From: Pseudozobellia thermophila
GTDB lineage: Bacteria; Bacteroidota; Bacteroidia; Flavobacteriales; Flavobacteriaceae
Reading direction: 5' to 3'
Assembly (NCBI RefSeq): GCF_900141855.1
Contig: NZ_FQYU01000005.1
Location: 193,790 to 257,789, forward strand
DNA length: 64,000 nucleotides
A program made the position numbers and the translations under genes. The notes beneath the pieces were generated by a model that was not told where the DNA came from, did not search any database, and saw only the letters and a program-made list of their open reading frames with translations. Positions 1 through 64,000 of this stretch are shown here, piece by piece. The stretch's first letter is position 1, and the number at the start of each line of letters is the position of its first letter.

Positions 1-35
1 TCTGAATCTAAAAAGTCTTTTATTTTTTCTTTCAT
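1..35 (-). CDS. N-terminal fragment of a probable anti-sigma factor
   Basis: An ATG at 35 on the minus strand opens a frame that runs off the window after about 11 codons (MKEKIKDFLDS). It begins 5 nt after the stop of the ECF sigma factor gene, so the two are almost certainly co-transcribed. In Flavobacteriaceae the gene directly after an ECF sigma factor of this type is usually its cognate anti-sigma factor, and a short acidic/lysine-rich cytoplasmic start is compatible with that. The assignment rests on position only; too little protein is visible to recognise a domain. Confidence 0.4.
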   Translation of the reverse strand, partial: MKEKIKDFLDS

Positions 36-40
36 GATGT

Positions 41-607
41 TTAAGGTATCAAGTTGATCGATAAAACCATAAGTAGGGCTGGGCCATATATCTTTCTGAG
101 TTCCCTAAGTCCGATTTTTAATCGCGACTTTATCGTACCCAAGGGAATATCCAGTTCATCGCTTGCCTCCTGTTGGGTCATCCCCTGAAAAAAGAGGGCA
201 TCCAATACAATCTGGTACTTCGGTTCTATCTTGTCTAGATTTTCACGGACGTCCATAAACTCTGGTCTGGTGGTATCGACGCCTAAATTATATACGTCTG
301 AAACATCTATTTGGATTTCTTTGTCGGTTTTCGTACTTACGCTTCTAAGTTTATCGATCGCGGTGTTTCTGGTTATACGAAACAACCAAGTGAAAAGTTT
401 GGCCTTCGAGGCATCGTATGAGTCCGATTTTTTCCAGATCTTGACAAAGCTTTCCTGTAGAACGTCTTGGGCAAGCTCTTCGTCACGCACCACTTTGTTG
501 GCCACTCCTAAGAGGGTATCTGCATAGTGTTCGTACAAGAGGGAAATGGCTTTTTCATTACGCTCTTGTAGCAGTTCAACAATGTGTTTCTCTAATAAGG
601 TGCTCAT
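41..607 (-). CDS. ECF-type RNA polymerase sigma factor
   Basis: 188-residue sigma-70 family protein of ECF size with only regions 2 and 4. Region 2 covers roughly residues 20-90, with the core-binding and -10 recognition helices (AQDVLQESFVKIWKK, LFTWLFRITRNTAID). Region 4 lies at about 125-175, with a helix-turn-helix (MTQQEASDELDIPLGTIKSR). It would direct RNA polymerase to a small regulon and is expected to be held inactive by the anti-sigma factor that starts 5 nt downstream. The stimulus and target genes cannot be read from the sequence. The start is an ATG at 607. No clear TAnnTTTG promoter was seen upstream, which leaves room for autoregulation. Confidence 0.93.
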   Translation of the reverse strand: MSTLLEKHIVELLQERNEKAISLLYEHYADTLLGVANKVVRDEELAQDVLQESFVKIWKKSDSYDASKAKLFTWLFRITRNTAIDKLRSVSTKTDKEIQIDVSDVYNLGVDTTRPEFMDVRENLDKIEPKYQIVLDALFFQGMTQQEASDELDIPLGTIKSRLKIGLRELRKIYGPALLMVLSINLIP

Positions 608-787
608 ATATTTTAGCAGGTCTCAAAAAAAAATTGATATAGGGGCATCCATTTGGGTAATTTAGACCGTATATGTAAAAACGCTAATTTATAAAATTGA
701 TTGTTATATAGGCGTTTTGTAAAAATTTTAATGTAAAAATGTGCACTTGGTAACTGCGCATTTTATTTTTGGTTAGTTTGGTTTGGT

Positions 788-818
788 ATAACCCCTGGTG
801 ATTTTCACTGGGGGTTAT
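788..818. terminator. Hairpin at the 3' end of murB
   Basis: Arms ATAACCCC (788-795) and GGGGTTAT (811-818) form a hairpin overlapping the murB stop codon. Read on the plus strand it is followed by a T-rich tract; on the minus strand, the direction of murB transcription, no U-run follows. It may end murB transcripts weakly or protect their 3' ends. Confidence 0.4.
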
Positions 819-1831
819 TTTATTATGTTTACCTCCGGTACGATCTGAATATCAAAGGATTGTCTTACTTTTTCCATGATCGTTTTGGCCAGTTCGAGAA
901 TTTCGTTTCCGCTCGCTTTGCCGTAATTGACAAGTACCAGGGCCTGGTTTTTATGGATTCCGGCATCCCCGTAGCGTTTGCCCTTGAATCCGCATTGTTC
1001 GATCAGCCAACCTGCCGGAATTTTGTAGGCATCGTCCGAAATTTTGTAAAAAGGGGCCTTGGGATGGTCTTTGGCGAATTGTTTGAACTTCCCGGCATCG
1101 ATGATCGGGTTTTTGAAAAAACTGCCGCTATTTCCCAATTCGGACGGATCGGGTAGTTTTTCGCGGCGAATGGCTATAACTGCCCTTGAAATATCCTTTA
1201 TCGTGGGATCGCTTACCCCCAGTTCCCTGAGTTTGGCCTCGATGGCGCCATAAGAGGTGTTCTTTTTGTGGTCTTTCTTTGTAAGTTGCAAGGTAACCGA
1301 GGTAATGATGTACTTTCCCTTTCCTTGGTTCTTGAAATAGGAATCGCGGTAACCGAAGCGACAGGCTTCCTTTGAAAAGGTCTTTAGCTCTTGGTTGCCG
1401 ACATCCATGGCTTCGCAACTTACGAAGCTGTCCTTTAGCTCGACCCCGTAGGCCCCGATATTTTGAATGGGGGCCGTGCCCGTATTGCCCGGAATCAGCG
1501 ACATGTTCTCCAGGCCGCCGTATCCCTGGTCCAGGGTCCAAAGTACCATTTGGTGCCAATTTTCACCGGCCATTATTTTTAGGGTCACCTGGGCCTCGTC
1601 TTCCGCCATCACTTCGATACCCTTTATGTTCATGTACAGCACCAGGGCGTCGATGTCTTGGGTGATAAGCATGTTGCTGCCCCCACTGATCACAAATTTT
1701 CTGGGGTGTAGGTCGAGTCGCAAGGCGGTCCGGAGGTCGTCTATACTTTTGATTTCACAGAAATACCGGGCCTTGGCCTCAATGCCGAAGGTATTATAAG
1801 GTTGTAGGGATATGTCTTCTTGTACTTCCAT
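815..1831 (-). CDS. murB: UDP-N-acetylenolpyruvoylglucosamine reductase MurB
   Basis: Reduces UDP-GlcNAc-enolpyruvate to UDP-N-acetylmuramate with NADPH and FAD, the second committed step of cytoplasmic peptidoglycan precursor synthesis. At 338 residues it matches the long, E. coli-like type I MurB. Visible features are the FAD-binding segment VISGGSNMLI, the catalytic serine in GNSGSFFKNP (about residue 237) and the C-terminal Glu in PEVNII (about 333). The ATG at 1831 shares one base with the stop of the upstream aminotransferase gene (TGATG), implying translational coupling; a TTG one codon earlier is the alternative start. The pairing with an aminotransferase has no obvious metabolic logic. 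Confidence 0.97.
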   Translation of the reverse strand: MEVQEDISLQPYNTFGIEAKARYFCEIKSIDDLRTALRLDLHPRKFVISGGSNMLITQDIDALVLYMNIKGIEVMAEDEAQVTLKIMAGENWHQMVLWTLDQGYGGLENMSLIPGNTGTAPIQNIGAYGVELKDSFVSCEAMDVGNQELKTFSKEACRFGYRDSYFKNQGKGKYIITSVTLQLTKKDHKKNTSYGAIEAKLRELGVSDPTIKDISRAVIAIRREKLPDPSELGNSGSFFKNPIIDAGKFKQFAKDHPKAPFYKISDDAYKIPAGWLIEQCGFKGKRYGDAGIHKNQALVLVNYGKASGNEILELAKTIMEKVRQSFDIQIVPEVNIIK

Positions 1832-3021
1832 CAACCTTTATAACTCTTTAAGGCCTCCTTTAGTATTTTTACCGCTCTTTTAAGGCTTTCTTTTTCGAGT
1901 ACATATGCGATCCGTATCTGGTTTTTGCCCAGGCCGGGGCTGGCATAAAAGCCTCCTGCAGGGGCGACCATTACGGTCTCGCCGTCAAGGCTGTATTCTT
2001 TGAGGAGCCATTGGGCAAAATGGTCGGCGTCTTCTATGGGCAATTCGACGATACAGTAAAAGGCACCTTGGGGCCTGCCTATTTTAACACCGTCTATTTT
2101 TTCAAGTTCCGCTATTAGCAGGTCTCTTCGGCCCACGTATTCCTTTTTCACCTCGTCGAAATACTGCTGTGGGGTGTCGAGGGCGGCCTCGCTCGCAATC
2201 TGGGCATAGGTAGGGGGCGATAGGCGGGCCTGTGCGAATTTTAAGGCCGTTTGGATCACTTCCTTGTTCCGGGTCACCAGGCATCCGATACGCGCACCGC
2301 ACATGCTGTACCGTTTGGATACGGAGTCGATCATGATCGCATGCGCCTCTAGGCCTTCCTCCCGTAAAATGGAATGGTGCTCGCACCCGTCATAGGTGAA
2401 TTCCCTGTAGACCTCATCGGCCACCAGAAAGAGATCGTGCTTTTTGGCCATGGCGGCCAACTTTTTTATTTCTTCCTCGGTGTATAGGTATCCCGTTGGG
2501 TTGCCGGGGTTGCAGATAAGAATGGCCTTCGTTTTTGGGGTGATCAGCTTTTCGAACTCCTCGATGGGGGGCAGGGCAAAATTGTTGTCGATATGCGATG
2601 TAACCGGTACCACGTTCACCCCGACGGCCGTTGCAAAGCCATTGTAATTGGCGTAAAAGGGTTCGGGTATGATGATCTCGTCGCCGTGGTCGGCTATGCT
2701 GCCCATGGCAAAGCTCAAGGCTTCGGAGCCCCCTGTGGTAACGATAATATCGGCCGCATCGATATGGATGTCGTTTTTGGCGTAATAACCCGATAGCTTT
2801 TTCCTGTAGGTGTCGGAGCCCTCGGTACGGGAGTATTCCAATACTTCCAGGTCGTTGTTCTTCACCGCATCCAGGGCGACCTTTGGGGTTTTGATGTCGG
2901 GCTGACCAATGTTCAGGTGAATGACCTTCTTTCCCTTTCTCTTGGCTTCTTCGGCAAACGGGACAAGTTTTCTGATCGGCGATGCAGGCATTGACCGCCC
3001 TTTTTCGGACACTGATGGCAT
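1831..3021 (-). CDS. Class I/II PLP-dependent aminotransferase
   Basis: 396-residue fold-type I aminotransferase of the aspartate aminotransferase-like family. It shows GGSEALSFAMG for cofactor phosphate binding, NPGNPTGYLYT, the PLP lysine in SVSKRYSMCGARIG, and a C-terminal arginine-containing segment NQIRIAYVLE that usually binds the substrate carboxylate. The exact amino donor is not readable; aspartate or aromatic amino acids are possible. I take the ATG at 3021 (MPSVSEKG) rather than an in-frame GTG at 3039. It overlaps murB by one base and is probably first in a two-gene operon. Confidence 0.9.
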   Translation of the reverse strand: MPSVSEKGRSMPASPIRKLVPFAEEAKRKGKKVIHLNIGQPDIKTPKVALDAVKNNDLEVLEYSRTEGSDTYRKKLSGYYAKNDIHIDAADIIVTTGGSEALSFAMGSIADHGDEIIIPEPFYANYNGFATAVGVNVVPVTSHIDNNFALPPIEEFEKLITPKTKAILICNPGNPTGYLYTEEEIKKLAAMAKKHDLFLVADEVYREFTYDGCEHHSILREEGLEAHAIMIDSVSKRYSMCGARIGCLVTRNKEVIQTALKFAQARLSPPTYAQIASEAALDTPQQYFDEVKKEYVGRRDLLIAELEKIDGVKIGRPQGAFYCIVELPIEDADHFAQWLLKEYSLDGETVMVAPAGGFYASPGLGKNQIRIAYVLEKESLKRAVKILKEALKSYKG

Positions 3022-3030
3022 AAATTCAAA

Positions 3031-3052
3031 TTTTAGCACAAAAATGCTAAAA
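3031..3052. repeat. Inverted repeat upstream of the aminotransferase
   Basis: Perfect 8-bp arms TTTTAGCA (3031-3038) and TGCTAAAA (3045-3052) around CAAAAA, lying 9 nt upstream of the aminotransferase ATG. It could be an operator for the aminotransferase-murB operon or a 5'-UTR hairpin. Confidence 0.4.
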
Positions 3053-3173
3053 CCTATTCGATAAAACTAGTTTCCCGACCTACATTTAATTTCTAGGCGT
3101 TTTGTTAATTTTTGTGGTAGTTATTTGGATAAATCGTAACTTAAAGGAGGGTAAATTGTTAACTTGATGAGGT

Positions 3174-4502
3174 ATGGATCGAAAAATCCATCATATCGTC
3201 ATTCTTTTTGTTTTGGTGCCGTTTCTTTGCGCTGCACAAGGCTTTGCCATAAAAGGAGGGCGCAAGGTCCAAAAGCTTAAATTTGAATTGATCAACAACC
3301 TAATGGTCGTTCCCGTCGAGGTCAACGGTACGGAACTGTACTTTCTTCTCGATTCTGGGGTGGGCAGCCCCATTCTTTTCAATATCTCCGATAAGGATTC
3401 CCTTCAAATAAACAATGTTTCCGAGATCACGATCCGCGGATTGGGCAAGGGGCAGCCGATCAAGGCCCTGAGCTCAGCGGGCAATACCTTTCGTATAAGG
3501 AATATCGAGAACACCGAACAGAAGCTGTTCGTGGTAATGGACAAGAGCATTAACCTCTCGCCTTCCTTGGGCGTTCCCATTCACGGAATTATGGGCTACG
3601 ACCTTTTCCGCGATTTTGTGGTAGAGGTCAATTACGCAAGAAAAAAAATTATATTCCACGATCCCGAAAGCTATAGGTACCGTGTTGGGGCAAGAGCGGA
3701 AACCCTGCCCCTGGCCATTCGGAACAAAAAGGCCTATGTGGACGGGGGGCTTAATTTGGACGGGAAGGAAGAGCTGCCGGTCAGGTTGTTGGTCGATACC
3801 GGGAGTAGCGATGCCCTTTGGTTGTTTGAAGACGATAGGATAAAGGTTCCCGATTCGCACTATGAAGTGTTCTTGGGAAAAGGGCTCAATGGCGATATTT
3901 ATGGCAAACGCACCAAGGTAAGTGGTTTTAAGATCGGTGGTTTTGCGTTTGAGGAGGCCAAGGCCGCTTTCCCCGATAGGGAGTCTTTCGGCTTTATACG
4001 AAATTTTGGTTCCCGTAACGGCAGCATTGGCGGAGAGGTGCTCAAGCGTTTCAACGTCATCTTCGACTACGGGCGGCATAAGATTACCCTGCAAAAGAAC
4101 CTCAATTTTAACAAGCCCTTCCATTACAACCTGAGCGGATTGAACCTTCGGCACAACGGTATGCGCTATATTGCCGAAAGTATTGCCGATTCGAGGGGGG
4201 TGGTGAACGATCCCAAAAAGAGCTTCGGCAATGTGCAGCTTATGTTCGAGAACCGGACGCGTCTTAGCCTGGTTCCCGAAATCGTGATCTCGGGCATACG
4301 TGCCGGTAGTCCCGCCCATGAGGCCGGGTTACGGGAGGGCGATATCATATTGGCCGTAAACGGTAAAAAAGTGCATCGGTACAAACTTCAGGAAGTGATC
4401 CAAATGCTCAACGAAAAGGAGGGCAAGCGCATAAAGCTCAGGGTGGGGCGCTATAATTCAGACCTGCTCTTCACCTTTGTGCTCAAAAGCATGTTAAAAT
4501 AA
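3174..4502 (+). CDS. Secreted retropepsin-like aspartic protease with PDZ domain
   Basis: 442 residues. A signal peptide (about 1-22, ending near CAAQG) is followed by two retropepsin-like repeats, each with an aspartic protease motif: LLDSGVGSP near residue 58 and LVDTGSSDALW near 210. This gives a single-chain bilobed arrangement like the Asp_protease_2 family. A PDZ domain follows (about 350-435; ISGIRAGSPAHEAGLREGDII). The family is common in Bacteroidetes, and members are predicted periplasmic or cell-surface proteases with unknown substrates. The first motif is DSG rather than DTG, which still keeps the catalytic Asp. It is monocistronic, ends in a bidirectional terminator, and is convergent with the DUF1573 gene. 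Confidence 0.88.
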   Translation: MDRKIHHIVILFVLVPFLCAAQGFAIKGGRKVQKLKFELINNLMVVPVEVNGTELYFLLDSGVGSPILFNISDKDSLQINNVSEITIRGLGKGQPIKALSSAGNTFRIRNIENTEQKLFVVMDKSINLSPSLGVPIHGIMGYDLFRDFVVEVNYARKKIIFHDPESYRYRVGARAETLPLAIRNKKAYVDGGLNLDGKEELPVRLLVDTGSSDALWLFEDDRIKVPDSHYEVFLGKGLNGDIYGKRTKVSGFKIGGFAFEEAKAAFPDRESFGFIRNFGSRNGSIGGEVLKRFNVIFDYGRHKITLQKNLNFNKPFHYNLSGLNLRHNGMRYIAESIADSRGVVNDPKKSFGNVQLMFENRTRLSLVPEIVISGIRAGSPAHEAGLREGDIILAVNGKKVHRYKLQEVIQMLNEKEGKRIKLRVGRYNSDLLFTFVLKSMLK

Positions 4503-4505
4503 AAA

Positions 4506-4529
4506 GACCCCGATTTAGGTATCGGGGTC
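4506..4529. terminator. Bidirectional rho-independent terminator
   Basis: Stem GACCCCGAT (4506-4514) and ATCGGGGTC (4521-4529) with loop TTAGGT. An A-run precedes it (a U-run for the minus strand) and a short T-containing tail follows on the plus strand. It sits between the convergent protease and DUF1573 genes. Confidence 0.85.
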
Positions 4530-4557
4530 TCTTGGTATATGGTGTCTGTGAAGTAAG

Positions 4558-4944
4558 CTACCTTCCTTCGGCCGCTTTTACCTCACCTTTTATTTTTAAA
4601 ACCTTGGTAGGTGTATCCGCATTCGAAATAACGGTAATGGCCTTTCGTATCGGACCCACCCTGTTGGTGTCGTATTTTACCTGAATCTGACCTGTCTTGC
4701 CCGGCATGATAGGTTCTTCGGGTTTTTTGGGTATGGTGCAGCCACAGCTTGAGCTAACCTTGCTTATGATCAAAGGTGCCTCGCCGGTATTTGTAAACTC
4801 GAATACCCGTACACCATCGGAACCCTTCTCGATTTCACCGTAATCAACGGTTTCGGTCTTAAATTCAATTTTGGCGGCCTTTTCCTGTGCTTGAAGGGTC
4901 AAGCCCATGAGGCCCACAAATAATACAAGTACTATTTTTTTCAT
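4558..4944 (-). CDS. DUF1573 domain-containing secreted protein
   Basis: About 128 residues from the ATG at 4944 (MKKIVLVLF); an in-frame ATG at 4968 would put eight residues before the signal peptide and is less likely. A signal peptide of about 20 residues (ending LQAQ) precedes one DUF1573 domain with the family hallmark SSCGCTIP and an Ig-like beta pattern (FEFTNTGEAPLIISKV). DUF1573 proteins are abundant and probably periplasmic in Bacteroidetes; no biochemical role is established. Single gene, divergent from valS. Confidence 0.9.
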   Translation of the reverse strand: MKKIVLVLFVGLMGLTLQAQEKAAKIEFKTETVDYGEIEKGSDGVRVFEFTNTGEAPLIISKVSSSCGCTIPKKPEEPIMPGKTGQIQVKYDTNRVGPIRKAITVISNADTPTKVLKIKGEVKAAEGR

Positions 4945-5003
4945 GTTTTTAAGTTTAGGGAATCTCAAAAGTAAATCTTTTCAGATACACCTCCAAAATT
5001 CTT

Positions 5004-5032
5004 TTGTTATCTGTTAACGTTACTTATTTTTG
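5004..5032 (+). promoter_or_regulatory. Predicted promoter of valS
   Basis: TTG at 5004-5006, 18 nt spacer, then TATTTTTG at 5025-5032. This matches the Bacteroidetes housekeeping consensus (TTG near -33, TAnnTTTG near -7). It predicts a start near 5038 and a leader of about 105 nt before the valS ATG at 5144. Confidence 0.6.
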
Positions 5033-5143
5033 TTTCGTATTTAAAAAGTGGCAATTTTGCCAAAATTTGTTAACCACGAAACTTCTTTGTTCGGGTCTTT
5101 GATTGATAGACCGACACCGTTAAAACAAAAACTGTTCCAAACT

Positions 5144-7774
5144 ATGGATATCCCTTCAAAATACGACTCGCGAAAGGCGGAGAACCATTGGTATGATTAC
5201 TGGCTAAAGCACGATTATTTTTCGTCGCGACCTGATGAAAGGGAGCCCTATACCATTGTAATTCCCCCGCCGAACGTTACCGGTGTACTGCACATGGGGC
5301 ATATGTTGAACAATACCCTGCAGGATGTATTGATACGCCGCGCCCGTTTGATGGGCAAGAACGCTTGCTGGGTACCCGGAATGGACCATGCTTCGATAGC
5401 CACGGAGGCAAAAGTGGTGGCCAAACTTAAGGAAAACGGTATAGAAAAAAGCGACCTGAGCCGCGAGGAGTTCCTGAAGCACGCTTGGGACTGGACCAAC
5501 GAGTACGGCGGGGTAATCTTGGAGCAATTAAAGAAATTGGGGTGCTCCTGCGATTGGGGCAGGACCAAGTTCACCATGGACGACGATATGTACAAATCGG
5601 TCATAAAGGTCTTCGTCGACCTGTACAACAAGGGCTTGATCTACCGGGGGTACAGAATGGTCAATTGGGACCCCGAGGCCCTCACTACCTTGTCGGACGA
5701 AGAAGTGGTATACGAAGAGAGGCAGGGGCTGTTGTACTACCTCTCGTACCCCATCGAAGGTTCGGACGAGCGGGTGACCATTGCCACTACACGCCCCGAA
5801 ACCATTTTGGGCGATACGGCTATCTGTATCAACCCCAACGACGAACGCTATAGGCATTTAAGGGGCAAAAAGGCCATCGTACCTATCTGCAACCGCGTTA
5901 TACCGATCATTGAAGACGAATACGTTGATGTCGAATTCGGAACGGGGTGTCTAAAAATAACCCCGGCCCACGATATAAACGACAAGGCCCTTGGTGAAAA
6001 GCACAACCTCGATACCATCGATATTTTCAATGCCGATGCCACTTTAAATTCCTTTGGACTGCACTACGAGGGCAAAGACCGTTTCGTCGTCAGAAAGGAG
6101 ATCTCAAAAGAATTGGAAGAAAAGGGGTTTTTGGTCAAAAAGGAGAACTACGTAAACAAGGTAGGTACTTCCGAACGTACGAAGGCCGTTATCGAACCCA
6201 GGCTTAGCGAACAGTGGTTCCTCAAAATGGACGAACTTGTCAAACCCGCCCTAAAGGCAGTCCTCGAAACCGGTGAAGTACGGTTTTTTCCGAAAAAATT
6301 CGAGAATACCTACCGTCATTGGATGGAAAACATCAGGGATTGGAACATTTCGCGGCAACTGTGGTGGGGCCAGCAAATACCGGCCTACTATTTCGGTGAT
6401 GGGCAAGACGATTTTGTGGTCGCGGAAACGGCCGATGAAGCACTGAAACTTGCCCGCGAGAAATCGGGGAACGGCCAATTGGCACTTGAAGACCTGCGCC
6501 AAGATGAAGATGCCTTGGATACCTGGTTCTCTTCATGGCTATGGCCTATAAGTGTGTTTAACGGTATTTTGGAGCCCGACAACGAGGAGATCAATTATTA
6601 TTACCCCACCAGTGACCTGGTAACGGGGCCCGACATCATTTTCTTCTGGGTGGCGCGAATGATCATATCGGGCTATGAATACCGCAACGAACGCCCTTTC
6701 AAAAACGTTTATTTCACCGGTTTGGTTAGGGATAAGCAACGTAGAAAAATGTCGAAATCGTTGGGGAACTCCCCCGATGCCCTAAAACTGATAGAGACCT
6801 ACGGCGCCGACGGGGTGCGCGTGGGCCTTTTGTTGAGTTCGGCTGCCGGAAACGATCTGATGTTCGACGAAGACCTCTGCCAACAGGGCAAAAATTTCGC
6901 CAATAAGATCTGGAACGGATTCAGGTTGCTGAAAGGATGGGAGGTAAAAGACCTGCCCCAGCCCGAGGCCTCGAAACTGGGAATCGAATGGTATTCCGCC
7001 AAGTTCAACCGAACGTTAACCGAGATAGAGGACCATTTTAGCAAGTACCGGATCTCCGATGCCCTTATGGCCATTTATAAACTGGTTTGGGACGATTACA
7101 GTTCATGGTTGCTCGAGATCATCAAGCCCGAATACCAAAAACCTATCGATAGGGCCACCTACGATAGCGTAATCGATCTGTTCGAGAAAAACCTGAAGCT
7201 GTTGCATCCGTTTATGCCCTTTCTTACCGAAGAAGTTTGGCAGCACATAACGGAGCGTTCGCCCGAAGATGCCCTGGTGGTGTCGAGTTGGCCCGTTGCC
7301 CAGGAGGTGGACGAAGATTTGATTCGCGCTTTTGACTTTGCTTCGGAAGTCGTTTCCGGGGTACGGAATATCAGGAAGGAAAAAAACATCCCGATGAAGG
7401 AGGCGCTTCAACTGTCGGTACTGAACGAGGAAAAGATAGCTTCCGACTGGGATGTCGTAATCAAAAAACTGACCCATCTTTCAGAAATCGACTATGTGGA
7501 TGCACCTGTCGACGGGGCCCTGTCCTTTAGGGTAAAGAGCAACGAATACTTTGTTCCTATGGGCGGCGCGATCGATGTGGAGGCCGAGATCAAGAAACTT
7601 CAGGAAGAACTGAAGTATACCAAAGGCTTTTTGCAGTCCGTACTCAAAAAACTCTCCAACGAGCGCTTCGTGAACAATGCGCCCGAGAAGGTGATTGCCA
7701 ACGAAAGGAAAAAACAGGCCGACGCCGAGGCAAAAATAGAGACCTTGGAAAAAAGTTTGGCGAGCTTGGGCTAG
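5144..7774 (+). CDS. valS: Valyl-tRNA synthetase
   Basis: Class I aminoacyl-tRNA synthetase charging tRNA-Val, 876 residues from the ATG at 5144 ([20 protein letters not shown]), where family alignments begin; an in-frame ATG at 5048 would add 32 unsupported residues. It has the HIGH-type motif [13 protein letters not shown] near residue 45 and KMSKS in [15 protein letters not shown]1 editing domain lies between them ([13 protein letters not shown]). A helical anticodon-binding domain and a C-terminal coiled-coil arm (about 805-876) close the protein. The length is normal for bacterial ValRS. Confidence 0.98.
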
Positions 7775-7796
7775 ACTTTCAGGTCCAACCATAAAT

Positions 7797-7830
7797 CGGC
7801 CGGGTATTCCTCTTCTTGGATGCCCGGCCG
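7797..7830 (+). terminator. Likely terminator after valS
   Basis: Arms CGGCCGGG (7797-7804) and CCCGGCCG (7823-7830) followed by TTTCGCTTT; strong stem, imperfect U-tract. Confidence 0.6.
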
Positions 7831-7939
7831 TTTCGCTTTATCGGGACGAGGGTACTTTTTGGGGCCAATGCCGTAGAAATCTTCCTTGTTGTTTTTAAAA
7901 ACCGGTTTTCCTATTTATATTTATGTAAATCAGATTCTT

Positions 7940-8533
7940 ATGAAACATATCGTATTGTTGTTGGCCCTTTCTGCTACGGCTTGGGCGAGTTCACAGGAAG
8001 GAAGACCGGAAATCCTTCCCGAAGAAATCCAGATAAAGACCGCCACTTTGCCGGTACCCGAGGAAGAACGGGACGAGGCCATGGTCTATGGTTATGACGG
8101 CGACGGCAATTTAACGGTACTCCGCGAAGGCAGCAACAACCTGGTCTGTATCGGCGACGACCCAGCAAAGGAGGGTATAAGCGTGGCGTGCTATTCAAGG
8201 GCTTTGGAGCCCTTTATGAAGAGAGGCAGGGAACTGACGGCCGAAGGAAAGAATACCAAGGAGAAAAGGGAAATTCAAGGTGCCGAGGTGGCCGCAGGCA
8301 AATGGCAGATGCCCAATGTGCCCAGCATGATGTACGTGTATTACGGTAGCGAAGCGGGCTACGACAAGAAAACGGGCGAACTGGCCGACGGCCAATACCG
8401 TTATGTTATCTATACCCCTTTCGCTACCCTGGAATCGACCGGTCTTCCGGCCAAGCCCCACGAAAAGGGAATGCCTTGGCTTATGGATCCCGGAACCTTT
8501 AGGGCGCATATTATGATCGGGCCCTTTAACTGA
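7940..8533 (+). CDS. Secreted protein of unknown function
   Basis: 197 residues from the ATG at 7940 (MKHIVLLLALSATAWASSQ); an upstream in-frame ATG at 7886 would place 18 residues before the signal peptide. After cleavage near residue 19 the mature part is soluble, with one Cys pair candidate (LVCIGDD, VACYSRA), a central charged helix (RGRELTAEGKNTKEKREIQ) and a C-terminal segment rich in Tyr and Pro (YRYVIYTPFATLESTGLP). I do not recognise a named family. It is 56 nt upstream of the sterol-desaturase-family gene and may be co-transcribed with it, but nothing suggests a shared function. Confidence 0.75.
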   Translation: MKHIVLLLALSATAWASSQEGRPEILPEEIQIKTATLPVPEEERDEAMVYGYDGDGNLTVLREGSNNLVCIGDDPAKEGISVACYSRALEPFMKRGRELTAEGKNTKEKREIQGAEVAAGKWQMPNVPSMMYVYYGSEAGYDKKTGELADGQYRYVIYTPFATLESTGLPAKPHEKGMPWLMDPGTFRAHIMIGPFN

Positions 8534-8589
8534 TAAGATACTTTTTGGGGCAAGGGTAGTATGGACAATCAAATTTAATCGTCGCTATT

Positions 8590-9861
8590 TTGGAAACATA
8601 CGCACAGGCCTTATTGTACGCGATTCCGTTTTTTGTGGTACTGTTGCTGGTCGAGATCGGCTACGGATACTTTGTGAAGGACCAAAAGCATAGGATACTG
8701 GATTCGGTTTCGAGCATAAGCTCCGGATTCACCAATATTGTAAAGGATACCTTGGGCCTGGGGTTTGTGCTGGTCTCTTACCCCTTTCTCTTGGAGCATT
8801 TGGCCCTTATGGAGATCAAAGCCACTTGGTTGGTTTGGTTGCTCGCCTTTTTGGTCATCGATTTCGCCGGTTATTGGAACCACCGTTTGAGCCATAAGGT
8901 AAATTTTTTCTGGAACCAGCACGTCATTCACCATAGCAGCGAGGAATTTAACTTGGCCTGTGCCCTGCGACAGCCCATTTCCAATTTGTTGGGCTATTTC
9001 CCGTTGTTTCTCTTGCCCGCCGCACTCTTGGGCGTTCCGAACGAAGTTGTCGCGGTATTGGCCCCTGTCCATCTATTTGCCCAGTTCTGGTACCACACCC
9101 AACACATCGGAAAGATGGGGTGGCTCGAATATGTGCTGGTGACTCCTTCCCAACATCGGGTACACCATGCCATAAATCCGGAATACATAGATAAGAACCT
9201 GGGGCAAATCTTGTGCATTTGGGACCGCTGGTTCGGTACTTTTCAAGAAGAACTCGATGGGGTACCGCCTCAATACGGGGTCTTAAAACCCGCCCGCACC
9301 TGGAATCCGATTCTGATAAATTTCCAACATTTGTGGCAAATGATCCAAGATGCATGGCGAACGGAAAGCTATTGGGACAAGTTGCGAATTTGGTTCATGC
9401 CCACGGGGTGGAGGCCAGCGGATGTAAAGGGGAAATATCCGGTCAAGGGTATCGAAGATGTTTATGGTTTTGAGAAATACACCACGCCTTCATCGCCGGG
9501 ACTAAATGTATATGTGGTTTTTCAGTTAACGGCCACGCTGCTCTTATTATGGTTTATGTTTTACAATTACAGTAGTATCGGGGTTGATGGTTTATTGCTT
9601 TTCGGTGTCTTTGTCTTTATCGGTATTTTTGGTTATACGGCCTTGATGGATCGAAAGGGGTATGCTGTTTGGGTCGAGGTGGTAAGAGGTGTATGTGGTA
9701 TAACCCTAGTGGTGCTTACGGGCGATTGGTTCGGTATAAATCGATATTTTGAAGGGGCGGCCTGGGCGGTGATCCTATATTTCTTGATTACCATACTCTC
9801 CGGGATCTATTTTACTTACTTTGAGAAGGGGACGGGCCCAAAGAAAATATTGTCCCACTGA
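8590..9861 (+). CDS. Sterol desaturase/fatty acid hydroxylase family membrane protein
   Basis: 423 residues starting at a TTG codon (8590); homologous N-termini begin METYAQ, so TTG fits better than a later start. The histidine clusters of the di-iron fatty acid hydroxylase superfamily are present: HRLSH, HVIHHSSEEFN, and the downstream HRVHHAIN with YIDKN. Several N-terminal transmembrane helices flank them. After the catalytic part (about residue 300) there is a second hydrophobic block of three or four helices ending near the C-terminus, which many sterol desaturase relatives lack. The substrate is unknown; an O2-dependent lipid hydroxylation in the inner membrane is the general expectation. 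Confidence 0.9.
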   Translation: METYAQALLYAIPFFVVLLLVEIGYGYFVKDQKHRILDSVSSISSGFTNIVKDTLGLGFVLVSYPFLLEHLALMEIKATWLVWLLAFLVIDFAGYWNHRLSHKVNFFWNQHVIHHSSEEFNLACALRQPISNLLGYFPLFLLPAALLGVPNEVVAVLAPVHLFAQFWYHTQHIGKMGWLEYVLVTPSQHRVHHAINPEYIDKNLGQILCIWDRWFGTFQEELDGVPPQYGVLKPARTWNPILINFQHLWQMIQDAWRTESYWDKLRIWFMPTGWRPADVKGKYPVKGIEDVYGFEKYTTPSSPGLNVYVVFQLTATLLLLWFMFYNYSSIGVDGLLLFGVFVFIGIFGYTALMDRKGYAVWVEVVRGVCGITLVVLTGDWFGINRYFEGAAWAVILYFLITILSGIYFTYFEKGTGPKKILSH

Positions 9862-9962
9862 AACCCGGCTCCCCAGTTCTTGGGAAGTATTCGCATATTT
9901 TTGGAAGGGGGTATGGTATTTATACAATCGGCTTTATTAAGTTTGTTGTATAAACCCATGGA

Positions 9963-10724
9963 ATGAGACCCTATATACTTGCCGAAACCAATTGGAAGGC
10001 CCTAAAGGATGCCCGTTTTGATATGGCCGTGCTGCCGTGGGGCGCCACGGAGGCACACAATTATCACCTGCCCTATGCCACCGATAACATTCAAGCCGAT
10101 TTTTTGGCCGCAGAAAGTGCCAAATGGGCCTGGGAGCAGGGCGGTAGGCCCATTGTGCTTCCCACGATTCCCTTTGGGACCAATACGGGGCAATCGGACA
10201 TTTATCTCGACATCAACCTGAACCCCAGCACACAGCTGGCCATACTTACCGACATTGTAGAGGTCTTGAATAGGCAAGGCCTATACAAGCTGCTTATTTT
10301 CAATGGGCACGGGGGAAATAATTTTAAGCCCTTGGTGCGCGAGTTGGGCTTAAAATTTCCTAAAATGTTTATCAGTTTTTGTTTTTTTCCGGAGGTTCTG
10401 GACAAGGACCTCTACTTTGAGGAGCCCGGAGACCATGCCGATGAAATGGAAACGAGTCTAATGCTTTATCTCAGGCCCGATCTGGTGCTGCCCAGGGAAG
10501 AGTGGGGGAGCGGGGCGACAAAAAAGTACAGGATAAAGGCCTTTTCGGAAGGATGGGCCTGGGCAGAGCGGAAGTGGTCGCAGATTTCGCAAGATACCGG
10601 CGTGGGCGACCCCACGAAGGCGACCAAGGAAAAAGGGCAACGTTTTTATGCGGATGTGACCCAAAAAATGGGAGCTTTTGTATATGGGCTTTGCAAGGCC
10701 GATTTGGAAGATCTTTATGAGTAA
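9963..10724 (+). CDS. Creatininase-family amidohydrolase
   Basis: 253 residues matching the creatininase/FAPy-deformylase family of metal-dependent amide hydrolases. Metal ligands are visible in order: Glu and His in GATEAHNYHLP with Asp in YATDN, His in NGHGGNN, and Asp/Glu in DHADEMETSLM. The substrate is not predictable; relatives act on creatinine, on formamidopyrimidines in riboflavin or F420 synthesis, or on unknown cyclic amides. ATG at 9963. It stands alone between the desaturase gene and the convergent phospholipid operon. Confidence 0.9.
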   Translation: MRPYILAETNWKALKDARFDMAVLPWGATEAHNYHLPYATDNIQADFLAAESAKWAWEQGGRPIVLPTIPFGTNTGQSDIYLDINLNPSTQLAILTDIVEVLNRQGLYKLLIFNGHGGNNFKPLVRELGLKFPKMFISFCFFPEVLDKDLYFEEPGDHADEMETSLMLYLRPDLVLPREEWGSGATKKYRIKAFSEGWAWAERKWSQISQDTGVGDPTKATKEKGQRFYADVTQKMGAFVYGLCKADLEDLYE

Positions 10725-10744
10725 AGGGACGGGGGCAGGGGGTG

Positions 10745-11005
10745 TTATTTCATCACCTCCTTTTTTACAAGTTTTATATAGGCCTTCATGGCATCTTCAC
10801 GGCTCATGTTCTTGGCCTGTATAAGGGCGTTTGCCTTAAAGGCATTGATCAAGGGCACGCTGCTGTCGGGGCTGCGATAGTTCTTGTTGGCAATCTTGTA
10901 ATAGGCGTAGAGCTTCAATAGAAGATCGGCGGGCAATGGGTCGGTGTAGTTGTTGATGTATTCAACGACTTCTTCGAAATCAGTATGTAATTTCTCCTTC
11001 TTCAT
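10745..11005 (-). CDS. Acyl-CoA-binding protein
   Basis: 86-residue four-helix acyl-CoA-binding protein. It shows the family signature LLLKLYAYYKIANK and later ALIQAKNMSREDAMKAYIKLVKK. These proteins bind medium- and long-chain acyl-CoA esters in the cytosol. The gene overlaps the 3' end of the phosphatidylserine decarboxylase gene by 26 bp, so it belongs to the same transcript, which fits a job in delivering acyl groups to membrane lipid synthesis. ACBP is mostly eukaryotic and patchy in bacteria but recurrent in Bacteroidetes. Confidence 0.93.
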   Translation of the reverse strand: MKKEKLHTDFEEVVEYINNYTDPLPADLLLKLYAYYKIANKNYRSPDSSVPLINAFKANALIQAKNMSREDAMKAYIKLVKKEVMK

Positions 11006-11663
11006 CTTTTTTTACTACGGCGGCAATACATGTCTTTGCACCCACTACCTTTTGGTTCAACTTTACGGTTACGGCACAGTCCAAAGGTAAGAATACATCT
11101 ACCCGCGAACCAAATTTTATAAATCCCGCGTCTTCTCCCTGCTGAACGCTCTCGCCTACCTCTGCGTAATTTACGATACGCCGGGCCATGGCGCCGGCAA
11201 TTTGCCTGTAAAGTATTTCGCCGAATTTCGGGGTTTTGATCACCACGGTGGTACGTTCGTTCTCGGTACTCGATTTAGGGTGCCAGGCTACCAAATATTT
11301 TCCGGGGTGGTACTTGGAATACGTTACACTTCCGCTGGCCGGATACCGTGTTACATGGACGTTGATAGGGGACATGAATATGGACACTTGCCGCCTTTTG
11401 TCCTTAAAGTACTCGGTTTCCTCCACTTCCTCTATGACTACGACCTTGCCGTCGACCGGGGCCAAAATTTCATCGAAGTTTTTATTGGGCCTTCGGCTTG
11501 GGTTGCGAAAGAACTGCAGAATAAGAACCAGAAACACGAGGGCCAGAATTTGAAGTGCCCAACGCAACCACGGTATGTTTACATAGAATTGCGATAACAG
11601 AATAACCGCGCAAACAATAAAAAAGGTGGCCAATATTATTTTTTGACCCTCTCTATGAAACAT
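10980..11663 (-). CDS. psd: Phosphatidylserine decarboxylase (short type)
   Basis: About 227 residues from the ATG at 11663 (MFHREGQK); a TTG two codons upstream is the alternative. Makes phosphatidylethanolamine from phosphatidylserine at the inner membrane. Two N-terminal hydrophobic segments (about 8-48) are followed by the catalytic domain. The pyruvoyl-generating serine is in [11 protein letters not shown], equivalent to the LGST site of the long form, and cleavage there would give beta and alpha chains. [20 protein letters not shown] is typical of the short PSD-A group. It overlaps cdsA by 11 bp and the ACBP gene by 26 bp. Confidence 0.95.
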
Positions 11664-12456
11664 AGGCAATAATTTTTAATGTTAAAAAGGCGAAAGGAGC
11701 TGCGAAAACCAAACTGTCGAGCCGGTCCAACATACCTCCGTGTCCCGGTAGCAGGGCTCCACTGTCCTTCACTCCCGCGGCCCGTTTTAATTTTGATTCC
11801 ACTAGGTCACCCAGACTTCCCGCTACGACGATTACCACCGCTATAATTACCCATTGTACAGGTGTAACTATCGGTTCGTACCTACCGAGAAAATAAGCCG
11901 TTCCTACGGCAAAAATTAAGCCTCCCACGGCCCCTTCGACCGTTTTTTTGGGGGAAACCCTACTGAACAACTTGTGTTTTCCCAAGGCGCGACCGGTGAT
12001 ATATGCAAAAGAATCGTTCACCCAAATCAGGATAAAAATACCTATAATAAGGAACTTGACAAAGTCATTATTGGTGTAGGGGATCATTGTTAGGAAAATA
12101 AAGCCCCCGCCAATGTAAAAAAGGCCGATGATAAATTTCTGAACGGTGTTGAAAAGTTTTTCCTTTTTTGAGAAAAGGTAGAACAGCAAGGCAAAATTGG
12201 TGGCAAGGGTACAGAATAGAAGGGCGTAGACCGTCCATATTTCGGTAACAAAATAGATGTAGGCCCACCAAAGGACGAGGTAGGCGAAATAGATATGCAA
12301 ACCACGTAGCCCGACCAGTTTTTTGAATTCATTGAGACAGGCCAGTCCAAATACCATAAACAAAAAATCGAAGGCGTCCGAGCTTAGAAACACAACGGAA
12401 AGCAGCAAGATGATATATACGGCCCCTGTCAGTGAGCGCCTAAGTATTTCCTTCAT
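11653..12456 (-). CDS. cdsA: Phosphatidate cytidylyltransferase CdsA
   Basis: 267-residue polytopic membrane enzyme that makes CDP-diacylglycerol from phosphatidic acid and CTP, the branch point for all phospholipids. It shows about seven or eight transmembrane helices and the C-terminal CDS signature ([12 protein letters not shown], then [18 protein letters not shown], then [13 protein letters not shown]), including the metal-binding acidic residues. The ATG at 12456 lies 3 nt after the LUD gene stop, and the 3' end overlaps psd. The order cdsA-psd supplies consecutive steps toward phosphatidylethanolamine, except phosphatidylserine synthase, which is not in the window. Confidence 0.97.
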
Positions 12457-12459
12457 AGT

Positions 12460-13074
12460 CTACAGGTCTTCCAAAAGTAAAAGATACAGATTTTTGGAAC
12501 TACTCCCGTAGGTGAGAAAATCGGCCGAATTACCTTCGTTAGCCTGAAAATGCTTAAGTGTTGTAATATTGGCCGGAATACTTCGGCCGTACTTCTTTTT
12601 GATGGTCTTCAAACCTTCTCCGATCGATTCTACCAATTGGCTGGTAGTGGCGAAGACAATGACGTTATAAGGCAGTTCGTTGAGTTTCTTTTCCATCAAC
12701 TGCTGCGAACACACCAATATGGAGCCATTTTGGGCTATTAAGTGCTCACAGGCCGTAAAGAATACATCGCTTTCCGAACTGCGGTCGGTAAATTTTACCT
12801 TTTCCTTGGAAAACTTCGCCTTCAGTTCAGGGTCGAGCACGAAGAACGGGTGGTCTTGCCAACTGTTCTCGTTGATAATGTTCCTTAAGGCTTGGCTGAT
12901 TTCGGCAAAAGAGTCGCAATAGAGAAATTTTCCACCGTTCTTTTTGAAGTGGATGGTAAATTTTTCATCAACGGGAATGTTAAGGTCGGGCATGTGGGCG
13001 CCTCTGGTCTCTACAGTTTCCTTAGAAACCTTTTTCTTGTTGCCCCCTCCGAATAATTTGTCAAATAACCCCAT
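12460..13074 (-). CDS. LUD-domain (LutC/YkgG-like) protein
   Basis: 204 residues. After a basic N-terminus (MGLFDKLFGGGNKKK) the protein follows the LUD (lactate utilisation) domain pattern of LutC-like proteins, with the conserved run SILVCSQQL and a later TSQLVESIGEGL. Classical LutC works with LutA and LutB in lactate oxidation; here neither partner is present. The gene sits between ftsH and cdsA, a position recurrent in Flavobacteriaceae, so its role is probably not lactate use. It starts 63 nt after ftsH and ends 3 nt before cdsA. Confidence 0.8.
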   Translation of the reverse strand: MGLFDKLFGGGNKKKVSKETVETRGAHMPDLNIPVDEKFTIHFKKNGGKFLYCDSFAEISQALRNIINENSWQDHPFFVLDPELKAKFSKEKVKFTDRSSESDVFFTACEHLIAQNGSILVCSQQLMEKKLNELPYNVIVFATTSQLVESIGEGLKTIKKKYGRSIPANITTLKHFQANEGNSADFLTYGSSSKNLYLLLLEDL

Positions 13075-13137
13075 GTACTCTTCTAAAAACTCAGTCTGTA
13101 TACGGCCTTCCTAAAATAAGGAGAACGTTAAATTATT

Positions 13138-15150
13138 TTATTTATTTTCTTCGCCTTCTTCCGCCAATGTTCCGGCCACCTCGGGGTCGTCGGCCTTTGT
13201 ATCGTTTAAGCTTTCCTGGCCTTTTTCTTCAAAGTCCTTGTCGAAAGGTCGTTTTCCGAAAATTTTCTCGAGATCTTCCTTAAAGATGACCTCTTTCTCA
13301 AGGAGCCTTTCGGCCAAGATGGTCAGTTTGTCCTTATTTTCGGTCAGTACCTTTATGGCCCTTTGGTACTGGGCTTCGATGATCTTTGAGATCTCTTCGT
13401 CGATGGTTTTGGCGGTTTCCTCGCTATAGGGTTTGGAGAAGCCATAGGAATCTTGACCGGATGAATCGTAATAGGTAAGGTTTCCTATTTTTTCGTTGAG
13501 TCCGTAAATGGTTACCATGGCCCGGGCCTGCTTGGTCACCTTTTCCAAATCGCTCAATGCCCCGGTCGAAATTTTATTGAAAATAACCTTTTCTGCCGCA
13601 CGACCGCCCATAGTGGCGCACATTTCGTCGAGCATCTGTTCGGGACGGACGATCAAGCGCTCTTCGGGCAGGTACCATGCCGCACCCAATGATTGTCCAC
13701 GGGGAACAATGGTCACCTTTACCAAGGGGGCCGCGTGTTCCAGCATCCAGCTTGTAGTGGCATGGCCCGCTTCATGGTAGGCAATGGTCTTCTTTTCGCC
13801 AGGGGTAATGATCTTGTTCTTTTTCTCGAGTCCGCCTACGATCCTGTCCACGGCATCCAAAAAGTCTTGTTTGGTTACCGCTTTTCGTTCTTTACGGGCG
13901 GCGATCAGTGCCGCCTCGTTACAAACGTTGGCAATATCGGCCCCTGAGAATCCGGGGGTCTGTCTGGCCAAGAACTCGAGGTCCAGGGCTTCGGCCGTTT
14001 TAATGGGCCTTAGGTGAACTTCGAATATTTCCCTTCTTTCCCTTATATCGGGGAGGTCTACATAAATCTGTCTGTCGAAACGGCCGGCGCGCATCAGGGC
14101 CTTGTCCAAGACATCGGCGCGGTTGGTGGCCGCCAGTACAATTACATTGGTATTGGTGCCGAAACCGTCCATTTCGGTCAGTAGTTGGTTCAAGGTGTTT
14201 TCCCTTTCATCGTTACTGCCGGTAAAGTTGTTTTTTCCCCTTGCCCTACCGATGGCATCGATTTCATCGATAAAGATAATGGCAGGTGATTTATCCTTGG
14301 CCTGTTTGAACAAGTCGCGTACACGCGATGCGCCCACCCCTACGAACATCTCGACGAAGTCGGAGCCCGAGAGGGAGAAGAAAGGTACCTTGGCCTCCCC
14401 TGCGACGGCCTTGGCCAATAGGGTCTTACCTGTTCCCGGAGGGCCTACCAATAGGGCTCCTTTAGGTATTTTGCCCCCTAATGAGGTGTACTTGTCAGGG
14501 TTCTTTAAGAACTCCACGATTTCCTCGACCTCTTCCTTTGCCCCTTCAAGGCCGGCAACGTCTTTAAAGGAGGTGCGGGTATCGGTCTTTTCGTCAAAGA
14601 GCTTGGCCTTCGATTTGCCAATGTTGAAAATTTGGCCGCCGGCTCCACCGCCACCGCCACCTGACATTCTTCGCATCAGGTAGATCCATATACCGATGAT
14701 CAATACAAAGGGCAGTATGCCCAATAGAAGATCCATCAGATAGTTGTTGTCGGTATCATAGTCGACAATGGTATCGAGGTTATTTTCCTTCTTTATGTTC
14801 TTGATCTCGTTCTCGAAATTCTGAAGGTCGCCATAATCAAGTACATACTGGGGTACGGCACCTGCCGAAGGAAGGAAGGGCTTTTCGGCCACATCTTTGT
14901 GAACATCCTTGGCGAGGGCCTCATCGGTAAGGAATACCTTGGCCTGCCGGGTATTGGTGATGATCATGATCTCTTTGACATCACCGTTTCTCAAATATTC
15001 TTGTAGTTCGGATGTTGTGGTTTTTCGGGTACTGGCAAAATTGCCACTGCCCAAAAATTGAAAACCTATTAACAGTACCGCAATCAATCCGTAGATCCAC
15101 CACGAGCTGAACTTGGGTTTCTTAGGGTTTACATTATTATCTTTCGCCAT
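13138..15150 (-). CDS. ftsH: ATP-dependent zinc metalloprotease FtsH
   Basis: 670-residue membrane-anchored AAA+ protease degrading misfolded membrane proteins and short-lived regulators. Order: transmembrane helix 1 (about 15-33), a periplasmic domain, transmembrane helix 2 (about 130-160), a Gly-rich linker, Walker A GPPGTGKT, Walker B IIFIDEID, the second region of homology with MRAGRFDRQI, and the zinc motif HEAGH. The acidic C-terminal tail is typical. It is second in the rsfS-ftsH-LUD-cdsA-psd-ACBP run, starting 9 nt after rsfS. In E. coli FtsH controls lipid balance by degrading LpxC; co-location with phospholipid genes here suggests, without proving, coupled membrane homeostasis. Confidence 0.98.
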   Translation of the reverse strand: MAKDNNVNPKKPKFSSWWIYGLIAVLLIGFQFLGSGNFASTRKTTTSELQEYLRNGDVKEIMIITNTRQAKVFLTDEALAKDVHKDVAEKPFLPSAGAVPQYVLDYGDLQNFENEIKNIKKENNLDTIVDYDTDNNYLMDLLLGILPFVLIIGIWIYLMRRMSGGGGGGAGGQIFNIGKSKAKLFDEKTDTRTSFKDVAGLEGAKEEVEEIVEFLKNPDKYTSLGGKIPKGALLVGPPGTGKTLLAKAVAGEAKVPFFSLSGSDFVEMFVGVGASRVRDLFKQAKDKSPAIIFIDEIDAIGRARGKNNFTGSNDERENTLNQLLTEMDGFGTNTNVIVLAATNRADVLDKALMRAGRFDRQIYVDLPDIRERREIFEVHLRPIKTAEALDLEFLARQTPGFSGADIANVCNEAALIAARKERKAVTKQDFLDAVDRIVGGLEKKNKIITPGEKKTIAYHEAGHATTSWMLEHAAPLVKVTIVPRGQSLGAAWYLPEERLIVRPEQMLDEMCATMGGRAAEKVIFNKISTGALSDLEKVTKQARAMVTIYGLNEKIGNLTYYDSSGQDSYGFSKPYSEETAKTIDEEISKIIEAQYQRAIKVLTENKDKLTILAERLLEKEVIFKEDLEKIFGKRPFDKDFEEKGQESLNDTKADDPEVAGTLAEEGEENK

Positions 15151-15159
15151 TCTATTTCT

Positions 15160-15537
15160 TTACTGGTTTAAACTACTTTCGACCGAGGTTACCTTTGCGT
15201 CACCCCAAAGTCCTTCAATATCGTAAAACTCCCGAATATGTTTTTGAAAAACATGTACGACTACATTGACATAGTCCATCAAAATCCACTCGGCATTGTC
15301 TTCTCCCTCAACATGCCAAGGCTTGTCCTTGATAGCTTTGCTTACGGTTTTTCGGATCGAGCCTACTATTGCATTAACATGTGTATTCGAAGTACCATTA
15401 CATATTATAAAGTAGTCACAAACGGTATTTTCAATATCCCTGAGGTCGAGCAAGTTGATATCTTGTCCCTTAACTTCCTCAATCCCTTGTAAGATCAATG
15501 CAATTAATTCATCTGCACTGGCTTTGCTTTCTTGCAT
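15160..15537 (-). CDS. rsfS: Ribosome silencing factor RsfS
   Basis: 125-residue RsfS/Iojap-family protein that binds uL14 on the 50S subunit and blocks joining with 30S under starvation. Visible core: NTVCDYFIICNGTSNTHV and the conserved W-H-V-E-G (KPWHVEGEDNAEWILMDY) followed by VVVHVFQKHIREFYDIEGLW. First gene of the ftsH-lipid operon and divergent from birA, with 94 nt between the start codons. Confidence 0.97.
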   Translation of the reverse strand: MQESKASADELIALILQGIEEVKGQDINLLDLRDIENTVCDYFIICNGTSNTHVNAIVGSIRKTVSKAIKDKPWHVEGEDNAEWILMDYVNVVVHVFQKHIREFYDIEGLWGDAKVTSVESSLNQ

Positions 15538-15631
15538 TCAAAAATTTTAGTTTCTACAAAGTTATTATTTTTTTGTTCTTTTAGCCTCAGTTTTTTCACA
15601 ATAGACGTAATATCTCTTGAAACCTCGGCTT

Positions 15632-16363
15632 ATGCATTTAATCAAACTTGATGCCACGCACTCGACCAACGATTATTTAAAAGACCTAATGGCTTTAGGT
15701 GGCTTAAGCGATTTTACGACCATTTGGGCCGGGTACCAGTCGAAAGGTAAGGGGCAAATGGGGGCGAAATGGACGTCTGAAAAAGGCAAAAACCTAACCT
15801 TCAGTGTTTTAAAGACGGATTTGAGCCTGCCTGTCGCCGAAAGTTACACCTTGAATGTCTGTGTGGCCTTGGCCCTATACAATTACCTAAAAGCCATTCG
15901 GGTACCAAATTTAAAAATAAAATGGCCTAACGACATTCTGTCAGGTACTTCGAAAGTTTGCGGTATCCTTATTGAAAACCAGCTAAAAGGAAACCTTATC
16001 AGCTCGGCCATCTTGGGAATTGGCCTGAACGTCAACCAGACCGACTTCCATTCCTTGCAAAACGTAACCTCGCTCAATTTGTTGTTCGACCGCGCTTTTA
16101 ATTTGGATAAGGTTCTGCGGCAAATAGTGCATAGCCTGCAAGAGGTCTTCGCGGAACTCGAAAGCAAAGGGGGCGCACAGCTCTGGGCTACTTATGAAAG
16201 CGCCCTTTTTAGAAAGGACAAGCCATCGACTTTCGAGGATCCCTCGGGGCAACTGTTCATGGGCTTTATCCGTAGGGTTTCGCCCGACGGAAAATTGGTG
16301 CTGGAGCTCGAAGACCGGGTAATGCGCGAATTCGACCTGAAGGAGCTAAGGTTGCTTTATTGA
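15632..16363 (+). CDS. birA: Biotin--[acetyl-CoA-carboxylase] ligase (group I BirA)
   Basis: 243 residues from the ATG at 15632 (MHLIKLDATHSTNDYL); a TTG at 15617 would add five residues. It activates biotin to biotinyl-AMP and attaches it to BCCP-type domains. Signatures: substrate loop TIWAGYQSKGKGQMGAKW (the GRGRxG equivalent) and KIKWPNDILSG with CGILIENQ. There is no N-terminal helix-turn-helix, so it is a monofunctional ligase, not a repressor. The biotin domain of the pyruvate carboxylase at 26973-30425 is one obvious substrate. Confidence 0.95.
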   Translation: MHLIKLDATHSTNDYLKDLMALGGLSDFTTIWAGYQSKGKGQMGAKWTSEKGKNLTFSVLKTDLSLPVAESYTLNVCVALALYNYLKAIRVPNLKIKWPNDILSGTSKVCGILIENQLKGNLISSAILGIGLNVNQTDFHSLQNVTSLNLLFDRAFNLDKVLRQIVHSLQEVFAELESKGGAQLWATYESALFRKDKPSTFEDPSGQLFMGFIRRVSPDGKLVLELEDRVMREFDLKELRLLY

Positions 16364-16377
16364 TTTGTGGCGCTTGC

Positions 16378-16770
16378 TCAGATTTTGGATAGGTTGTCGG
16401 AAAGCGTCGTCATAAAATTGGTAATGGGTTTTTTTACCATCATGGCCATCATGGCGTTGAATTCGCCCTCAAAACTAAGGGCTACCTCGCTTGAATTTTC
16501 CGAAATCGAATCTATCCGGGCGCTCAGGGTAAACGGGAGCTTGTCGCTGGCGGCCCCGAGCACGATTTGGCTATACGGGGTCTGTTCCTTTCTTTGCAGC
16601 ACTATTTCAGGCATGCCCTTTAAGGCGAAAAGAAAGCGGTCGTCATTGATTACCTCGAACTTGTCGATGTTGTCGGGCATCAATTTTTCAAAGTTTTTAA
16701 GGTCCGTTAAAAATTCAAAAACCTCTTTATCGCCTTTTGGGATAACGGTATTGGGAGTTTCTATATGCAT
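16378..16770 (-). CDS. SRPBCC-fold (START-like) protein
   Basis: 130 residues with the START/polyketide-cyclase-like pattern: an N-terminal strand, a long helix entry FEFLTDLKNFEKLMPDNI, repeated beta strands, and a long C-terminal helix with many Met residues (FNAMMAMMVKKPITNFM). SRPBCC proteins bind hydrophobic ligands; the ligand here is unknown. Its ATG (16770) lies one base after the pyrE stop, so it is translated from the pyrE transcript. The pyrE-SRPBCC pairing is recurrent in Flavobacteriaceae to my knowledge, but no link to pyrimidine synthesis is evident. Confidence 0.8.
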   Translation of the reverse strand: MHIETPNTVIPKGDKEVFEFLTDLKNFEKLMPDNIDKFEVINDDRFLFALKGMPEIVLQRKEQTPYSQIVLGAASDKLPFTLSARIDSISENSSEVALSFEGEFNAMMAMMVKKPITNFMTTLSDNLSKI

Positions 16771-16771
16771 G

Positions 16772-17422
16772 TTATTGATTTGTCGGTTGCCACTTCGATG
16801 GGTTTATGCGCCATTCCCTAAGTGTGTTTAACTGATCTTCTTTTACGAAATGGGTTTCCGAGGCCTGTTGTATGAGGTGCTCGTAATCGCTAAGCGTATG
16901 AAGTGCCATTTGCCTCGATTCGAAATTTTGGTCGGCGATTTGAAAGCCATAGGTGAATATGGCCACCATGCCTTTTACCTTGGCACCGGCCTCCACCAAT
17001 GCGTCCACGGCATTGAGGCTACTTTTTCCGGTACTTATAAGGTCTTCGATGACCACCACGGTCTGGTGGGGCTCAAGCTTGCCCTCGATCTGGTTTTGCC
17101 TCCCGTGCTTTTTGGGCTCGGGCCTGACATAGATGAAGGGCAGGCCCAAAAAATCGGCAACCAAGGCCCCGATACCGATAGCTCCCGTGGCCACACCGGC
17201 GATTATGTCAGGTTTGCCGTACAGGGCCTCGACCTGCTTGGCCATTTCTTCGCGAACGTAGTTGCGAATTTGCGGATACGAAAGGAGGATCCTATTGTCG
17301 CAATAGATAGGCGATCTCCACCCCGAAGCCCAGGTAAATGGATTTTCGGGTTTCAACTTTATTGCATTAATTTGCAACAGAAGCTCAGCTGTTTTTTTGG
17401 CGGTGTTTTTGTCTAAAACCAT
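16772..17422 (-). CDS. pyrE: Orotate phosphoribosyltransferase
   Basis: Converts orotate and PRPP to OMP in de novo pyrimidine synthesis. About 216 residues from the ATG at 17422 (MVLDKNTAKKTAELL); an upstream in-frame ATG at 17494 gives an implausible 24-residue extension lying inside the NUDIX gene. The PRPP-binding signature is VVVIEDLISTGKSS, and RPEPKKHGRQNQIEG forms the catalytic loop with Lys and His. It is divergent from the NUDIX gene, with only 7 bp between start codons, and followed by the SRPBCC gene. Confidence 0.96.
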   Translation of the reverse strand: MVLDKNTAKKTAELLLQINAIKLKPENPFTWASGWRSPIYCDNRILLSYPQIRNYVREEMAKQVEALYGKPDIIAGVATGAIGIGALVADFLGLPFIYVRPEPKKHGRQNQIEGKLEPHQTVVVIEDLISTGKSSLNAVDALVEAGAKVKGMVAIFTYGFQIADQNFESRQMALHTLSDYEHLIQQASETHFVKEDQLNTLREWRINPSKWQPTNQ

Positions 17423-17426
17423 GACG

Positions 17427-17434
17427 CAAATGTA
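17427..17434 (-). promoter_or_regulatory. Candidate -7 element for pyrE
   Basis: TACATTTG on the minus strand, matching TAnnTTTG and ending 4 nt before the pyrE ATG. No TTG is seen at the usual -33 distance. If used, the pyrE transcript would begin at or next to its start codon. Confidence 0.3.
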
Positions 17435-18023
17435 TAAAGTTTTTGTGAACGAATTGCCCTTGATCTTGACAAATAAGATTTCGGAAACCGCCAATGGCGA
17501 TTATTTTCCCTTGAACGAAAATTCCATCAAGGAGGCTATCAAGTCCTTGAAGAAAAAAAAACTTCCCGCAGCCTATATATACCATCCCAATCACGAGGAA
17601 ATCTTAAAGAAATTTACCAAAGAGATCCCGCTTGTGGTGGCCGCAGGGGGTGTGGTGACCAATGAAGTGGGGGAGGTGCTCTTTATATACCGCAACGACA
17701 AATGGGATCTGCCCAAGGGAAAGCTCGACAAAGGCGAATCGATCGAGGATTGCGCCATACGTGAAGTGATGGAGGAGACCGGGGTAAAAAACCTAAGGAT
17801 AGAGAATTTTTTACGCACGACCTACCATGTTTTCGGGAACAATGGAAAGAACACGCTCAAAGAGGTTCACTGGTACGCCATGAAGACCGATTATACCGGC
17901 AAGTTAAAACCTGAAAAGAAGGAGGGCATAATGAAGGTCCGATGGAAGGGTCCGCAAAAGATACAAAAGGCGCTTCAAAATTCCTATCCCAATATAAAAC
18001 TGTTGTTCGGCGATTGGAATTAG
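17430..18023 (+). CDS. NUDIX hydrolase
   Basis: 197 residues. The Nudix box reads GKLDKGESIEDCAIREVMEETG, split as G-x5-E then x7-REVMEETG, giving the metal-binding helix for pyrophosphohydrolysis. The N-terminal 65 residues are an extension (MYKVFVNELPLILT) shared with Bacteroidetes relatives. The substrate is not identifiable; nucleotide diphosphate derivatives are usual. I take the ATG at 17430, not the in-frame ATG at 17421, because relatives begin MYKVFVN. The stop codon overlaps the stop of the convergent M14 peptidase gene by 4 nt. Confidence 0.9.
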   Translation: MYKVFVNELPLILTNKISETANGDYFPLNENSIKEAIKSLKKKKLPAAYIYHPNHEEILKKFTKEIPLVVAAGGVVTNEVGEVLFIYRNDKWDLPKGKLDKGESIEDCAIREVMEETGVKNLRIENFLRTTYHVFGNNGKNTLKEVHWYAMKTDYTGKLKPEKKEGIMKVRWKGPQKIQKALQNSYPNIKLLFGDWN

Positions 18024-19807
18024 TCGGTGTACACGCTGTCCCGTGGCACGCGATACACGGGGTAAAGCATATGGGCGTCTTCGTAGTATTCCGATCTCTT
18101 GTAGATCCAATCGAGTTGTGCGTACCAATTGGAGGCAAACTCGGGCTCATTCTCCCGCTTGGTCTCGAAACTGTCCCTGAGAGCTTGGTTTTCCTGTAAT
18201 AGTTTAAAGGCTATATCTTCAAAGACATAGGGAGAAAACCCTTCTTTTCGTTGCAAGATCGGGTCGAAAAAGTTCCAATTGAAAAACGAGTCGTGCGCCT
18301 GGGGCTCCAAGGTTTCCAAAATATACCTGATGCCTTTTTGGTCGGTGGGAATGTACAGGTCCCCTTGCTGTAACATCACTTTTTGGGTACTTGCCTGCAC
18401 CTCGGTATCGCTATGCGGGTAATGGCCTTCATAGGGTTTCCGCGATGTCGCGTAGTTTTTGATCCTATAGGTTTCGACCGTGACCAGGGTGTCTTTCAAA
18501 AATGTTTCGTAATCGATGTGGTTCAGGTCTAAAAGCGCCTTGACGCGCGACCAACCCTTTTTGAGAATATAGGCCTTGGGGATCGAAACCGAATCCGTAG
18601 CCTTGTAATAATTTTGATAGGTGACCTCTTTGGTAAAAGGTCGGTTTCGGTCGTATTTCAGTCGTGGTAATCCCGTTACCCTACTCGTTAGGGTATCGGC
18701 TTCATACCCCTTAAAGTTCAATGTGGTCGAACGGGTCGTGTCAACGGCCCATTGGGTGGGGTAGTATTTCCAATCCTTGTAGCTGTGCTGGGCCTCGGCA
18801 CGCAGGCGTTTTATTTTGTCCTTGTCCCTTTCGGCGATGTCCATCATTGTCTTCATCAACAGGTAAGTGCCCTCCACCCTTTTTTTGTAGGGTTTTAGCA
18901 TATGGGTCTCGACCATAAGGCCCAAGGTGTTCCACAGGGCCGTGTATCCGGTAGAATAGCGGGGGTAGTCCATAAATTGCGAAAAACCATTTTCAGGTAC
19001 CGTATTGAAAACGTTTACGTAAGGGGTAATTTCCCAATGGTTTTCCCTTAGTTTTTCTTCCAAAGAAGGCATCATCCCGTGGTGCAGGTAGTCGCCCAGT
19101 TCCCCGCCCAATTTGTTGTGCTGGGTAAAGAGGTGGGTGAGGGTATATTGATAATCGGCCCCATTGCTTACGTGGTTATCGATAAAAATATCGGGCTGTA
19201 CCATGTGGAATATTTGATAGAAGGTACGGGCGTTTTTGGAGTCGGCCTTTATAAAATCGCGGTTGAGGTCGTAGTTGAGGGCATTTCCCCTAAAGCCGTA
19301 TGAGCGCGGACCGTTCTGGTTGACCCGGGTATTGCCGTTGCGGTTGAGCGCCCCGCCGATATTGTATATGGGGATGGTAACGATGATCGTATTTTCGGGT
19401 GCCGGCAGTTGGCCCGTGGCAAGGTCGCGGTACAGCATCATGGTGGCATCGATGCCATCGCTTTCGCCCGGATGGATACCGTTGTTGATCAGTATAATGG
19501 TCTTCTTGTCGCCGATTTTCTGGAAATTGAAATCCCCATCGGGGTTATAGGTGACAATATGTAACGGATAACCGCTATCGGTCGAGCCAAGGGTCTGCAT
19601 GTTGATTTCCGGAAATTCCTTGGCCAGTCGAATATAAAAGTCAATGGTTTGAAGGTAGGTTGCCGTCTCCTCGCCATTGCTTATTTCGAAATGTGTCGGA
19701 TAGTTGGTGCCCTTGTCCTCTTCCTCGGTTTCGCAGGATAGGAGTATGAAGGTGCATGCCAAAAGAAACAAGGGCTTCAGGTTTTGAACGTAGCGCTTTT
19801 TTCCCAT
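18020..19807 (-). CDS. M14-family zinc carboxypeptidase-like lipoprotein
   Basis: 595 residues. The N-terminus has a lipobox (FILLSCETEEED), so the protein is probably lipid-anchored in the cell envelope. The M14 catalytic domain covers about 40-330: zinc ligands in GIHPGESDG (HxxE) and the third His in FIDNHVSNG, with the candidate general base Glu in VETHMLKP. The C-terminal 250 residues form an additional region with no motif I recognise. It likely trims peptides in the periplasm or outside the cell. Monocistronic; its 3' end overlaps the NUDIX stop. Confidence 0.87.
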   Translation of the reverse strand: MGKKRYVQNLKPLFLLACTFILLSCETEEEDKGTNYPTHFEISNGEETATYLQTIDFYIRLAKEFPEINMQTLGSTDSGYPLHIVTYNPDGDFNFQKIGDKKTIILINNGIHPGESDGIDATMMLYRDLATGQLPAPENTIIVTIPIYNIGGALNRNGNTRVNQNGPRSYGFRGNALNYDLNRDFIKADSKNARTFYQIFHMVQPDIFIDNHVSNGADYQYTLTHLFTQHNKLGGELGDYLHHGMMPSLEEKLRENHWEITPYVNVFNTVPENGFSQFMDYPRYSTGYTALWNTLGLMVETHMLKPYKKRVEGTYLLMKTMMDIAERDKDKIKRLRAEAQHSYKDWKYYPTQWAVDTTRSTTLNFKGYEADTLTSRVTGLPRLKYDRNRPFTKEVTYQNYYKATDSVSIPKAYILKKGWSRVKALLDLNHIDYETFLKDTLVTVETYRIKNYATSRKPYEGHYPHSDTEVQASTQKVMLQQGDLYIPTDQKGIRYILETLEPQAHDSFFNWNFFDPILQRKEGFSPYVFEDIAFKLLQENQALRDSFETKRENEPEFASNWYAQLDWIYKRSEYYEDAHMLYPVYRVPRDSVYTD

Positions 19808-19911
19808 ATCGCAAAATTACGCAAAAAGGCATTCAAAGCTGAAGAAAATTGTATTTCCGTACCGTTTACGGCCCCATGGGCCTTCGATGTGGAAGGAGGG
19901 TGTGGAGGGGG

Positions 19912-20316
19912 TTACGCTTTTTTGGTAATCTTGGCAATCTCTTCCTTAAAAAGGGGTTTTTGGTTGTAGGCGATGTGGTGGTCGGTCAACATTTGATAGT
20001 GTTCCCATTTCTCTTTGTCGCGGCAGTCTATCGACGAAGTAATGATGTTTATTCGAACCTTTTTTGGTGATGCTATGGTTATAAACTCTTCGAGAAATTG
20101 CCACCCGTCCATGATGGGCATGTTGATGTCGAGGAAAATGACATCGGGCAACTGGCCTCCCTCCCCCAAATGGCTTTTAATGCCCTCAATGGCTTGTTTT
20201 CCATTGGAATAGGAAGTGATGTTTTCACAGGAAATCACCAGACTTAGCATTTTTCGCACGCCGAAAACGGTAATCGGATCATCGTCAATTATACAGATGC
20301 TATCAAATTGTGTCAT
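19912..20316 (-). CDS. Receiver-only response regulator
   Basis: 134-residue CheY-like receiver with no output domain. The acidic pocket is IIDDDP near residues 8-13, the phosphoacceptor Asp is in VIFLDINMPIMDG (about 58), the switch Thr/Ser is in NIITSSID, and the conserved Lys is in NQKPLFKEE. It overlaps the histidine kinase gene by 14 bp, so the kinase is its presumed partner. Without an output domain it must act by protein contact or as part of a phosphorelay. Confidence 0.93.
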   Translation of the reverse strand: MTQFDSICIIDDDPITVFGVRKMLSLVISCENITSYSNGKQAIEGIKSHLGEGGQLPDVIFLDINMPIMDGWQFLEEFITIASPKKVRINIITSSIDCRDKEKWEHYQMLTDHHIAYNQKPLFKEEIAKITKKA

Positions 20317-22150
20317 TAAAATGTATCTTGAATATGGTGCCGGTGCCGACCGTGCTGCTAACGGTTATTTGCCCCTTCATTGCTTCTATTTGGTTTTTGG
20401 TTATGTACAACCCGATTCCCCGGCTATCCTTGTGGTGGTGAAAGGTTTTGTACATACCGAAAAGTTTGTCCCCGTATTTTTTCAGGTCTATGCCCAGTCC
20501 GTTGTCTTCGACGGAAAGAATGGTCTTCCCCTTTTCTTGGGCGGTGCTCAATTTGACTATGGGATCCCTTTTGGGATCTTTGTACTTTATGGCATTGGTA
20601 ATAAAGTTGATCAAGATGCTTTCGATGTAGGTGGGTACGACATTGATCTTCAGTTCTTCGTCTACTTCGTTGATAACGGTAGCCTTGTTTTTATGGATAA
20701 AGGCGGTAAGGTTTTGTGTGACCACATTGATCTTGTCGCTCAGTTTGATGGGTTTTCTCTCCAGTCCGGCATTGGTGTTCAGTGCCACTACCTCATTGAG
20801 GTTTTCCAAGGTCTCCATTAAATTGTTGGAGGCAGTGGTAAGCATTCGTATGATGTTCTTTTTTTCCTTTTCATCCTTTTCGTCGACCAAAAATTCCAAC
20901 AACATCGAGAAGTTGGCGGTATGCGAACGCAGGTTGTGCGAAATGATATGCGCAAAGTTGACCAGTTTTTTGTTCTGTAAGGAAGCCACGTCTACCAAAT
21001 CGCGGAGTTTTTCCTCCTTTTGCTTAAGGTCGGTAATATCGTGACTTATTCCGACGATGCCCGCTGCCTGGCCATTTTCATCGATCAGCGGTATTTTCGA
21101 GACCAAGAAGTTGGTTATCTTCCCTTTTTTGTCCCTTATGTTGCTCTGCTTGTTAAGGATGGGTTCAAGGGTATCCATTACTTTTTGGTCTTCCTTGTTC
21201 AACTCCTTGGCTATATCGGAATCGTAAAGGTCGAAGTTGGTTTTGCCAAGGATGTCGCTAGGGTCGGGAATGCCCAAATATTTGCATTCGGCCTTGTTGA
21301 CCAGAATTTTACGCGATTCCCTGTCTTTGATGTAAATGTTAAGGGGGAGGTGGTCTATTAAGGTGTGGAGCAACTTTTCGTTGGCCTTGGTCTTGGCCTC
21401 GGAGAGCACTTTGTCGTTGATATTTTGAAAAGTACCCCTTAGGGCCACTAGTTTACCGTCTTCATAGGTCGGGGTACCGTTCGACTGTACCCATATTTCA
21501 TTCCCCTTGGCCGTGATAATCACCAATTTTTCACTCCATGACGTACCGTTGGTCATGGCCTCGTGCAACGCCATGGAAATTAGGTTTTTGCTATACCCTT
21601 CTTTGTAAAAACCGATGGCATCTTCTATGGTCGGTACAAAATTTTCGGGTACCTCGTGGATTTTTCTGGTAACATTGCACCATACCAACGAATCTTGGAG
21701 GATATTGTAATCCCAGCTTCCGATCTTACCTATTTCCGAAATGATGTCGAGCTTTGACCTAAGTCGTTTGAGGTTGGTCTCGTTAAGCTTTTGCTGGGTT
21801 ATGTCGTTGACAGTGATGATGAGGCCTATTGACTTTCCTTCGTTATCGAACCAAGGGTTGCAGCTCCATTCCAACCATTTACAACTCGTCGGGTCATAGG
21901 TGCATTCCTCGAAAGACTTGTCGGTCTTTTCGGATAGAATGTCGATAAGGGTGTTGACGATCTTGTTTTTTGAACTTGAGAAAAGGTAGTCGATTCGCTT
22001 GCCGAAAACATCGTCGGGGTGCAGGTCGAAGAACTTTAGCCACACATCGGACGCATAGACAACCTTGAGTTCCGTATTCACAAAAGCCGTTGCCGATGGC
22101 AATTGTTTAATATGGTGACTATGTTTGTCTATTTGTGGTCCTTTCGGCAT
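20303..22150 (-). CDS. Soluble PAS-domain sensor histidine kinase
   Basis: 615 residues with no transmembrane segment, so probably cytosolic. Three PAS-type domains are visible at about 15-115, 125-245 and 260-380; the first and third end in the typical VNDITQQ and SHDITDL. The dimerisation helix carries the phosphoacceptor His in FAHIISHNLRSHTANF (near residue 400). The HATPase domain (about 480-612) shows N-box ITNAIKYKDP, G1 VEDNGLGID and G2 SRGIGLYITK. The PAS ligand or cofactor is unknown. It overlaps the receiver gene downstream. Confidence 0.93.
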   Translation of the reverse strand: MPKGPQIDKHSHHIKQLPSATAFVNTELKVVYASDVWLKFFDLHPDDVFGKRIDYLFSSSKNKIVNTLIDILSEKTDKSFEECTYDPTSCKWLEWSCNPWFDNEGKSIGLIITVNDITQQKLNETNLKRLRSKLDIISEIGKIGSWDYNILQDSLVWCNVTRKIHEVPENFVPTIEDAIGFYKEGYSKNLISMALHEAMTNGTSWSEKLVIITAKGNEIWVQSNGTPTYEDGKLVALRGTFQNINDKVLSEAKTKANEKLLHTLIDHLPLNIYIKDRESRKILVNKAECKYLGIPDPSDILGKTNFDLYDSDIAKELNKEDQKVMDTLEPILNKQSNIRDKKGKITNFLVSKIPLIDENGQAAGIVGISHDITDLKQKEEKLRDLVDVASLQNKKLVNFAHIISHNLRSHTANFSMLLEFLVDEKDEKEKKNIIRMLTTASNNLMETLENLNEVVALNTNAGLERKPIKLSDKINVVTQNLTAFIHKNKATVINEVDEELKINVVPTYIESILINFITNAIKYKDPKRDPIVKLSTAQEKGKTILSVEDNGLGIDLKKYGDKLFGMYKTFHHHKDSRGIGLYITKNQIEAMKGQITVSSTVGTGTIFKIHFNDTI

Positions 22151-22390
22151 AATAGCGAAATTTCGTACTAAAGTAGAGCGACTAAAGAATATATCTAAAG
22201 GTTTGTTGTGAATACCATGAAAGCCGTTGTTTGGTTAACGAATCAAGTGGTTTAATATTTTTACAACCTCTAGAAAGTTATTTCCTACAAAGGCCCTTTT
22301 GTTTTTTGAGTTGGTGGGCAAGAAAGAAAAATTATGGAAAATGAGCTGCCAAAGAAACGCTAAAATTTGCGTATATAGTGAAAAATACAG

Positions 22391-22846
22391 TTATGGAACG
22401 CGAACCGTTTCGGGAACCAAACCCGTATAATCGCCTCCATTTCGTATAACATCCCTAACGATGGAAGAGCTTATGTAAGATTTTCCTGATGATGTGAGCA
22501 AAAATACGGTCTCTATTTCGGAAAGTTTTCGGTTGGTATGGGCTATGGCCTTTTCGAACTCAAAATCGGCCGGGTTCCGAAGTCCCCTCAAGATGAAGTT
22601 TGCCTCCATTTTCTTACAAAAATCAACCGTGAGGCCTTCGTAGGTACGGACCTTTATTTTGGGCTCGTTCAAGAAGGCCTTGCTTATAAATTCCATGCGC
22701 TGCTCTAGGGTGAACATGTATTTTTTTTCCGAGTTTACCCCAATGGCTATGATTATTTCGTCGAACAGGGTAATGCCCCTCATGATAATGTCAAAATGGC
22801 CCAAGGTCAAAGGGTCGAATGAACCTGGGAAAATCGCGCGTTTCAT
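22391..22846 (-). CDS. coaD: Pantetheine-phosphate adenylyltransferase
   Basis: Transfers AMP from ATP to 4'-phosphopantetheine, the penultimate CoA step. 151 residues from the ATG at 22846 (MKRAIFPGSFDPLTLGH), the normal family size; an in-frame ATG at 22966 would add 40 residues overlapping ddl and is rejected. The nucleotidyltransferase HxGH motif is TLGHFD, and the C-terminal ISSSIVRDV matches the family's ISSTxVR. It follows ddl on the minus strand after 79 nt. Confidence 0.97.
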   Translation of the reverse strand: MKRAIFPGSFDPLTLGHFDIIMRGITLFDEIIIAIGVNSEKKYMFTLEQRMEFISKAFLNEPKIKVRTYEGLTVDFCKKMEANFILRGLRNPADFEFEKAIAHTNRKLSEIETVFLLTSSGKSYISSSIVRDVIRNGGDYTGLVPETVRVP

Positions 22847-22925
22847 AGTTTTTGGTTTTCGGTTTAATCCCCCTCTTTGGGGGTGGATCGGTTGCAAGGC
22901 CACGTGGGGCCCTTGGCTTTTAAAG

Positions 22926-23909
22926 TTAGGTATTTTTCTTGAGGGCCTCTTCAATGGCGCTTTCAAACAGCTCCGACATGCTTATGCCCGCGGTTTTGGC
23001 CTGTTGGGGTAGTATGCTTTCGGCCGTGAGGCCGGGCGTGGTATTCATTTCGAGCATGTAGGGTTCATCGCCGATAAAAATGAACTCGCTTCTCGAATAT
23101 CCCTTCATTTTTAGTACTTCGTAAGCCCGTTTGGCCGTTTCGACGACGTTCCGTTCTTGTTCGGGGCTCAGCCTGGCGGGCGTTATTTCCTTTGATTTGC
23201 CTTGGTATTTTGCCTCATAGTCGAAAAAATCGTTTTCACTTACGATTTCGGTAATGGGCAATACCTTCGTTTGTCCCTTGTAGGTGATGACGCCTACCGA
23301 AACCTCGGTTCCGTCGAGAAACGACTCGATGATCACCTCGTCGTCCTCTTGGTAGGCCTTTTGGATTGCGGGCCCGAGATCTTCGGCCTGGTACACCTTT
23401 GATATCCCAAAGCTACTGCCCGCTTTGTTGGCCTTAACAAAGCAAGGTAGGCCGACTTTGTCCACAATGGCCTGAACATCGATAGGGTCGCCAAGATTCA
23501 AGTAGAACGAAGTGGCCGATTTGATGCCATAGGGCCTTAAGGTGCTTAGCAAATCGCGTTTGTTGAAGGTCAGGGCAGACTGGTAGTAATCGCACGAGGT
23601 CTGGGGTATGTTCAACAATTCGAAATAGGCCTGCATCAGTCCGTCTTCGCCCGGTGTACCGTGAATGGCGTTGAACACGCAGTCAAAGTTTATTTTTTGG
23701 CCATCGATATCGATCGAAAAATCACCTTTGTCGATGGGGTGTTCCTTCCGGTTATCGTCTACATAAACCCATTTCTCCCTTAAGATATGAATGCGGTAGC
23801 AATCGTATTTGTCTTTGTCGAGCGAATCGTAAACTACGTTGCCACTCTTTAACGAGATTTCAACTTCACTGGAATAACCGCCCATGATAATGGCAATATG
23901 TTTTTTCAT
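22926..23909 (-). CDS. ddl: D-alanine--D-alanine ligase
   Basis: 327-residue ATP-grasp enzyme joining two D-Ala for peptidoglycan precursors. It shows the N-terminal MGGYSSEVEISLKSG, the ATP-binding segment PCFVKANKAGSSFGISKV, and the metal-site run EFIFIGDEPYMLEMNTTPGLT containing the catalytic Glu and Asn. Length is normal. It lies upstream of coaD on the same strand; the divergent gene encodes a PASTA protein, a domain that often binds peptidoglycan. Confidence 0.97.
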   Translation of the reverse strand: MKKHIAIIMGGYSSEVEISLKSGNVVYDSLDKDKYDCYRIHILREKWVYVDDNRKEHPIDKGDFSIDIDGQKINFDCVFNAIHGTPGEDGLMQAYFELLNIPQTSCDYYQSALTFNKRDLLSTLRPYGIKSATSFYLNLGDPIDVQAIVDKVGLPCFVKANKAGSSFGISKVYQAEDLGPAIQKAYQEDDEVIIESFLDGTEVSVGVITYKGQTKVLPITEIVSENDFFDYEAKYQGKSKEITPARLSPEQERNVVETAKRAYEVLKMKGYSRSEFIFIGDEPYMLEMNTTPGLTAESILPQQAKTAGISMSELFESAIEEALKKNT

Positions 23910-24141
23910 TCTGCTAAATTATTTGCTTGGCATTTTCAAAGAAAAGAAAAAGTACCAGATTTTTTATGTTTTTTTTGATAGTGTAGTAAAAAAATAAGTT
24001 TTAATTTTTTCGGTGTAATTAGGGTTAAAGTAAGAATAAGGAAGTCTTTTTTTCGTTTAATTGAAAAGCGGGTATCCGTTTAGACTTTGTCGTTAATTAT
24101 TTAAGTTGGGGACAAACAAAGCATGAAACGACTTCATTACT

Positions 24142-24149
24142 TATATTTG
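24142..24149 (+). promoter_or_regulatory. Candidate -7 element for the PASTA-rluD operon
   Basis: TATATTTG ending 19 nt before the ATG at 24169, with a predicted start near 24155. No TTG at the standard -33 spacing (the nearest, at 24106-24108, is too far). The rest of the 258-bp gap from ddl is AT-rich without further recognisable elements. Confidence 0.45.
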
Positions 24150-24168
24150 TCGCGTTTAAACTTGCCTT

Positions 24169-24756
24169 ATGCGTAATTTTTTCAATTTTTTAAGAAGCAG
24201 GGTGTTTCTGATCCAGTTGGGTTTGGCCGTTCTGGTGTCGATACTTTTGGTTTTCTTGACCCTAAGGTGGTTGGATAGTACCACCAACCACGGTGAATTT
24301 GTAATCGTACCCGATTTTTCAAAAATGTCGGTTCCCGAGATGAGAAAATCGGTAGAGGAGGCCGGCCTGCGTTACGAGGTCTTGGACTCGGCGAACTACA
24401 ATCCCGATTATCCGAGGTTTTCGATCATCGATCAAAACCCACCTGCGGGCAATAAGGTCAAACAAAACCGCAAGATTTATTTTACGGTCAACCCTTCAGG
24501 CTATAAGAAGGTAAGCATACCAAAGATAATCCAGGTTACCCAGCGTAACGCCACGTCGATGTTGCGGGCCGTTGGGCTCGATGTGCAAAGGGTAACCTAT
24601 ATCGATGAGCTGGGCAAGGACATGGTGTACCACATCAAGTACAAGGGCAAATATGTAAAGCCCGGCGACAAATTGCCGAAAACCTCCAAAATTGAACTGG
24701 TCTGTGGAAACGGCACCATAACCGACCAAGCTCGGGTTCAAGCCGATTCGGAATAG
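24169..24756 (+). CDS. Membrane-anchored PASTA domain protein
   Basis: 195 residues. A short cytoplasmic N-terminus is followed by one transmembrane helix (about 13-34, FLIQLGLAVLVSILLVFL) and two PASTA repeats in the periplasm (about 42-112 and 113-188), each beginning with the V-P-D-F or I-P-K-I type motif. There is no kinase domain, unlike PASTA Ser/Thr kinases of Gram-positives. PASTA domains bind muropeptides or beta-lactams in some proteins; the role of this stand-alone form is not established. It is followed after 3 nt by rluD, a pairing widely seen in Bacteroidetes. Confidence 0.9.
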   Translation: MRNFFNFLRSRVFLIQLGLAVLVSILLVFLTLRWLDSTTNHGEFVIVPDFSKMSVPEMRKSVEEAGLRYEVLDSANYNPDYPRFSIIDQNPPAGNKVKQNRKIYFTVNPSGYKKVSIPKIIQVTQRNATSMLRAVGLDVQRVTYIDELGKDMVYHIKYKGKYVKPGDKLPKTSKIELVCGNGTITDQARVQADSE

Positions 24757-24759
24757 CCT

Positions 24760-25785
24760 ATGCAAGCACAACAGAATCCCGATTTTAGCGATGACGAACT
24801 TTTTGAGCATCACAGCTTCGTGGCCTCAAAAGGACAGGAACCCTTGCGGGTAGATAAGTTCTTGATGAATTTTATCGAGTACGCTACGCGCAACAAAATC
24901 CAGCAGGCGGCCAAAAACGGGCACATTTGGGTCAATGGCGCCATCGTAAAACAGAATTACAAGGTAAAGCCCGGCGACGAGGTAAAGGTAATGTTCGAGC
25001 ATCCGCCGCACGAGTTTTTATTGGTGCCCGAAGACATACCCTTGGATATCGTGTACGAAGACGACGTGTTGCTCGTGGTGAACAAACCTGCGGGCATGGT
25101 GGTGCACCCCGGGCACGGCAATTACTCGGGTACCCTTATCAACGCACTTCTATACCATATCAAAGATCTGCCCGTAAACAGCAACGAACGTCCCGGTCTG
25201 GTACACCGCATCGATAAGGATACTTCGGGCCTCTTGGTCGTGGCCAAGACCGAGGCGGCGATGACCCATTTGGCCAAGCAGTTTTTCGACAAGACTTCCG
25301 AACGCGAGTACATTGCCTTGGTCTGGGGCAATGTGGAAGAAGATCAGGGGACCATTGAGGGGCATATCGCGCGTAATCCCAAAAACCGATTGCAGATGCA
25401 GGTTTTTCCCGATGGGGACGAAGGCAAGGAAGCCGTTACCCATTATAAGGTGTTGGAGCGTTTGGGCTACGTCACCCTGGTCTCATGTCGGTTGGAGACC
25501 GGCCGTACCCACCAGATCCGGGTCCACATGAAATATATCGGGCATACCTTGTTTAACGATGAGAGGTACGGCGGAAACAAAATTCTTAAGGGAACCACCT
25601 TTACAAAGTACAAGCAGTTCGTAGACAATGCCTTTAAGATCTTGCCCAGACAGGCCCTGCATGCCAAAACCTTGGGCTTTACCCATCCGGTAACGGGCGA
25701 GGTCATGCGCTTCGACAGCGATATACCCCAAGATATGGCCGATTGTATCGACAAGTGGAGGCATTACTCCAAGCACAGCCAGTGA
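24760..25785 (+). CDS. rluD: RluA-family 23S rRNA pseudouridine synthase (RluD-like)
   Basis: 341 residues. An S4 RNA-binding domain (about 25-90; VDKFLMNFIEYATRNKIQQA) precedes the catalytic domain. The catalytic Asp is in LVHRIDKDTSGLLV (about residue 149), and the later GRTHQIRVHMKYIGHTL is a family signature. RluD-type enzymes modify helix 69 of 23S rRNA; the S4 plus RluA architecture and length favour RluD over RluC, but the sites are inferred. Starts 3 nt after the PASTA gene. Confidence 0.92.
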   Translation: MQAQQNPDFSDDELFEHHSFVASKGQEPLRVDKFLMNFIEYATRNKIQQAAKNGHIWVNGAIVKQNYKVKPGDEVKVMFEHPPHEFLLVPEDIPLDIVYEDDVLLVVNKPAGMVVHPGHGNYSGTLINALLYHIKDLPVNSNERPGLVHRIDKDTSGLLVVAKTEAAMTHLAKQFFDKTSEREYIALVWGNVEEDQGTIEGHIARNPKNRLQMQVFPDGDEGKEAVTHYKVLERLGYVTLVSCRLETGRTHQIRVHMKYIGHTLFNDERYGGNKILKGTTFTKYKQFVDNAFKILPRQALHAKTLGFTHPVTGEVMRFDSDIPQDMADCIDKWRHYSKHSQ

Positions 25786-25887
25786 GTATAAATTACCTCG
25801 ATAACGGTATCGACAAGTCTTGCCAAAAGAGGTAGGTTATCTGTTTGATCATCGTTATTTTTACACCATCAAACAATACGTTGCCCA

Positions 25888-26649
25888 ATGAAAATAGTTG
25901 TTTCTCCAGCAAAGTCGCTCGATTTTAAAAGTGAATATCCCCAAGTTGAGACCACTCAGCCTGTATTTCTGCAGGAAGCGCTCCAATTGAACCGGGTCCT
26001 TGCCAAGAAAAAGCCGAAGGCATTGAAGGAGCTTATGGGTATTTCCGATAATTTGGCCCAGTTGAACTGGGAACGCAACCAAAAGTTTGAAATTCCGTTT
26101 ACCCCCGAAAACGCAAGACCGGCCATTTTTACGTTTAGCGGCGATGTCTATCAGGGCCTTGACGCCTTTACCTTGGATGCATCCCAAATAGGGCAGCTCC
26201 AAGAGACCTTGCGAATACTGTCGGGCCTCTACGGCATACTGCGCCCGCTCGACCTTATGCAGGCCTATCGACTTGAAATGGGCACCAAACTCAAGGTTGG
26301 CCGAAAGAACAATCTATATGAATTTTGGAAAAACACCATTACCGAGGCCCTAAATGCCGAACTGGAAGAGGGCGAACTTTTTGTCAACCTGGCCAGTAAC
26401 GAATATTTTAACGCCGTTGATGTGCAAAAACTCAAGGTTCCCGTAATTGCCCCCGTTTTTAAGGATTGGAAAAACGATAAGCTAAAGATCATCAGCTTCT
26501 TTGCCAAAAAAGCAAGAGGGGCCATGGTGCGGTATATCGTCAATACCAATGCACAGTCCTTGGACGATATTAAGGGATTTGATTACGACGGGTACCGATT
26601 TAGTGAGGCACATTCCCTAAAGGAAAATGAACCGGTCTTTATCCGATAG
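25888..26649 (+). CDS. yaaA: YaaA-family peroxide stress protein
   Basis: 253-residue member of the YaaA/DUF328 family, with the conserved start MKIVVSPAKSLDF and the central FTFSGDVYQGLDAFTL. E. coli YaaA limits intracellular iron during H2O2 stress and binds DNA; that role is transferred here by family only. Later conserved blocks are VNLASNEYFNAVD and FFAKKARGAMVRYIV. Stand-alone gene, convergent with the THX gene, whose stop lies 1 nt away. Confidence 0.95.
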   Translation: MKIVVSPAKSLDFKSEYPQVETTQPVFLQEALQLNRVLAKKKPKALKELMGISDNLAQLNWERNQKFEIPFTPENARPAIFTFSGDVYQGLDAFTLDASQIGQLQETLRILSGLYGILRPLDLMQAYRLEMGTKLKVGRKNNLYEFWKNTITEALNAELEEGELFVNLASNEYFNAVDVQKLKVPVIAPVFKDWKNDKLKIISFFAKKARGAMVRYIVNTNAQSLDDIKGFDYDGYRFSEAHSLKENEPVFIR

Positions 26650-26650
26650 C

Positions 26651-26779
26651 CTACTTCTTTTTCTTGAGGTCGATCTTTTCCTCCACGGTGGGACGTCTCT
26701 TAATTTTTCGGGGTCGTCTGGCCCCATAAGAACGATTGGCGATCTTACCTCTTCTCGATTTGATATCTCCTTTTCCCAT
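26651..26779 (-). CDS. 30S ribosomal protein THX
   Basis: A 42-codon gene. The translation begins MGKGDIKSRRGKIANRSYG and continues ARRPRKIKRRP then a short Lys-rich tail (DLKKKK). It matches the bacterial THX family, a very basic peptide first seen buried at the top of the Thermus 30S head and conserved in Bacteroidetes. More than a third of the residues are Lys or Arg. The reading frame ends 2 nt from the yaaA stop on the opposite strand. Its promoter must lie in the 193-bp gap shared with pyc. Confidence 0.9.
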   Translation of the reverse strand: MGKGDIKSRRGKIANRSYGARRPRKIKRRPTVEEKIDLKKKK

Positions 26780-26900
26780 ATGTTGTTTCTTTCCCTAAAA
26801 ATAAGGGTTTGGGCCTATAAATTCAAAATAAGTGTCTAAAAACCACTTTTTTTGACCGTAAAAACATCACAAAATTCTTGTAATTTATGAGGCCATCGTA

Positions 26901-26931
26901 TTGTTATACAAGGCCAAAAAAGTTAAGTTTG
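26901..26931 (+). promoter_or_regulatory. Predicted promoter of pyc
   Basis: TTG at 26901-26903, 20 nt spacer, TAAGTTTG at 26924-26931. Good match to the Bacteroidetes consensus; predicted start near 26937, about 35 nt before the ATG. Confidence 0.65.
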
Positions 26932-26972
26932 TTCGAATGGGTTTTTAGGTACGAATTAAAACGGCACACCAT

Positions 26973-29900
26973 ATGGAAATAAAAAAGGTTTTAGTAGCGA
27001 ACAGGGGAGAGATTGCTATACGCATCTTTAGGGCCTGTGTTGAAATCGGTGTGCGTACCGTTGGTATCTATACGTACGAAGACCGGTATTCCCTGCACCG
27101 CTACAAGGCGGACGAATCGTACCAGATCGGGGAAGACAACGAACCCCTAAAACCGTATCTGGATATCGATGCCATTATACAGGTGGCCAAGGAGAACAAC
27201 GTCGACGCCATCCATCCGGGCTATGGCTTTCTTTCCGAAAATGCCGATTTCGCCCAAAAGTGTGCCGACAACGGAATTGTATTCGTAGGGCCCAAAGTTT
27301 CCGTCCTAAAGGCCTTGGGCGACAAGATTACCGCGAAGGAGGTGGCCGTTGCCAACAACATTCCCATAATCCAGAGCAGCGATAAGGACCTAAAGGACGT
27401 AAAGACGGCCATAGCCGAAGCCAAGCGGATTGGCTACCCCTTGATGTTAAAGGCGGCCTCCGGCGGCGGCGGGCGTGGAATGCGCGTGATCCGAACCCAG
27501 GAAGAGCTGGAAAAGGGATTTCCCGAAGCCAAAAGGGAGTCGCTCAACGCCTTTGGCGACGATACGGTCTTCCTCGAAAAGTTTGTGGAAAACCCCAAGC
27601 ATATCGAGATACAGATCGTGGCCGATACCCATGGGAACATTGTACACCTGTACGAACGCGATTGCTCGGTGCAGCGAAGGTACCAGAAAGTTATCGAGTT
27701 TGCCCCGTCGATAGGACTGCCGCAAGAGACCAAGGACAGTCTCTACAAATACGCCATCGATATCTGCAAGGCGGTAGGCTACAACAACATCGGTACGGTG
27801 GAATTTTTGGTCGATGATGACGGAAGCATTTATTTTATCGAGGTAAACCCCCGCATCCAGGTCGAGCATACGGTTACCGAAATGATCACCAATATCGACC
27901 TGGTAAAAGCCCAGCTTTTTATTGCCGGAGGATATAAACTGTCGGATACCCAAATAAAAATACCGAGCCAAGAATCGGTTCAGGTAACCGGCGTCGCCCT
28001 GCAGTGCAGGATCACTACCGAAGACCCCTCGAACGACTTTAAACCCGATTACGGGGTGGTTACCACCTACAGAAGCGCCTCGGGTTTCGGTATCCGGTTG
28101 GATGCGGGAAGCCTTTATCAAGGGGTGGTCATCTCGCCCTTCTTCGATTCGATGCTGGTCAAGGTTTCGGCGCGTAGCCGTACCCTCGATGGTTGTTGTA
28201 GAAAAATGCGGCGTGCCCTGGCCGAGTTCCGAATTCGCGGGGTCAATACCAATATGGCCTTTTTGGACAACATCTTGAAGCACGAGACCTTTAGGGAGGG
28301 AAAGGTAACGGTAAATTTCATTAAGAACGAACCCAAGCTTTTCGAGTTTACCGAACCCAGAAACCGGGCCAACAAGCTCATTACCTTTTTGGGGGAGACC
28401 ATTGTGAACGGCAATCCCGATGTAAAAAATTACGACCCCGAACGAAAATTTACAAAGCCCAAAGTTCCGTCGTTTTCAAAAACCGATGGCTATCCGAAGG
28501 GAACCAAAGATCGGTTGACCGAAATGGGCCCTGAGCAATTTGCCCAGTGGCTCAAGGCGGAAAAGAAAGTGCATTTTACCGATACCACCATGCGCGATGC
28601 CCACCAGAGTTTGTTGGCCACCCGCATGCGTACGGTAGATATGATGAAGGTGGCCGAAGGCTATGCCAAGAACCATCCCGAAATATTTTCCATGGAAGTC
28701 TGGGGAGGGGCCACTTTTGACGTTTGCCTGAGGTTTTTGCACGAAAATCCGTGGGAGCGCCTGGCCCTCTTGCGAAAGGCCATGCCCAACGTGTTGCTGC
28801 AGATGCTTATTCGCGGATCCAACGGGGTGGGGTATACGGCCTATCCCGATAACCTGATCGAAAAATTTGTAGAGGAATCGTGGAATACGGGCGTGGATGT
28901 CTTCCGGATTTTCGATTCGCTCAACTGGATGAAATCCCTCGCACCCTGTATCGAATACGTGCGTAAGCGAACGGGAGGCTTGGCCGAGGGTTCCATCTGC
29001 TACACCGGCGATATCTTAGATCCCTCCAAAACAAAATACGACCTCAAATACTACGTCCAACTGGCCAAGGACATTGAAAATGCCGGGGCCCACATTCTTG
29101 GGGTCAAGGATATGGCGGGACTCTTAAAGCCGAATGCGGCCTTTGAGCTGATCCAGGCCTTGAAATCCGAAATAAACATTCCCATCCACCTGCACACACA
29201 CGATACCTCGTCGGTTCAAACGGCTACCTATCTCAAGGCGGTGGAAGCCGGTGTCGACGTGGTCGATGTGGCCTTGGGCGGACTTTCGGGACTCACCTCT
29301 CAGCCCAATTTCAATTCGGTGTTGGAGATGCTCCGTTTTCACGAGCGCGAAAATCCGATGGATGCCGATAAGTTGGCCGAGTATTCCAATTATTGGGAAA
29401 CCGTCCGTAATTACTATTACACCTTCGAATCGGGACTCAAATCGGGTACGGGCGATGTGTACCGCCATGAGATTCCCGGAGGGCAGTATTCCAATCTAAA
29501 AGGACAGGCCATTGCCTTGGGGCTTGAGGACAAGTTTACCGAGGTGACCAAAATGTACGCCGAGGTCAACCAAATGTTCGGCGATATTATCAAGGTGACC
29601 CCGAGTTCGAAAGTGGTGGGCGATATGGCCCAGTACATGATCAGTAACAACCTCAGTGTGGCGGATGTGATGGAAAGGGGCGATGATATTTCCTTTCCCG
29701 AATCGGTAAAAAGTTTTTTTCGGGGCGACCTGGGGCAACCGGTCGGCGGATTTCCAAAGAAACTGCAAAAGATCGTCCTAAAGGACGAAAAGCCGTACAC
29801 CAATAGGCCCAACGCCCATCTAGAACCCGTTGATTTCGACAAGGAGTTCAAATCATTCAAAAGAAAGTTCAAAAAGGGTATGGGCAGAAAACTGGAGATT

Positions 29901-30425
29901 ACCGACTTTCTTTCCTATAAATTGTATCCGAAGGTGTTTATCGACGCCTACAACAACCATGTCAAGTATGGCAATGTGGTGAACATACCTACCAAAAACT
30001 TCTTTTACGGCATGGATGTGGGCGAAGAGATTATGGTAGAGCTCGAAGGCGGCAAGAACGTTTTGATTTCGCTGATGCTGAAGGGGGAACCCGATGAGGC
30101 AGGCAACGTCAGCATCTTTTTTAAGATCAACGGGCAGTTGAGAAACGTGATGATCAAAGATAGGTCGATAAAGGTCGAAAAGAAGGAAAATGTAAAGGCC
30201 GACCCGAACGATCCGAAACAGATAGGGGCCCCCTTGCAAGGTTTGCTTTCGAACGTGGTGGTGAAAACGGGGCAGGAGGTAAAAAGAAACCAGCCCTTGT
30301 TCGTTATCGAGGCGATGAAAATGGAAACCACGGTTACGGCCACCGAAGAAGGTACGGTTGCCAAAATTCAGTTGCAGGGCGGTTCGCTGGTGAATTCCGA
30401 AGACCTGGTGCTGACCCTTAAATAG
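26973..30425 (+). CDS. pyc: Pyruvate carboxylase
   Basis: Single-chain biotin enzyme making oxaloacetate from pyruvate, bicarbonate and ATP. 1150 residues in the canonical order. Biotin carboxylase (about 1-455) has the ATP-grasp loop KAASGGGGRGMR and EVNPRIQVEHTVTE. The carboxyltransferase TIM barrel (about 535-830) has FTDTTMRDAHQSLLATRMRT and metal ligands in HLHTHDTSS. A linker/tetramerisation region precedes the biotinyl domain, with the acceptor lysine in VIEAMKMETTV near the C-terminus. The start MEIKKVLVANRGEIA fits the family. It is followed after 9 nt by the UDG-like gene. Confidence 0.98.
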   Translation: MEIKKVLVANRGEIAIRIFRACVEIGVRTVGIYTYEDRYSLHRYKADESYQIGEDNEPLKPYLDIDAIIQVAKENNVDAIHPGYGFLSENADFAQKCADNGIVFVGPKVSVLKALGDKITAKEVAVANNIPIIQSSDKDLKDVKTAIAEAKRIGYPLMLKAASGGGGRGMRVIRTQEELEKGFPEAKRESLNAFGDDTVFLEKFVENPKHIEIQIVADTHGNIVHLYERDCSVQRRYQKVIEFAPSIGLPQETKDSLYKYAIDICKAVGYNNIGTVEFLVDDDGSIYFIEVNPRIQVEHTVTEMITNIDLVKAQLFIAGGYKLSDTQIKIPSQESVQVTGVALQCRITTEDPSNDFKPDYGVVTTYRSASGFGIRLDAGSLYQGVVISPFFDSMLVKVSARSRTLDGCCRKMRRALAEFRIRGVNTNMAFLDNILKHETFREGKVTVNFIKNEPKLFEFTEPRNRANKLITFLGETIVNGNPDVKNYDPERKFTKPKVPSFSKTDGYPKGTKDRLTEMGPEQFAQWLKAEKKVHFTDTTMRDAHQSLLATRMRTVDMMKVAEGYAKNHPEIFSMEVWGGATFDVCLRFLHENPWERLALLRKAMPNVLLQMLIRGSNGVGYTAYPDNLIEKFVEESWNTGVDVFRIFDSLNWMKSLAPCIEYVRKRTGGLAEGSICYTGDILDPSKTKYDLKYYVQLAKDIENAGAHILGVKDMAGLLKPNAAFELIQALKSEINIPIHLHTHDTSSVQTATYLKAVEAGVDVVDVALGGLSGLTSQPNFNSVLEMLRFHERENPMDADKLAEYSNYWETVRNYYYTFESGLKSGTGDVYRHEIPGGQYSNLKGQAIALGLEDKFTEVTKMYAEVNQMFGDIIKVTPSSKVVGDMAQYMISNNLSVADVMERGDDISFPESVKSFFRGDLGQPVGGFPKKLQKIVLKDEKPYTNRPNAHLEPVDFDKEFKSFKRKFKKGMGRKLEITDFLSYKLYPKVFIDAYNNHVKYGNVVNIPTKNFFYGMDVGEEIMVELEGGKNVLISLMLKGEPDEAGNVSIFFKINGQLRNVMIKDRSIKVEKKENVKADPNDPKQIGAPLQGLLSNVVVKTGQEVKRNQPLFVIEAMKMETTVTATEEGTVAKIQLQGGSLVNSEDLVLTLK

Positions 30426-30434
30426 TACGTCCCG

Positions 30435-31127
30435 ATGTTTCTGCACAAACATCCCTATGAGCCCTTTGTCTTCGAAGAGGCCGAAAAGCTGATTGTGGGA
30501 ACCCTACCGCCGCCCAGGTTCACGACCGGGGAACTGAAACCCGATGACGTCGATTTTTGCTATGGCAGTAGAAACGGCATGCTCTGGCCCATTTTAGACC
30601 GTATTTTCGATTTGGGCCTGGTGTACGAGAACAGCCCCTATGCCGTCGAACAGCGCAAGAACTTTTTGGTGGCGAATAAGATCGGGGTCTGCGATATTGT
30701 CGAAAGCGCCGAGCGCCTTAAGGTCGATGCCTCCGATCTGGGGATGGTAAACGTTCGCTTACGCGACCTGGTACACTACTTGGAGCGTTATCAAAACTTG
30801 AAAACCGTGCTTTTTATGGGCGGTAACAGTAAAAACGGCCCCGAATACTTTTTTAGGAAACTGATTCGGCCGAGGGGCATCAAGTTGGAAACGGTTTCGG
30901 ATGAGGTGCCCCGAATCTACCGTTTCAAATTGCCCCAAACCAAGCGGGCCATACGCACGGTGTCATTGACGGCTCCCTCGGGGGCAGCGAACAGGGCCGT
31001 AGGGAGCCTGCCTTCCTATAAGAAAATGAAAGCCGCCAATTCCGATTTTAATACACTGGATTTTAGGGTGATGCAGTACAGGGTGTTTTTTCTTCCTAGG
31101 GAAACGAAGGCTCCGGGCCCTAACTAA
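30435..31127 (+). CDS. Uracil-DNA glycosylase-superfamily protein
   Basis: 230 residues resembling a UDG-like fold. It shows LIVGTLPPPRF at the N-terminal catalytic-loop position, FCYGSRNGMLWPIL, and a C-terminal SLTAPSGAANRAVGS in the place of the DNA-intercalating leucine-loop motif. These suggest a base-excision repair glycosylase, but the water-activating residue of family 1 UDG (GQDPYH) is absent, so specificity is unknown. It starts 9 nt after pyc, so it is likely read from the pyc promoter, and ends at a strong terminator. It is recurrent in Flavobacteriaceae as an uncharacterised protein. Confidence 0.75.
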   Translation: MFLHKHPYEPFVFEEAEKLIVGTLPPPRFTTGELKPDDVDFCYGSRNGMLWPILDRIFDLGLVYENSPYAVEQRKNFLVANKIGVCDIVESAERLKVDASDLGMVNVRLRDLVHYLERYQNLKTVLFMGGNSKNGPEYFFRKLIRPRGIKLETVSDEVPRIYRFKLPQTKRAIRTVSLTAPSGAANRAVGSLPSYKKMKAANSDFNTLDFRVMQYRVFFLPRETKAPGPN

Positions 31128-31160
31128 AAAGAGCCCTATCGGTTGCGATAAGGCTCTTTT
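31127..31160 (+). terminator. Rho-independent terminator after the pyc operon
   Basis: Arms AAAAGAGCC (31127-31135) and GGCTCTTTT (31152-31160), extended internally by TATCG/CGATA. The A/U-rich ends would serve either strand. Confidence 0.85.
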
Positions 31161-31404
31161 ACGAGAACACTATATGAAAATGAAAAAATTTACTTCCTTG
31201 ATTATTACATGGTAAAAGTACCTATCCGTTTTACATTGCTGAAATTATTGTTGTCAACACTGTTGTTTTTGTAGTGTAGGTGGGTATTTTTGTTATAAGA
31301 TAGATTCTAGGATTGGCAATCGTCGCAGAATGCCGATCTTTACGGGCCGGAATCGTGTTTACAGTTAGTTTAGGACCATTAACACCATTATTACATAAAA
31401 GTAT

Positions 31405-33954
31405 ATGCAACAACAAGACGAAAAACTGAAGGAGTTCAAAAAATCGGTCAATAATAAATTCAATGTATACAACAGCCTGTTCTTAAACCTCCCCTACCGG
31501 CATATCGAGAATGTGGGTATCCTTATCCCGCTCTTATTGGATCAATGCCAAAAAGGCCTGGCCTCGGGGCAGAACCCACAGGAAATTTTGGATGCCTTTT
31601 TTCAGAACTATGTCAAAATAGATTCCGAAAAGGAACGTATCGATTTTATGTTCCGCATTATCCAGTACGTCGAACGTCAGGTAGTGCTCTACGACAGTGT
31701 TGAAGATGCAGCTTTTCCCAAGCTACAGGCCCACCGAAGGTCTTTGACCATCAAAGACTATTTTGAACTTGTCGACAAGAGCAAGAGTTGGGACAAGGTA
31801 TCGAAAAAGCTCTCGACCTTCAGTGCCCGTATTGTGCTCACGGCGCATCCTACCCAGTTTTATACCCCGGCCGTACTCGACATCATCCAAGAACTGCGCT
31901 CATTGATCTTGGAAGACCGTATAGACGATATAGACGTCGTCTTACAGCAGTTGGGGCTCACATCGCTCTTGAACTCGAAGAAGCCTACCCCCTTGGACGA
32001 GGCCAAAAATATCATTTACATCCTGCGGCATACCTACTACGATGCCATCGGGGAACTCTATGCCTATATCAAGGCCAATATCAGAAATAACGATTTCAAC
32101 AATTACAATATCATGAAGCTCGGCTTCTGGCCCGGTGGCGACAGGGACGGTAACCCCTACGTAACGGCTCCCATTACCAAGGATGTGGCCGACGAGCTTC
32201 GTATAACGCTGATGAAGTGTTATTACAACGACCTGAAGCGAATTCAAAAGAAATTGACCTTCAAGGGGGTGCAAGAGCCTATCGGAAAGTTGAGGAACAA
32301 CCTCTATACGGCCATGTTCGATACCCAAAAGACCATAGGCTACGAAGACATCCTACAGCCCTTGTTGGAAATCAGGGAACTTTTGATCACCAAGTACCAT
32401 GGCATTTACCTGAAGGAACTTGATTTCTTCCTCGACAAGGTGAAGATATTCAAGACCCACTTTGCGACCTTGGATATTCGGCAAGATCACAGAAAACACA
32501 AATTGGTCGTAGAGTCGGCCCTAAGGAAAAACGGACTTATCAAAGAGGCGATAGAGGAGCTTTCCGAAGGGGAACTGATCGATCTTTTGATCCATAAAGA
32601 CCTGACCTTGAATCCCGACGATTATTCCGATGCCCTGGTCAAGGACACCATAGAGAACATTGCCCAACTGAAGACCATTCAGGCCACCAATGGCGAAGAA
32701 GGGTGTAACCGTTACATTATCAGTAACTCCGAGGATATTTTCTCGGTACTTTTCGTATACGGGCTCTTCAGGTGGTGCGGTTGGGGCGATCGCGATATCA
32801 CCTTCGACATTATTCCGCTCTTTGAGACCATGACTGGTATGGAGGGGGCCGAAAAAACCATGCGGGCACTGTTCGACCTGCCGGCCTATAGGGAACACCT
32901 CGAAAAGAGGGGCAATAAGCAAACCATTATGTTGGGCTTTTCGGACGGAACCAAGGACGGGGGCTACCTCAAGGCCAACTGGGCCATTCTCAAGACCAAG
33001 GAGACCCTGTCAAAAATTTGCGACCAGAACGGGATAGATGCCATCTTCTTCGATGGACGTGGTGGACCACCGGCACGCGGAGGCGGAAAGACACACCGTT
33101 TCTATGCCGCACAGACCAAGGCCGTGGCCAACAACGAGATCCAACTTACCATTCAGGGGCAGACCATCACCAGTACCTATGGTACCAAGGAACATTTTAT
33201 ACACAACAGCGAGCAGCTGTTGACGGCCGGTCTTTCCAATAACCTCTTTGGCAAGGAAAACGTGATTTCTAGCAAACAGCGCAAATTGATAGAGGAACTC
33301 TCGGAGTTGAGCTTTAAAAAGTACGATGCCTTGAAAAACCACGAGATGTTCATTCCGTATTTGGAGAATAGGAGTACCCTAAAGTATTACCAAAAGGCCA
33401 ATATCGGAAGTAGGCCCGGTAAACGGGGAAACAAGAAGAAATTGGAGCTGAGCGACCTTAGGGCCATTTCCTTCGTGGGTTCGTGGAGCCAGTTGAAGCA
33501 GAACGTACCGGGGTATTTTGGTATAGGTACGGCCATTAAGACCCTGAAGGATGCAGGTCGGTTGAAAGAGGTGAAGAAGCTGTACAAGGAGGTGCCCTTC
33601 TTCAAGGCCCTGATGTTGAACAGTATGATGTCGCTCTCAAAATGCTATTTTGAACTGACCAGCTACATGAAGGAAGACAAGAAATATGGGGACTTCTGGA
33701 ACATCCTGCACGAAGAGTACCTGCTTTCGAAAAAAATGCTCTTGCTGATCTCCGGAAATAAGGTCTTGATGGAAAACGAGGCGGTTTCGCGGGAATCGAT
33801 ACGAATACGCGAGAACATTGTTCTACCCCTATTGGTCATCCAACAATATGCCTTACAGAAAATCGGGCAGAACACCACCTATCTCGACGAGTACGAAAAA
33901 ATCGTTACCCGATCGCTCTACGGCAATATCAACGCCAGTAGAAACTCGGCATAA
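31405..33954 (+). CDS. ppc: Phosphoenolpyruvate carboxylase
   Basis: 849 residues. Converts PEP and bicarbonate to oxaloacetate, an anaplerotic step. Active-site motifs: LTAHPTQFYTPAVLD (catalytic His region, TAHPTQ variant as in plants), FWPGGDRDGNPYVT, and FDGRGGPPARGGGKTHR (usually FHGRGGxxGRGGGP). The change to FDGRGG and the two inserted/replaced residues mark a divergent Bacteroidetes branch, but all catalytic Arg and Gly positions I can see are kept. Start MQQQDEKLKEFKK at 31405. The 277-bp gap upstream holds the pyc terminator and a 13-codon mini-ORF only. Confidence 0.93.
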   Translation: MQQQDEKLKEFKKSVNNKFNVYNSLFLNLPYRHIENVGILIPLLLDQCQKGLASGQNPQEILDAFFQNYVKIDSEKERIDFMFRIIQYVERQVVLYDSVEDAAFPKLQAHRRSLTIKDYFELVDKSKSWDKVSKKLSTFSARIVLTAHPTQFYTPAVLDIIQELRSLILEDRIDDIDVVLQQLGLTSLLNSKKPTPLDEAKNIIYILRHTYYDAIGELYAYIKANIRNNDFNNYNIMKLGFWPGGDRDGNPYVTAPITKDVADELRITLMKCYYNDLKRIQKKLTFKGVQEPIGKLRNNLYTAMFDTQKTIGYEDILQPLLEIRELLITKYHGIYLKELDFFLDKVKIFKTHFATLDIRQDHRKHKLVVESALRKNGLIKEAIEELSEGELIDLLIHKDLTLNPDDYSDALVKDTIENIAQLKTIQATNGEEGCNRYIISNSEDIFSVLFVYGLFRWCGWGDRDITFDIIPLFETMTGMEGAEKTMRALFDLPAYREHLEKRGNKQTIMLGFSDGTKDGGYLKANWAILKTKETLSKICDQNGIDAIFFDGRGGPPARGGGKTHRFYAAQTKAVANNEIQLTIQGQTITSTYGTKEHFIHNSEQLLTAGLSNNLFGKENVISSKQRKLIEELSELSFKKYDALKNHEMFIPYLENRSTLKYYQKANIGSRPGKRGNKKKLELSDLRAISFVGSWSQLKQNVPGYFGIGTAIKTLKDAGRLKEVKKLYKEVPFFKALMLNSMMSLSKCYFELTSYMKEDKKYGDFWNILHEEYLLSKKMLLLISGNKVLMENEAVSRESIRIRENIVLPLLVIQQYALQKIGQNTTYLDEYEKIVTRSLYGNINASRNSA

Positions 33955-33960
33955 GAACAG

Positions 33961-33994
33961 GGCCCTTGCTTTTTAAGTAAGGGCCTTTTTTTTT
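33961..33994 (+). terminator. Rho-independent terminator after ppc
   Basis: Arms GGCCCTT (33961-33967) and AAGGGCC (33979-33985), with extra pairing CTT/AAG inside, followed by nine T residues. Confidence 0.9.
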
Positions 33995-34039
33995 GTGATG
34001 GTGAAGGGTGGAGGGCCTATTCTGGTTTTTGGGCCTTAT

Positions 34040-35005
34040 TTAGTCTTCAAAAACCCTGAACTCGGCGCCCATGCCGTAATTTCGATGTCCGATTTGGAGC
34101 AGTTTTGAGTTGGGGTTGTAGTTTCGGTCAAAGACCTGCCATTTTTTGTCGTTGAAAAAAATGCGGCGAACAAAGGTCCGTTGATCGGCCTCACCCTTTA
34201 CAAAGGGCAGCAGGGGCCTAAAGGAGGTCGATATTTTTTGGATACCACGGGCCGTTTTAATCTCGCGGTATTTCTTGGTCTCTACCAATTTCCCCTCTTT
34301 ATCGGCATAGCCCAAAACTTGAATCGAAACAAAAAGTCCCGACTCGGGAATGAAAATGGAGTTGGACAATAGGTCGAGTTCAAAAACCTTATCGGCCTTT
34401 TCGTCCATGGCAAAAACGACGTTTTCATAGGGAATGCCCGCACCGGGGCTTCCATTGTTGTTTTCGTAGAACTGCACCCTGAAAATGGTGGCGAACTTAC
34501 CCTTTCCCTTGGTCTTGTATTCCGATTCGGCATTGACGGGCAAGTAGAGTTTTGATATTTGAGAAACCTGGCCTTCATGGCGTTTGAACAGTACGGCTAT
34601 CTCGCTTTCCACCGTGGGCAGCCAACAGGCAAAAATATCCTTATGGGTTTCCGCCTTTTGCCGACGCACCCTGAACTTCCCTTTTTTGGGGGCCGAGACG
34701 ATCACCTCGGCCAGCTGGGCGATCTCGGGCTCCAATTCAACGGTCTGGGTTGGCGTTGCCCGGGGAATCAAAACCGCCTTTTCCGAATAGCCCAGGGCCG
34801 AGATATAAAGTGTATCGATGTCGGGATACTTTTTGGCGGAAAAGGTAAAGTGTCCGTCCTCATCGGCAAAGGTGCCCAGTCCGTTACCAAACGATATGGT
34901 AGCGAAGGCAACGGGGGAACGGTCTTTGGCATCGATGATCTTGACCTCTTGGGCCTTGACCCAACAGCTTGCAAGGATAAGAATAACGGAGAGGTATCGT
35001 TTCAT
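34040..35005 (-). CDS. Secreted CarboxypepD_reg-like beta-sandwich protein
   Basis: 321 residues from the ATG at 35005 (MKRYLSVILILASCWVKAQ); an in-frame start at 35134 would bury the signal peptide and is rejected. A signal peptide of about 19 residues is followed by a carboxypeptidase regulatory-like domain (about 20-105; VKIIDAKDRSPVAFATISF, GTFADEDGHFTF). The rest (about 110-320) is a beta-rich region not assigned to a family (FYENNNGSPGAGIPYENV). Proteins like this usually sit in the periplasm or outer membrane in Bacteroidetes. It follows the trp operon and a small membrane gene on the same strand, with 49 nt between. Confidence 0.82.
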   Translation of the reverse strand: MKRYLSVILILASCWVKAQEVKIIDAKDRSPVAFATISFGNGLGTFADEDGHFTFSAKKYPDIDTLYISALGYSEKAVLIPRATPTQTVELEPEIAQLAEVIVSAPKKGKFRVRRQKAETHKDIFACWLPTVESEIAVLFKRHEGQVSQISKLYLPVNAESEYKTKGKGKFATIFRVQFYENNNGSPGAGIPYENVVFAMDEKADKVFELDLLSNSIFIPESGLFVSIQVLGYADKEGKLVETKKYREIKTARGIQKISTSFRPLLPFVKGEADQRTFVRRIFFNDKKWQVFDRNYNPNSKLLQIGHRNYGMGAEFRVFED

Positions 35006-35054
35006 GACGTCGACAATTGGGTACATTGCTGAAAGCCCTTGGGGCCCTTGTACA

Positions 35055-35282
35055 CTATAGAGAACGTGGTTTCCCGATTTTAAGTATGATAAGGCGAAGC
35101 AATAAGACAAAGGGAAAACCGTGCAAGACCACATCGAACCAATCCATCAACTTCATGTTTACCGCCCCGCCCATAATCCATTTGATCTTTCCCCAAATGT
35201 GGGGTTCGGGAAAAAAGGGGGCCAGGCCAAGCGTGAGGCAGAGCAATAAGACCATTTTCCAATTGTTTATCAGATCGCCCAT
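35055..35282 (-). CDS. Small conserved membrane protein
   Basis: 75 residues with two predicted transmembrane segments (about 8-28, KMVLLLCLTLGLAPFF, and about 50-68, VVLHGFPFVLLLRLIIL). They flank a conserved amphipathic stretch EPHIWGKIKWIMGGAVNMKLMDWFD. Databases sometimes label close relatives as RND transporter, which is not justified by a 75-residue protein. The gene lies 22 nt downstream of trpA and may be co-transcribed with the trp operon. Function unknown. Confidence 0.75.
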   Translation of the reverse strand: MGDLINNWKMVLLLCLTLGLAPFFPEPHIWGKIKWIMGGAVNMKLMDWFDVVLHGFPFVLLLRLIILKIGKPRSL

Positions 35283-35304
35283 GGTGGTTTTGTTTTTCCT
35301 TCGG

Positions 35305-36069
35305 TTATCGTATGGTCTTGATAAAGGTCGATATTCCCTCCACGCCGTGACCGTTTAAATGTTTGATAAAGGCCGAACCGATAATGGCCCCTTTGGCCGA
35401 TTTTGTGGCCTGCTCGAAAGTTTCGGAATTACTGATGCCGAAACCTACGATTTGGGGATTGTTCAGCTTCATGTCGGCAATACGCTGAAAATAGGCTTGC
35501 TGCCCATCACCGAAACCCGATTGTGCCCCGGTGACGCTGGCCGAGCTTACCATGTAAATGAATCCGTTGGAAACCGAATCTATAAATCGGATGCGTTTCT
35601 CGGAAGTCTGTGGGGTAATCAAGAATACATTGATCAGGCCGTATTTCTCAAAGGTCTCTTGGTATTCCTCGTGATAGACATCTACCGGAAGATCGGGAAT
35701 GATGAGTCCGTCTATGCCAATTTCCTGGCATTTTTTACAGAAGGCCTCCACGCCATATTGAAGCATGGGGTTAAAGTAGCCCATGATAATAAGCGGAATG
35801 GAAACCGATTGGCGGATATCTTTTAGCTGGTCGAAAAGAATTTCGGTCGTCATGCCGTTTTTAAGGGCCGCTGTGGAACTTTGTTGAATGGTGGGGCCGT
35901 CTGCCAGGGGGTCACTGAACGGAAGCCCTATCTCGATCATATCGACGCCGTTTTTCTCCAATTGCTGTATGATTTCTACGGTGTCGCCCAGTTTGGGATA
36001 GCCGGCCGTAAAATAGATGGAAAGCAATTTGCCTTCTTCCTTCAGTTTTTTGTTGATTCTATTTCCCAT
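35305..36069 (-). CDS. trpA: Tryptophan synthase alpha subunit
   Basis: 254 residues from the ATG at 36069 (MGNRINKKLKEEGKLL). Cleaves indole-3-glycerol phosphate to indole and glyceraldehyde 3-phosphate. Catalytic Glu and Asp are in MIEIGLPFSDPLADGP, with the loop VSSASVTGAQSGF binding substrate phosphate. Works as an alpha2-beta2 complex with TrpB, encoded 90 nt upstream. Last biosynthetic gene of the trp operon. Confidence 0.98.
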   Translation of the reverse strand: MGNRINKKLKEEGKLLSIYFTAGYPKLGDTVEIIQQLEKNGVDMIEIGLPFSDPLADGPTIQQSSTAALKNGMTTEILFDQLKDIRQSVSIPLIIMGYFNPMLQYGVEAFCKKCQEIGIDGLIIPDLPVDVYHEEYQETFEKYGLINVFLITPQTSEKRIRFIDSVSNGFIYMVSSASVTGAQSGFGDGQQAYFQRIADMKLNNPQIVGFGISNSETFEQATKSAKGAIIGSAFIKHLNGHGVEGISTFIKTIR

Positions 36070-36159
36070 AGTTTCAAATGCTGTTTTTCCTTTTAATAGG
36101 ATGGGCAAGTTCGTTTGGGATGCCGTTTTATAGGGTCCGTAAGATCTTGCCCAAGTATT

Positions 36160-37344
36160 TTATAGGTTAAAATATTCGATATAGTTGTTGAGGTCCTTGT
36201 CTCCACGCCCCGATAGGTTGATGACTACCACATCTTCGGGTTTGAATTTTCGGTGTTCCAAGATCGCTAGTGCGTGCGAAGATTCAATAGCCGGGATAAT
36301 ACCTTCCATTTTAGACAATAGCAAGCCGGCGTTCATGGCATCGTCATCGGTAATGGAGATAAATTCCCCGCGGCCCGATGCATACAGATTGGCATGCATG
36401 GGTCCGACCCCGGGATAATCCAATCCTGCGGAAATGGAGTAGGGCTCGGTGATTTGTCCGTCATGGGTCTGCATTAACAAGGTTTTGCTGCCGTGAATGA
36501 TTCCTACCTTGCCCAAGGCCGAGGTAGCGGCACTTTCGCCACTGTCAATTCCTTTTCCGGCCGCTTCAACGGCTATGATGCCTACTTCCGGAATATCCAG
36601 GTAATGGTAGAAAGCTCCCGCGGCGTTACTTCCCCCGCCCACACAGGCCACTACGTAATCGGGATTCTCCCGTCCTTCCTTTTCTTTCAGCTGCCATTTG
36701 ATCTCTTCCGAAATTACCGACTGAAAGCGCGCTACCATATCGGGGTAGGGATGTGGTCCGACCACACTACCGATAATGTAATGGGTGTCTACAGGGTTAT
36801 TGATCCAGTCGCGAATGGCCTCGTTGGTGGCGTCTTTTAAGGTTCTACTGCCCGAAAGCGCAGGTCTGACCTCGGCGCCCAACATCTTCATACGGGCCAC
36901 GTTTGGGGCTTGCCGGGCGATATCGATCTCGCCCATGTAAACGACACATTCGATGCCCATAAGGGCACAGACCGTTGCAGTGGCCACCCCGTGCTGGCCG
37001 GCACCCGTTTCGGCAATGATCCTGTTTTTGCCCAACTTTTTGGCCATTAGGATCTGCCCAATGGTATTGTTGACCTTGTGCGCACCGGTATGGCAAAGGT
37101 CTTCGCGCTTCAGGTATATTTTAGTATTGTATTTTCTTGAAAGCCGATCGGCAAAATAGAGCGGGGTAGGGCGTCCTACATAATCTTTGAGCAATTGGTC
37201 AAATTCCTTTTTAAAGGAAGGTTCTTGCATGATGCGGATGTAGTTCTGCCGAAGTTCCTCGGTATTGGGGTACAACATTTCAGGAATATAGGCGCCGCCA
37301 AACTCCCCGTAATATCCTTTTTCGTCCGCTTGATAGGTTTTCAT
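36160..37344 (-). CDS. trpB: Tryptophan synthase beta subunit
   Basis: 394 residues. Condenses indole with L-serine to L-tryptophan. The PLP lysine is in [18 protein letters not shown], and the phosphate-binding loop is [10 protein letters not shown]. The canonical TrpB1 length and the neighbouring trpA show the biosynthetic form rather than the stand-alone TrpB2. It lies between trpF and trpA; about 59 nt separate it from trpF. Confidence 0.98.
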
Positions 37345-37403
37345 AACAATTTGTAGTTAATATGAAGTTGTAGTACAAAGTAAAAAGTAGGGTTTCATAC
37401 GTT

Positions 37404-38093
37404 TTACTCGATACTAAGTACTCTTTTAAATTCCTTTACTTTTTCAACATCCTTTAAACCCGGTTCTATCTCAAACTTACTGTTCACGTCTATGGCGTGG
37501 CAGTATTTGGCTTCCGGCCGGGTCATGAATTCCTTTAGGGAATCCACTTCGTTCAATCCGATACCGCCGCTCAAAAAATAAGGTTTGGTAGAGGGGTAGT
37601 CTTTTAAAACTTCCCAATCAAAGGCATAGCCATTTCCCCCGGGCAATTTCCCCTTGGTATCGAAAAGAAAGAAATCGCATACGGTTTCATATGGCTTTAC
37701 TATTCCAAAATCAAAATCGTCTTTAATCGAAAATACTTTGATGATGGCAATGTGTTTTACGTTCTGCTTGAGCTCGGCGCAGTATTCGGGCGTTTCCGAA
37801 CCGTGCAGTTGCACCAACAAAAGGTCGTGGTCTTGTATGCGTTCGACAACGGTTTGAATGCTGGCATCGACAAATACGCCAACTTTCTTTACCGTATGGG
37901 GTACGGGTGGCATTGGGCCCGTAAAATGTCGTTTGGATTTTTCCCAAAAAATAAAGCCGAGATAATCGGGTCTTAGTCCGGCAATTTCGGTCGTGTTTTT
38001 GTTCATACCACACACCTTCAGCTTGATTGGGGCATTTTCTATGGTAGAAGGCCCTGATTTTTTGGTCGTGTAATGATAGTCCATTTGAGTCAT
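37404..38093 (-). CDS. trpF: Phosphoribosylanthranilate isomerase
   Basis: About 229 residues from the ATG at 38093 (MTQMDYHY); the catalytic barrel starts at KLKVCGMNKNT with the catalytic Cys, and an Asp is at the C-side (HAIDVNSKFE). The first 25 or so residues before KLKVCGM are longer than in most TrpF proteins, so the ATG at 38084 is also possible. Converts PRA to CdRP. It begins 15 nt after trpC and is a separate protein, not fused to TrpC as in E. coli. Confidence 0.95.
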   Translation of the reverse strand: MTQMDYHYTTKKSGPSTIENAPIKLKVCGMNKNTTEIAGLRPDYLGFIFWEKSKRHFTGPMPPVPHTVKKVGVFVDASIQTVVERIQDHDLLLVQLHGSETPEYCAELKQNVKHIAIIKVFSIKDDFDFGIVKPYETVCDFFLFDTKGKLPGGNGYAFDWEVLKDYPSTKPYFLSGGIGLNEVDSLKEFMTRPEAKYCHAIDVNSKFEIEPGLKDVEKVKEFKRVLSIE

Positions 38094-38108
38094 TGCATTG
38101 GGTCGCAA

Positions 38109-38891
38109 TTACGACAATTGTTTAATGAATTCCTTGGCGTTTTCACCGGGATTGTCCGTTTTCATAAAATTTTCCCCGATCAAAAACCCTTGATATCCGT
38201 AAGGTTTTAAATTTTTAATGGCCTCTATCGAGCTGATTCCGCTTTCCGATACTTTAACGAACTCGTCCGGAATGAGTTTTGATAGCGATTTGCTGGTCTC
38301 CAAACTCACCTCAAAAGTCTTGAGGTTTCGATTGTTTACGCCCAACATGTCGAGGCTGGGCATTATGCTTTTCTGTAGTTCGGCTTCGTTGTGCACCTCT
38401 AACAACACATCTAGGTCTAGGCTTTTGGCCAACTCCGAAAAGGTTTTTATTTCCTCCTTCGATAAAATAGCGGCTATCAAAAGAATCACATCGGCACCAT
38501 GGGCCCTGGCTTCCAAAATTTGATATTCGTCTATAATAAATTCTTTTCTCAATAAGGGCAGGCGTACGGAAGCACGGGCCAATAACAGATCGTCCAACGA
38601 ACCGCCAAAGTATTTCCCGTCGGTTAAAACGGACATGCCACAGACGCCTGCATTTTCGTATCCGCGGGCTACGTCTTGAACGTTCAGGCCTTGGTTGATT
38701 TCCGATTTGGAGGGCGAGCGTCGCTTGTGCTCGGCAATGATGCCGGTTGAACTGTTTCGCAGGGCCTTGCCCAAAGAAACCGTCTCACGTGCGAACAAGA
38801 CCGAATTTTCCAATTGGGAAACGGGGATAAGCGACTTTCTTAAGTCTGTTTCCTTGCGTTTGTCGGCTACTATTTTGTCTAGAATGTTCAT
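38109..38891 (-). CDS. trpC: Indole-3-glycerol phosphate synthase
   Basis: 260-residue TIM barrel. Catalytic residues are visible in IIAEHKRRSPSKSEI (Glu, Lys), LLRKEFIIDEYQI (Lys) and the product-binding LGVNNRNLKTFEVS and VSESGISS. Decarboxylates and cyclises CdRP to indole-3-glycerol phosphate, the substrate of TrpA. Gap of 27 nt from trpD. Confidence 0.98.
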   Translation of the reverse strand: MNILDKIVADKRKETDLRKSLIPVSQLENSVLFARETVSLGKALRNSSTGIIAEHKRRSPSKSEINQGLNVQDVARGYENAGVCGMSVLTDGKYFGGSLDDLLLARASVRLPLLRKEFIIDEYQILEARAHGADVILLIAAILSKEEIKTFSELAKSLDLDVLLEVHNEAELQKSIMPSLDMLGVNNRNLKTFEVSLETSKSLSKLIPDEFVKVSESGISSIEAIKNLKPYGYQGFLIGENFMKTDNPGENAKEFIKQLS

Positions 38892-38918
38892 CTTCTATGG
38901 GCCCTGGGGTGCCCTTGT

Positions 38919-39914
38919 TTAGTTTTTACTCAATTCTTGCAGTTTTTTCAAGGCCTTTAGTCCTTTTCCGGTCAATAGCGATTCCTTGGCTTGTTCAAAA
39001 CCTTCTTTCGGACTCAGGTTCTTTACCGTGGCAATGGCGATTCCCGCATTGGCACAGACTACATTGTTCTGGGCTTCCGTACCTCGGCCTTGCAGTACAT
39101 TTAAGAATATCTGGGCCGAATCTTCAATGGAGTCGCCCCCGACAATTTGTGACTGTTCTATTTTTTCTACACCAAAATCCTCGGGTTTCAACATGCTCTC
39201 CGAATTATTGGAAATGGTTTTGGTATTGCCGGTCAACGAAATCTCGTCATAGCCGTCCAAGGCGTGGAGTACGGTAAATTTTTTATCGGTGTTCTGATAG
39301 AGGTAGCCGTACATTCGGGCCAGTTCGAGGTTGAAGACACCGACCATTTGATTCTTTGGAAAGGCCGGGTTGACCATGGGCCCCAACATATTGAAAAAGG
39401 TCTTTACGGCCAATTCTTTTCTGATCGGACCTACGTTTTTCATGGCAGGGTGAAATAAGGGGGCATGAAGGACACAGATACCCGCTTGGTCAATCGATTT
39501 TTTTAGGAAGTCGGCTTCGTTACTGAATTTGATCCCTAAGAATTCCATGACGTTGCTGCTCCCGCATTTGGAAGAAACCCCGTAGTTGCCGTGCTTGGTT
39601 ACGTTTACCCCTGCACCCGCCGTTACGAACGACGCCAAGGTAGAAATGTTGAAGGTGTCCTTACCGTCGCCGCCCGTTCCGCAAAGGTCGATTGGGTCGT
39701 ATTCCGAAAGGTCTACCGCCAAGCACAGTTCCAAGAGGGCGTCGCGAAAACCTTCGAGCTCCTCTATGGCAATGCTGCGCATCATATAGACCGTTAAAAA
39801 GGCAGCGATCTGGCTTGTATTGTACTCTCCTTTGGCAATGTTCACCAACACTTTCTTGGCTTCCTCTTTTTCGAGGATATCGTGGTTGATGAGTCTGTTC
39901 AATGTTTCTTTCAT
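38919..39914 (-). CDS. trpD: Anthranilate phosphoribosyltransferase
   Basis: 331 residues. Transfers phosphoribose from PRPP to anthranilate. It shows the glycine-rich PRPP loop CGTGGDGKDTFNIST and KHGNYGVSSKCGSSNVMEFLG. Starts 36 nt after trpG. TrpG and TrpD are separate polypeptides here. Confidence 0.98.
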   Translation of the reverse strand: MKETLNRLINHDILEKEEAKKVLVNIAKGEYNTSQIAAFLTVYMMRSIAIEELEGFRDALLELCLAVDLSEYDPIDLCGTGGDGKDTFNISTLASFVTAGAGVNVTKHGNYGVSSKCGSSNVMEFLGIKFSNEADFLKKSIDQAGICVLHAPLFHPAMKNVGPIRKELAVKTFFNMLGPMVNPAFPKNQMVGVFNLELARMYGYLYQNTDKKFTVLHALDGYDEISLTGNTKTISNNSESMLKPEDFGVEKIEQSQIVGGDSIEDSAQIFLNVLQGRGTEAQNNVVCANAGIAIATVKNLSPKEGFEQAKESLLTGKGLKALKKLQELSKN

Positions 39915-39950
39915 GATACTCTTCTTACTGTTTTCGGTGGTTTTCGGACT

Positions 39951-40514
39951 TTAGTTGTTCAACCAGTTGGCAAGGATTTTTTTGCCTTCGGGCGTCAAGA
40001 CCGATTCGGGATGGAACTGAACGGCAGAAACATCGTAAACCTTATGGCGAAGCGACATGACCTGGCCGTTTTCATCGACCGAGGTGGCCTCCAGGCTTTC
40101 GGGAAGGTCGGGACTTACCACCCATGAATGGTAGCGGCCCACCTTTATCTTTTTGGGCAGGCCCTCAAAATTGGGGTCGTCTTTGGTAATGCTGATCTCG
40201 GTGGCGATCCCGTGGTACACCTCGTCCAGGTTGATCAATGAACCTCCGAACACCTCGCCTATGGCCTGCTGGCCCAAGCAGACCCCGAAAATACTTTTGG
40301 TAGGGGCGTATTTGGTAATAATTTCCTTTAGGAGGCCGGCTTCATCGGGTATTCCCGGGCCCGGGGAAAGCACGATCTTGTCAAAGGCCTCGACTTCGTC
40401 CAAGGTCAATTGGTCGTTGCGTTTTACGATTACCTCACAATCCAGGTCTTCTAAATAATGGACTAAGTTATAGGTAAAACTATCGTAGTTGTCTATTACT
40501 AAAATTTTCTTCAT
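39951..40514 (-). CDS. trpG: Anthranilate/aminodeoxychorismate synthase glutaminase subunit
   Basis: 187-residue class I glutamine amidotransferase. The nucleophile Cys is in FGVCLGQQAIGE, and His/Glu of the triad are in VQFHPESVLT. Supplies ammonia to TrpE; such subunits may also serve PabB. Its ATG lies 2 nt after the trpE stop, implying coupled translation and equimolar synthesis. Confidence 0.97.
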   Translation of the reverse strand: MKKILVIDNYDSFTYNLVHYLEDLDCEVIVKRNDQLTLDEVEAFDKIVLSPGPGIPDEAGLLKEIITKYAPTKSIFGVCLGQQAIGEVFGGSLINLDEVYHGIATEISITKDDPNFEGLPKKIKVGRYHSWVVSPDLPESLEATSVDENGQVMSLRHKVYDVSAVQFHPESVLTPEGKKILANWLNN

Positions 40515-40516
40515 CT

Positions 40517-41914
40517 CTATATCGTTTCGGCAATTTTCAAGGCCTTGGTCAATGCGCCCAATTTGTTGTAGGTTTCTTGCAGTTCGTCTTCGGGATCTGA
40601 TGCGGCCACAAGGCCTGCACCGGCCTGATAGTGCAATTGATGGTTTTTGCTTAAAAATGTACGGATCATTATGGCGTGGTTAAAGTTGCCGTCAAAGTCC
40701 ATAAACCCAATGGCCCCACCGTAGTAGCCGCGACTGGTCTTTTCGTATTTTTCGATAAGCTGCATGGCCATGTGCTTGGGGGCGCCGCTCAAGGTGCCTG
40801 CGGGAAAGGTATCGGCCACCACTTTCATGGTAGGGATATCTTTCTTTTTCTTGCCCACGACCTTCGATACCAAATGGATGACGTGGGAGAAGAACTGTAC
40901 CTCCCTGTAGTTGGTCACCTCTACCATACTGCCGTTCCGGCTCAGGTCGTTCCGGGCCAGGTCGACCAACATGACGTGTTCGCTGTTTTCCTTGTCGTCT
41001 TCGGTAAGCTGCTTGGCCAAAAGGGCGTCTTGTTCGTCGTTACCGGTGCGTTTAAAGGTCCCGGCAATCGGGTGGATTTCGGCCTTGCCGTTTTTTACGA
41101 TAAGCTGTGCTTCCGGTGAGCTTCCAAAGATCTTGAAATCGCCATAATCAAAGTAAAATAGGTAAGGTGATGGGTTGACCGAACGGAGGGCCCTGTACAC
41201 GTTGAACTCATCTCCCTTAAACCCTTGGGAAAACCTACGGGAAAGTACCAGTTGAAAAACATCGCCACGTTGACAGTGTTTTTTCGCCAATCGCACGTGC
41301 TCTTTGTATTCTTCGTCCTCTAGATTGGAGGTGGCTTCGCCGTCGAGGGAGAAATTGTACGAAGCAAAGGTACGTACGTTCAAAATATGGGCTATTTCGG
41401 CCGTGTTTTCGTCGGTGTTAAAACAGTGGGCAAAAATATAGGCCTCGTTCTTATGGTGGTCTATGGCAATGATATTCTGGTACACCGCATAATAGATGTC
41501 GGGTATGGCCACCGAATCCTCTTTTTTATTGATTTTAATGTCTTCGTAGTAGCGTACCGCGTCATAGGCCATATAGCCGAAGATACCGTTGTTGATAAAC
41601 TTGAAATCGCTCTCATCGGCCTCGAACTTTTTGCTAAAGTCGTGAATGACCTTTACCACATCGGTAGCCGCATTGATTTCCGTTTCACGCGACGTTTGGT
41701 CGGGAAACCGTTCGATAATGGTTTCGTTCTCGATCCTTATCGAGGCGATCGGGTTGCAGCAGATGTAAGAGAAGCTGTTGTCGTTGGCGTGGTAGTCGCT
41801 ACTTTCGAGCAAGATACTGTTGGGAAAGCGGTCCCTGATCTTTAGATAGACGCTGACCGGGGTAATGGTATCGGCGAGAATTTTTTTGTGATAGGATTTT
41901 AACTTGTACTTCAT
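40517..41914 (-). CDS. trpE: Anthranilate synthase component I
   Basis: 465 residues from the ATG at 41914 (MKYKLKSYHKKILAD); an in-frame start at 41956 would lie inside the attenuator hairpin and is rejected. Makes anthranilate from chorismate and ammonia. The N-terminal feedback motif LLESS (SILLESSDY) is the known Trp-binding segment, and the C-terminal chorismate-binding domain has AGTFKRTGNDEQDALLAKQL and DLARNDLSRN. First structural gene of the trp operon, 19 nt downstream of the attenuator stem. Confidence 0.98.
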   Translation of the reverse strand: MKYKLKSYHKKILADTITPVSVYLKIRDRFPNSILLESSDYHANDNSFSYICCNPIASIRIENETIIERFPDQTSRETEINAATDVVKVIHDFSKKFEADESDFKFINNGIFGYMAYDAVRYYEDIKINKKEDSVAIPDIYYAVYQNIIAIDHHKNEAYIFAHCFNTDENTAEIAHILNVRTFASYNFSLDGEATSNLEDEEYKEHVRLAKKHCQRGDVFQLVLSRRFSQGFKGDEFNVYRALRSVNPSPYLFYFDYGDFKIFGSSPEAQLIVKNGKAEIHPIAGTFKRTGNDEQDALLAKQLTEDDKENSEHVMLVDLARNDLSRNGSMVEVTNYREVQFFSHVIHLVSKVVGKKKKDIPTMKVVADTFPAGTLSGAPKHMAMQLIEKYEKTSRGYYGGAIGFMDFDGNFNHAIMIRTFLSKNHQLHYQAGAGLVAASDPEDELQETYNKLGALTKALKIAETI

Positions 41915-41933
41915 AGTGATCGTATTCAAAAGG

Positions 41934-41963
41934 AAAAGGCTTGTCGTGATTGACAAGCCTTTT
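41934..41963 (-). terminator. trp operon attenuator (intrinsic terminator)
   Basis: Perfect 12-bp stem, minus strand 5' arm AAAAGGCTTGTC (41963-41952) and 3' arm GACAAGCCTTTT (41945-41934), six-base loop AATCAC, followed by CCTTTT. It lies between the Trp-rich leader peptide and trpE. The sequence TCGTGA over the leader peptide stop (41991-41996) is exactly complementary to TCACGA in the loop and 3' arm (41944-41949), giving a possible antiterminator pairing. Confidence 0.85.
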
Positions 41964-41990
41964 TATAGTTTTACTACAATGATGCTCAGC

Positions 41991-42047
41991 TCACGATATC
42001 TGTCGAGAGTTGTTCCACCACCAAGTATTTGTATTAATTCCGTTCAT
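41991..42047 (-). CDS. trpL: trp operon leader peptide with three consecutive Trp
   Basis: An 18-codon frame reading MNGINTNTWWWNNSRQIS, ATG at 42047 and TGA at 41993-41991. Three adjacent Trp codons are very unlikely by chance directly upstream of trpE and between a promoter and a terminator hairpin. By analogy with enterobacterial TrpL, a ribosome stalled on the Trp codons would leave the TCGTGA at the stop codon free, while a ribosome reaching the stop would cover it and let the terminator form. The ATG is only 5 nt after the -7 element, so the message may be leaderless. Confidence 0.87.
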   Translation of the reverse strand: MNGINTNTWWWNNSRQIS

Positions 42048-42052
42048 TGGAC

Positions 42053-42082
42053 CAAATATAGAAATCATTTTTAAAACCACAA
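42053..42082 (-). promoter_or_regulatory. Predicted trp operon promoter
   Basis: On the minus strand, TTG (42082-42080), 19 nt spacer, TATATTTG (42060-42053). Close match to the Bacteroidetes consensus; the predicted start is near 42050-42046, at the leader peptide ATG. Confidence 0.8.
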
Positions 42083-42104
42083 ACCGATTTGTTCGAAAAA
42101 AATA

Positions 42105-42135
42105 AAGCCCTGCAATCGCGTTAACGGCAGGGCTT
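42105..42135 (-). terminator. Rho-independent terminator after yceI
   Basis: Minus-strand arms AGCCCTGC (42134-42127) and GCAGGGCT (42113-42106) followed by TTATTTTTTT. It separates the YceI gene from the trp promoter. Confidence 0.9.
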
Positions 42136-42157
42136 GGATTTCCATTGTCGGACCGAT

Positions 42158-42733
42158 TTAAAATTCGAGGTCGACTACCAGGTCGAACTCGTCGTAAATC
42201 GTTTTATCGCCCAGATTTTCGAAGAAACTGCCCGATCCGTATTTTACATCGTACTTGGTCCTGTCTATTTTTACGTTGGCGGTAGCTTTGCTCCCGTAAA
42301 CCGATACATCAAAGGTAACGGGTTTGGTAATACCTTTAATGGTAAGGTCTCCGGTTACCTCGTATGCATTTTTTCCAGTGGCTTTTACTTTGGTAAAGAC
42401 CAATTTTGACGTTGGGTGCTTTTCTACCCCGAAAAAATCGTCGGATTTTAAGTGACCTTCGAGCTTTCCTTTTCCTTCGCCGCTCATATCGGTAGAGACC
42501 AAACTGGTCATGTCGGCCACAAATTCGCCTCCGGTCAGTTTATCGCCATCGAAGATAAGTGTTCCGGACTTCAGGTTTACCGTTCCGGTGTGCGAACCGG
42601 TAACCTTATAGGCTTTCCAAGTGATGGTGCTGGCATCGGTTTTTACTTCTTTTTTTTCTTCCGTGATTGGCTCGGTTGCGGTGGCAACACCAAATACTAG
42701 GGCCAAGGCCATGCTGAATACTCCTTTTTTCAT
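42158..42733 (-). CDS. YceI-family lipocalin-like secreted protein
   Basis: 191 residues with a signal peptide (about 1-20, MKKGVFSMALALVFGVATA) and a YceI domain starting at TITWKAYKVTGSHTGTVNLKSG. The family forms an extended lipocalin-like barrel that binds polyisoprenoid or other amphiphilic ligands in the periplasm. The conserved VTGDLTIKGITKPVTFDV is present. It follows the nitroreductase gene with a 65-bp gap that contains a heptad repeat, so it probably has its own promoter. Confidence 0.95.
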   Translation of the reverse strand: MKKGVFSMALALVFGVATATEPITEEKKEVKTDASTITWKAYKVTGSHTGTVNLKSGTLIFDGDKLTGGEFVADMTSLVSTDMSGEGKGKLEGHLKSDDFFGVEKHPTSKLVFTKVKATGKNAYEVTGDLTIKGITKPVTFDVSVYGSKATANVKIDRTKYDVKYGSGSFFENLGDKTIYDEFDLVVDLEF

Positions 42734-42742
42734 GATTTAATT

Positions 42743-42780
42743 TAGTTAATAGTTAATAGTTAATAGTAATTAGTTAATAG
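42743..42780. repeat. AGTTAAT heptad tandem repeat
   Basis: Three perfect tandem copies of AGTTAAT, then AGTAATT, then another AGTTAAT, directly upstream of the YceI start codon. Could influence promoter spacing by copy-number change, or be a simple AT-rich 5' leader. Confidence 0.6.
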
Positions 42781-42798
42781 AATAATTAGGGTAAACGT

Positions 42799-43431
42799 TT
42801 ATAAATAGGTGATTAAATTCTCTATGGGTCTTCTGACCTTTTTATAGTGTTGGGTTTGGTCTTCCTCGGATCGGTACCCAAGGGCAACCAATACGGCCGC
42901 GTTCAAATTTTCCTTTTCAAGGTCTAGAATGGTATTGAATTGTTGAGGGTCGAAACCTTCCATGGGGCACGCGTCTATCTTTAAATCGGCCGCTGCCGAG
43001 AGTAGGTTGCCCAAGGCAATGTAGGCTTGCCGGGAAGTCCATGCCGCTTTTTCCGGGTCGGACAAGGGCAATAGTTTGGACTTCATCATTTCTCCATATC
43101 CCTTAAGTGCTTCGGGCGGAATGCCCCTGGTCATACTCACGTTGCTCAGGTAGTCGTCTATGAGTTCATCGCCGAAGGTGGTTTGGTTGGCAAGAACGAT
43201 AAGGTGCGAAGCCTCGGTGATCTGAGCTTGTCCCCACGCTGCCGGTTGTAGCCTGGCCCTTAATTCCGGGTCTGTCAACACCAATACTTTATAGGGTTGT
43301 AACCCGTAGGAGGATGCGCTTAGTGAAAGGGCCTCCGTTAAGGTTGCCATGTCATTGTCGGAAATTTTCCTGTCCTTATCGAATTTTTTGGTGGCGTAGC
43401 GCCAATTTAGGTTGTCGATATAAGTACTCAT
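42799..43431 (-). CDS. NfsB-like NAD(P)H-dependent nitroreductase
   Basis: 210-residue flavoprotein of the oxygen-insensitive nitroreductase family. It shows the N-terminal RYATKKFD, LSASSYGLQPYKVLV (FMN contacts), AYIALGNLLSAAADL and GFDPQQFN near the C-terminal half, then VLVALGYRSEED. Likely reduces quinones or nitroaromatics with NAD(P)H. Lies 13 nt downstream of a MarR-family gene, which probably controls it together with itself. Confidence 0.93.
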   Translation of the reverse strand: MSTYIDNLNWRYATKKFDKDRKISDNDMATLTEALSLSASSYGLQPYKVLVLTDPELRARLQPAAWGQAQITEASHLIVLANQTTFGDELIDDYLSNVSMTRGIPPEALKGYGEMMKSKLLPLSDPEKAAWTSRQAYIALGNLLSAAADLKIDACPMEGFDPQQFNTILDLEKENLNAAVLVALGYRSEEDQTQHYKKVRRPIENLITYL

Positions 43432-43444
43432 CTTTTTATGTTAA

Positions 43445-43891
43445 TTAAAATTTATCCAATAGGGCGTTAAGTTTTGTCAAATCATCGCGGTCGAGGTTGG
43501 CCAAAATTTCATTTTCTGCCTGTTCCATGGCCTTGTCCATTTGTAACAGCATCTTTTCGCCCTCTTCCGTGATACGTATTTCAACCTTTCTCCGGTTGCT
43601 GGGGCAGACCTTTCTGTCTACAAGTCCTTTTAAAATCAACTTGTCTACCAACCTTGTGGTATTGCTCATTTTAGTGACCATCCTTTCGTTCAGGGTAGAT
43701 AGGTTGGCCGGCCTGCCCTTTTGGCCCCGAAGGATCCTCAGAACGTTGAATTGCTGAATCGACACACCAAAAGGCCTTAGGGCCGCATTGGCAGTATCGC
43801 TTATTTTGTTGTGCACCAAACTAAAGTGGATGATCGTCCTGCGTTCCAAGGGTATTTTCTTATCCGTCTTTAGAATCTTCTCAACATTCAT
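43445..43891 (-). CDS. MarR-family transcriptional regulator
   Basis: About 148 residues from the ATG at 43891 (MNVEKILKTDKK); an upstream frame start at 43957 is not supported by homologues. A winged helix-turn-helix with the MarR recognition segment LNERMVTKMSNTTRLVDKLILKGLVDR and the wing (CPSNRRKVEIRITEEG). MarR proteins dimerise and repress until they bind phenolic ligands or are oxidised; a single Cys sits in RKVCPSNRR at the wing. The downstream nitroreductase and the palindrome before the gene point to autoregulation of this two-gene unit. Confidence 0.93.
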   Translation of the reverse strand: MNVEKILKTDKKIPLERRTIIHFSLVHNKISDTANAALRPFGVSIQQFNVLRILRGQKGRPANLSTLNERMVTKMSNTTRLVDKLILKGLVDRKVCPSNRRKVEIRITEEGEKMLLQMDKAMEQAENEILANLDRDDLTKLNALLDKF

Positions 43892-43902
43892 GTTGTTACA
43901 AT

Positions 43903-43918
43903 ATTTGTATATACAAAT
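43903..43918. promoter_or_regulatory. Candidate MarR operator
   Basis: Perfect 16-bp palindrome ATTTGTATATACAAAT located 12-27 nt upstream of the MarR start codon. The minus-strand -7 element TACATTTG (43921-43914) overlaps one arm, so a bound dimer would block RNA polymerase. Confidence 0.6.
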
Positions 43919-44076
43919 GTAATCTGGTTTTTGGAATATTCCCCCATGGTGACTCACAAATTTTTGTTAATGCGTATAAGGGGTGCGGATAGGTGAAAAA
44001 AATGTATTTTTGGTGTTTGAATATAACTGAGGCATACGGCAGTTCGAACCGTGGCAAATTAAAATATCGATGTATT

Positions 44077-44385
44077 ATGGATTTATCACAGGAAGAGTGG
44101 CGCGAACAATTGGAAAACGACGACAATGCGTTTATTTTGGACGTAAGAACCCCTGAAGAGGTAGAGGATGGGTACATACCCGGTGCCACCAATATTGATA
44201 TACATTTGGGGCAAGGTTTCTTGGACGAGATCGAAAAACTTGACAAAACCAAGTCGTACTACGTATATTGCAGGTCGGGTGCGCGAAGTGCACAGGCATG
44301 CAGTATTATGAACAGTGTCGGCTTTGAAAAGGCCTATAACCTTGAAGGTGGTTTTATGAACTGGGAAGGCGAAGTCGCCGAATAA
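44077..44385 (+). CDS. Single-domain rhodanese-like protein
   Basis: 102 residues from the ATG at 44077 (MDLSQEEWREQL); an earlier in-frame ATG at 43993 adds 28 residues without family support. The active-site Cys is in YYVYCRSGARSAQA, with the CDC25-like 6-residue loop CRSGAR, and the conserved ILDVRTPEE is present. Rhodanese domains carry sulfur as a persulfide on this Cys; the acceptor is unknown. No signal peptide, so cytosolic. Stand-alone upstream of the DUF2851 gene (gap about 100 nt). Confidence 0.95.
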   Translation: MDLSQEEWREQLENDDNAFILDVRTPEEVEDGYIPGATNIDIHLGQGFLDEIEKLDKTKSYYVYCRSGARSAQACSIMNSVGFEKAYNLEGGFMNWEGEVAE

Positions 44386-44484
44386 GGAAGAGCGGTCGTT
44401 GGACCAGGGTTTGGAATATAAAAGTTCAAGGGCGATACAAAGTGCTTGGACTTTTTCTTTTTTATAACCTAAATAGCGAATAAA

Positions 44485-45759
44485 ATGCGCGAAGACTTGC
44501 TCCATTTTATCTGGAAGTACAAAAAGCTTTCAATAGGGGAGTTGTTTTCTACCGACGGGGAGCCGATAGAATTACTGGACGTCGGTACCCATAATCATTT
44601 GGCCGGTCCTGATTTTTTCAATGCCAAGGTGAGTATCGGCGGGCAACTCTGGGCCGGCAACGTTGAGATCCATTTAAGGTCGTCCGATTGGTATGCCCAC
44701 GGCCATGAAAAAGATCCCAACTACAACAACGTCATTCTACACGTGGTCTGGGAGCACGACACCGAGGTTTTTCGAAGCGACAATTCCCCATTGCCCAGCC
44801 TGGAGCTCAAAAACTACATATCGGAACGGGTACTGACGAACTATCGGGCCTTGTTCGATAAACGCGACGTGTCGTTTGTCAACTGCGAAAGGAACCTGGC
44901 CCAAGTCGATTCGTTTGTAATGGGCGCTTGGCTCGAGCGTTTGTACTTTGAAAGGCTCGAGCGCAAGTCGAACGGCGTGGCCGCCCTGTTGGCCGCCTCG
45001 AACAACGATTGGGAAGAAGTACTGTTCAAGCTACTGCTTCGCAGCTTCGGGTCAAAAATCAATGCCGATGCCTTTAAGGGCCTGGGCGAAGCCCTTGAAT
45101 TTAAGGTGGTGAGAAAGTTGCGGCCCGATCTGATGAAGTTGGAGAGCGTTCTTCTGGGCATGGCCCATCTGCTTTCCGATGAAACTGTACACGACGGGTA
45201 TTACATAGGGCTAAAGCAAGAATTCGAGTATCAAAAAAGTAAGTTCGGTCTGGAAAACGAGGCCGTTCGACGTCCCAGTTTTTTTAAATTGCGCCCGGCC
45301 AATTTTCCGACCCTAAGGCTGTCCCAGCTCGCCAACCTGTACCATGCCCACGAGACCCTCTTCGCCAAGGTGGTCGGAAGCTCGCATGTCAATGAGCTCT
45401 ATCGACTATTCGATGTGGGGGCGAGTCCCTATTGGCAGAACCATTTTTCGTTTGGGAAACCATCGAAAAATAGTGCAAAGCGGCTGACCAAAAAGTTTAT
45501 TGACCTGTTGATTTTGAATACCGTGCTTCCGCTGAAGTTCTGCCATGCCCGAAAAATCGGTATGGCGGTGCACGAAGAAATCCTCGGAATCATCGCCGGC
45601 CTTGCGGCAGAGGAAAACTCGATCATATCCAACTTCAAAAAACAAGGGGTATCCGTCAAGAACGGCATGGAAAGTCAGTCGTTATTGCAATTGTACGATT
45701 ACTACTGTACAAAAAATAAGTGTCTTCAATGTCGCATTGGGGCCAGCTTATTGCATTGA
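44485..45759 (+). CDS. DUF2851 family protein
   Basis: 424 residues matching DUF2851 throughout, with the start MREDLLHFIWKYKK, the conserved GTHNHLAGPDFFNAKVSI and GNVEIHLRSSDWYAHGHEKDPNYNNVILHVVWEHD. A C-terminal Cys pair follows (YCTKNKCLQCRIG), which may bind a metal. The first part resembles nuclease-like folds, but that is an impression. The function of the family is unknown. No signal peptide or membrane segment. Confidence 0.92.
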   Translation: MREDLLHFIWKYKKLSIGELFSTDGEPIELLDVGTHNHLAGPDFFNAKVSIGGQLWAGNVEIHLRSSDWYAHGHEKDPNYNNVILHVVWEHDTEVFRSDNSPLPSLELKNYISERVLTNYRALFDKRDVSFVNCERNLAQVDSFVMGAWLERLYFERLERKSNGVAALLAASNNDWEEVLFKLLLRSFGSKINADAFKGLGEALEFKVVRKLRPDLMKLESVLLGMAHLLSDETVHDGYYIGLKQEFEYQKSKFGLENEAVRRPSFFKLRPANFPTLRLSQLANLYHAHETLFAKVVGSSHVNELYRLFDVGASPYWQNHFSFGKPSKNSAKRLTKKFIDLLILNTVLPLKFCHARKIGMAVHEEILGIIAGLAAEENSIISNFKKQGVSVKNGMESQSLLQLYDYYCTKNKCLQCRIGASLLH

Positions 45760-45860
45760 AATGATTAATTTTGGAGGAAGGCTCGGCCCAAGTGGGGAAC
45801 GCAAGCATGTTTTTGCAGGGTAACCATCGATGGTATCGTCGTCCTAAATTTTTTTGACCA

Positions 45861-46088
45861 ATGGACTTTTTTTATCGACTTCTCTATTATTTTCAAAAGC
45901 GGGGTTTTGAAGTGTGCCGTAGAATTGCCGAGCGACTTGGTATCAGGGCCAGGGTAGTTCGAACGTCCTTTATTTATTTGACCTTTGTTACCTTGGGCTT
46001 CGGTTTTGCCCTATACCTGTTCCTGGCTTTTTGGTTGAGGATCAAAGACCTTGTTTATACCAAACGAACCTCCGTATTTGACCTCTGA
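45861..46088 (+). CDS. PspC-domain small membrane protein
   Basis: 75 residues. The sequence RRIAERLGIRARVVRTSFIYLTFVTLGFGFALYLFLAFWL matches the PspC domain (helix then one hydrophobic segment). Full PspC proteins act in the phage-shock response with PspA; here no pspA or pspB is near. It ends 2 nt before the potassium channel gene, so the two are translationally linked. Confidence 0.85.
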   Translation: MDFFYRLLYYFQKRGFEVCRRIAERLGIRARVVRTSFIYLTFVTLGFGFALYLFLAFWLRIKDLVYTKRTSVFDL

Positions 46089-46090
46089 AT

Positions 46091-47098
46091 ATGCTAAAGC
46101 TTTTCCGTTCAAAAATATACCTGGCCATTCTGTTGATGGTCGTGGTATTGTTGGTCGGTGCCGTGGGCTACAGGTTTATTGCCGGGTATACCTGGATCGA
46201 GGCCTTCTATATGACCATTATTACGGTAACCACTGTCGGTTTTGGCGAAATTCGGCCCTTGGGAACCGATGGAAAGATTTTTACGGTATTTTTAATCGTA
46301 TTCAGTGTTTTTATTTTTGCTTTTGCCCTTTCGGTATTTACCGAATATATATTGAGCAGAAATTCGCTACAACTTTTAAAGAGAAAAAGGGTGAGAAACC
46401 AAATTGAAAAACTTCAGGGCCATGTGATCGTTTGCGGTTTCGGCCGCAACGGCATGCAGGCAGCGGAGCGCCTAAAGGCCTACAAAAGGCCTTTTGTCAT
46501 AATCGAAAGGGATAAGGAGGTCATTGAAAAATACGATGGGGAGGTGCTCTTTGTCGAAGGCGATGCCAATGAGGACGAGGTATTGGTAAAGGCCGGTATA
46601 GAAAGGGCGCAATACCTGATCGTGGCCTTGCCCGACGATGCGGCAAATCTCTTTGTGGTGCTTTCGGCGCGCCAAATGAACTCCGACCTCTTTATTATAA
46701 GTAGGGCCTCTTTGGTCAACTCCCAGAAAAAAATGGAATTGGCCGGGGCCGATAAGGTAATCATGCCCGATAAGATCGGGGGCGACCATATGGCCTCCTT
46801 GGTGGTAATGCCCGACCTGACGACCTTTATGGACAAACTGGGCACGGAGGGCGAGAACACCACCAACCTGGAGGAGGTCGAAATCGAACATTTTAGTAAC
46901 CAAATGCAGTACAGGTCGCTGCGCGACCTCGACCTTAGAAAAAAGACGGGATGTACGATAATAGGGTATATCGAGCCTGACGGGAACTATATCATCAACC
47001 CCGAGGCCGATTTAAAATTACAGCCCAAGAGCAAGGTTATCGTATTGGGGCGGCCCGAGCAAATTAGAAAGTTGAACAAAATGTTTCGTATAGGGTGA
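46091..47098 (+). CDS. Two-TM potassium channel with RCK domain
   Basis: 335 residues. Transmembrane helix 1 (about 9-30), pore helix with selectivity filter TVTTVGFGE (filter TVGFG, K+-selective), transmembrane helix 2 (about 62-90), then a TrkA-N/RCK domain beginning VIVCGFGRNGMQAAE with a Rossmann GxGxxG and an acidic EGDANEDEVL, and a TrkA-C domain near the C-terminus. Tetramerises as a ligand-gated K+ channel, similar to MthK/Kch. It starts 2 nt after the PspC-like gene. Confidence 0.94.
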   Translation: MLKLFRSKIYLAILLMVVVLLVGAVGYRFIAGYTWIEAFYMTIITVTTVGFGEIRPLGTDGKIFTVFLIVFSVFIFAFALSVFTEYILSRNSLQLLKRKRVRNQIEKLQGHVIVCGFGRNGMQAAERLKAYKRPFVIIERDKEVIEKYDGEVLFVEGDANEDEVLVKAGIERAQYLIVALPDDAANLFVVLSARQMNSDLFIISRASLVNSQKKMELAGADKVIMPDKIGGDHMASLVVMPDLTTFMDKLGTEGENTTNLEEVEIEHFSNQMQYRSLRDLDLRKKTGCTIIGYIEPDGNYIINPEADLKLQPKSKVIVLGRPEQIRKLNKMFRIG

Positions 47099-47221
47099 TG
47101 GGTCATCAATACTTGCGTTAATTCAACGTTATTATTTGATTGTATTGCTATTTTTTAGGATATTGCCACAATCGCAAAAAAAATTATCTACATAGAAGTG
47201 CCAAACACCACACATTCGATT

Positions 47222-49291
47222 ATGAAGAAACTTACCCTGTTATTTTTTATGCTGCTAGGTTTAGTGGCGAATTCCCAGGAGCTGACCGTAAAGGCCAAGG
47301 TATTGAACCCCTCGAACAATATTAACGATGGGGTAATCGACCTTCAGGTGCTCGGAGGAACCCCGCCCTACAGCTATAAATGGAGCAACCAGTCTACCCC
47401 TCTTACCTCGAACAAGGCCATGGGGCTGGTCGAGGGGGTGCCGTATACGGTGGTAGTGTCCGATTCGAAGGGTGATACCGTCACAAAGGTCTATAAGGTG
47501 GAGACCAGTGCCATTACCGAAATTTTTAACGGAACCATGACCCCAGCTGTAAAAGCCTTGGGGTCTGTTTTGTTTTGGGACCCTTTTGCCGCAATAGGTA
47601 TATACGATCCCGTGGCCTATGCCGATAAAAAGATGGTCGGCACACCAGGATGGTCGGCCGAGGTGAACGACAGGTTCGTTCTTAAAAAATGGTTGAAGCC
47701 CGAAGGGGCAAAAGTGGCCAAGGGAGACCAGATCGCCGTCATATCGAGTGATAGGAACGGGGAAAGGACGGTGGTCGCCGAGGCTACCGGGTCTTTGAAC
47801 TATTTGGTCGGCGAAGGACAGGTGATCTACAATTCGGAAAATGCGGAACACGTAATAGAACAGGGAGCGCACTATTTGGCCGAAATCGTTTATGACGAGC
47901 CGGTGGTTATGACCCACCCCAACGGGGATCCCATTACCAAGGGTATTCCCTTTATCGTCATCTGGTTGGTGCTGGGCGCCTTCTTTTTTACCATCCGTAT
48001 GGGCTTTATCAACATTCGCGGCTTCAAACATTCGATCGATCTGGCCAAGGGCAAGTACGACGATCCTGATGCCCCTGGGCAGGTGACCCATTTTCAGGCA
48101 CTGGCCACGGCCGTTTCGGGTACCGTTGGCCTGGGCAACATTGCCGGGGTTGCCGTAGCGGTTTCATTGGGCGGCGCGGGCGCCACGTTCTGGATGATCG
48201 TGTGCGGGCTGTTGGGGATGTCGTCCAAATTTGTCGAATGTACCCTCGGTGTAAAGTACCGGGATATCCTTCCCGATGGAAGGGTGTTCGGTGGCCCGAT
48301 GAACTATCTAAGGTATGGCTTCGAAAAAAGGAACATGAAGGGCTTGGGTAGGCTTCTTGCCGGTTTGTTCGCCATTTTGGCGGTCGGTGCATCGTTTGGG
48401 GGAGGAAACATGTTTCAGGCAAACCAGTCGTTCGAGCAACTTGCAGGGCAGTTTCCTGCCTTGGCGGGCAATGGGTTTTGGTTCGGTGTGGTTACGGCCA
48501 TTCTTGTAGGGGTGGTCATCATCGGCGGTATCAATAGTATTGCCAAGGTTACCGGAAGGGTGGTACCCATCATGGCTTCGATATATATACTCGCTGCCTT
48601 GGCCGTTATTGTAATGAATATCCAGAACATAGGGCCGGCCTTTTCGGCCATAATAGAGGGTGCCTTTAATCCCTCCGCCCTCAAGGGAGGTATTATAGGC
48701 GTGTTGGTCCTCGGTTTTCAAAGAGGGGCCTTTTCCAATGAGGCAGGGGTTGGTTCGGCGGCCATTGCCCATAGTACGGCCAAGACCAACCATCCGCCAT
48801 CCGAAGGTTTTGTCGCCTTGCTCGAACCCTTTATCGATACGGTGGTCGTATGTACCTTAACGGCCTTGGTACTTATCTTTACCGGTATGCACGAAGTTCA
48901 GGGCATGGCCGGAGGACAGCTTACCTCCGACGCATTTGGAAGTCAAATTTCTTGGTTCCCCTATGTGCTGGCCTTGGCCGTTTTCCTTTTCGCCTTTTCT
49001 ACCATGATCTCGTGGTCGTACTACGGTATGCGGGCCTGGACCTATCTTTTCGGAAAAAGCAAGAAGTCTGAGATGATCTATAAAATATTGTTCTTGGTGT
49101 TTGTCGTGATCGGGGCATCGGTAAGTTTGGGGGCCGTGCTCGACTTTTCCGATATGATGATCTTGGCCATGTCCTTCCCCAATATTATAGGCCTATATGT
49201 GCTGTCAGGTGAAGTGAAGGCCGATTTAGGTGAGTACTGGAGAAAATTGAAGACGAACCAACTCTTTAAAAAGCAAGAGGTGGTGAAATAA
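47222..49291 (+). CDS. AGCS-family Na+/amino acid symporter with periplasmic SprB-like and lipoyl-like domains
   Basis: 689 residues from the ATG at 47222 ([13 protein letters not shown]). Signal peptide (about 1-19), then one SprB-type repeat (about 30-100; [22 protein letters not shown]), then a barrel-sandwich (lipoyl/biotinyl-like) stretch (about 135-215; [19 protein letters not shown]) lacking the modifiable Lys. It continues into a sodium:alanine symporter core of about ten helices ([25 protein letters not shown]). The core would import alanine, glycine or a related amino acid with Na+. Standard AGCS carriers lack a periplasmic head of 200 residues; its role (ligand capture or docking) is inference. 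Confidence 0.9.
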
Positions 49292-49301
49292 TGCAAGTGC
49301 A

Positions 49302-50177
49302 GTGAAACGTTTGGGATCCCACTTAAAGTTCAATAAACAGGAACGGAGTGGGATTTTCTTTTTGTTGTTGGCCATAGTTTTGTTGCAGTTGGCCGCAGTG
49401 GCCTATACATGGGTTGGCGCAGGGGGCGAACCAGGCTCTTTTGCCCTTGATCGGCAAACACAGGAACATATCGATGCGCTTAAGAAAAAGGCCGGGCCGG
49501 GGGATACCTTTAAGGTCTATCCCTTCAACCCGAATTACATCACCGATTACAAGGGCTATGTCCTGGGCATGTCGGTGGCCGAGATCGACAGGCTGCACGA
49601 GCATAGGGCCAAGGGGCATTTTATCAATTCGGTAGCGGAGTTTCAAAAAGTGACCCAGGTATCCGATTCCCTACTCGATTTGATATCGCCCTATTTTGAG
49701 TTTCCCGAATGGCTTGCCGGAAAGGACAAAAAGGCCAAGGGGGAAGGAGGTTTCCTCCGGTCCGAAAAAACGCCGGTAGTGGTAAGGGATATCAATAAGG
49801 CCACCGCAGAGGAGCTTATGGAAATCAGGGGTATCGGCGAAAGGTTGTCGGCCCGTATCGTCAAGTTCAGGGATAGGCTGGGCGGTTTTTTGGTCGATGG
49901 ACAGGTATACGACGTGTACGGTCTTGATGTCGAGGTGGCCAACCGGGTCTTGGACCGGTTCAAGGTGCTCGAGCCTCCCCGTGTAGACAAGATAAACATC
50001 AATGAGGCATCGGTCGAGGAGATTGCGGGCTTGGTGTACATTCGATGGCAAGTAGCCGAGCGAATAGTCGCATATAGGGAAAATACGGGGCCTATAACCG
50101 CTATGGACGAGTTGAGGAATATTGAAGGTTTTCCATCCGATAAGATAGATAGAATAGCCTTATATTTGTCGCTATAA
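49302..50177 (+). CDS. Helix-hairpin-helix (ComEA-like) membrane protein
   Basis: 291 residues beginning at GTG (49302), 10 nt after the symporter stop; an ATG at 49291 runs into a stop after four codons. One transmembrane helix (about 18-38) is followed by three helix-hairpin-helix modules: about 75-125, 160-210 (INKATAEELMEIRGIGERLSARIV) and 225-290 (ININEASVEEIAGLVYI). HhH motifs bind DNA or act as protein-interaction folds. ComEA proteins take up DNA in competence, but many Bacteroidetes carry such proteins with no known competence system. Confidence 0.88.
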   Translation: MKRLGSHLKFNKQERSGIFFLLLAIVLLQLAAVAYTWVGAGGEPGSFALDRQTQEHIDALKKKAGPGDTFKVYPFNPNYITDYKGYVLGMSVAEIDRLHEHRAKGHFINSVAEFQKVTQVSDSLLDLISPYFEFPEWLAGKDKKAKGEGGFLRSEKTPVVVRDINKATAEELMEIRGIGERLSARIVKFRDRLGGFLVDGQVYDVYGLDVEVANRVLDRFKVLEPPRVDKININEASVEEIAGLVYIRWQVAERIVAYRENTGPITAMDELRNIEGFPSDKIDRIALYLSL

Positions 50178-50189
50178 AAAAAATGAGCT

Positions 50190-51362
50190 ATGCATGGTAT
50201 GTGCTTCACTGAAGAACACCACTTATTTAGGGAGAGCCTTAAGGACTTTTTACGGAAGGAAGTAGTTCCACATATCGAGAAATGGGAACAATCGGGTAAA
50301 ATAGAGCGTTTTATTTGGGAAAAATTTGGTGAAATGGGCTATTTTGGCCTGGCCACCCCCGAAGAATACGGCGGCCTTGGCCTCGATCTTTTCTACACCA
50401 TTATTTTTATCGAGGAACTTCAAAAAATCAACTCGGGCGGATTTGCGGCCGCCATGTGGGCCCATGCCTATTTGGCCATGACCCATTTGAACAAGAATGC
50501 GAATCACGACCAAAAAAACCAATATTTGGTGCCCAGTGTGGCCGGGAAAAAAATTGGCTGTTTGGGGATATCGGAACCCTTTGGGGGCAGCGATGTTGCG
50601 GGGATGCGCACAACCGCGACGAAGGAAGGCGACCATTACATCATCAACGGGTCGAAGACCTTTATTACGAACGGGGTTTATGGCGATTACATCGTCTTGG
50701 CCGCCAAGACAGACCCAAAGGCCGGGAACAAGGGGATAAGTCTCTTTATTGTCAACTTGGACAGTGAGGGGGTTTCGGCCAACAAGCTCAACAAGCTGGG
50801 ATGGCGTGCCTCGGATACCGCCGAGCTGGCCTTTGACAACGTTAAGGTACCTGCCGATAACCGCATGGGCGAAGAGGGCAAGGGTTTCGGTTTTATTATG
50901 GAGGCCTTTGCCCTCGAACGGTTGATCATGGGGGTCAATGCCCACGCTAGGGCGGAGTATGCCTTGGAGTACGCCATGAAATATATGTCCGAAAGGGAGG
51001 CTTTCGGCAGGCCAATCGATCAATTCCAGGCCCTTAGGCATAAATTGGTCGACCTGTATTCCGATATGGAGTTGTGCAAGTACTATAATTATGGGGTTAC
51101 CTTTAAGATGAACCAAGGCGACTACGTCGTCAAGGAGGCTACCATTTCCAAACTCAAATCGACCAAAATGGCCGACGAGGTCGTTTATAATTGCCTGCAA
51201 TTCCTGGGAGGATATGGTTATATGGAAGACTATCCCATGGCGCGCTTGTTACGCGATAGCAGGTTGGGGCCCATTGGAGGGGGGACTTCGGAAATACTTA
51301 GGGAAATTCTGGGTAAAATCGTCATTGATAAAAAGGAGTACCGCTCGCCCAATGGCAAATAA
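50190..51362 (+). CDS. Acyl-CoA dehydrogenase
   Basis: 390-residue FAD flavoenzyme that makes the trans-2,3 double bond in acyl-CoA. N-terminal helical domain, middle beta domain with the FAD contact LGISEPFGGSDVAGMRT, C-terminal helical domain with REAFGRPIDQFQAL. At the position of the catalytic Glu of medium-chain enzymes (YEGT) it has GGGTSEI. The base is therefore probably the Glu in ALERLIMG, as in isovaleryl- and long-chain acyl-CoA dehydrogenases. The substrate is unknown. Start at the first ATG (50190); the ATG at 50199 is also possible. Confidence 0.94.
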   Translation: MHGMCFTEEHHLFRESLKDFLRKEVVPHIEKWEQSGKIERFIWEKFGEMGYFGLATPEEYGGLGLDLFYTIIFIEELQKINSGGFAAAMWAHAYLAMTHLNKNANHDQKNQYLVPSVAGKKIGCLGISEPFGGSDVAGMRTTATKEGDHYIINGSKTFITNGVYGDYIVLAAKTDPKAGNKGISLFIVNLDSEGVSANKLNKLGWRASDTAELAFDNVKVPADNRMGEEGKGFGFIMEAFALERLIMGVNAHARAEYALEYAMKYMSEREAFGRPIDQFQALRHKLVDLYSDMELCKYYNYGVTFKMNQGDYVVKEATISKLKSTKMADEVVYNCLQFLGGYGYMEDYPMARLLRDSRLGPIGGGTSEILREILGKIVIDKKEYRSPNGK

Positions 51363-51425
51363 AGCATTCAAAGTACGGATGTCTTGCGATGTCTGGGCCA
51401 AGCATGGATAATTTTATTAAATTTA

Positions 51426-51459
51426 TTGGTGTGCATTAATAAATAAGTTTATATATTTG
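51426..51459 (+). promoter_or_regulatory. Predicted rpsU promoter
   Basis: TTG at 51426-51428, 23 nt spacer (long), TATATTTG at 51452-51459. Predicted start near 51465, about 29 nt before the rpsU ATG. Confidence 0.55.
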
Positions 51460-51476
51460 CACCCTTAATTCTAATG

Positions 51477-51484
51477 AAAGGAGG
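51477..51484 (+). promoter_or_regulatory. Perfect Shine-Dalgarno of rpsU
   Basis: AAAGGAGG at 51477-51484, ending 9 nt before the rpsU ATG at 51494. This is a full match to the anti-Shine-Dalgarno at the 3' end of 16S rRNA. Other genes in this window show no comparable sequence, as expected for Bacteroidetes, whose anti-SD is sequestered on the 30S. Confidence 0.85.
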
Positions 51485-51493
51485 TTGTAGCCA

Positions 51494-51688
51494 ATGTTAA
51501 TTATACCAGTAAAAGAAGGAGAAAACATCGATAGGGCTTTAAAGCGTTTCAAGCGGAAGTTTGACAAGACGGGAACTATGCGAAGATTGAGAAAGCGTCA
51601 GCAATTCACAAAGCCTTCCGTTGAGCGCAGGGCGCAAATTCAAAAAGCACAATACATACAAAGCTTAAGGGACAAGGAGGAAATCTAG
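51494..51688 (+). CDS. rpsU: 30S ribosomal protein bS21
   Basis: 64 residues, MLIIPVKEGENIDRALKRF with the basic RKFDKTGTMRRLRKRQQF core. Tyr54 in KAQYIQSLRD is in the position reported to stack on the anti-SD in Flavobacterium johnsoniae ribosomes, where bS21 with bS18 and bS6 occludes it. The preceding perfect Shine-Dalgarno fits the published idea that ribosomes lacking bS21 can use it, giving autoregulation. The gene has its own promoter and a strong terminator. Confidence 0.97.
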   Translation: MLIIPVKEGENIDRALKRFKRKFDKTGTMRRLRKRQQFTKPSVERRAQIQKAQYIQSLRDKEEI

Positions 51689-51723
51689 GTTCCTATTTGG
51701 CATTTAGTGTACAAATATTAAAG

Positions 51724-51753
51724 AATCCCATCGTTTCGATGGGATTTTTTTTG
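51724..51753 (+). terminator. Rho-independent terminator after rpsU
   Basis: Stem AATCCCATCG (51724-51733) and CGATGGGATT (51737-51746), loop TTT, followed by a T-run. Confidence 0.92.
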
Positions 51754-51851
51754 TGCCCATAGGCCAGGGGAGGGGCGCTGAATTAACGCTTAAAAAGCTG
51801 GTTTTTGTGGCGGAAGGGCTCAAACGTTCCTAACTTTGTTAACTTCGTGTC

Positions 51852-52742
51852 ATGGAGCTTGAACCGTTCATATCGTTTTTGGCGCACGAAAAAAACTACT
51901 CGAGTCATACGGTAAGGGCCTACGTCAAAGATATCGAGGGCTTTGCGCGCTTTTGTTCGGAGGAGCACGGCTTGGATGATATCGATGGGGTGTCTTATCC
52001 GATCGTTCGCACCTGGGTGGTCGCCTTGGTCGAGGCCGGGGTCTCGAACCGTTCCGTCAATCGAAAAATGGCCTCGCTAAAGGCGTATTTTAAATTTCTT
52101 CAAGGTATCGAAAAGATATCGGCCAATCCCTTGGCCAAGCACAGGGCGTTAAAGACCTCAAAAAAGGTCCAGGTCCCTTTTTCGGAAGTTGAAATGGAAA
52201 AAGTCTTGTCGGAAATAGGGTTTGCCGACGACTTTGAGGGGGCAAGGGACAAGTTGATTGTCGAACTTCTTTACACAACGGGCATCCGAAGGGCCGAGCT
52301 CGTCGGTCTAAAGCTTGCCGATGTCGATCTTTCAGGGGGGCTCCTCAAGGTTTTGGGCAAGCGAAACAAAGAGCGCATCCTGCCGATCCTGCCTTCGACC
52401 AAGGCGCTTTTTACGAGCTATCTGAGCCATCGAAACTCCCTTCCGGCAATCGAGGACCCTTCATTCGTATTCTTGTTAAAATCAGGTTATAAATTGTATG
52501 ATACCCTTGTGTATCGCATAATAAATAAGTATTTTAGTGAAGTGTCGCTTAAAGTAAAGAAGAGTCCCCATATTCTAAGGCACACCTTTGCTACACATCT
52601 CCTCAACAAAGGGGCTGACCTAAATTCGGTAAAGGAGTTGCTTGGGCATTCAAGTTTGGCATCGACCCAGGTCTATACGCACAATAGTATAGCCGAGCTT
52701 AAAAAAGTGCATGCCAAGGCCCATCCGAGAGGCAAGAAATAA
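51852..52742 (+). CDS. xerC: Tyrosine recombinase XerC/XerD type
   Basis: 296 residues. N-terminal SAM-like core-binding domain (about 1-90) and C-terminal catalytic domain with the full set R...K...HxxR...H...Y: Arg in TTGIRRAELVGL, Lys in VLGKRNKERIL, HILRHTFATHLL, and the nucleophile Tyr in STQVYTHNS. Resolves chromosome dimers at dif with a partner recombinase. XerC versus XerD cannot be decided with certainty. No neighbouring integrase-type features; ordinary housekeeping context beside rpsU and hpf. Confidence 0.92.
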   Translation: MELEPFISFLAHEKNYSSHTVRAYVKDIEGFARFCSEEHGLDDIDGVSYPIVRTWVVALVEAGVSNRSVNRKMASLKAYFKFLQGIEKISANPLAKHRALKTSKKVQVPFSEVEMEKVLSEIGFADDFEGARDKLIVELLYTTGIRRAELVGLKLADVDLSGGLLKVLGKRNKERILPILPSTKALFTSYLSHRNSLPAIEDPSFVFLLKSGYKLYDTLVYRIINKYFSEVSLKVKKSPHILRHTFATHLLNKGADLNSVKELLGHSSLASTQVYTHNSIAELKKVHAKAHPRGKK

Positions 52743-52782
52743 GGGCTTGTTTTACATTGTTTAACTTTTAAAACTTTAACCT

Positions 52783-53085
52783 ATGAACGTAAACGTGCAA
52801 TCGGTGAATTTTAATGCCGACAGAAAACTTATCGATTTTCTACAGAACCGAATGGATAAGTTAGAAACCTTTTATGACAAGGTCATTAGTTCCGATGTTT
52901 ATTTGAAAGTGGAGAATACAAGTTCGAAGGAAAATAAAATAGTTGAGATAAAGCTCAATGTACCAGGGGATAAGTTCATGGTAAAAAAGCAATGTAAATC
53001 GTTTGAGGAAGCCATTGATTCTTCTTGCGATTCGCTTGAAAGGATACTTATCAAACGCAAGGAAAAACTTCGTGTGCAGGCATGA
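52783..53085 (+). CDS. hpf: Ribosome hibernation-promoting factor (short HPF/YfiA)
   Basis: 100 residues, MNVNVQSVNFNADRKLIDFLQNRM, with the basic C-terminal VKKQCKSFEEAIDSSCDSLERILIKRK. It is the short HPF form, which binds the decoding site of 30S in stationary phase. It lies 40 nt after the recombinase gene, probably co-transcribed, and just upstream of the tRNA-tuf operon. Confidence 0.95.
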   Translation: MNVNVQSVNFNADRKLIDFLQNRMDKLETFYDKVISSDVYLKVENTSSKENKIVEIKLNVPGDKFMVKKQCKSFEEAIDSSCDSLERILIKRKEKLRVQA

Positions 53086-53107
53086 TGAAAATTTTTGAGA
53101 TTTTGTT

Positions 53108-53136
53108 TTGAATAAATAAAAATATCTCTACATTTG
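53108..53136 (+). promoter_or_regulatory. Predicted promoter of the tRNA-tuf operon
   Basis: TTG at 53108-53110, 18 nt spacer, TACATTTG at 53129-53136; predicted start close to 53140. Confidence 0.75.
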
Positions 53137-53137
53137 C

Positions 53138-53164
53138 AGTCCGTTAGAAATAGCGGACTTTTTT
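53138..53164 (+). terminator. GNRA-capped hairpin with U-tract at the tRNA-tuf transcription start
   Basis: Nine-pair stem AGTCCGTTA (53138-53146) and TAGCGGACT (53151-53159), one of them a T-G wobble, closed by GAAA and followed by TTTTTT. It begins 2 nt after the -7 element and so within or at the transcript 5' end. It looks like an intrinsic terminator or a 5' cap-like hairpin. Confidence 0.7.
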
Positions 53165-53187
53165 ATGCTTCAAAAAGCATTGAAAAT

Positions 53188-53261
53188 GCCGATGTAGCTC
53201 AGCTGGCTAGAGCAGCTGATTTGTAATCAGCAGGTCGTGGGTTCGAGTCCCTCCATCGGCT
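53188..53261 (+). tRNA. tRNA-Thr (TGT)
   Basis: 74 nt cloverleaf. Acceptor GCCGATG pairs with CATCGGC, anticodon loop TTTGTAA with anticodon TGT, T arm GTTCGAG. CCA not encoded. First of four tRNAs before tuf. Confidence 0.96.
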
Positions 53262-53348
53262 CAAAACATCAGGAATTACGCAGTTTTTCCGATGGGTGTC
53301 CGGCAAGGTTCGATCGGGCGGTAAGAAGGAAATATTGAAATAAGGCTA

Positions 53349-53430
<82 letters not shown>

Positions 53431-53526
53431 CTGATTTGAGATCGGTTCTCAAATTTGTGTCGGTGTTCCGGAACAGGACGATTTTTTTTTGGAATGTCGA
53501 TTTGAAATGTTGAAATGTTTAAAAAT

Positions 53527-53599
53527 GCGGGAGTAGCTCAGTTGGTAGAGCGTCAGCCTTCCAAGCTGAATGTCGCCGGTTCGAACCCGGTCTCCCGCT
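53527..53599 (+). tRNA. tRNA-Gly (TCC)
   Basis: 73 nt. Acceptor GCGGGAG pairs with CTCCCGC, anticodon loop CTTCCAA with anticodon TCC, T loop TTCGAAC. No encoded CCA. Confidence 0.96.
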
Positions 53600-53606
53600 C
53601 AAAATA

Positions 53607-53640
53607 AAATGGCGGTCGCGCCATTTCCTGCGAAGGCAGG
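53607..53640 (+). repeat. Tandem hairpins between tRNA-Gly and tRNA-Thr
   Basis: Two adjacent stem-loops: AAATGGCG with CGCCATTT (53607-53626), and CCTGC-GAAG-GCAGG (53627-53640), followed by a T-run. Could be an RNase processing site, a partial terminator, or a REP-like intergenic element. Confidence 0.5.
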
Positions 53641-53689
53641 CATCTCTTCCTTTTTTAGTTGTGGGGGATGAAGATATTAAACACTTTAC

Positions 53690-53761
53690 GCCGACGTAGC
53701 TCAGGGGTAGAGCGTTTCCTTGGTAAGGAAGAGGTCACGGGTTCAATTCCCGTCGTTGGCT
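53690..53761 (+). tRNA. tRNA-Thr (GGT)
   Basis: 72 nt. Acceptor GCCGACG pairs with CGTTGGC (one G-T pair), anticodon loop TTGGTAA with anticodon GGT. No encoded CCA. Last tRNA before tuf. Confidence 0.96.
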
Positions 53762-53816
53762 CAACGAAGGCATTATTTGTACACTAATATATAACTAAGA
53801 TTAAAATTCATTAAAA

Positions 53817-55004
53817 ATGGCAAAGGAAACTTTTGATCGTTCCAAACCGCACTTGAATATAGGTACTATTGGACACGTGGATCACGGTAAAACAACATTG
53901 ACAGCGGCAATTACTACGGTATTGGCCAATGCTGGTCTTTCTGAACTTAGAAGTTTTGATTCTATCGATAATGCTCCTGAAGAGAAAGAAAGGGGTATTA
54001 CCATCAATACGTCCCACGTAGAGTATCAAACGGCCAACCGTCACTACGCACACGTTGACTGTCCTGGTCACGCGGATTACGTAAAGAACATGGTTACCGG
54101 TGCGGCCCAGATGGACGGTGCTATCTTGGTTGTTGCTGCAACCGATGGTCCAATGCCACAAACCCGTGAGCACATCCTATTAGGTCGTCAGGTTGGTATT
54201 CCAAGAATCGTTGTGTTCTTGAACAAAGTTGACATGGTCGACGATGAGGAGTTGTTGGAGCTTGTTGAGATGGAAGTAAGGGAATTGCTTTCTTTCTACG
54301 AGTACGACGGTGATAACGGTCCTGTAATTGCCGGTTCTGCCCTAGGTGCACTTAACGGTGAGCAAAAGTGGGTCGATACCGTAATGGAGTTGATGGATGC
54401 CGTTGATAACTGGATCGAATTGCCTCAAAGGGACGTTGATAAGGATTTCTTGATGCCTGTTGAGGACGTGTTCACTATCACAGGTCGTGGTACCGTTGCT
54501 ACAGGTCGTATCGAAACAGGTGTTGCCAATACTGGTGACGCGGTTGATATCATCGGTATGGGTGCCGAGAAGTTGACTTCCACTATTACGGGTGTTGAAA
54601 TGTTCCGTAAGATCTTGGACAGGGGTGAGGCCGGTGATAACGTAGGTATCCTTTTGAGGGGTATTGAAAAATCGGACATCAAAAGGGGTATGGTAATCTG
54701 TAAGCCAGGTTCCGTTACACCACACGCCAAATTCGAGGCTGAGGTTTATATCCTTAAGAAAGAAGAAGGTGGTCGTCACACACCATTCCATAACAACTAC
54801 CGTCCACAGTTCTACGTAAGGACAACGGATGTAACTGGTAACATCAGCCTTCCTAGCGGGGTTGAGATGGTTATGCCAGGTGATAACTTGACAATTACCG
54901 TTGATTTGATTCAGCCAATCGCATTGAGTGTGGGTCTTCGTTTCGCCATCCGTGAAGGTGGTAGAACCGTTGGTGCTGGTCAGGTTACCAAGATTCTAGA
55001 TTAA
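53817..55004 (+). CDS. tuf: Elongation factor Tu
   Basis: 395-residue translation GTPase delivering aminoacyl-tRNA to the ribosome. G1 [10 protein letters not shown]2/switch [16 protein letters not shown]3 DCPGHADY, G4 NKVD, G5 GSALGAL. Domains 2 and 3 follow. The codon choice is visibly biased (highly expressed gene), and the GC content seems lower than in flanking genes. Placed after four tRNAs and before tRNA-Trp, as in most bacteria. Confidence 0.99.
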
Positions 55005-55028
55005 TTTTTATAAGATAGTATAAATTGC

Positions 55029-55064
55029 TTTAAGGGTGTCCTTCATATGTTGGACACCTTTAAA
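55029..55064 (+). terminator. Hairpin between tuf and tRNA-Trp
   Basis: Arms TTTAAGGGTGTCC (55029-55041) and GGACACCTTTAAA (55052-55064), 13 bp with one G-U wobble, loop TTCATATGTT. No clear U-tract follows, so it may be a 3'-stabilising or processing hairpin separating tuf from the tRNA-secE transcript. Confidence 0.6.
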
Positions 55065-55075
55065 TGCAATTATAA

Positions 55076-55151
55076 ACGGGTGTAGCTCAGTTGGTAGAGC
55101 ACTGGTCTCCAAAACCAGGTGTCGGGAGTTCGAGTCTCTCCTCCCGTGCCA
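55076..55151 (+). tRNA. tRNA-Trp (CCA)
   Basis: Cloverleaf with anticodon loop CTCCAAA, anticodon CCA; D arm GCTCAG...GAGC; T loop TTCGAGT. The 3' CCA is encoded (55149-55151), unlike the other tRNAs here. The acceptor ACGGGTG against CTCCCGT leaves a T-T mismatch at position 6-67. Confidence 0.94.
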
Positions 55152-55162
55152 AATACAATAGT

Positions 55163-55351
55163 ATGTTGACGTATATTAAAGAATCTATAGAAGAGCTTCG
55201 TAACAACGTTACCCTGCCTTCCAAGGCCGAGTCTTCTAATCTGATGGTAATCGTTGCCGTGTTTTCGATCTTGTTCGCATTGGCGACATGGGGCGTAGAT
55301 ACCGTGTTCAGTAAATTGGTACAATTATATTTCAACAACATCTTAAACTAA
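55163..55351 (+). CDS. secE: Preprotein translocase subunit SecE
   Basis: 62 residues from the ATG at 55163, starting MLTYIKESIEELRNNVTLP with one transmembrane helix (about 27-50). The longer frame that begins at 55091 translates the tRNA-Trp gene and is not real. SecE clamps the SecYEG channel. The single-helix short form is usual. It lies 11 nt after tRNA-Trp and 16 nt before nusG. Confidence 0.94.
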   Translation: MLTYIKESIEELRNNVTLPSKAESSNLMVIVAVFSILFALATWGVDTVFSKLVQLYFNNILN

Positions 55352-55367
55352 AGCAAAAGCAATCGCT

Positions 55368-55919
55368 ATGTCAGAAGTATTGGAAAAGAAGTGGTATGTG
55401 GTGCGTGCTGTCAGTGGCCAAGAGAATAAGATCAAGGGGTACATTGAGAGTGAGGTCGAAAGACATGGCTTTTCCGATTATTTGGAGGATGTTTTGGTTC
55501 CCACTGAAAAAGTGGTTCAGATTCGAAATGGAAAGAAGGTAAACAAGGAACGTGTTTATTTTCCGGGATATATTATGGTAAAGGCCAACTTGGGTGGTGA
55601 GATGATCCATATCATCAGGTCCATTACCAATGTAATCGGCTTTTTGGGTGAAACCAAGGGGGGTGATCCCGTACCCTTGCGTAAGTCCGAAGTCAACCGA
55701 ATGCTCGGCAAGGCCGACGAGCTTGCCGTTACCACCGATAGTGTGGCGATACCGTTTACCCACGGTGAAACCGTCAAGGTAATCGACGGGCCTTTCAACG
55801 GGTTCAACGGTACGGTCGAAAAGATCAATGAGGAAAAGCGCAAGCTTGAGGTTATGGTGAAGATTTTCGGAAGAAAGACACCGTTGGAGCTCAGCTATAT
55901 GCAAGTAGAGAAAATATAA
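55368..55919 (+). CDS. nusG: Transcription termination/antitermination factor NusG
   Basis: 183 residues. NGN domain (about 8-115; WYVVRAVSGQENKIKGYIE, VYFPGYIMVK) binds RNA polymerase, and a KOW domain (about 130-180; GETVKVIDGPFNGFNGTVEKIN) contacts S10 or Rho. Central gene of secE-nusG-rplK, with normal spacing. Confidence 0.97.
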   Translation: MSEVLEKKWYVVRAVSGQENKIKGYIESEVERHGFSDYLEDVLVPTEKVVQIRNGKKVNKERVYFPGYIMVKANLGGEMIHIIRSITNVIGFLGETKGGDPVPLRKSEVNRMLGKADELAVTTDSVAIPFTHGETVKVIDGPFNGFNGTVEKINEEKRKLEVMVKIFGRKTPLELSYMQVEKI

Positions 55920-55986
55920 TTTTGAGTGTTACATATTTAAGTTGTGTTGCTTCCAATTTGATGCAACTTTAATTTAATTCTAAACA

Positions 55987-56424
55987 ATGGCAAAAGAAGT
56001 AGGTAAAGTAGTTAAACTACAAGTTAGGGGAGGTGCAGCGAATCCATCGCCACCGGTTGGACCCGCCTTAGGTGCTGCCGGCGTTAACATCATGGAGTTC
56101 TGTAAGCAGTTCAATGCGCGTACGCAGGACAAACAGGGCAAGGTATTGCCTGTTGTTATCACCGTCTACAAGGACAAGTCATTCGACTTTGTCGTTAAAA
56201 CACCACCGGCGGCCGTTCAATTGATGGAAGCAGCTAAGATTAAAAAAGGATCTGGCGAACCTAACCGTGTAAAATCAGGTAACGTTACTTGGGACCAAGT
56301 TAAGGCCATAGCCGAAGACAAGATGGCCGACCTTAATGCATTTACCATAGAGTCGGCCATGAGTATGGTCGCCGGTACAGCAAGGTCTATGGGGTTGAAG
56401 GTAGCAGGTAAACGACCTTTTTAA
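55987..56424 (+). CDS. rplK: 50S ribosomal protein L11
   Basis: 145 residues starting [17 protein letters not shown]-terminal domain with [26 protein letters not shown]-terminal rRNA-binding domain with [20 protein letters not shown]. Part of the GTPase-associated centre. Starts 67 nt after nusG. Confidence 0.98.
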
Positions 56425-56444
56425 AATCTTAAAAAGCAATTTAA

Positions 56445-57134
56445 ATGGCAAAGTTAACAAAGAAACAAAAAGAGGCTCTCGCCAAGATTGATAGGGATAA
56501 GTTGTATTCCATCAATGAGGGTGCCGCTTTGGTAAAGGATATTACCAATGTGAATTTCGACGCTTCCGTCGATTTGGCGGTGCGTTTGGGCGTTGATCCC
56601 AGAAAGGCCAATCAAATGGTGCGCGGGGTGGTGACACTTCCCCACGGTACGGGTAAGGACGTAAAGGTTTTGGCCTTGGTTACGCCCGATAAGGAAGCGG
56701 AGGCCACGGAGGCTGGTGCCGATTATGTTGGATTGGACGAATATTTGGATAAGATCAAGGGCGGTTGGACCGATGTTGATGTCATCATCACCATGCCTAG
56801 CGTTATGGGTAAATTGGGTCCCTTGGGACGTATTTTGGGGCCTAGGGGTCTTATGCCCAATCCAAAGACAGGAACGGTTACCATGGATGTCGCCAAGGCG
56901 GTATCCGACGTAAAGGCCGGTAAGATCGATTTTAAGGTAGATAAGACGGGTATTGTCCATGCCGCTATTGGCAAGGTATCTTTCTCTGCCGATAAAATAG
57001 CCGAAAACGCAAAAGAGCTTATCGATACCTTGGTAAAGATGAAACCTGCCGCGGCAAAAGGTGTCTATATGAAGAGTGTCTTTATGTCCAGCACCATGAG
57101 CCCTAGCGTTCAATTGGATCCAAAAACAGTTTAA
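56445..57134 (+). CDS. rplA: 50S ribosomal protein L1
   Basis: 229 residues, [18 protein letters not shown], with the conserved core [18 protein letters not shown] and the RNA-contacting region [16 protein letters not shown]. Forms the L1 stalk. In many bacteria L1 represses its own operon (rplKA); no obvious L1-binding mimic was identified here by eye. Starts 20 nt after rplK. Confidence 0.98.
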
Positions 57135-57162
57135 TCGAACTGGGTAGTTCAAAATTTACAGT

Positions 57163-57678
57163 ATGACAAGAGAAGAAAAAGCAAACGTAATACAGGATTT
57201 GACTTCGCAGTTGGCCGATAATTCTACCATTTATTTGGCGGATATTTCGGGGTTGAACGCTTCACAGACTTCAGATTTGAGAAGGGCGGCCTTTAAGGCC
57301 AATGTGAAATTGGCGGTAGTCAAGAACACCTTGCTTGCAAAGGCAATGGAAGCTTCCGATAAGGAATTCGGCGAACTTCCCGAAGTGCTTAAGGGAAGTA
57401 CATCCTTAATGTTCTCCGAGGTGGGCAACGCCCCTGCCAAATTGATCAAGAGTTTCCGAAAAAAATCGGAGAAACCTTTATTGAAAGGTGCTTTTGTAGA
57501 AGAAGCAGTCTATATCGGTGATGAGAATTTGGATGCCTTGGTAAGCATCAAGTCCAAGGAAGAGGTTATCGGCGATATCATTGGATTGTTGCAATCCCCA
57601 GCCAAAAACGTTATTTCCGGACTTAAATCCGGTGGTGGCAAATTGGCCGGCATTCTTAAAACATTATCAGAAAAATAA
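57163..57678 (+). CDS. rplJ: 50S ribosomal protein L10
   Basis: 171 residues, MTREEKANVIQDLTSQLADN, with the L10 motif VVKNTLLAKAMEAS and the C-terminal helix (VISGLKSGGGKLAGILKTLSEK) that anchors L7/L12 dimers. Only 28 nt separate it from rplA, so there is no room for a long L10 leader of the Gram-positive type. Confidence 0.97.
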   Translation: MTREEKANVIQDLTSQLADNSTIYLADISGLNASQTSDLRRAAFKANVKLAVVKNTLLAKAMEASDKEFGELPEVLKGSTSLMFSEVGNAPAKLIKSFRKKSEKPLLKGAFVEEAVYIGDENLDALVSIKSKEEVIGDIIGLLQSPAKNVISGLKSGGGKLAGILKTLSEK

Positions 57679-57726
57679 GTACGCACTAAACTAAGTATAT
57701 TTAAAATTTTATTAAACGATAGAAAA

Positions 57727-58107
57727 ATGGCAGATTTAAAAGAATTCGCAGAACAGTTGGTAAACTTGACCGTAAAAGAGGTAAACGAGTTGGCCGATAT
57801 ATTAAAAGATGAGTATGGTATCGAGCCTGCCGCCGCTGCAGTAGCAGTTGCCGCCGGTGCCGGTGGAGGTGATGCCGGTGAGGCAGCCGAGGAGAAGTCG
57901 GAATTTGACGTAATCTTGAAAGCTCCAGGTGCTTCTAAACTTGCAGTTGTCAAATTGGTTAAGGAATTGACAGGTCTTGGCTTGAAAGATGCCAAGGATA
58001 TTGTTGATAGCGCGCCAAAGGCAGTTAAGGAAGGTGTTGCCAAGGACGAAGCCGAAGGTATCAAAAAATCATTGGAAGAAGCAGGAGCAGAAGTTGAGCT
58101 TAAATAA
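57727..58107 (+). CDS. rplL: 50S ribosomal protein L7/L12
   Basis: 126 residues. N-terminal dimerisation helices, an Ala/Gly-rich hinge ([18 protein letters not shown]) and the C-terminal factor-binding domain [35 protein letters not shown]. Present in several copies on each ribosome stalk. Followed by a structured intergenic region before rpoB. Confidence 0.98.
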
Positions 58108-58128
58108 TAGCAGCAACCATAGCACTGT

Positions 58129-58170
58129 GTTTAGGTCTTTTTTCGTCTCTTGACGGAATTGGACCTAAAC
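58129..58170 (+). terminator. Structured attenuator-like hairpin between rplL and rpoB
   Basis: Outer stem GTTTAGGTC (58129-58137) and GACCTAAAC (58162-58170), 3-nt internal loops, inner stem TTTCGTC (58141-58147) and GACGGAA (58152-58158), loop TCTT, then TTGTTTTTAT. It could attenuate transcription into rpoBC, like the attenuator in the E. coli rpl-rpo operon. Confidence 0.7.
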
Positions 58171-58262
58171 TTGTTTTTATATTAAATACGTATGTGAAGT
58201 AGCATACCACCATTATAGCCTACGCAATTTTAGAGTATTCACGTTCAAAACACTGTCCATAG

Positions 58263-61200
58263 ATGTTCACACAACAGACTGAGAGAATAAATTTTGCATC
58301 CGCTAAGAACACGCCGGAATACCCGGATTTCTTGGACATTCAGATCAAGTCTTTTCAAGATTTTTTTCAACTTGAGACCAAATCTGACGAAAGGGGTGAC
58401 GAAGGTTTGTACAATACCTTCCAGGAAAACTTCCCGATTACGGACACCCGAAACCAGTTCGTACTTGAATTTTTAGATTATTTTATTGATCCTCCCAGGT
58501 ATTCGATCCAAGAATGTATCGAGCGCGGGTTGACCTATAGTGTACCCTTAAAGGCACGTTTAAAACTGTACTGTACCGATCCCGAGCACGAAGATTTCGA
58601 GACTATCGTACAAGACGTGTATTTAGGTACCATTCCTTATATGACTCCCAGTGGAACATTTGTCATCAATGGTGCCGAAAGGGTCGTCGTATCGCAATTG
58701 CACCGTTCCCCAGGGGTTTTCTTCGGACAATCTTTTCACGCGAACGGAACAAAACTTTACTCTGCAAGGGTTATACCGTTCAAAGGATCATGGATAGAAT
58801 TTGCAACGGATATCAATGGCGTTATGTACGCCTATATTGATAGAAAGAAAAAATTACCGGTTACTACCTTGTTCAGGGCCATTGGCTTTGAACGGGACAA
58901 GGATATCCTTGAAATCTTCGACCTCTCCGAAGAGGTAAAGGTGTCAAAGGCCGGATTGAAAAAAGTATTGGGCCGAAAATTGGCCGCTAGGGTGTTGAAC
59001 ACCTGGCACGAAGATTTTGTCGATGAAGACACCGGTGAGGTGGTTTCCATCGAGCGTAACGAAATTATCTTGGACCGCGATACCGTTCTTGAAAAGGAAC
59101 ATATCGACGAAATACTTGATGCCGACGTAAAAACCATTCTTCTGCATAAGGAAAATAATGCGCAGTCCGATTATGCCATTATTCACAATACGCTACAAAA
59201 AGACCCCACGAACTCCGAAAAGGAGGCCGTGGAGCATATCTATCGTCAATTGAGAAACGCCGAGCCGCCCGATGAGGAGACCGCAAGGGGAATCATTGAC
59301 AAATTGTTCTTCTCCGACCAACGTTACAACCTAGGTGAGGTGGGGCGTTACCGAATGAACAAGAAATTGGGTCTTGATATCGGAATGGACAAACAGGTTT
59401 TGACCAAGGAAGATATCATTACCATTATCAAATATTTGATCGAGCTTATTAATTCAAAAGCCGAGATCGATGATATCGACCACCTTTCCAACCGTCGTGT
59501 TAGAACGGTAGGTGAACAACTGTCCTCCCAATTTGGGGTGGGGCTTGCCCGTATGGCACGAACCATCCGTGAGCGTATGAACGTTCGCGACAACGAGGTG
59601 TTTACCCCTATCGATTTGATCAATGCGAAGACGCTTTCTTCCGTGATCAATTCGTTCTTCGGTACCAACCAGTTATCGCAGTTCATGGATCAAACGAATC
59701 CATTGGCCGAGATTACCCACAAAAGAAGGTTGTCGGCTTTAGGGCCTGGTGGACTTTCAAGGGAGCGGGCAGGTTTCGAGGTTCGTGACGTTCACTATAC
59801 GCATTACGGAAGGCTTTGTCCGATTGAAACACCTGAAGGTCCGAACATTGGTCTGATTTCATCACTTTCGGTATTTGCCAAGGTGAACCCTATGGGCTTC
59901 TTGGAAACACCCTACCGAAAAGTGGTGGATAGCAAGGTCGATACCGAAAACTATACCTATTTGAGTGCCGAGGAGGAAGAGGGAATGAAAATCGCCCAGG
60001 CGAACATCCCCCTAAAGGAAGACGGACAAATAGATGCCGATAAGGTAATTGCACGGGAAGAAGGTGATTTCCCTGTGGTAGATCCAAGTGAAATTAACTA
60101 TACCGATGTTGCACCCAACCAGATCGCATCGATCTCAGCATCCTTGATTCCCTTCTTGGAACACGATGATGCGAACCGTGCGTTGATGGGATCCAACATG
60201 ATGCGCCAAGCCGTTCCCTTGTTGAGACCGGAGTCGCCTATCGTGGGTACGGGTCTTGAACGTCAAGTGGCATCGGACTCAAGGGTATTGATCAATGCCG
60301 AGGGCGACGGGGTCGTCGAATATGTCGACGCCAAGAAAATTACGGTAAAATACGACAGGACCGACGCCGAACGCCTAATAAGCTTTGACGACGATTCCAA
60401 AACCTATAACCTGGTCAAGTTTAGAAAAACCAACCAAGGTACGAGTATCAACCTGAAGCCTATCGTCAAGAAAGGCGACAAGGTCAAGAAAGGCCAAGTG
60501 CTTTGCGAAGGCTATGCCACCGAAAAAGGGGAATTGGCCTTGGGCCGTAACCTTACCGTGGCCTTCATGCCTTGGAAGGGCTACAACTTTGAGGATGCGA
60601 TCGTAATCTCCGAAAAGGTGGTCAGGGAAGATATCTTTACCTCCATCCACGTCGACGAATACTCTTTAGAGGTTCGCGATACTAAGTTGGGTGCCGAGGA
60701 ATTGACCCACGATATCCCCAACGTTTCCGAGGAAGCGACCAAGGATTTGGACGAGAACGGTATGATCCGAATCGGTGCCGAAGTAAAACCTGGCGATATC
60801 TTGATCGGTAAGATTACCCCTAAGGGAGAATCGGATCCGACCCCCGAGGAAAAACTGCTTAGGGCGATCTTCGGTGATAAGGCCGGTGATGTAAAGGATG
60901 CTTCCTTGAAAGCCTCCCCTTCATTGCGCGGGGTGGTCATCGACAAGAAGTTGTTCTCCAGATCGGTTAAGGATAAGCGCAAGCGTTCCGAAGACAAGGA
61001 AGAACTGAACAAGCTTGAGCTGGAGTACGAAGTGAAGTTCCAAGAATTGAAGGATATTCTTATTGAAAAACTGTTCACTTTGGTCAACGGCAAGACCTCC
61101 CAAGGTGTTTTGAACGATTTGGGAGAGGAAGTTTTGCCCAAGGGCAAGAAGTATACCTTAAAGATGTTGAATTCCGTTGACGATTTCGCCCACTTGGTCG

Positions 61201-62072
61201 GAGGAAGTTGGACAACGGACAAGGAAACCAATACGGCCGTAGCCAACCTATTGCACAACTATAAGATCAAGTTGAACGACCTTCAGGGGAACCTTAGAAG
61301 GGACAAGTTCACAATTTCTGTAGGTGACGAGTTGCCGGCAGGTATAATGAAGCTGGCCAAGGTGTACATCGCCAAGAAACGTAAGTTGAAGGTGGGCGAT
61401 AAAATGGCGGGACGTCACGGTAACAAGGGTATCGTATCCCGAATTGTACGTCAAGAGGACATGCCTTTCTTGGAAGACGGTACGCCCGTCGATATCGTAT
61501 TGAACCCATTGGGTGTACCATCGCGTATGAACATCGGTCAGATCTATGAGACTGTATTGGGTTGGGCCGGTCTTAAACTGGGCAAAAAATTCGCCACTCC
61601 TATTTTTGACGGGGCTTCCCTCGATGAGATCAACCAGTATACCGACGAGGCGGGAATACCAAGGTTTGGCCATACCTATCTTTATGATGGGGGTACCGGT
61701 CAGCGTTTCGACCAACCTGCTACCGTGGGGGTCATCTATATGCTGAAACTCGGTCACATGGTCGACGATAAGATGCACGCACGTTCTATCGGACCCTACT
61801 CGTTGATCACACAACAGCCTCTTGGAGGTAAGGCACAGTTCGGTGGCCAGCGTTTTGGGGAAATGGAAGTTTGGGCCTTGGAAGCCTATGGGGCTTCGGC
61901 CACGCTACGTGAGATATTGACCGTTAAGTCGGATGATGTTATCGGTAGGGCCAAGACCTACGAATCCATCGTTAAGGGCGAAACCATGCCAGAACCCGGT
62001 TTACCGGAATCTTTCAATGTACTGATGCACGAACTTAAAGGTTTGGGCTTGGATATACGATTGGAAGAATAG
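58263..62072 (+). CDS. rpoB: DNA-directed RNA polymerase subunit beta
   Basis: 1269 residues. Conserved regions in order: the N-terminal lobe; the rifampicin region [56 protein letters not shown]; the active-site Lys region [22 protein letters not shown] (here [11 protein letters not shown]); and the C-terminal clamp segment [17 protein letters not shown]. The rifampicin-binding positions look wild type (Gln, Asp, His, Ser present). The start [13 protein letters not shown] at 58263 lies 155 bp after rplL. Confidence 0.99.
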
Positions 62073-62110
62073 TTAAGAACATACATTATAATACAGTAGC
62101 ATAGTACATT

Positions 62111-64000
62111 ATGGCTAGAATAAAAGATAATAATCCAGTAAAAAGGTTTGATAAGATTTCCATCGGATTGGCTTCGCCCGAATCAATCTTGGCAGAGTCG
62201 CGCGGTGAGGTCCTTAAACCTGAAACCATTAACTACCGAACCCATAAGCCGGAACGGGACGGGCTCTTCTGCGAGCGTATTTTTGGGCCTGTCAAGGATT
62301 ATGAGTGTGCTTGTGGTAAATACAAGCGTATTCGCTACCGCGGTATCGTATGTGACCGTTGTGGTGTTGAGGTGACCGAGAAAAAAGTGCGTCGCGATAG
62401 GGTAGGGCATATCAATTTGGTCGTGCCCGTGGCCCATATCTGGTACTTCCGTTCGTTGCCGAACAAAATAGGCTACCTCTTGGGGCTTCCCTCCAAGAAG
62501 TTGGACATGATCATCTATTACGAAAGATATGTGGTCATTCAGCCCGGTATAGCCAAAGGCCCCGACGGAGAGGAAATAAAAAAGATGGATTTCTTGACCG
62601 AGGAGGAATATTTGACCATTTTGGAATCGATTCCGGTCGAGAACCAATATCTCGAAGATTCCGACCCCAACAAGTTCATCGCCAAGATGGGGGCCGAGTG
62701 CTTGATCGATCTTTTGTCGCGTATCGATCTTAAGGAACTGTCTTACGAGTTGCGCCACAAGGCCAATACCGAGACCTCCAAACAGAGAAAGACCGAGGCT
62801 TTGAAAAGGCTTCAAGTGGTCGAGGCACTTCGCGAATCGCAAGAAAACAGGGAAAACAGGCCCGAGTGGATGATCATGAAGGTAATTCCGGTCATTCCGC
62901 CCGAACTTAGGCCCCTGGTACCCCTCGATGGTGGACGTTTCGCCACTTCCGACTTGAACGACCTTTACAGAAGGGTCATCATCCGTAACAACCGTTTGAA
63001 GAGGTTGGTAGAGATCAAGGCGCCCGAGGTGATTCTTAGAAACGAGAAGCGTATGCTTCAAGAAGCGGTCGATTCCCTTTTCGATAACACGAGAAAGGCC
63101 TCTGCCGTTAAGACCGAATCGAACAGACCGTTAAAATCGCTTTCCGATTCATTGAAAGGTAAGCAAGGCCGTTTCCGTCAAAACCTTTTGGGTAAACGTG
63201 TCGACTATTCCGCACGTTCGGTTATCGTCGTGGGACCTGAAATGAAATTGTTCGAATGCGGTCTTCCAAAAGATATGGCCGCCGAGCTTTACAAGCCTTT
63301 TGTAATCAGAAAACTGATCGAAAGGGGTATCGTTAAAACGGTAAAGTCGGCCAAAAAGATCATAGATAAAAAAGAACCCGTTGTTTGGGATATCCTCGAA
63401 AACGTATTGAAAGGACATCCGGTTCTGTTGAACCGGGCCCCAACGCTTCACCGATTGGGTATCCAGGCCTTTCAGCCCAAACTTATCGAAGGTAAGGCGA
63501 TTCGCCTTCACCCCTTGGTATGTACGGCGTTTAACGCGGATTTCGACGGTGACCAGATGGCGGTCCACCTTCCCTTGGGCCCCGAGGCCATCTTAGAGGC
63601 CCAATTGTTGATGTTGGCTTCGCATAACATACTCAACCCTGCGAACGGTTCACCGATTACGGTTCCTTCACAGGATATGGTATTGGGTCTGTATTACATG
63701 ACCAAGGAGCGAAAATCTACCCCCGAAGTGCCGATCAAGGGAGAGGGTCTTACCTTCTACTCGGCCGAGGAAGTGGAAATTGCCTTCAATGAAGGAAAAG
63801 TGAACCTGAACGCGGGTATTAAGGTACGTGCAAAGGATTTCAATGAAGAGGGAGAACTGGTGTACAAGATCATACCGACTACTGTTGGTAGGGTGTTGTT
63901 CAACATGGAGGTGCCCGAACAGGCCGGTTACATCAACGAGGTATTGAACAAAAAATCGCTAAGGGACATTATCGGTAGGATATTGAGCGTCACCGACGTT
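62111..64000 (+). CDS. rpoC: DNA-directed RNA polymerase subunit beta' (5' part)
   Basis: Open frame from the ATG at 62111 ([17 protein letters not shown]) that reaches the window end without a stop: 630 codons seen, while the family in Bacteroidetes has about 1430 residues. Visible: the zinc site [20 protein letters not shown], the clamp and lid regions ([23 protein letters not shown]), [23 protein letters not shown], and the catalytic Mg motif [12 protein letters not shown], with Asp477, Asp479 and Asp481. Starts 38 nt after rpoB. The gene continues beyond the window. Confidence 0.98.

Follow-up and report, generated by a model that had tools for sequence, protein, structure and literature searches.

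A probable ribosome-mediated attenuator and its candidate antiterminator pairing upstream of the trp operon in Pseudozobellia thermophila

The trp operon and its leader

We analysed a window of 64,000 nucleotides from the genome of Pseudozobellia thermophila, in which seven genes on the minus strand lie 3' of a short leader in the order trpE-G-D-C-F-B-A. The first, trpE (40517..41914), encodes anthranilate synthase component I (TIGR00564, 6.8e-133, a match under the model's cut-off), and its nearest relatives are the TrpE proteins of Zobellia, at 94% identity. It is followed by trpG (39951..40514), trpD (38919..39914), trpC (38109..38891), trpF (37404..38090), trpB (36160..37344), and trpA (35305..36066). 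A group of tRNA genes for Thr, Tyr, Gly, and Thr, with a tRNA-Trp (CCA) gene 1.3 kb further on, occupies window positions 53188-55151, about 13 kb from the trp operon.

The leader is read from the same strand and starts with a sigma-A promoter of the Bacteroidota type, composed of a -33 element, TTTG (42080..42083), and, after a spacing of N19, a -7 element, TATATTTG (42053..42060; consensus TAnnTTTG). The TAnnTTTG motif is present upstream in 145 of 159 leaders, as compared to a rate of 4% in shuffles. Five nucleotides separate the end of the -7 box from the leader ATG in the window; among relatives, this spacing is bimodal (4-5 nt in 28/145 and 16-20 nt in 62/145). According to PMC9723704, the -7 element is located at -12 to -5. 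Because this placement, applied to the window, puts the transcript start at about 42048, the leader peptide would be nearly leaderless.

The leader ORF (41991..42047, minus strand; ATG at 42047, TGA at 41993-41991) encodes MNGINTNTWWWNNSRQIS in 18 codons followed by the stop codon, and includes three adjacent Trp codons, TGGTGGTGG (42015..42023), which form the predicted sensing site. In the minimum free energy (MFE) fold, a stem is formed between segment 1, UACUUGGUGGUG (42016..42027), and CAUCAUUGUAGUA (41972..41984), the counterpart of the outer stem in the Rfam consensus; this sequestering stem includes the Trp codons themselves. The 5' strand of the antiterminator, TCGTGA (41991..41996), overlaps the leader stop codon. 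Further downstream is an intrinsic terminator with a perfect 12-bp hairpin, AAAAGGCTTGTC-AATCAC-GACAAGCCTTTT (41934..41963, loop 41951-41946), and the tail CCTTTT (41928..41933) on its 3' side. The 3' strand of the antiterminator, TCACGA (41944..41949), begins with four loop bases and extends two bases into the 3' arm. The trpE ATG (41914) is 19 nt past the terminator hairpin. The leader of the window folds with a z-score of -3.99, and none of 200 dinucleotide shuffles folded equally well. The promoter, the WWW leader, the 12-bp hairpin, and trpE 19 nt further on had all been described in an earlier note on this DNA, and direct reading of the minus strand confirmed every base-level detail.

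Judging from the sequence, two parts expected of an attenuator are in place, namely a conserved WWW within an 18-codon ORF and, between this ORF and trpE, a predicted 12-bp hairpin with an interrupted T run. The T run of the window is broken after the hairpin (TTTTCCTTTT, 41928-41937) and is weaker than in most relatives. Zobellia relatives have TTTTGCATTT at this place, whereas in most other relatives the T run is longer and unbroken; terminators of this clade may be less efficient.

Family membership and conservation in relatives

The leader is a member of the Rfam family RF01692 (Bacteroid-trp), based on a score over the gathering cutoff and its location upstream of trp genes. The match (42067-41952, minus strand) reaches 52.1 bits, the gathering score being 49 bits, covers model positions 1-131 (full length), and is the single copy in the whole genome. 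Other Rfam families gave no such match: the E. coli trpL family (RF00513) did not match the window leader, no T-box covariance-model match was found anywhere in the window, and no cis-regulatory family other than RF01692 matched at the locus.

Whether this architecture had been described in Flavobacteriaceae was a question that the earlier note left open. The element is known: Weinberg et al. 2010 (PMC2864571) catalogued it among the RNAs of Bacteroidetes as probably cis-regulatory, and the main text of PMC6414381 names it for Flavobacterium psychrophilum, where it precedes the trp operon. The main text of PMC9723704 gives strong indications that amino-acid operons of F. psychrophilum are under attenuation by leader peptides, encoded ahead of them, and in the main texts of both papers ribosome-mediated attenuation in flavobacteria is already suspected. 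The window shares with RF01692 its position upstream of Bacteroidota trp genes, the leader ORF region, and the sequestering stem. The antiterminator pairing is outside the Rfam model. Since the covariance model stops at position 131, within the 5' arm of the terminator, the TCGTGA:TCACGA pairing is absent from RF01692, as are the loop and the 3' arm. The attenuator system itself is not new; as judged from the main texts of open-licence papers, its antiterminator may have a target of a kind not yet described.

Of 200 genomes sampled from the same family, 173 had RF01692, with 124 scoring above the cutoff; of 295 genomes drawn from the class, 34 had it. Conservation was also evaluated independently of the model, using the 80 best TrpE relatives with loci picked by TrpE similarity only. 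The conservation of a Trp-rich short ORF and a hairpin, which the earlier note proposed as a check, holds throughout: all 80 loci have adjacent Trp codons upstream, and in all 80 these are followed by TCGTGA and, within the terminator, by TCACGA, each either exact or slightly altered. The leader lies near trpE in 74 loci and farther upstream, behind inserted sequence, in the other six.

For these six relatives (L199, L251, L261, L262, L265, and L271), loss of the leader was considered and ruled out, with additional sequence separating the attenuator terminator from trpE. The insert of L251 encodes a GIY-YIG nuclease-like gene (PF01541, 1.1e-16), and the inserts of the other five resemble it by eye.

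Candidate pairing between the leader stop region and the terminator

Among relatives, the TCGTGA of the leader stop is near-invariant, as is the TCACGA that spans the terminator loop and the start of the 3' arm. Because near-invariance alone proves no pairing, we tested species-matched complementarity. The test was run on hairpin tops, since an initial duplex test on whole terminator arms had been diluted by their A/T-rich sequence. The leader region paired with the loop and the top of the 3' arm with a mean z-score of -3.67 against shuffles (n = 159 leaders; 85% at p ≤ 0.05). For 56 distinct hairpin tops, the duplex energy was -12.0 within a species and -9.9 ± 0.3 after swapping (0/5000 permutations), relatives being non-independent samples in this comparison. 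The 17 hairpin tops from outside Flavobacteriaceae gave -12.5 for own-species and -9.0 for swapped pairs.

Compensated variants were present in several leaders, such as TTGTCGCAA:TTGCGACAA in L103, AGTGA:TCACT in L089, CAGTGA:TCACTG in L158, and GTCGTGAG:CTTACGAC in L137, and in L132 and L140, where GTCGTAAG is matched by CTTGCGGC and CTTTACGGC, respectively. The antiterminator core of the window is only 6 bp. A second antiterminator arm seen in folds of the window, between TGAGC of the leader and GCTTG of the terminator 5' arm, was tried and rejected. Such additional pairing with the 5' arm, the position of the antiterminator in E. coli, was no better than in shuffles (mean z -0.17, 127 leaders).

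Several other Bacteroidia families have a corresponding segment whose partner is the 5' arm and loop (for example, GAACAGC:GCTGTTC and GGCAACC:GGTTGCC), which is the classical arrangement. Since these related families, as well as the His leaders described below, use the 5' arm and loop, the target of the antiterminator appears to have shifted between lineages. We consider it more likely than not that the trp leaders of Flavobacteriaceae have an undescribed antiterminator geometry, in which the stop-codon segment captures the terminator loop and the loop-proximal part of the 3' arm, and not the 5' arm, thereby blocking nucleation of the hairpin.

Ribosome position and folding states

In most leaders, the antiterminator segment begins 16-19 nt past the last Trp codon, and the leader stop codon is found before, inside, or after the segment, with its frame and place varying. 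Assuming a ribosome footprint of the size known from E. coli, a ribosome with any Trp codon in the A site would leave the segment free in 99-100% of leaders, and a ribosome at the stop codon would cover it wholly in 94%. This geometry is the one that the mechanism requires, and it explains why the stop codon is able to shift, provided that the segment stays within the footprint.

State folding was performed for 154 leaders, with transcripts ended just past the terminator loop. The pairing probability of the antiterminator, averaged over these leaders, was 0.94 with a ribosome stalled at the second Trp codon and 0.17 with no ribosome; the value of zero in the stop-codon state is a consequence of the assumed footprint. 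Before synthesis of the terminator, the segment was sequestered by upstream sequence with a probability of 0.78, as compared to 0.61 in shuffled flanks. In the absence of a ribosome, the sequestering stem of the window was leaky in silico, with a pairing probability of 0.56, as compared to 0.00 in two relatives. In these models, antiterminator and terminator are predicted to be mutually exclusive, and the antiterminator segment would be exposed only by stalling.

Once complete, the terminator beats the antiterminator at equilibrium in all states in silico, so timing and kinetics must decide between them. This result is no specific evidence against attenuation because the E. coli trpL leader gives the same outcome in the same calculation.

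Proposed mechanism and alternatives

We propose that the leader is, very probably, a ribosome-mediated transcription attenuator of the trpEGDCFBA operon and belongs to RF01692. When Trp-tRNA is ample, the ribosome would get to the stop codon and mask TCGTGA, upon which the terminator would form and transcription would stop ahead of trpE. When Trp-tRNA is scarce, the ribosome would stall at WWW, melt the sequestering stem UACUUGGUGGUG:CAUCAUUGUAGUA, and leave TCGTGA exposed to bind the emerging TCACGA at the loop and the top of the 3' arm. This would keep the base pairs that close the loop from forming, and the polymerase would continue into trpE. TCGTGA:TCACGA could prevail only as long as the terminator is incomplete. 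Conservation, species-matched complementarity with compensatory changes, and ribosome geometry support both the reading as Trp-leader attenuation and the pairing of TCGTGA with TCACGA, as put forward in the earlier note, with the addition that pairing must precede the complete terminator.

A different role for the pairing within a real attenuator, such as stabilising the hairpin through a kissing interaction or pseudoknot, or acting in some other way than preventing termination, seems improbable. Besides the loop, TCGTGA:TCACGA takes up no more than 2-3 bp of the terminator, so that the lower 9-10 bp could still form around it, and the full terminator is favoured at equilibrium. However, TCGTGA is exposed only when the ribosome is stalled, and a pro-termination role would therefore switch the operon off under Trp shortage; the 5' arm and loop pairing of other Bacteroidia families and of His leaders is, moreover, that of a classical antiterminator.

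In Firmicutes, trp genes are controlled by a Trp-binding protein or by T-box-like systems, and such a protein or RNA could in principle govern the terminator here, the WWW peptide being incidental. We regard this as very unlikely, given that the locus has no T-box or other cis-regulatory Rfam match beyond RF01692, that the Trp codons are near-invariant among relatives, and that the position of the stop codon follows the pairing segment. Equally unlikely is a constitutive terminator, next to which the small ORF and the complementarity would be due to chance or to common descent without function: the motif indeed hardly varies among the Flavobacteriaceae sequences, which are related, but species-matched pairing with compensatory changes spans families, and a conserved loop sequence is not expected of an ordinary terminator.

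The proposed attenuator resembles that of E. coli trpL in having a leader peptide with adjacent Trp codons, a stop codon near the switching segment, and mutually exclusive sequestering, antiterminator, and terminator structures, and the two behave similarly in silico. In E. coli trpL, the partner of segment 2 is segment 3, which forms the terminator 5' arm, and the calculation used for the window also shows this pairing. The antiterminator of E. coli is therefore on the 5' arm, whereas that of the window is on the loop and the top of the 3' arm. The proposal turns a catalogued RNA family with an open mechanism into a specific, testable switch, and indicates that the choice of antiterminator target is lineage-specific.

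Related leaders for His and Phe in the same genome

Leaders of like design, which have no Rfam entry, are found at two further amino-acid loci of this genome. Upstream of hisG (L160, minus strand), a His leader peptide, MKNRNTHHHHFYTGSQAR, is followed by a terminator, and TCTCAAGCG, just ahead of the leader stop, complements CGTTTGAGA of the terminator, pairing with its 5' arm and loop. A similar His leader precedes hisG in 28 of 30 relatives, with the pairing in most of them. Upstream of pheA (L193, from position 1332 on), a Phe-rich candidate leader frame, MSNQYFFNGFYFYFFFKRGMGPL, with 7-8 Phe residues is followed by a GTCCCG...CGGGAC terminator, and GGGAC ahead of the leader stop complements its 5' arm. 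Rfam matched neither the hisG nor the pheA leader, and a leader-peptide search of the ilvD locus found none.

As in the present genome, leader-peptide attenuation has been proposed at amino-acid operons of F. psychrophilum, a member of the same family, in the main text of PMC9723704, including pheA and hisG, where conserved 5' elements without an Rfam match are reported. The window analysis differs from these reports in the antiterminator pairing and the comparative test, neither of which came up in a term search of the open-licence main texts of PMC6414381 and PMC9723704. The occurrence of Trp, His, and Phe leaders suggests that Flavobacteriaceae generally use leader-peptide attenuation in amino-acid control. 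To judge from the main text of PMC9723704, the hisG and pheA leaders found here are probably the same as its 5' elements.
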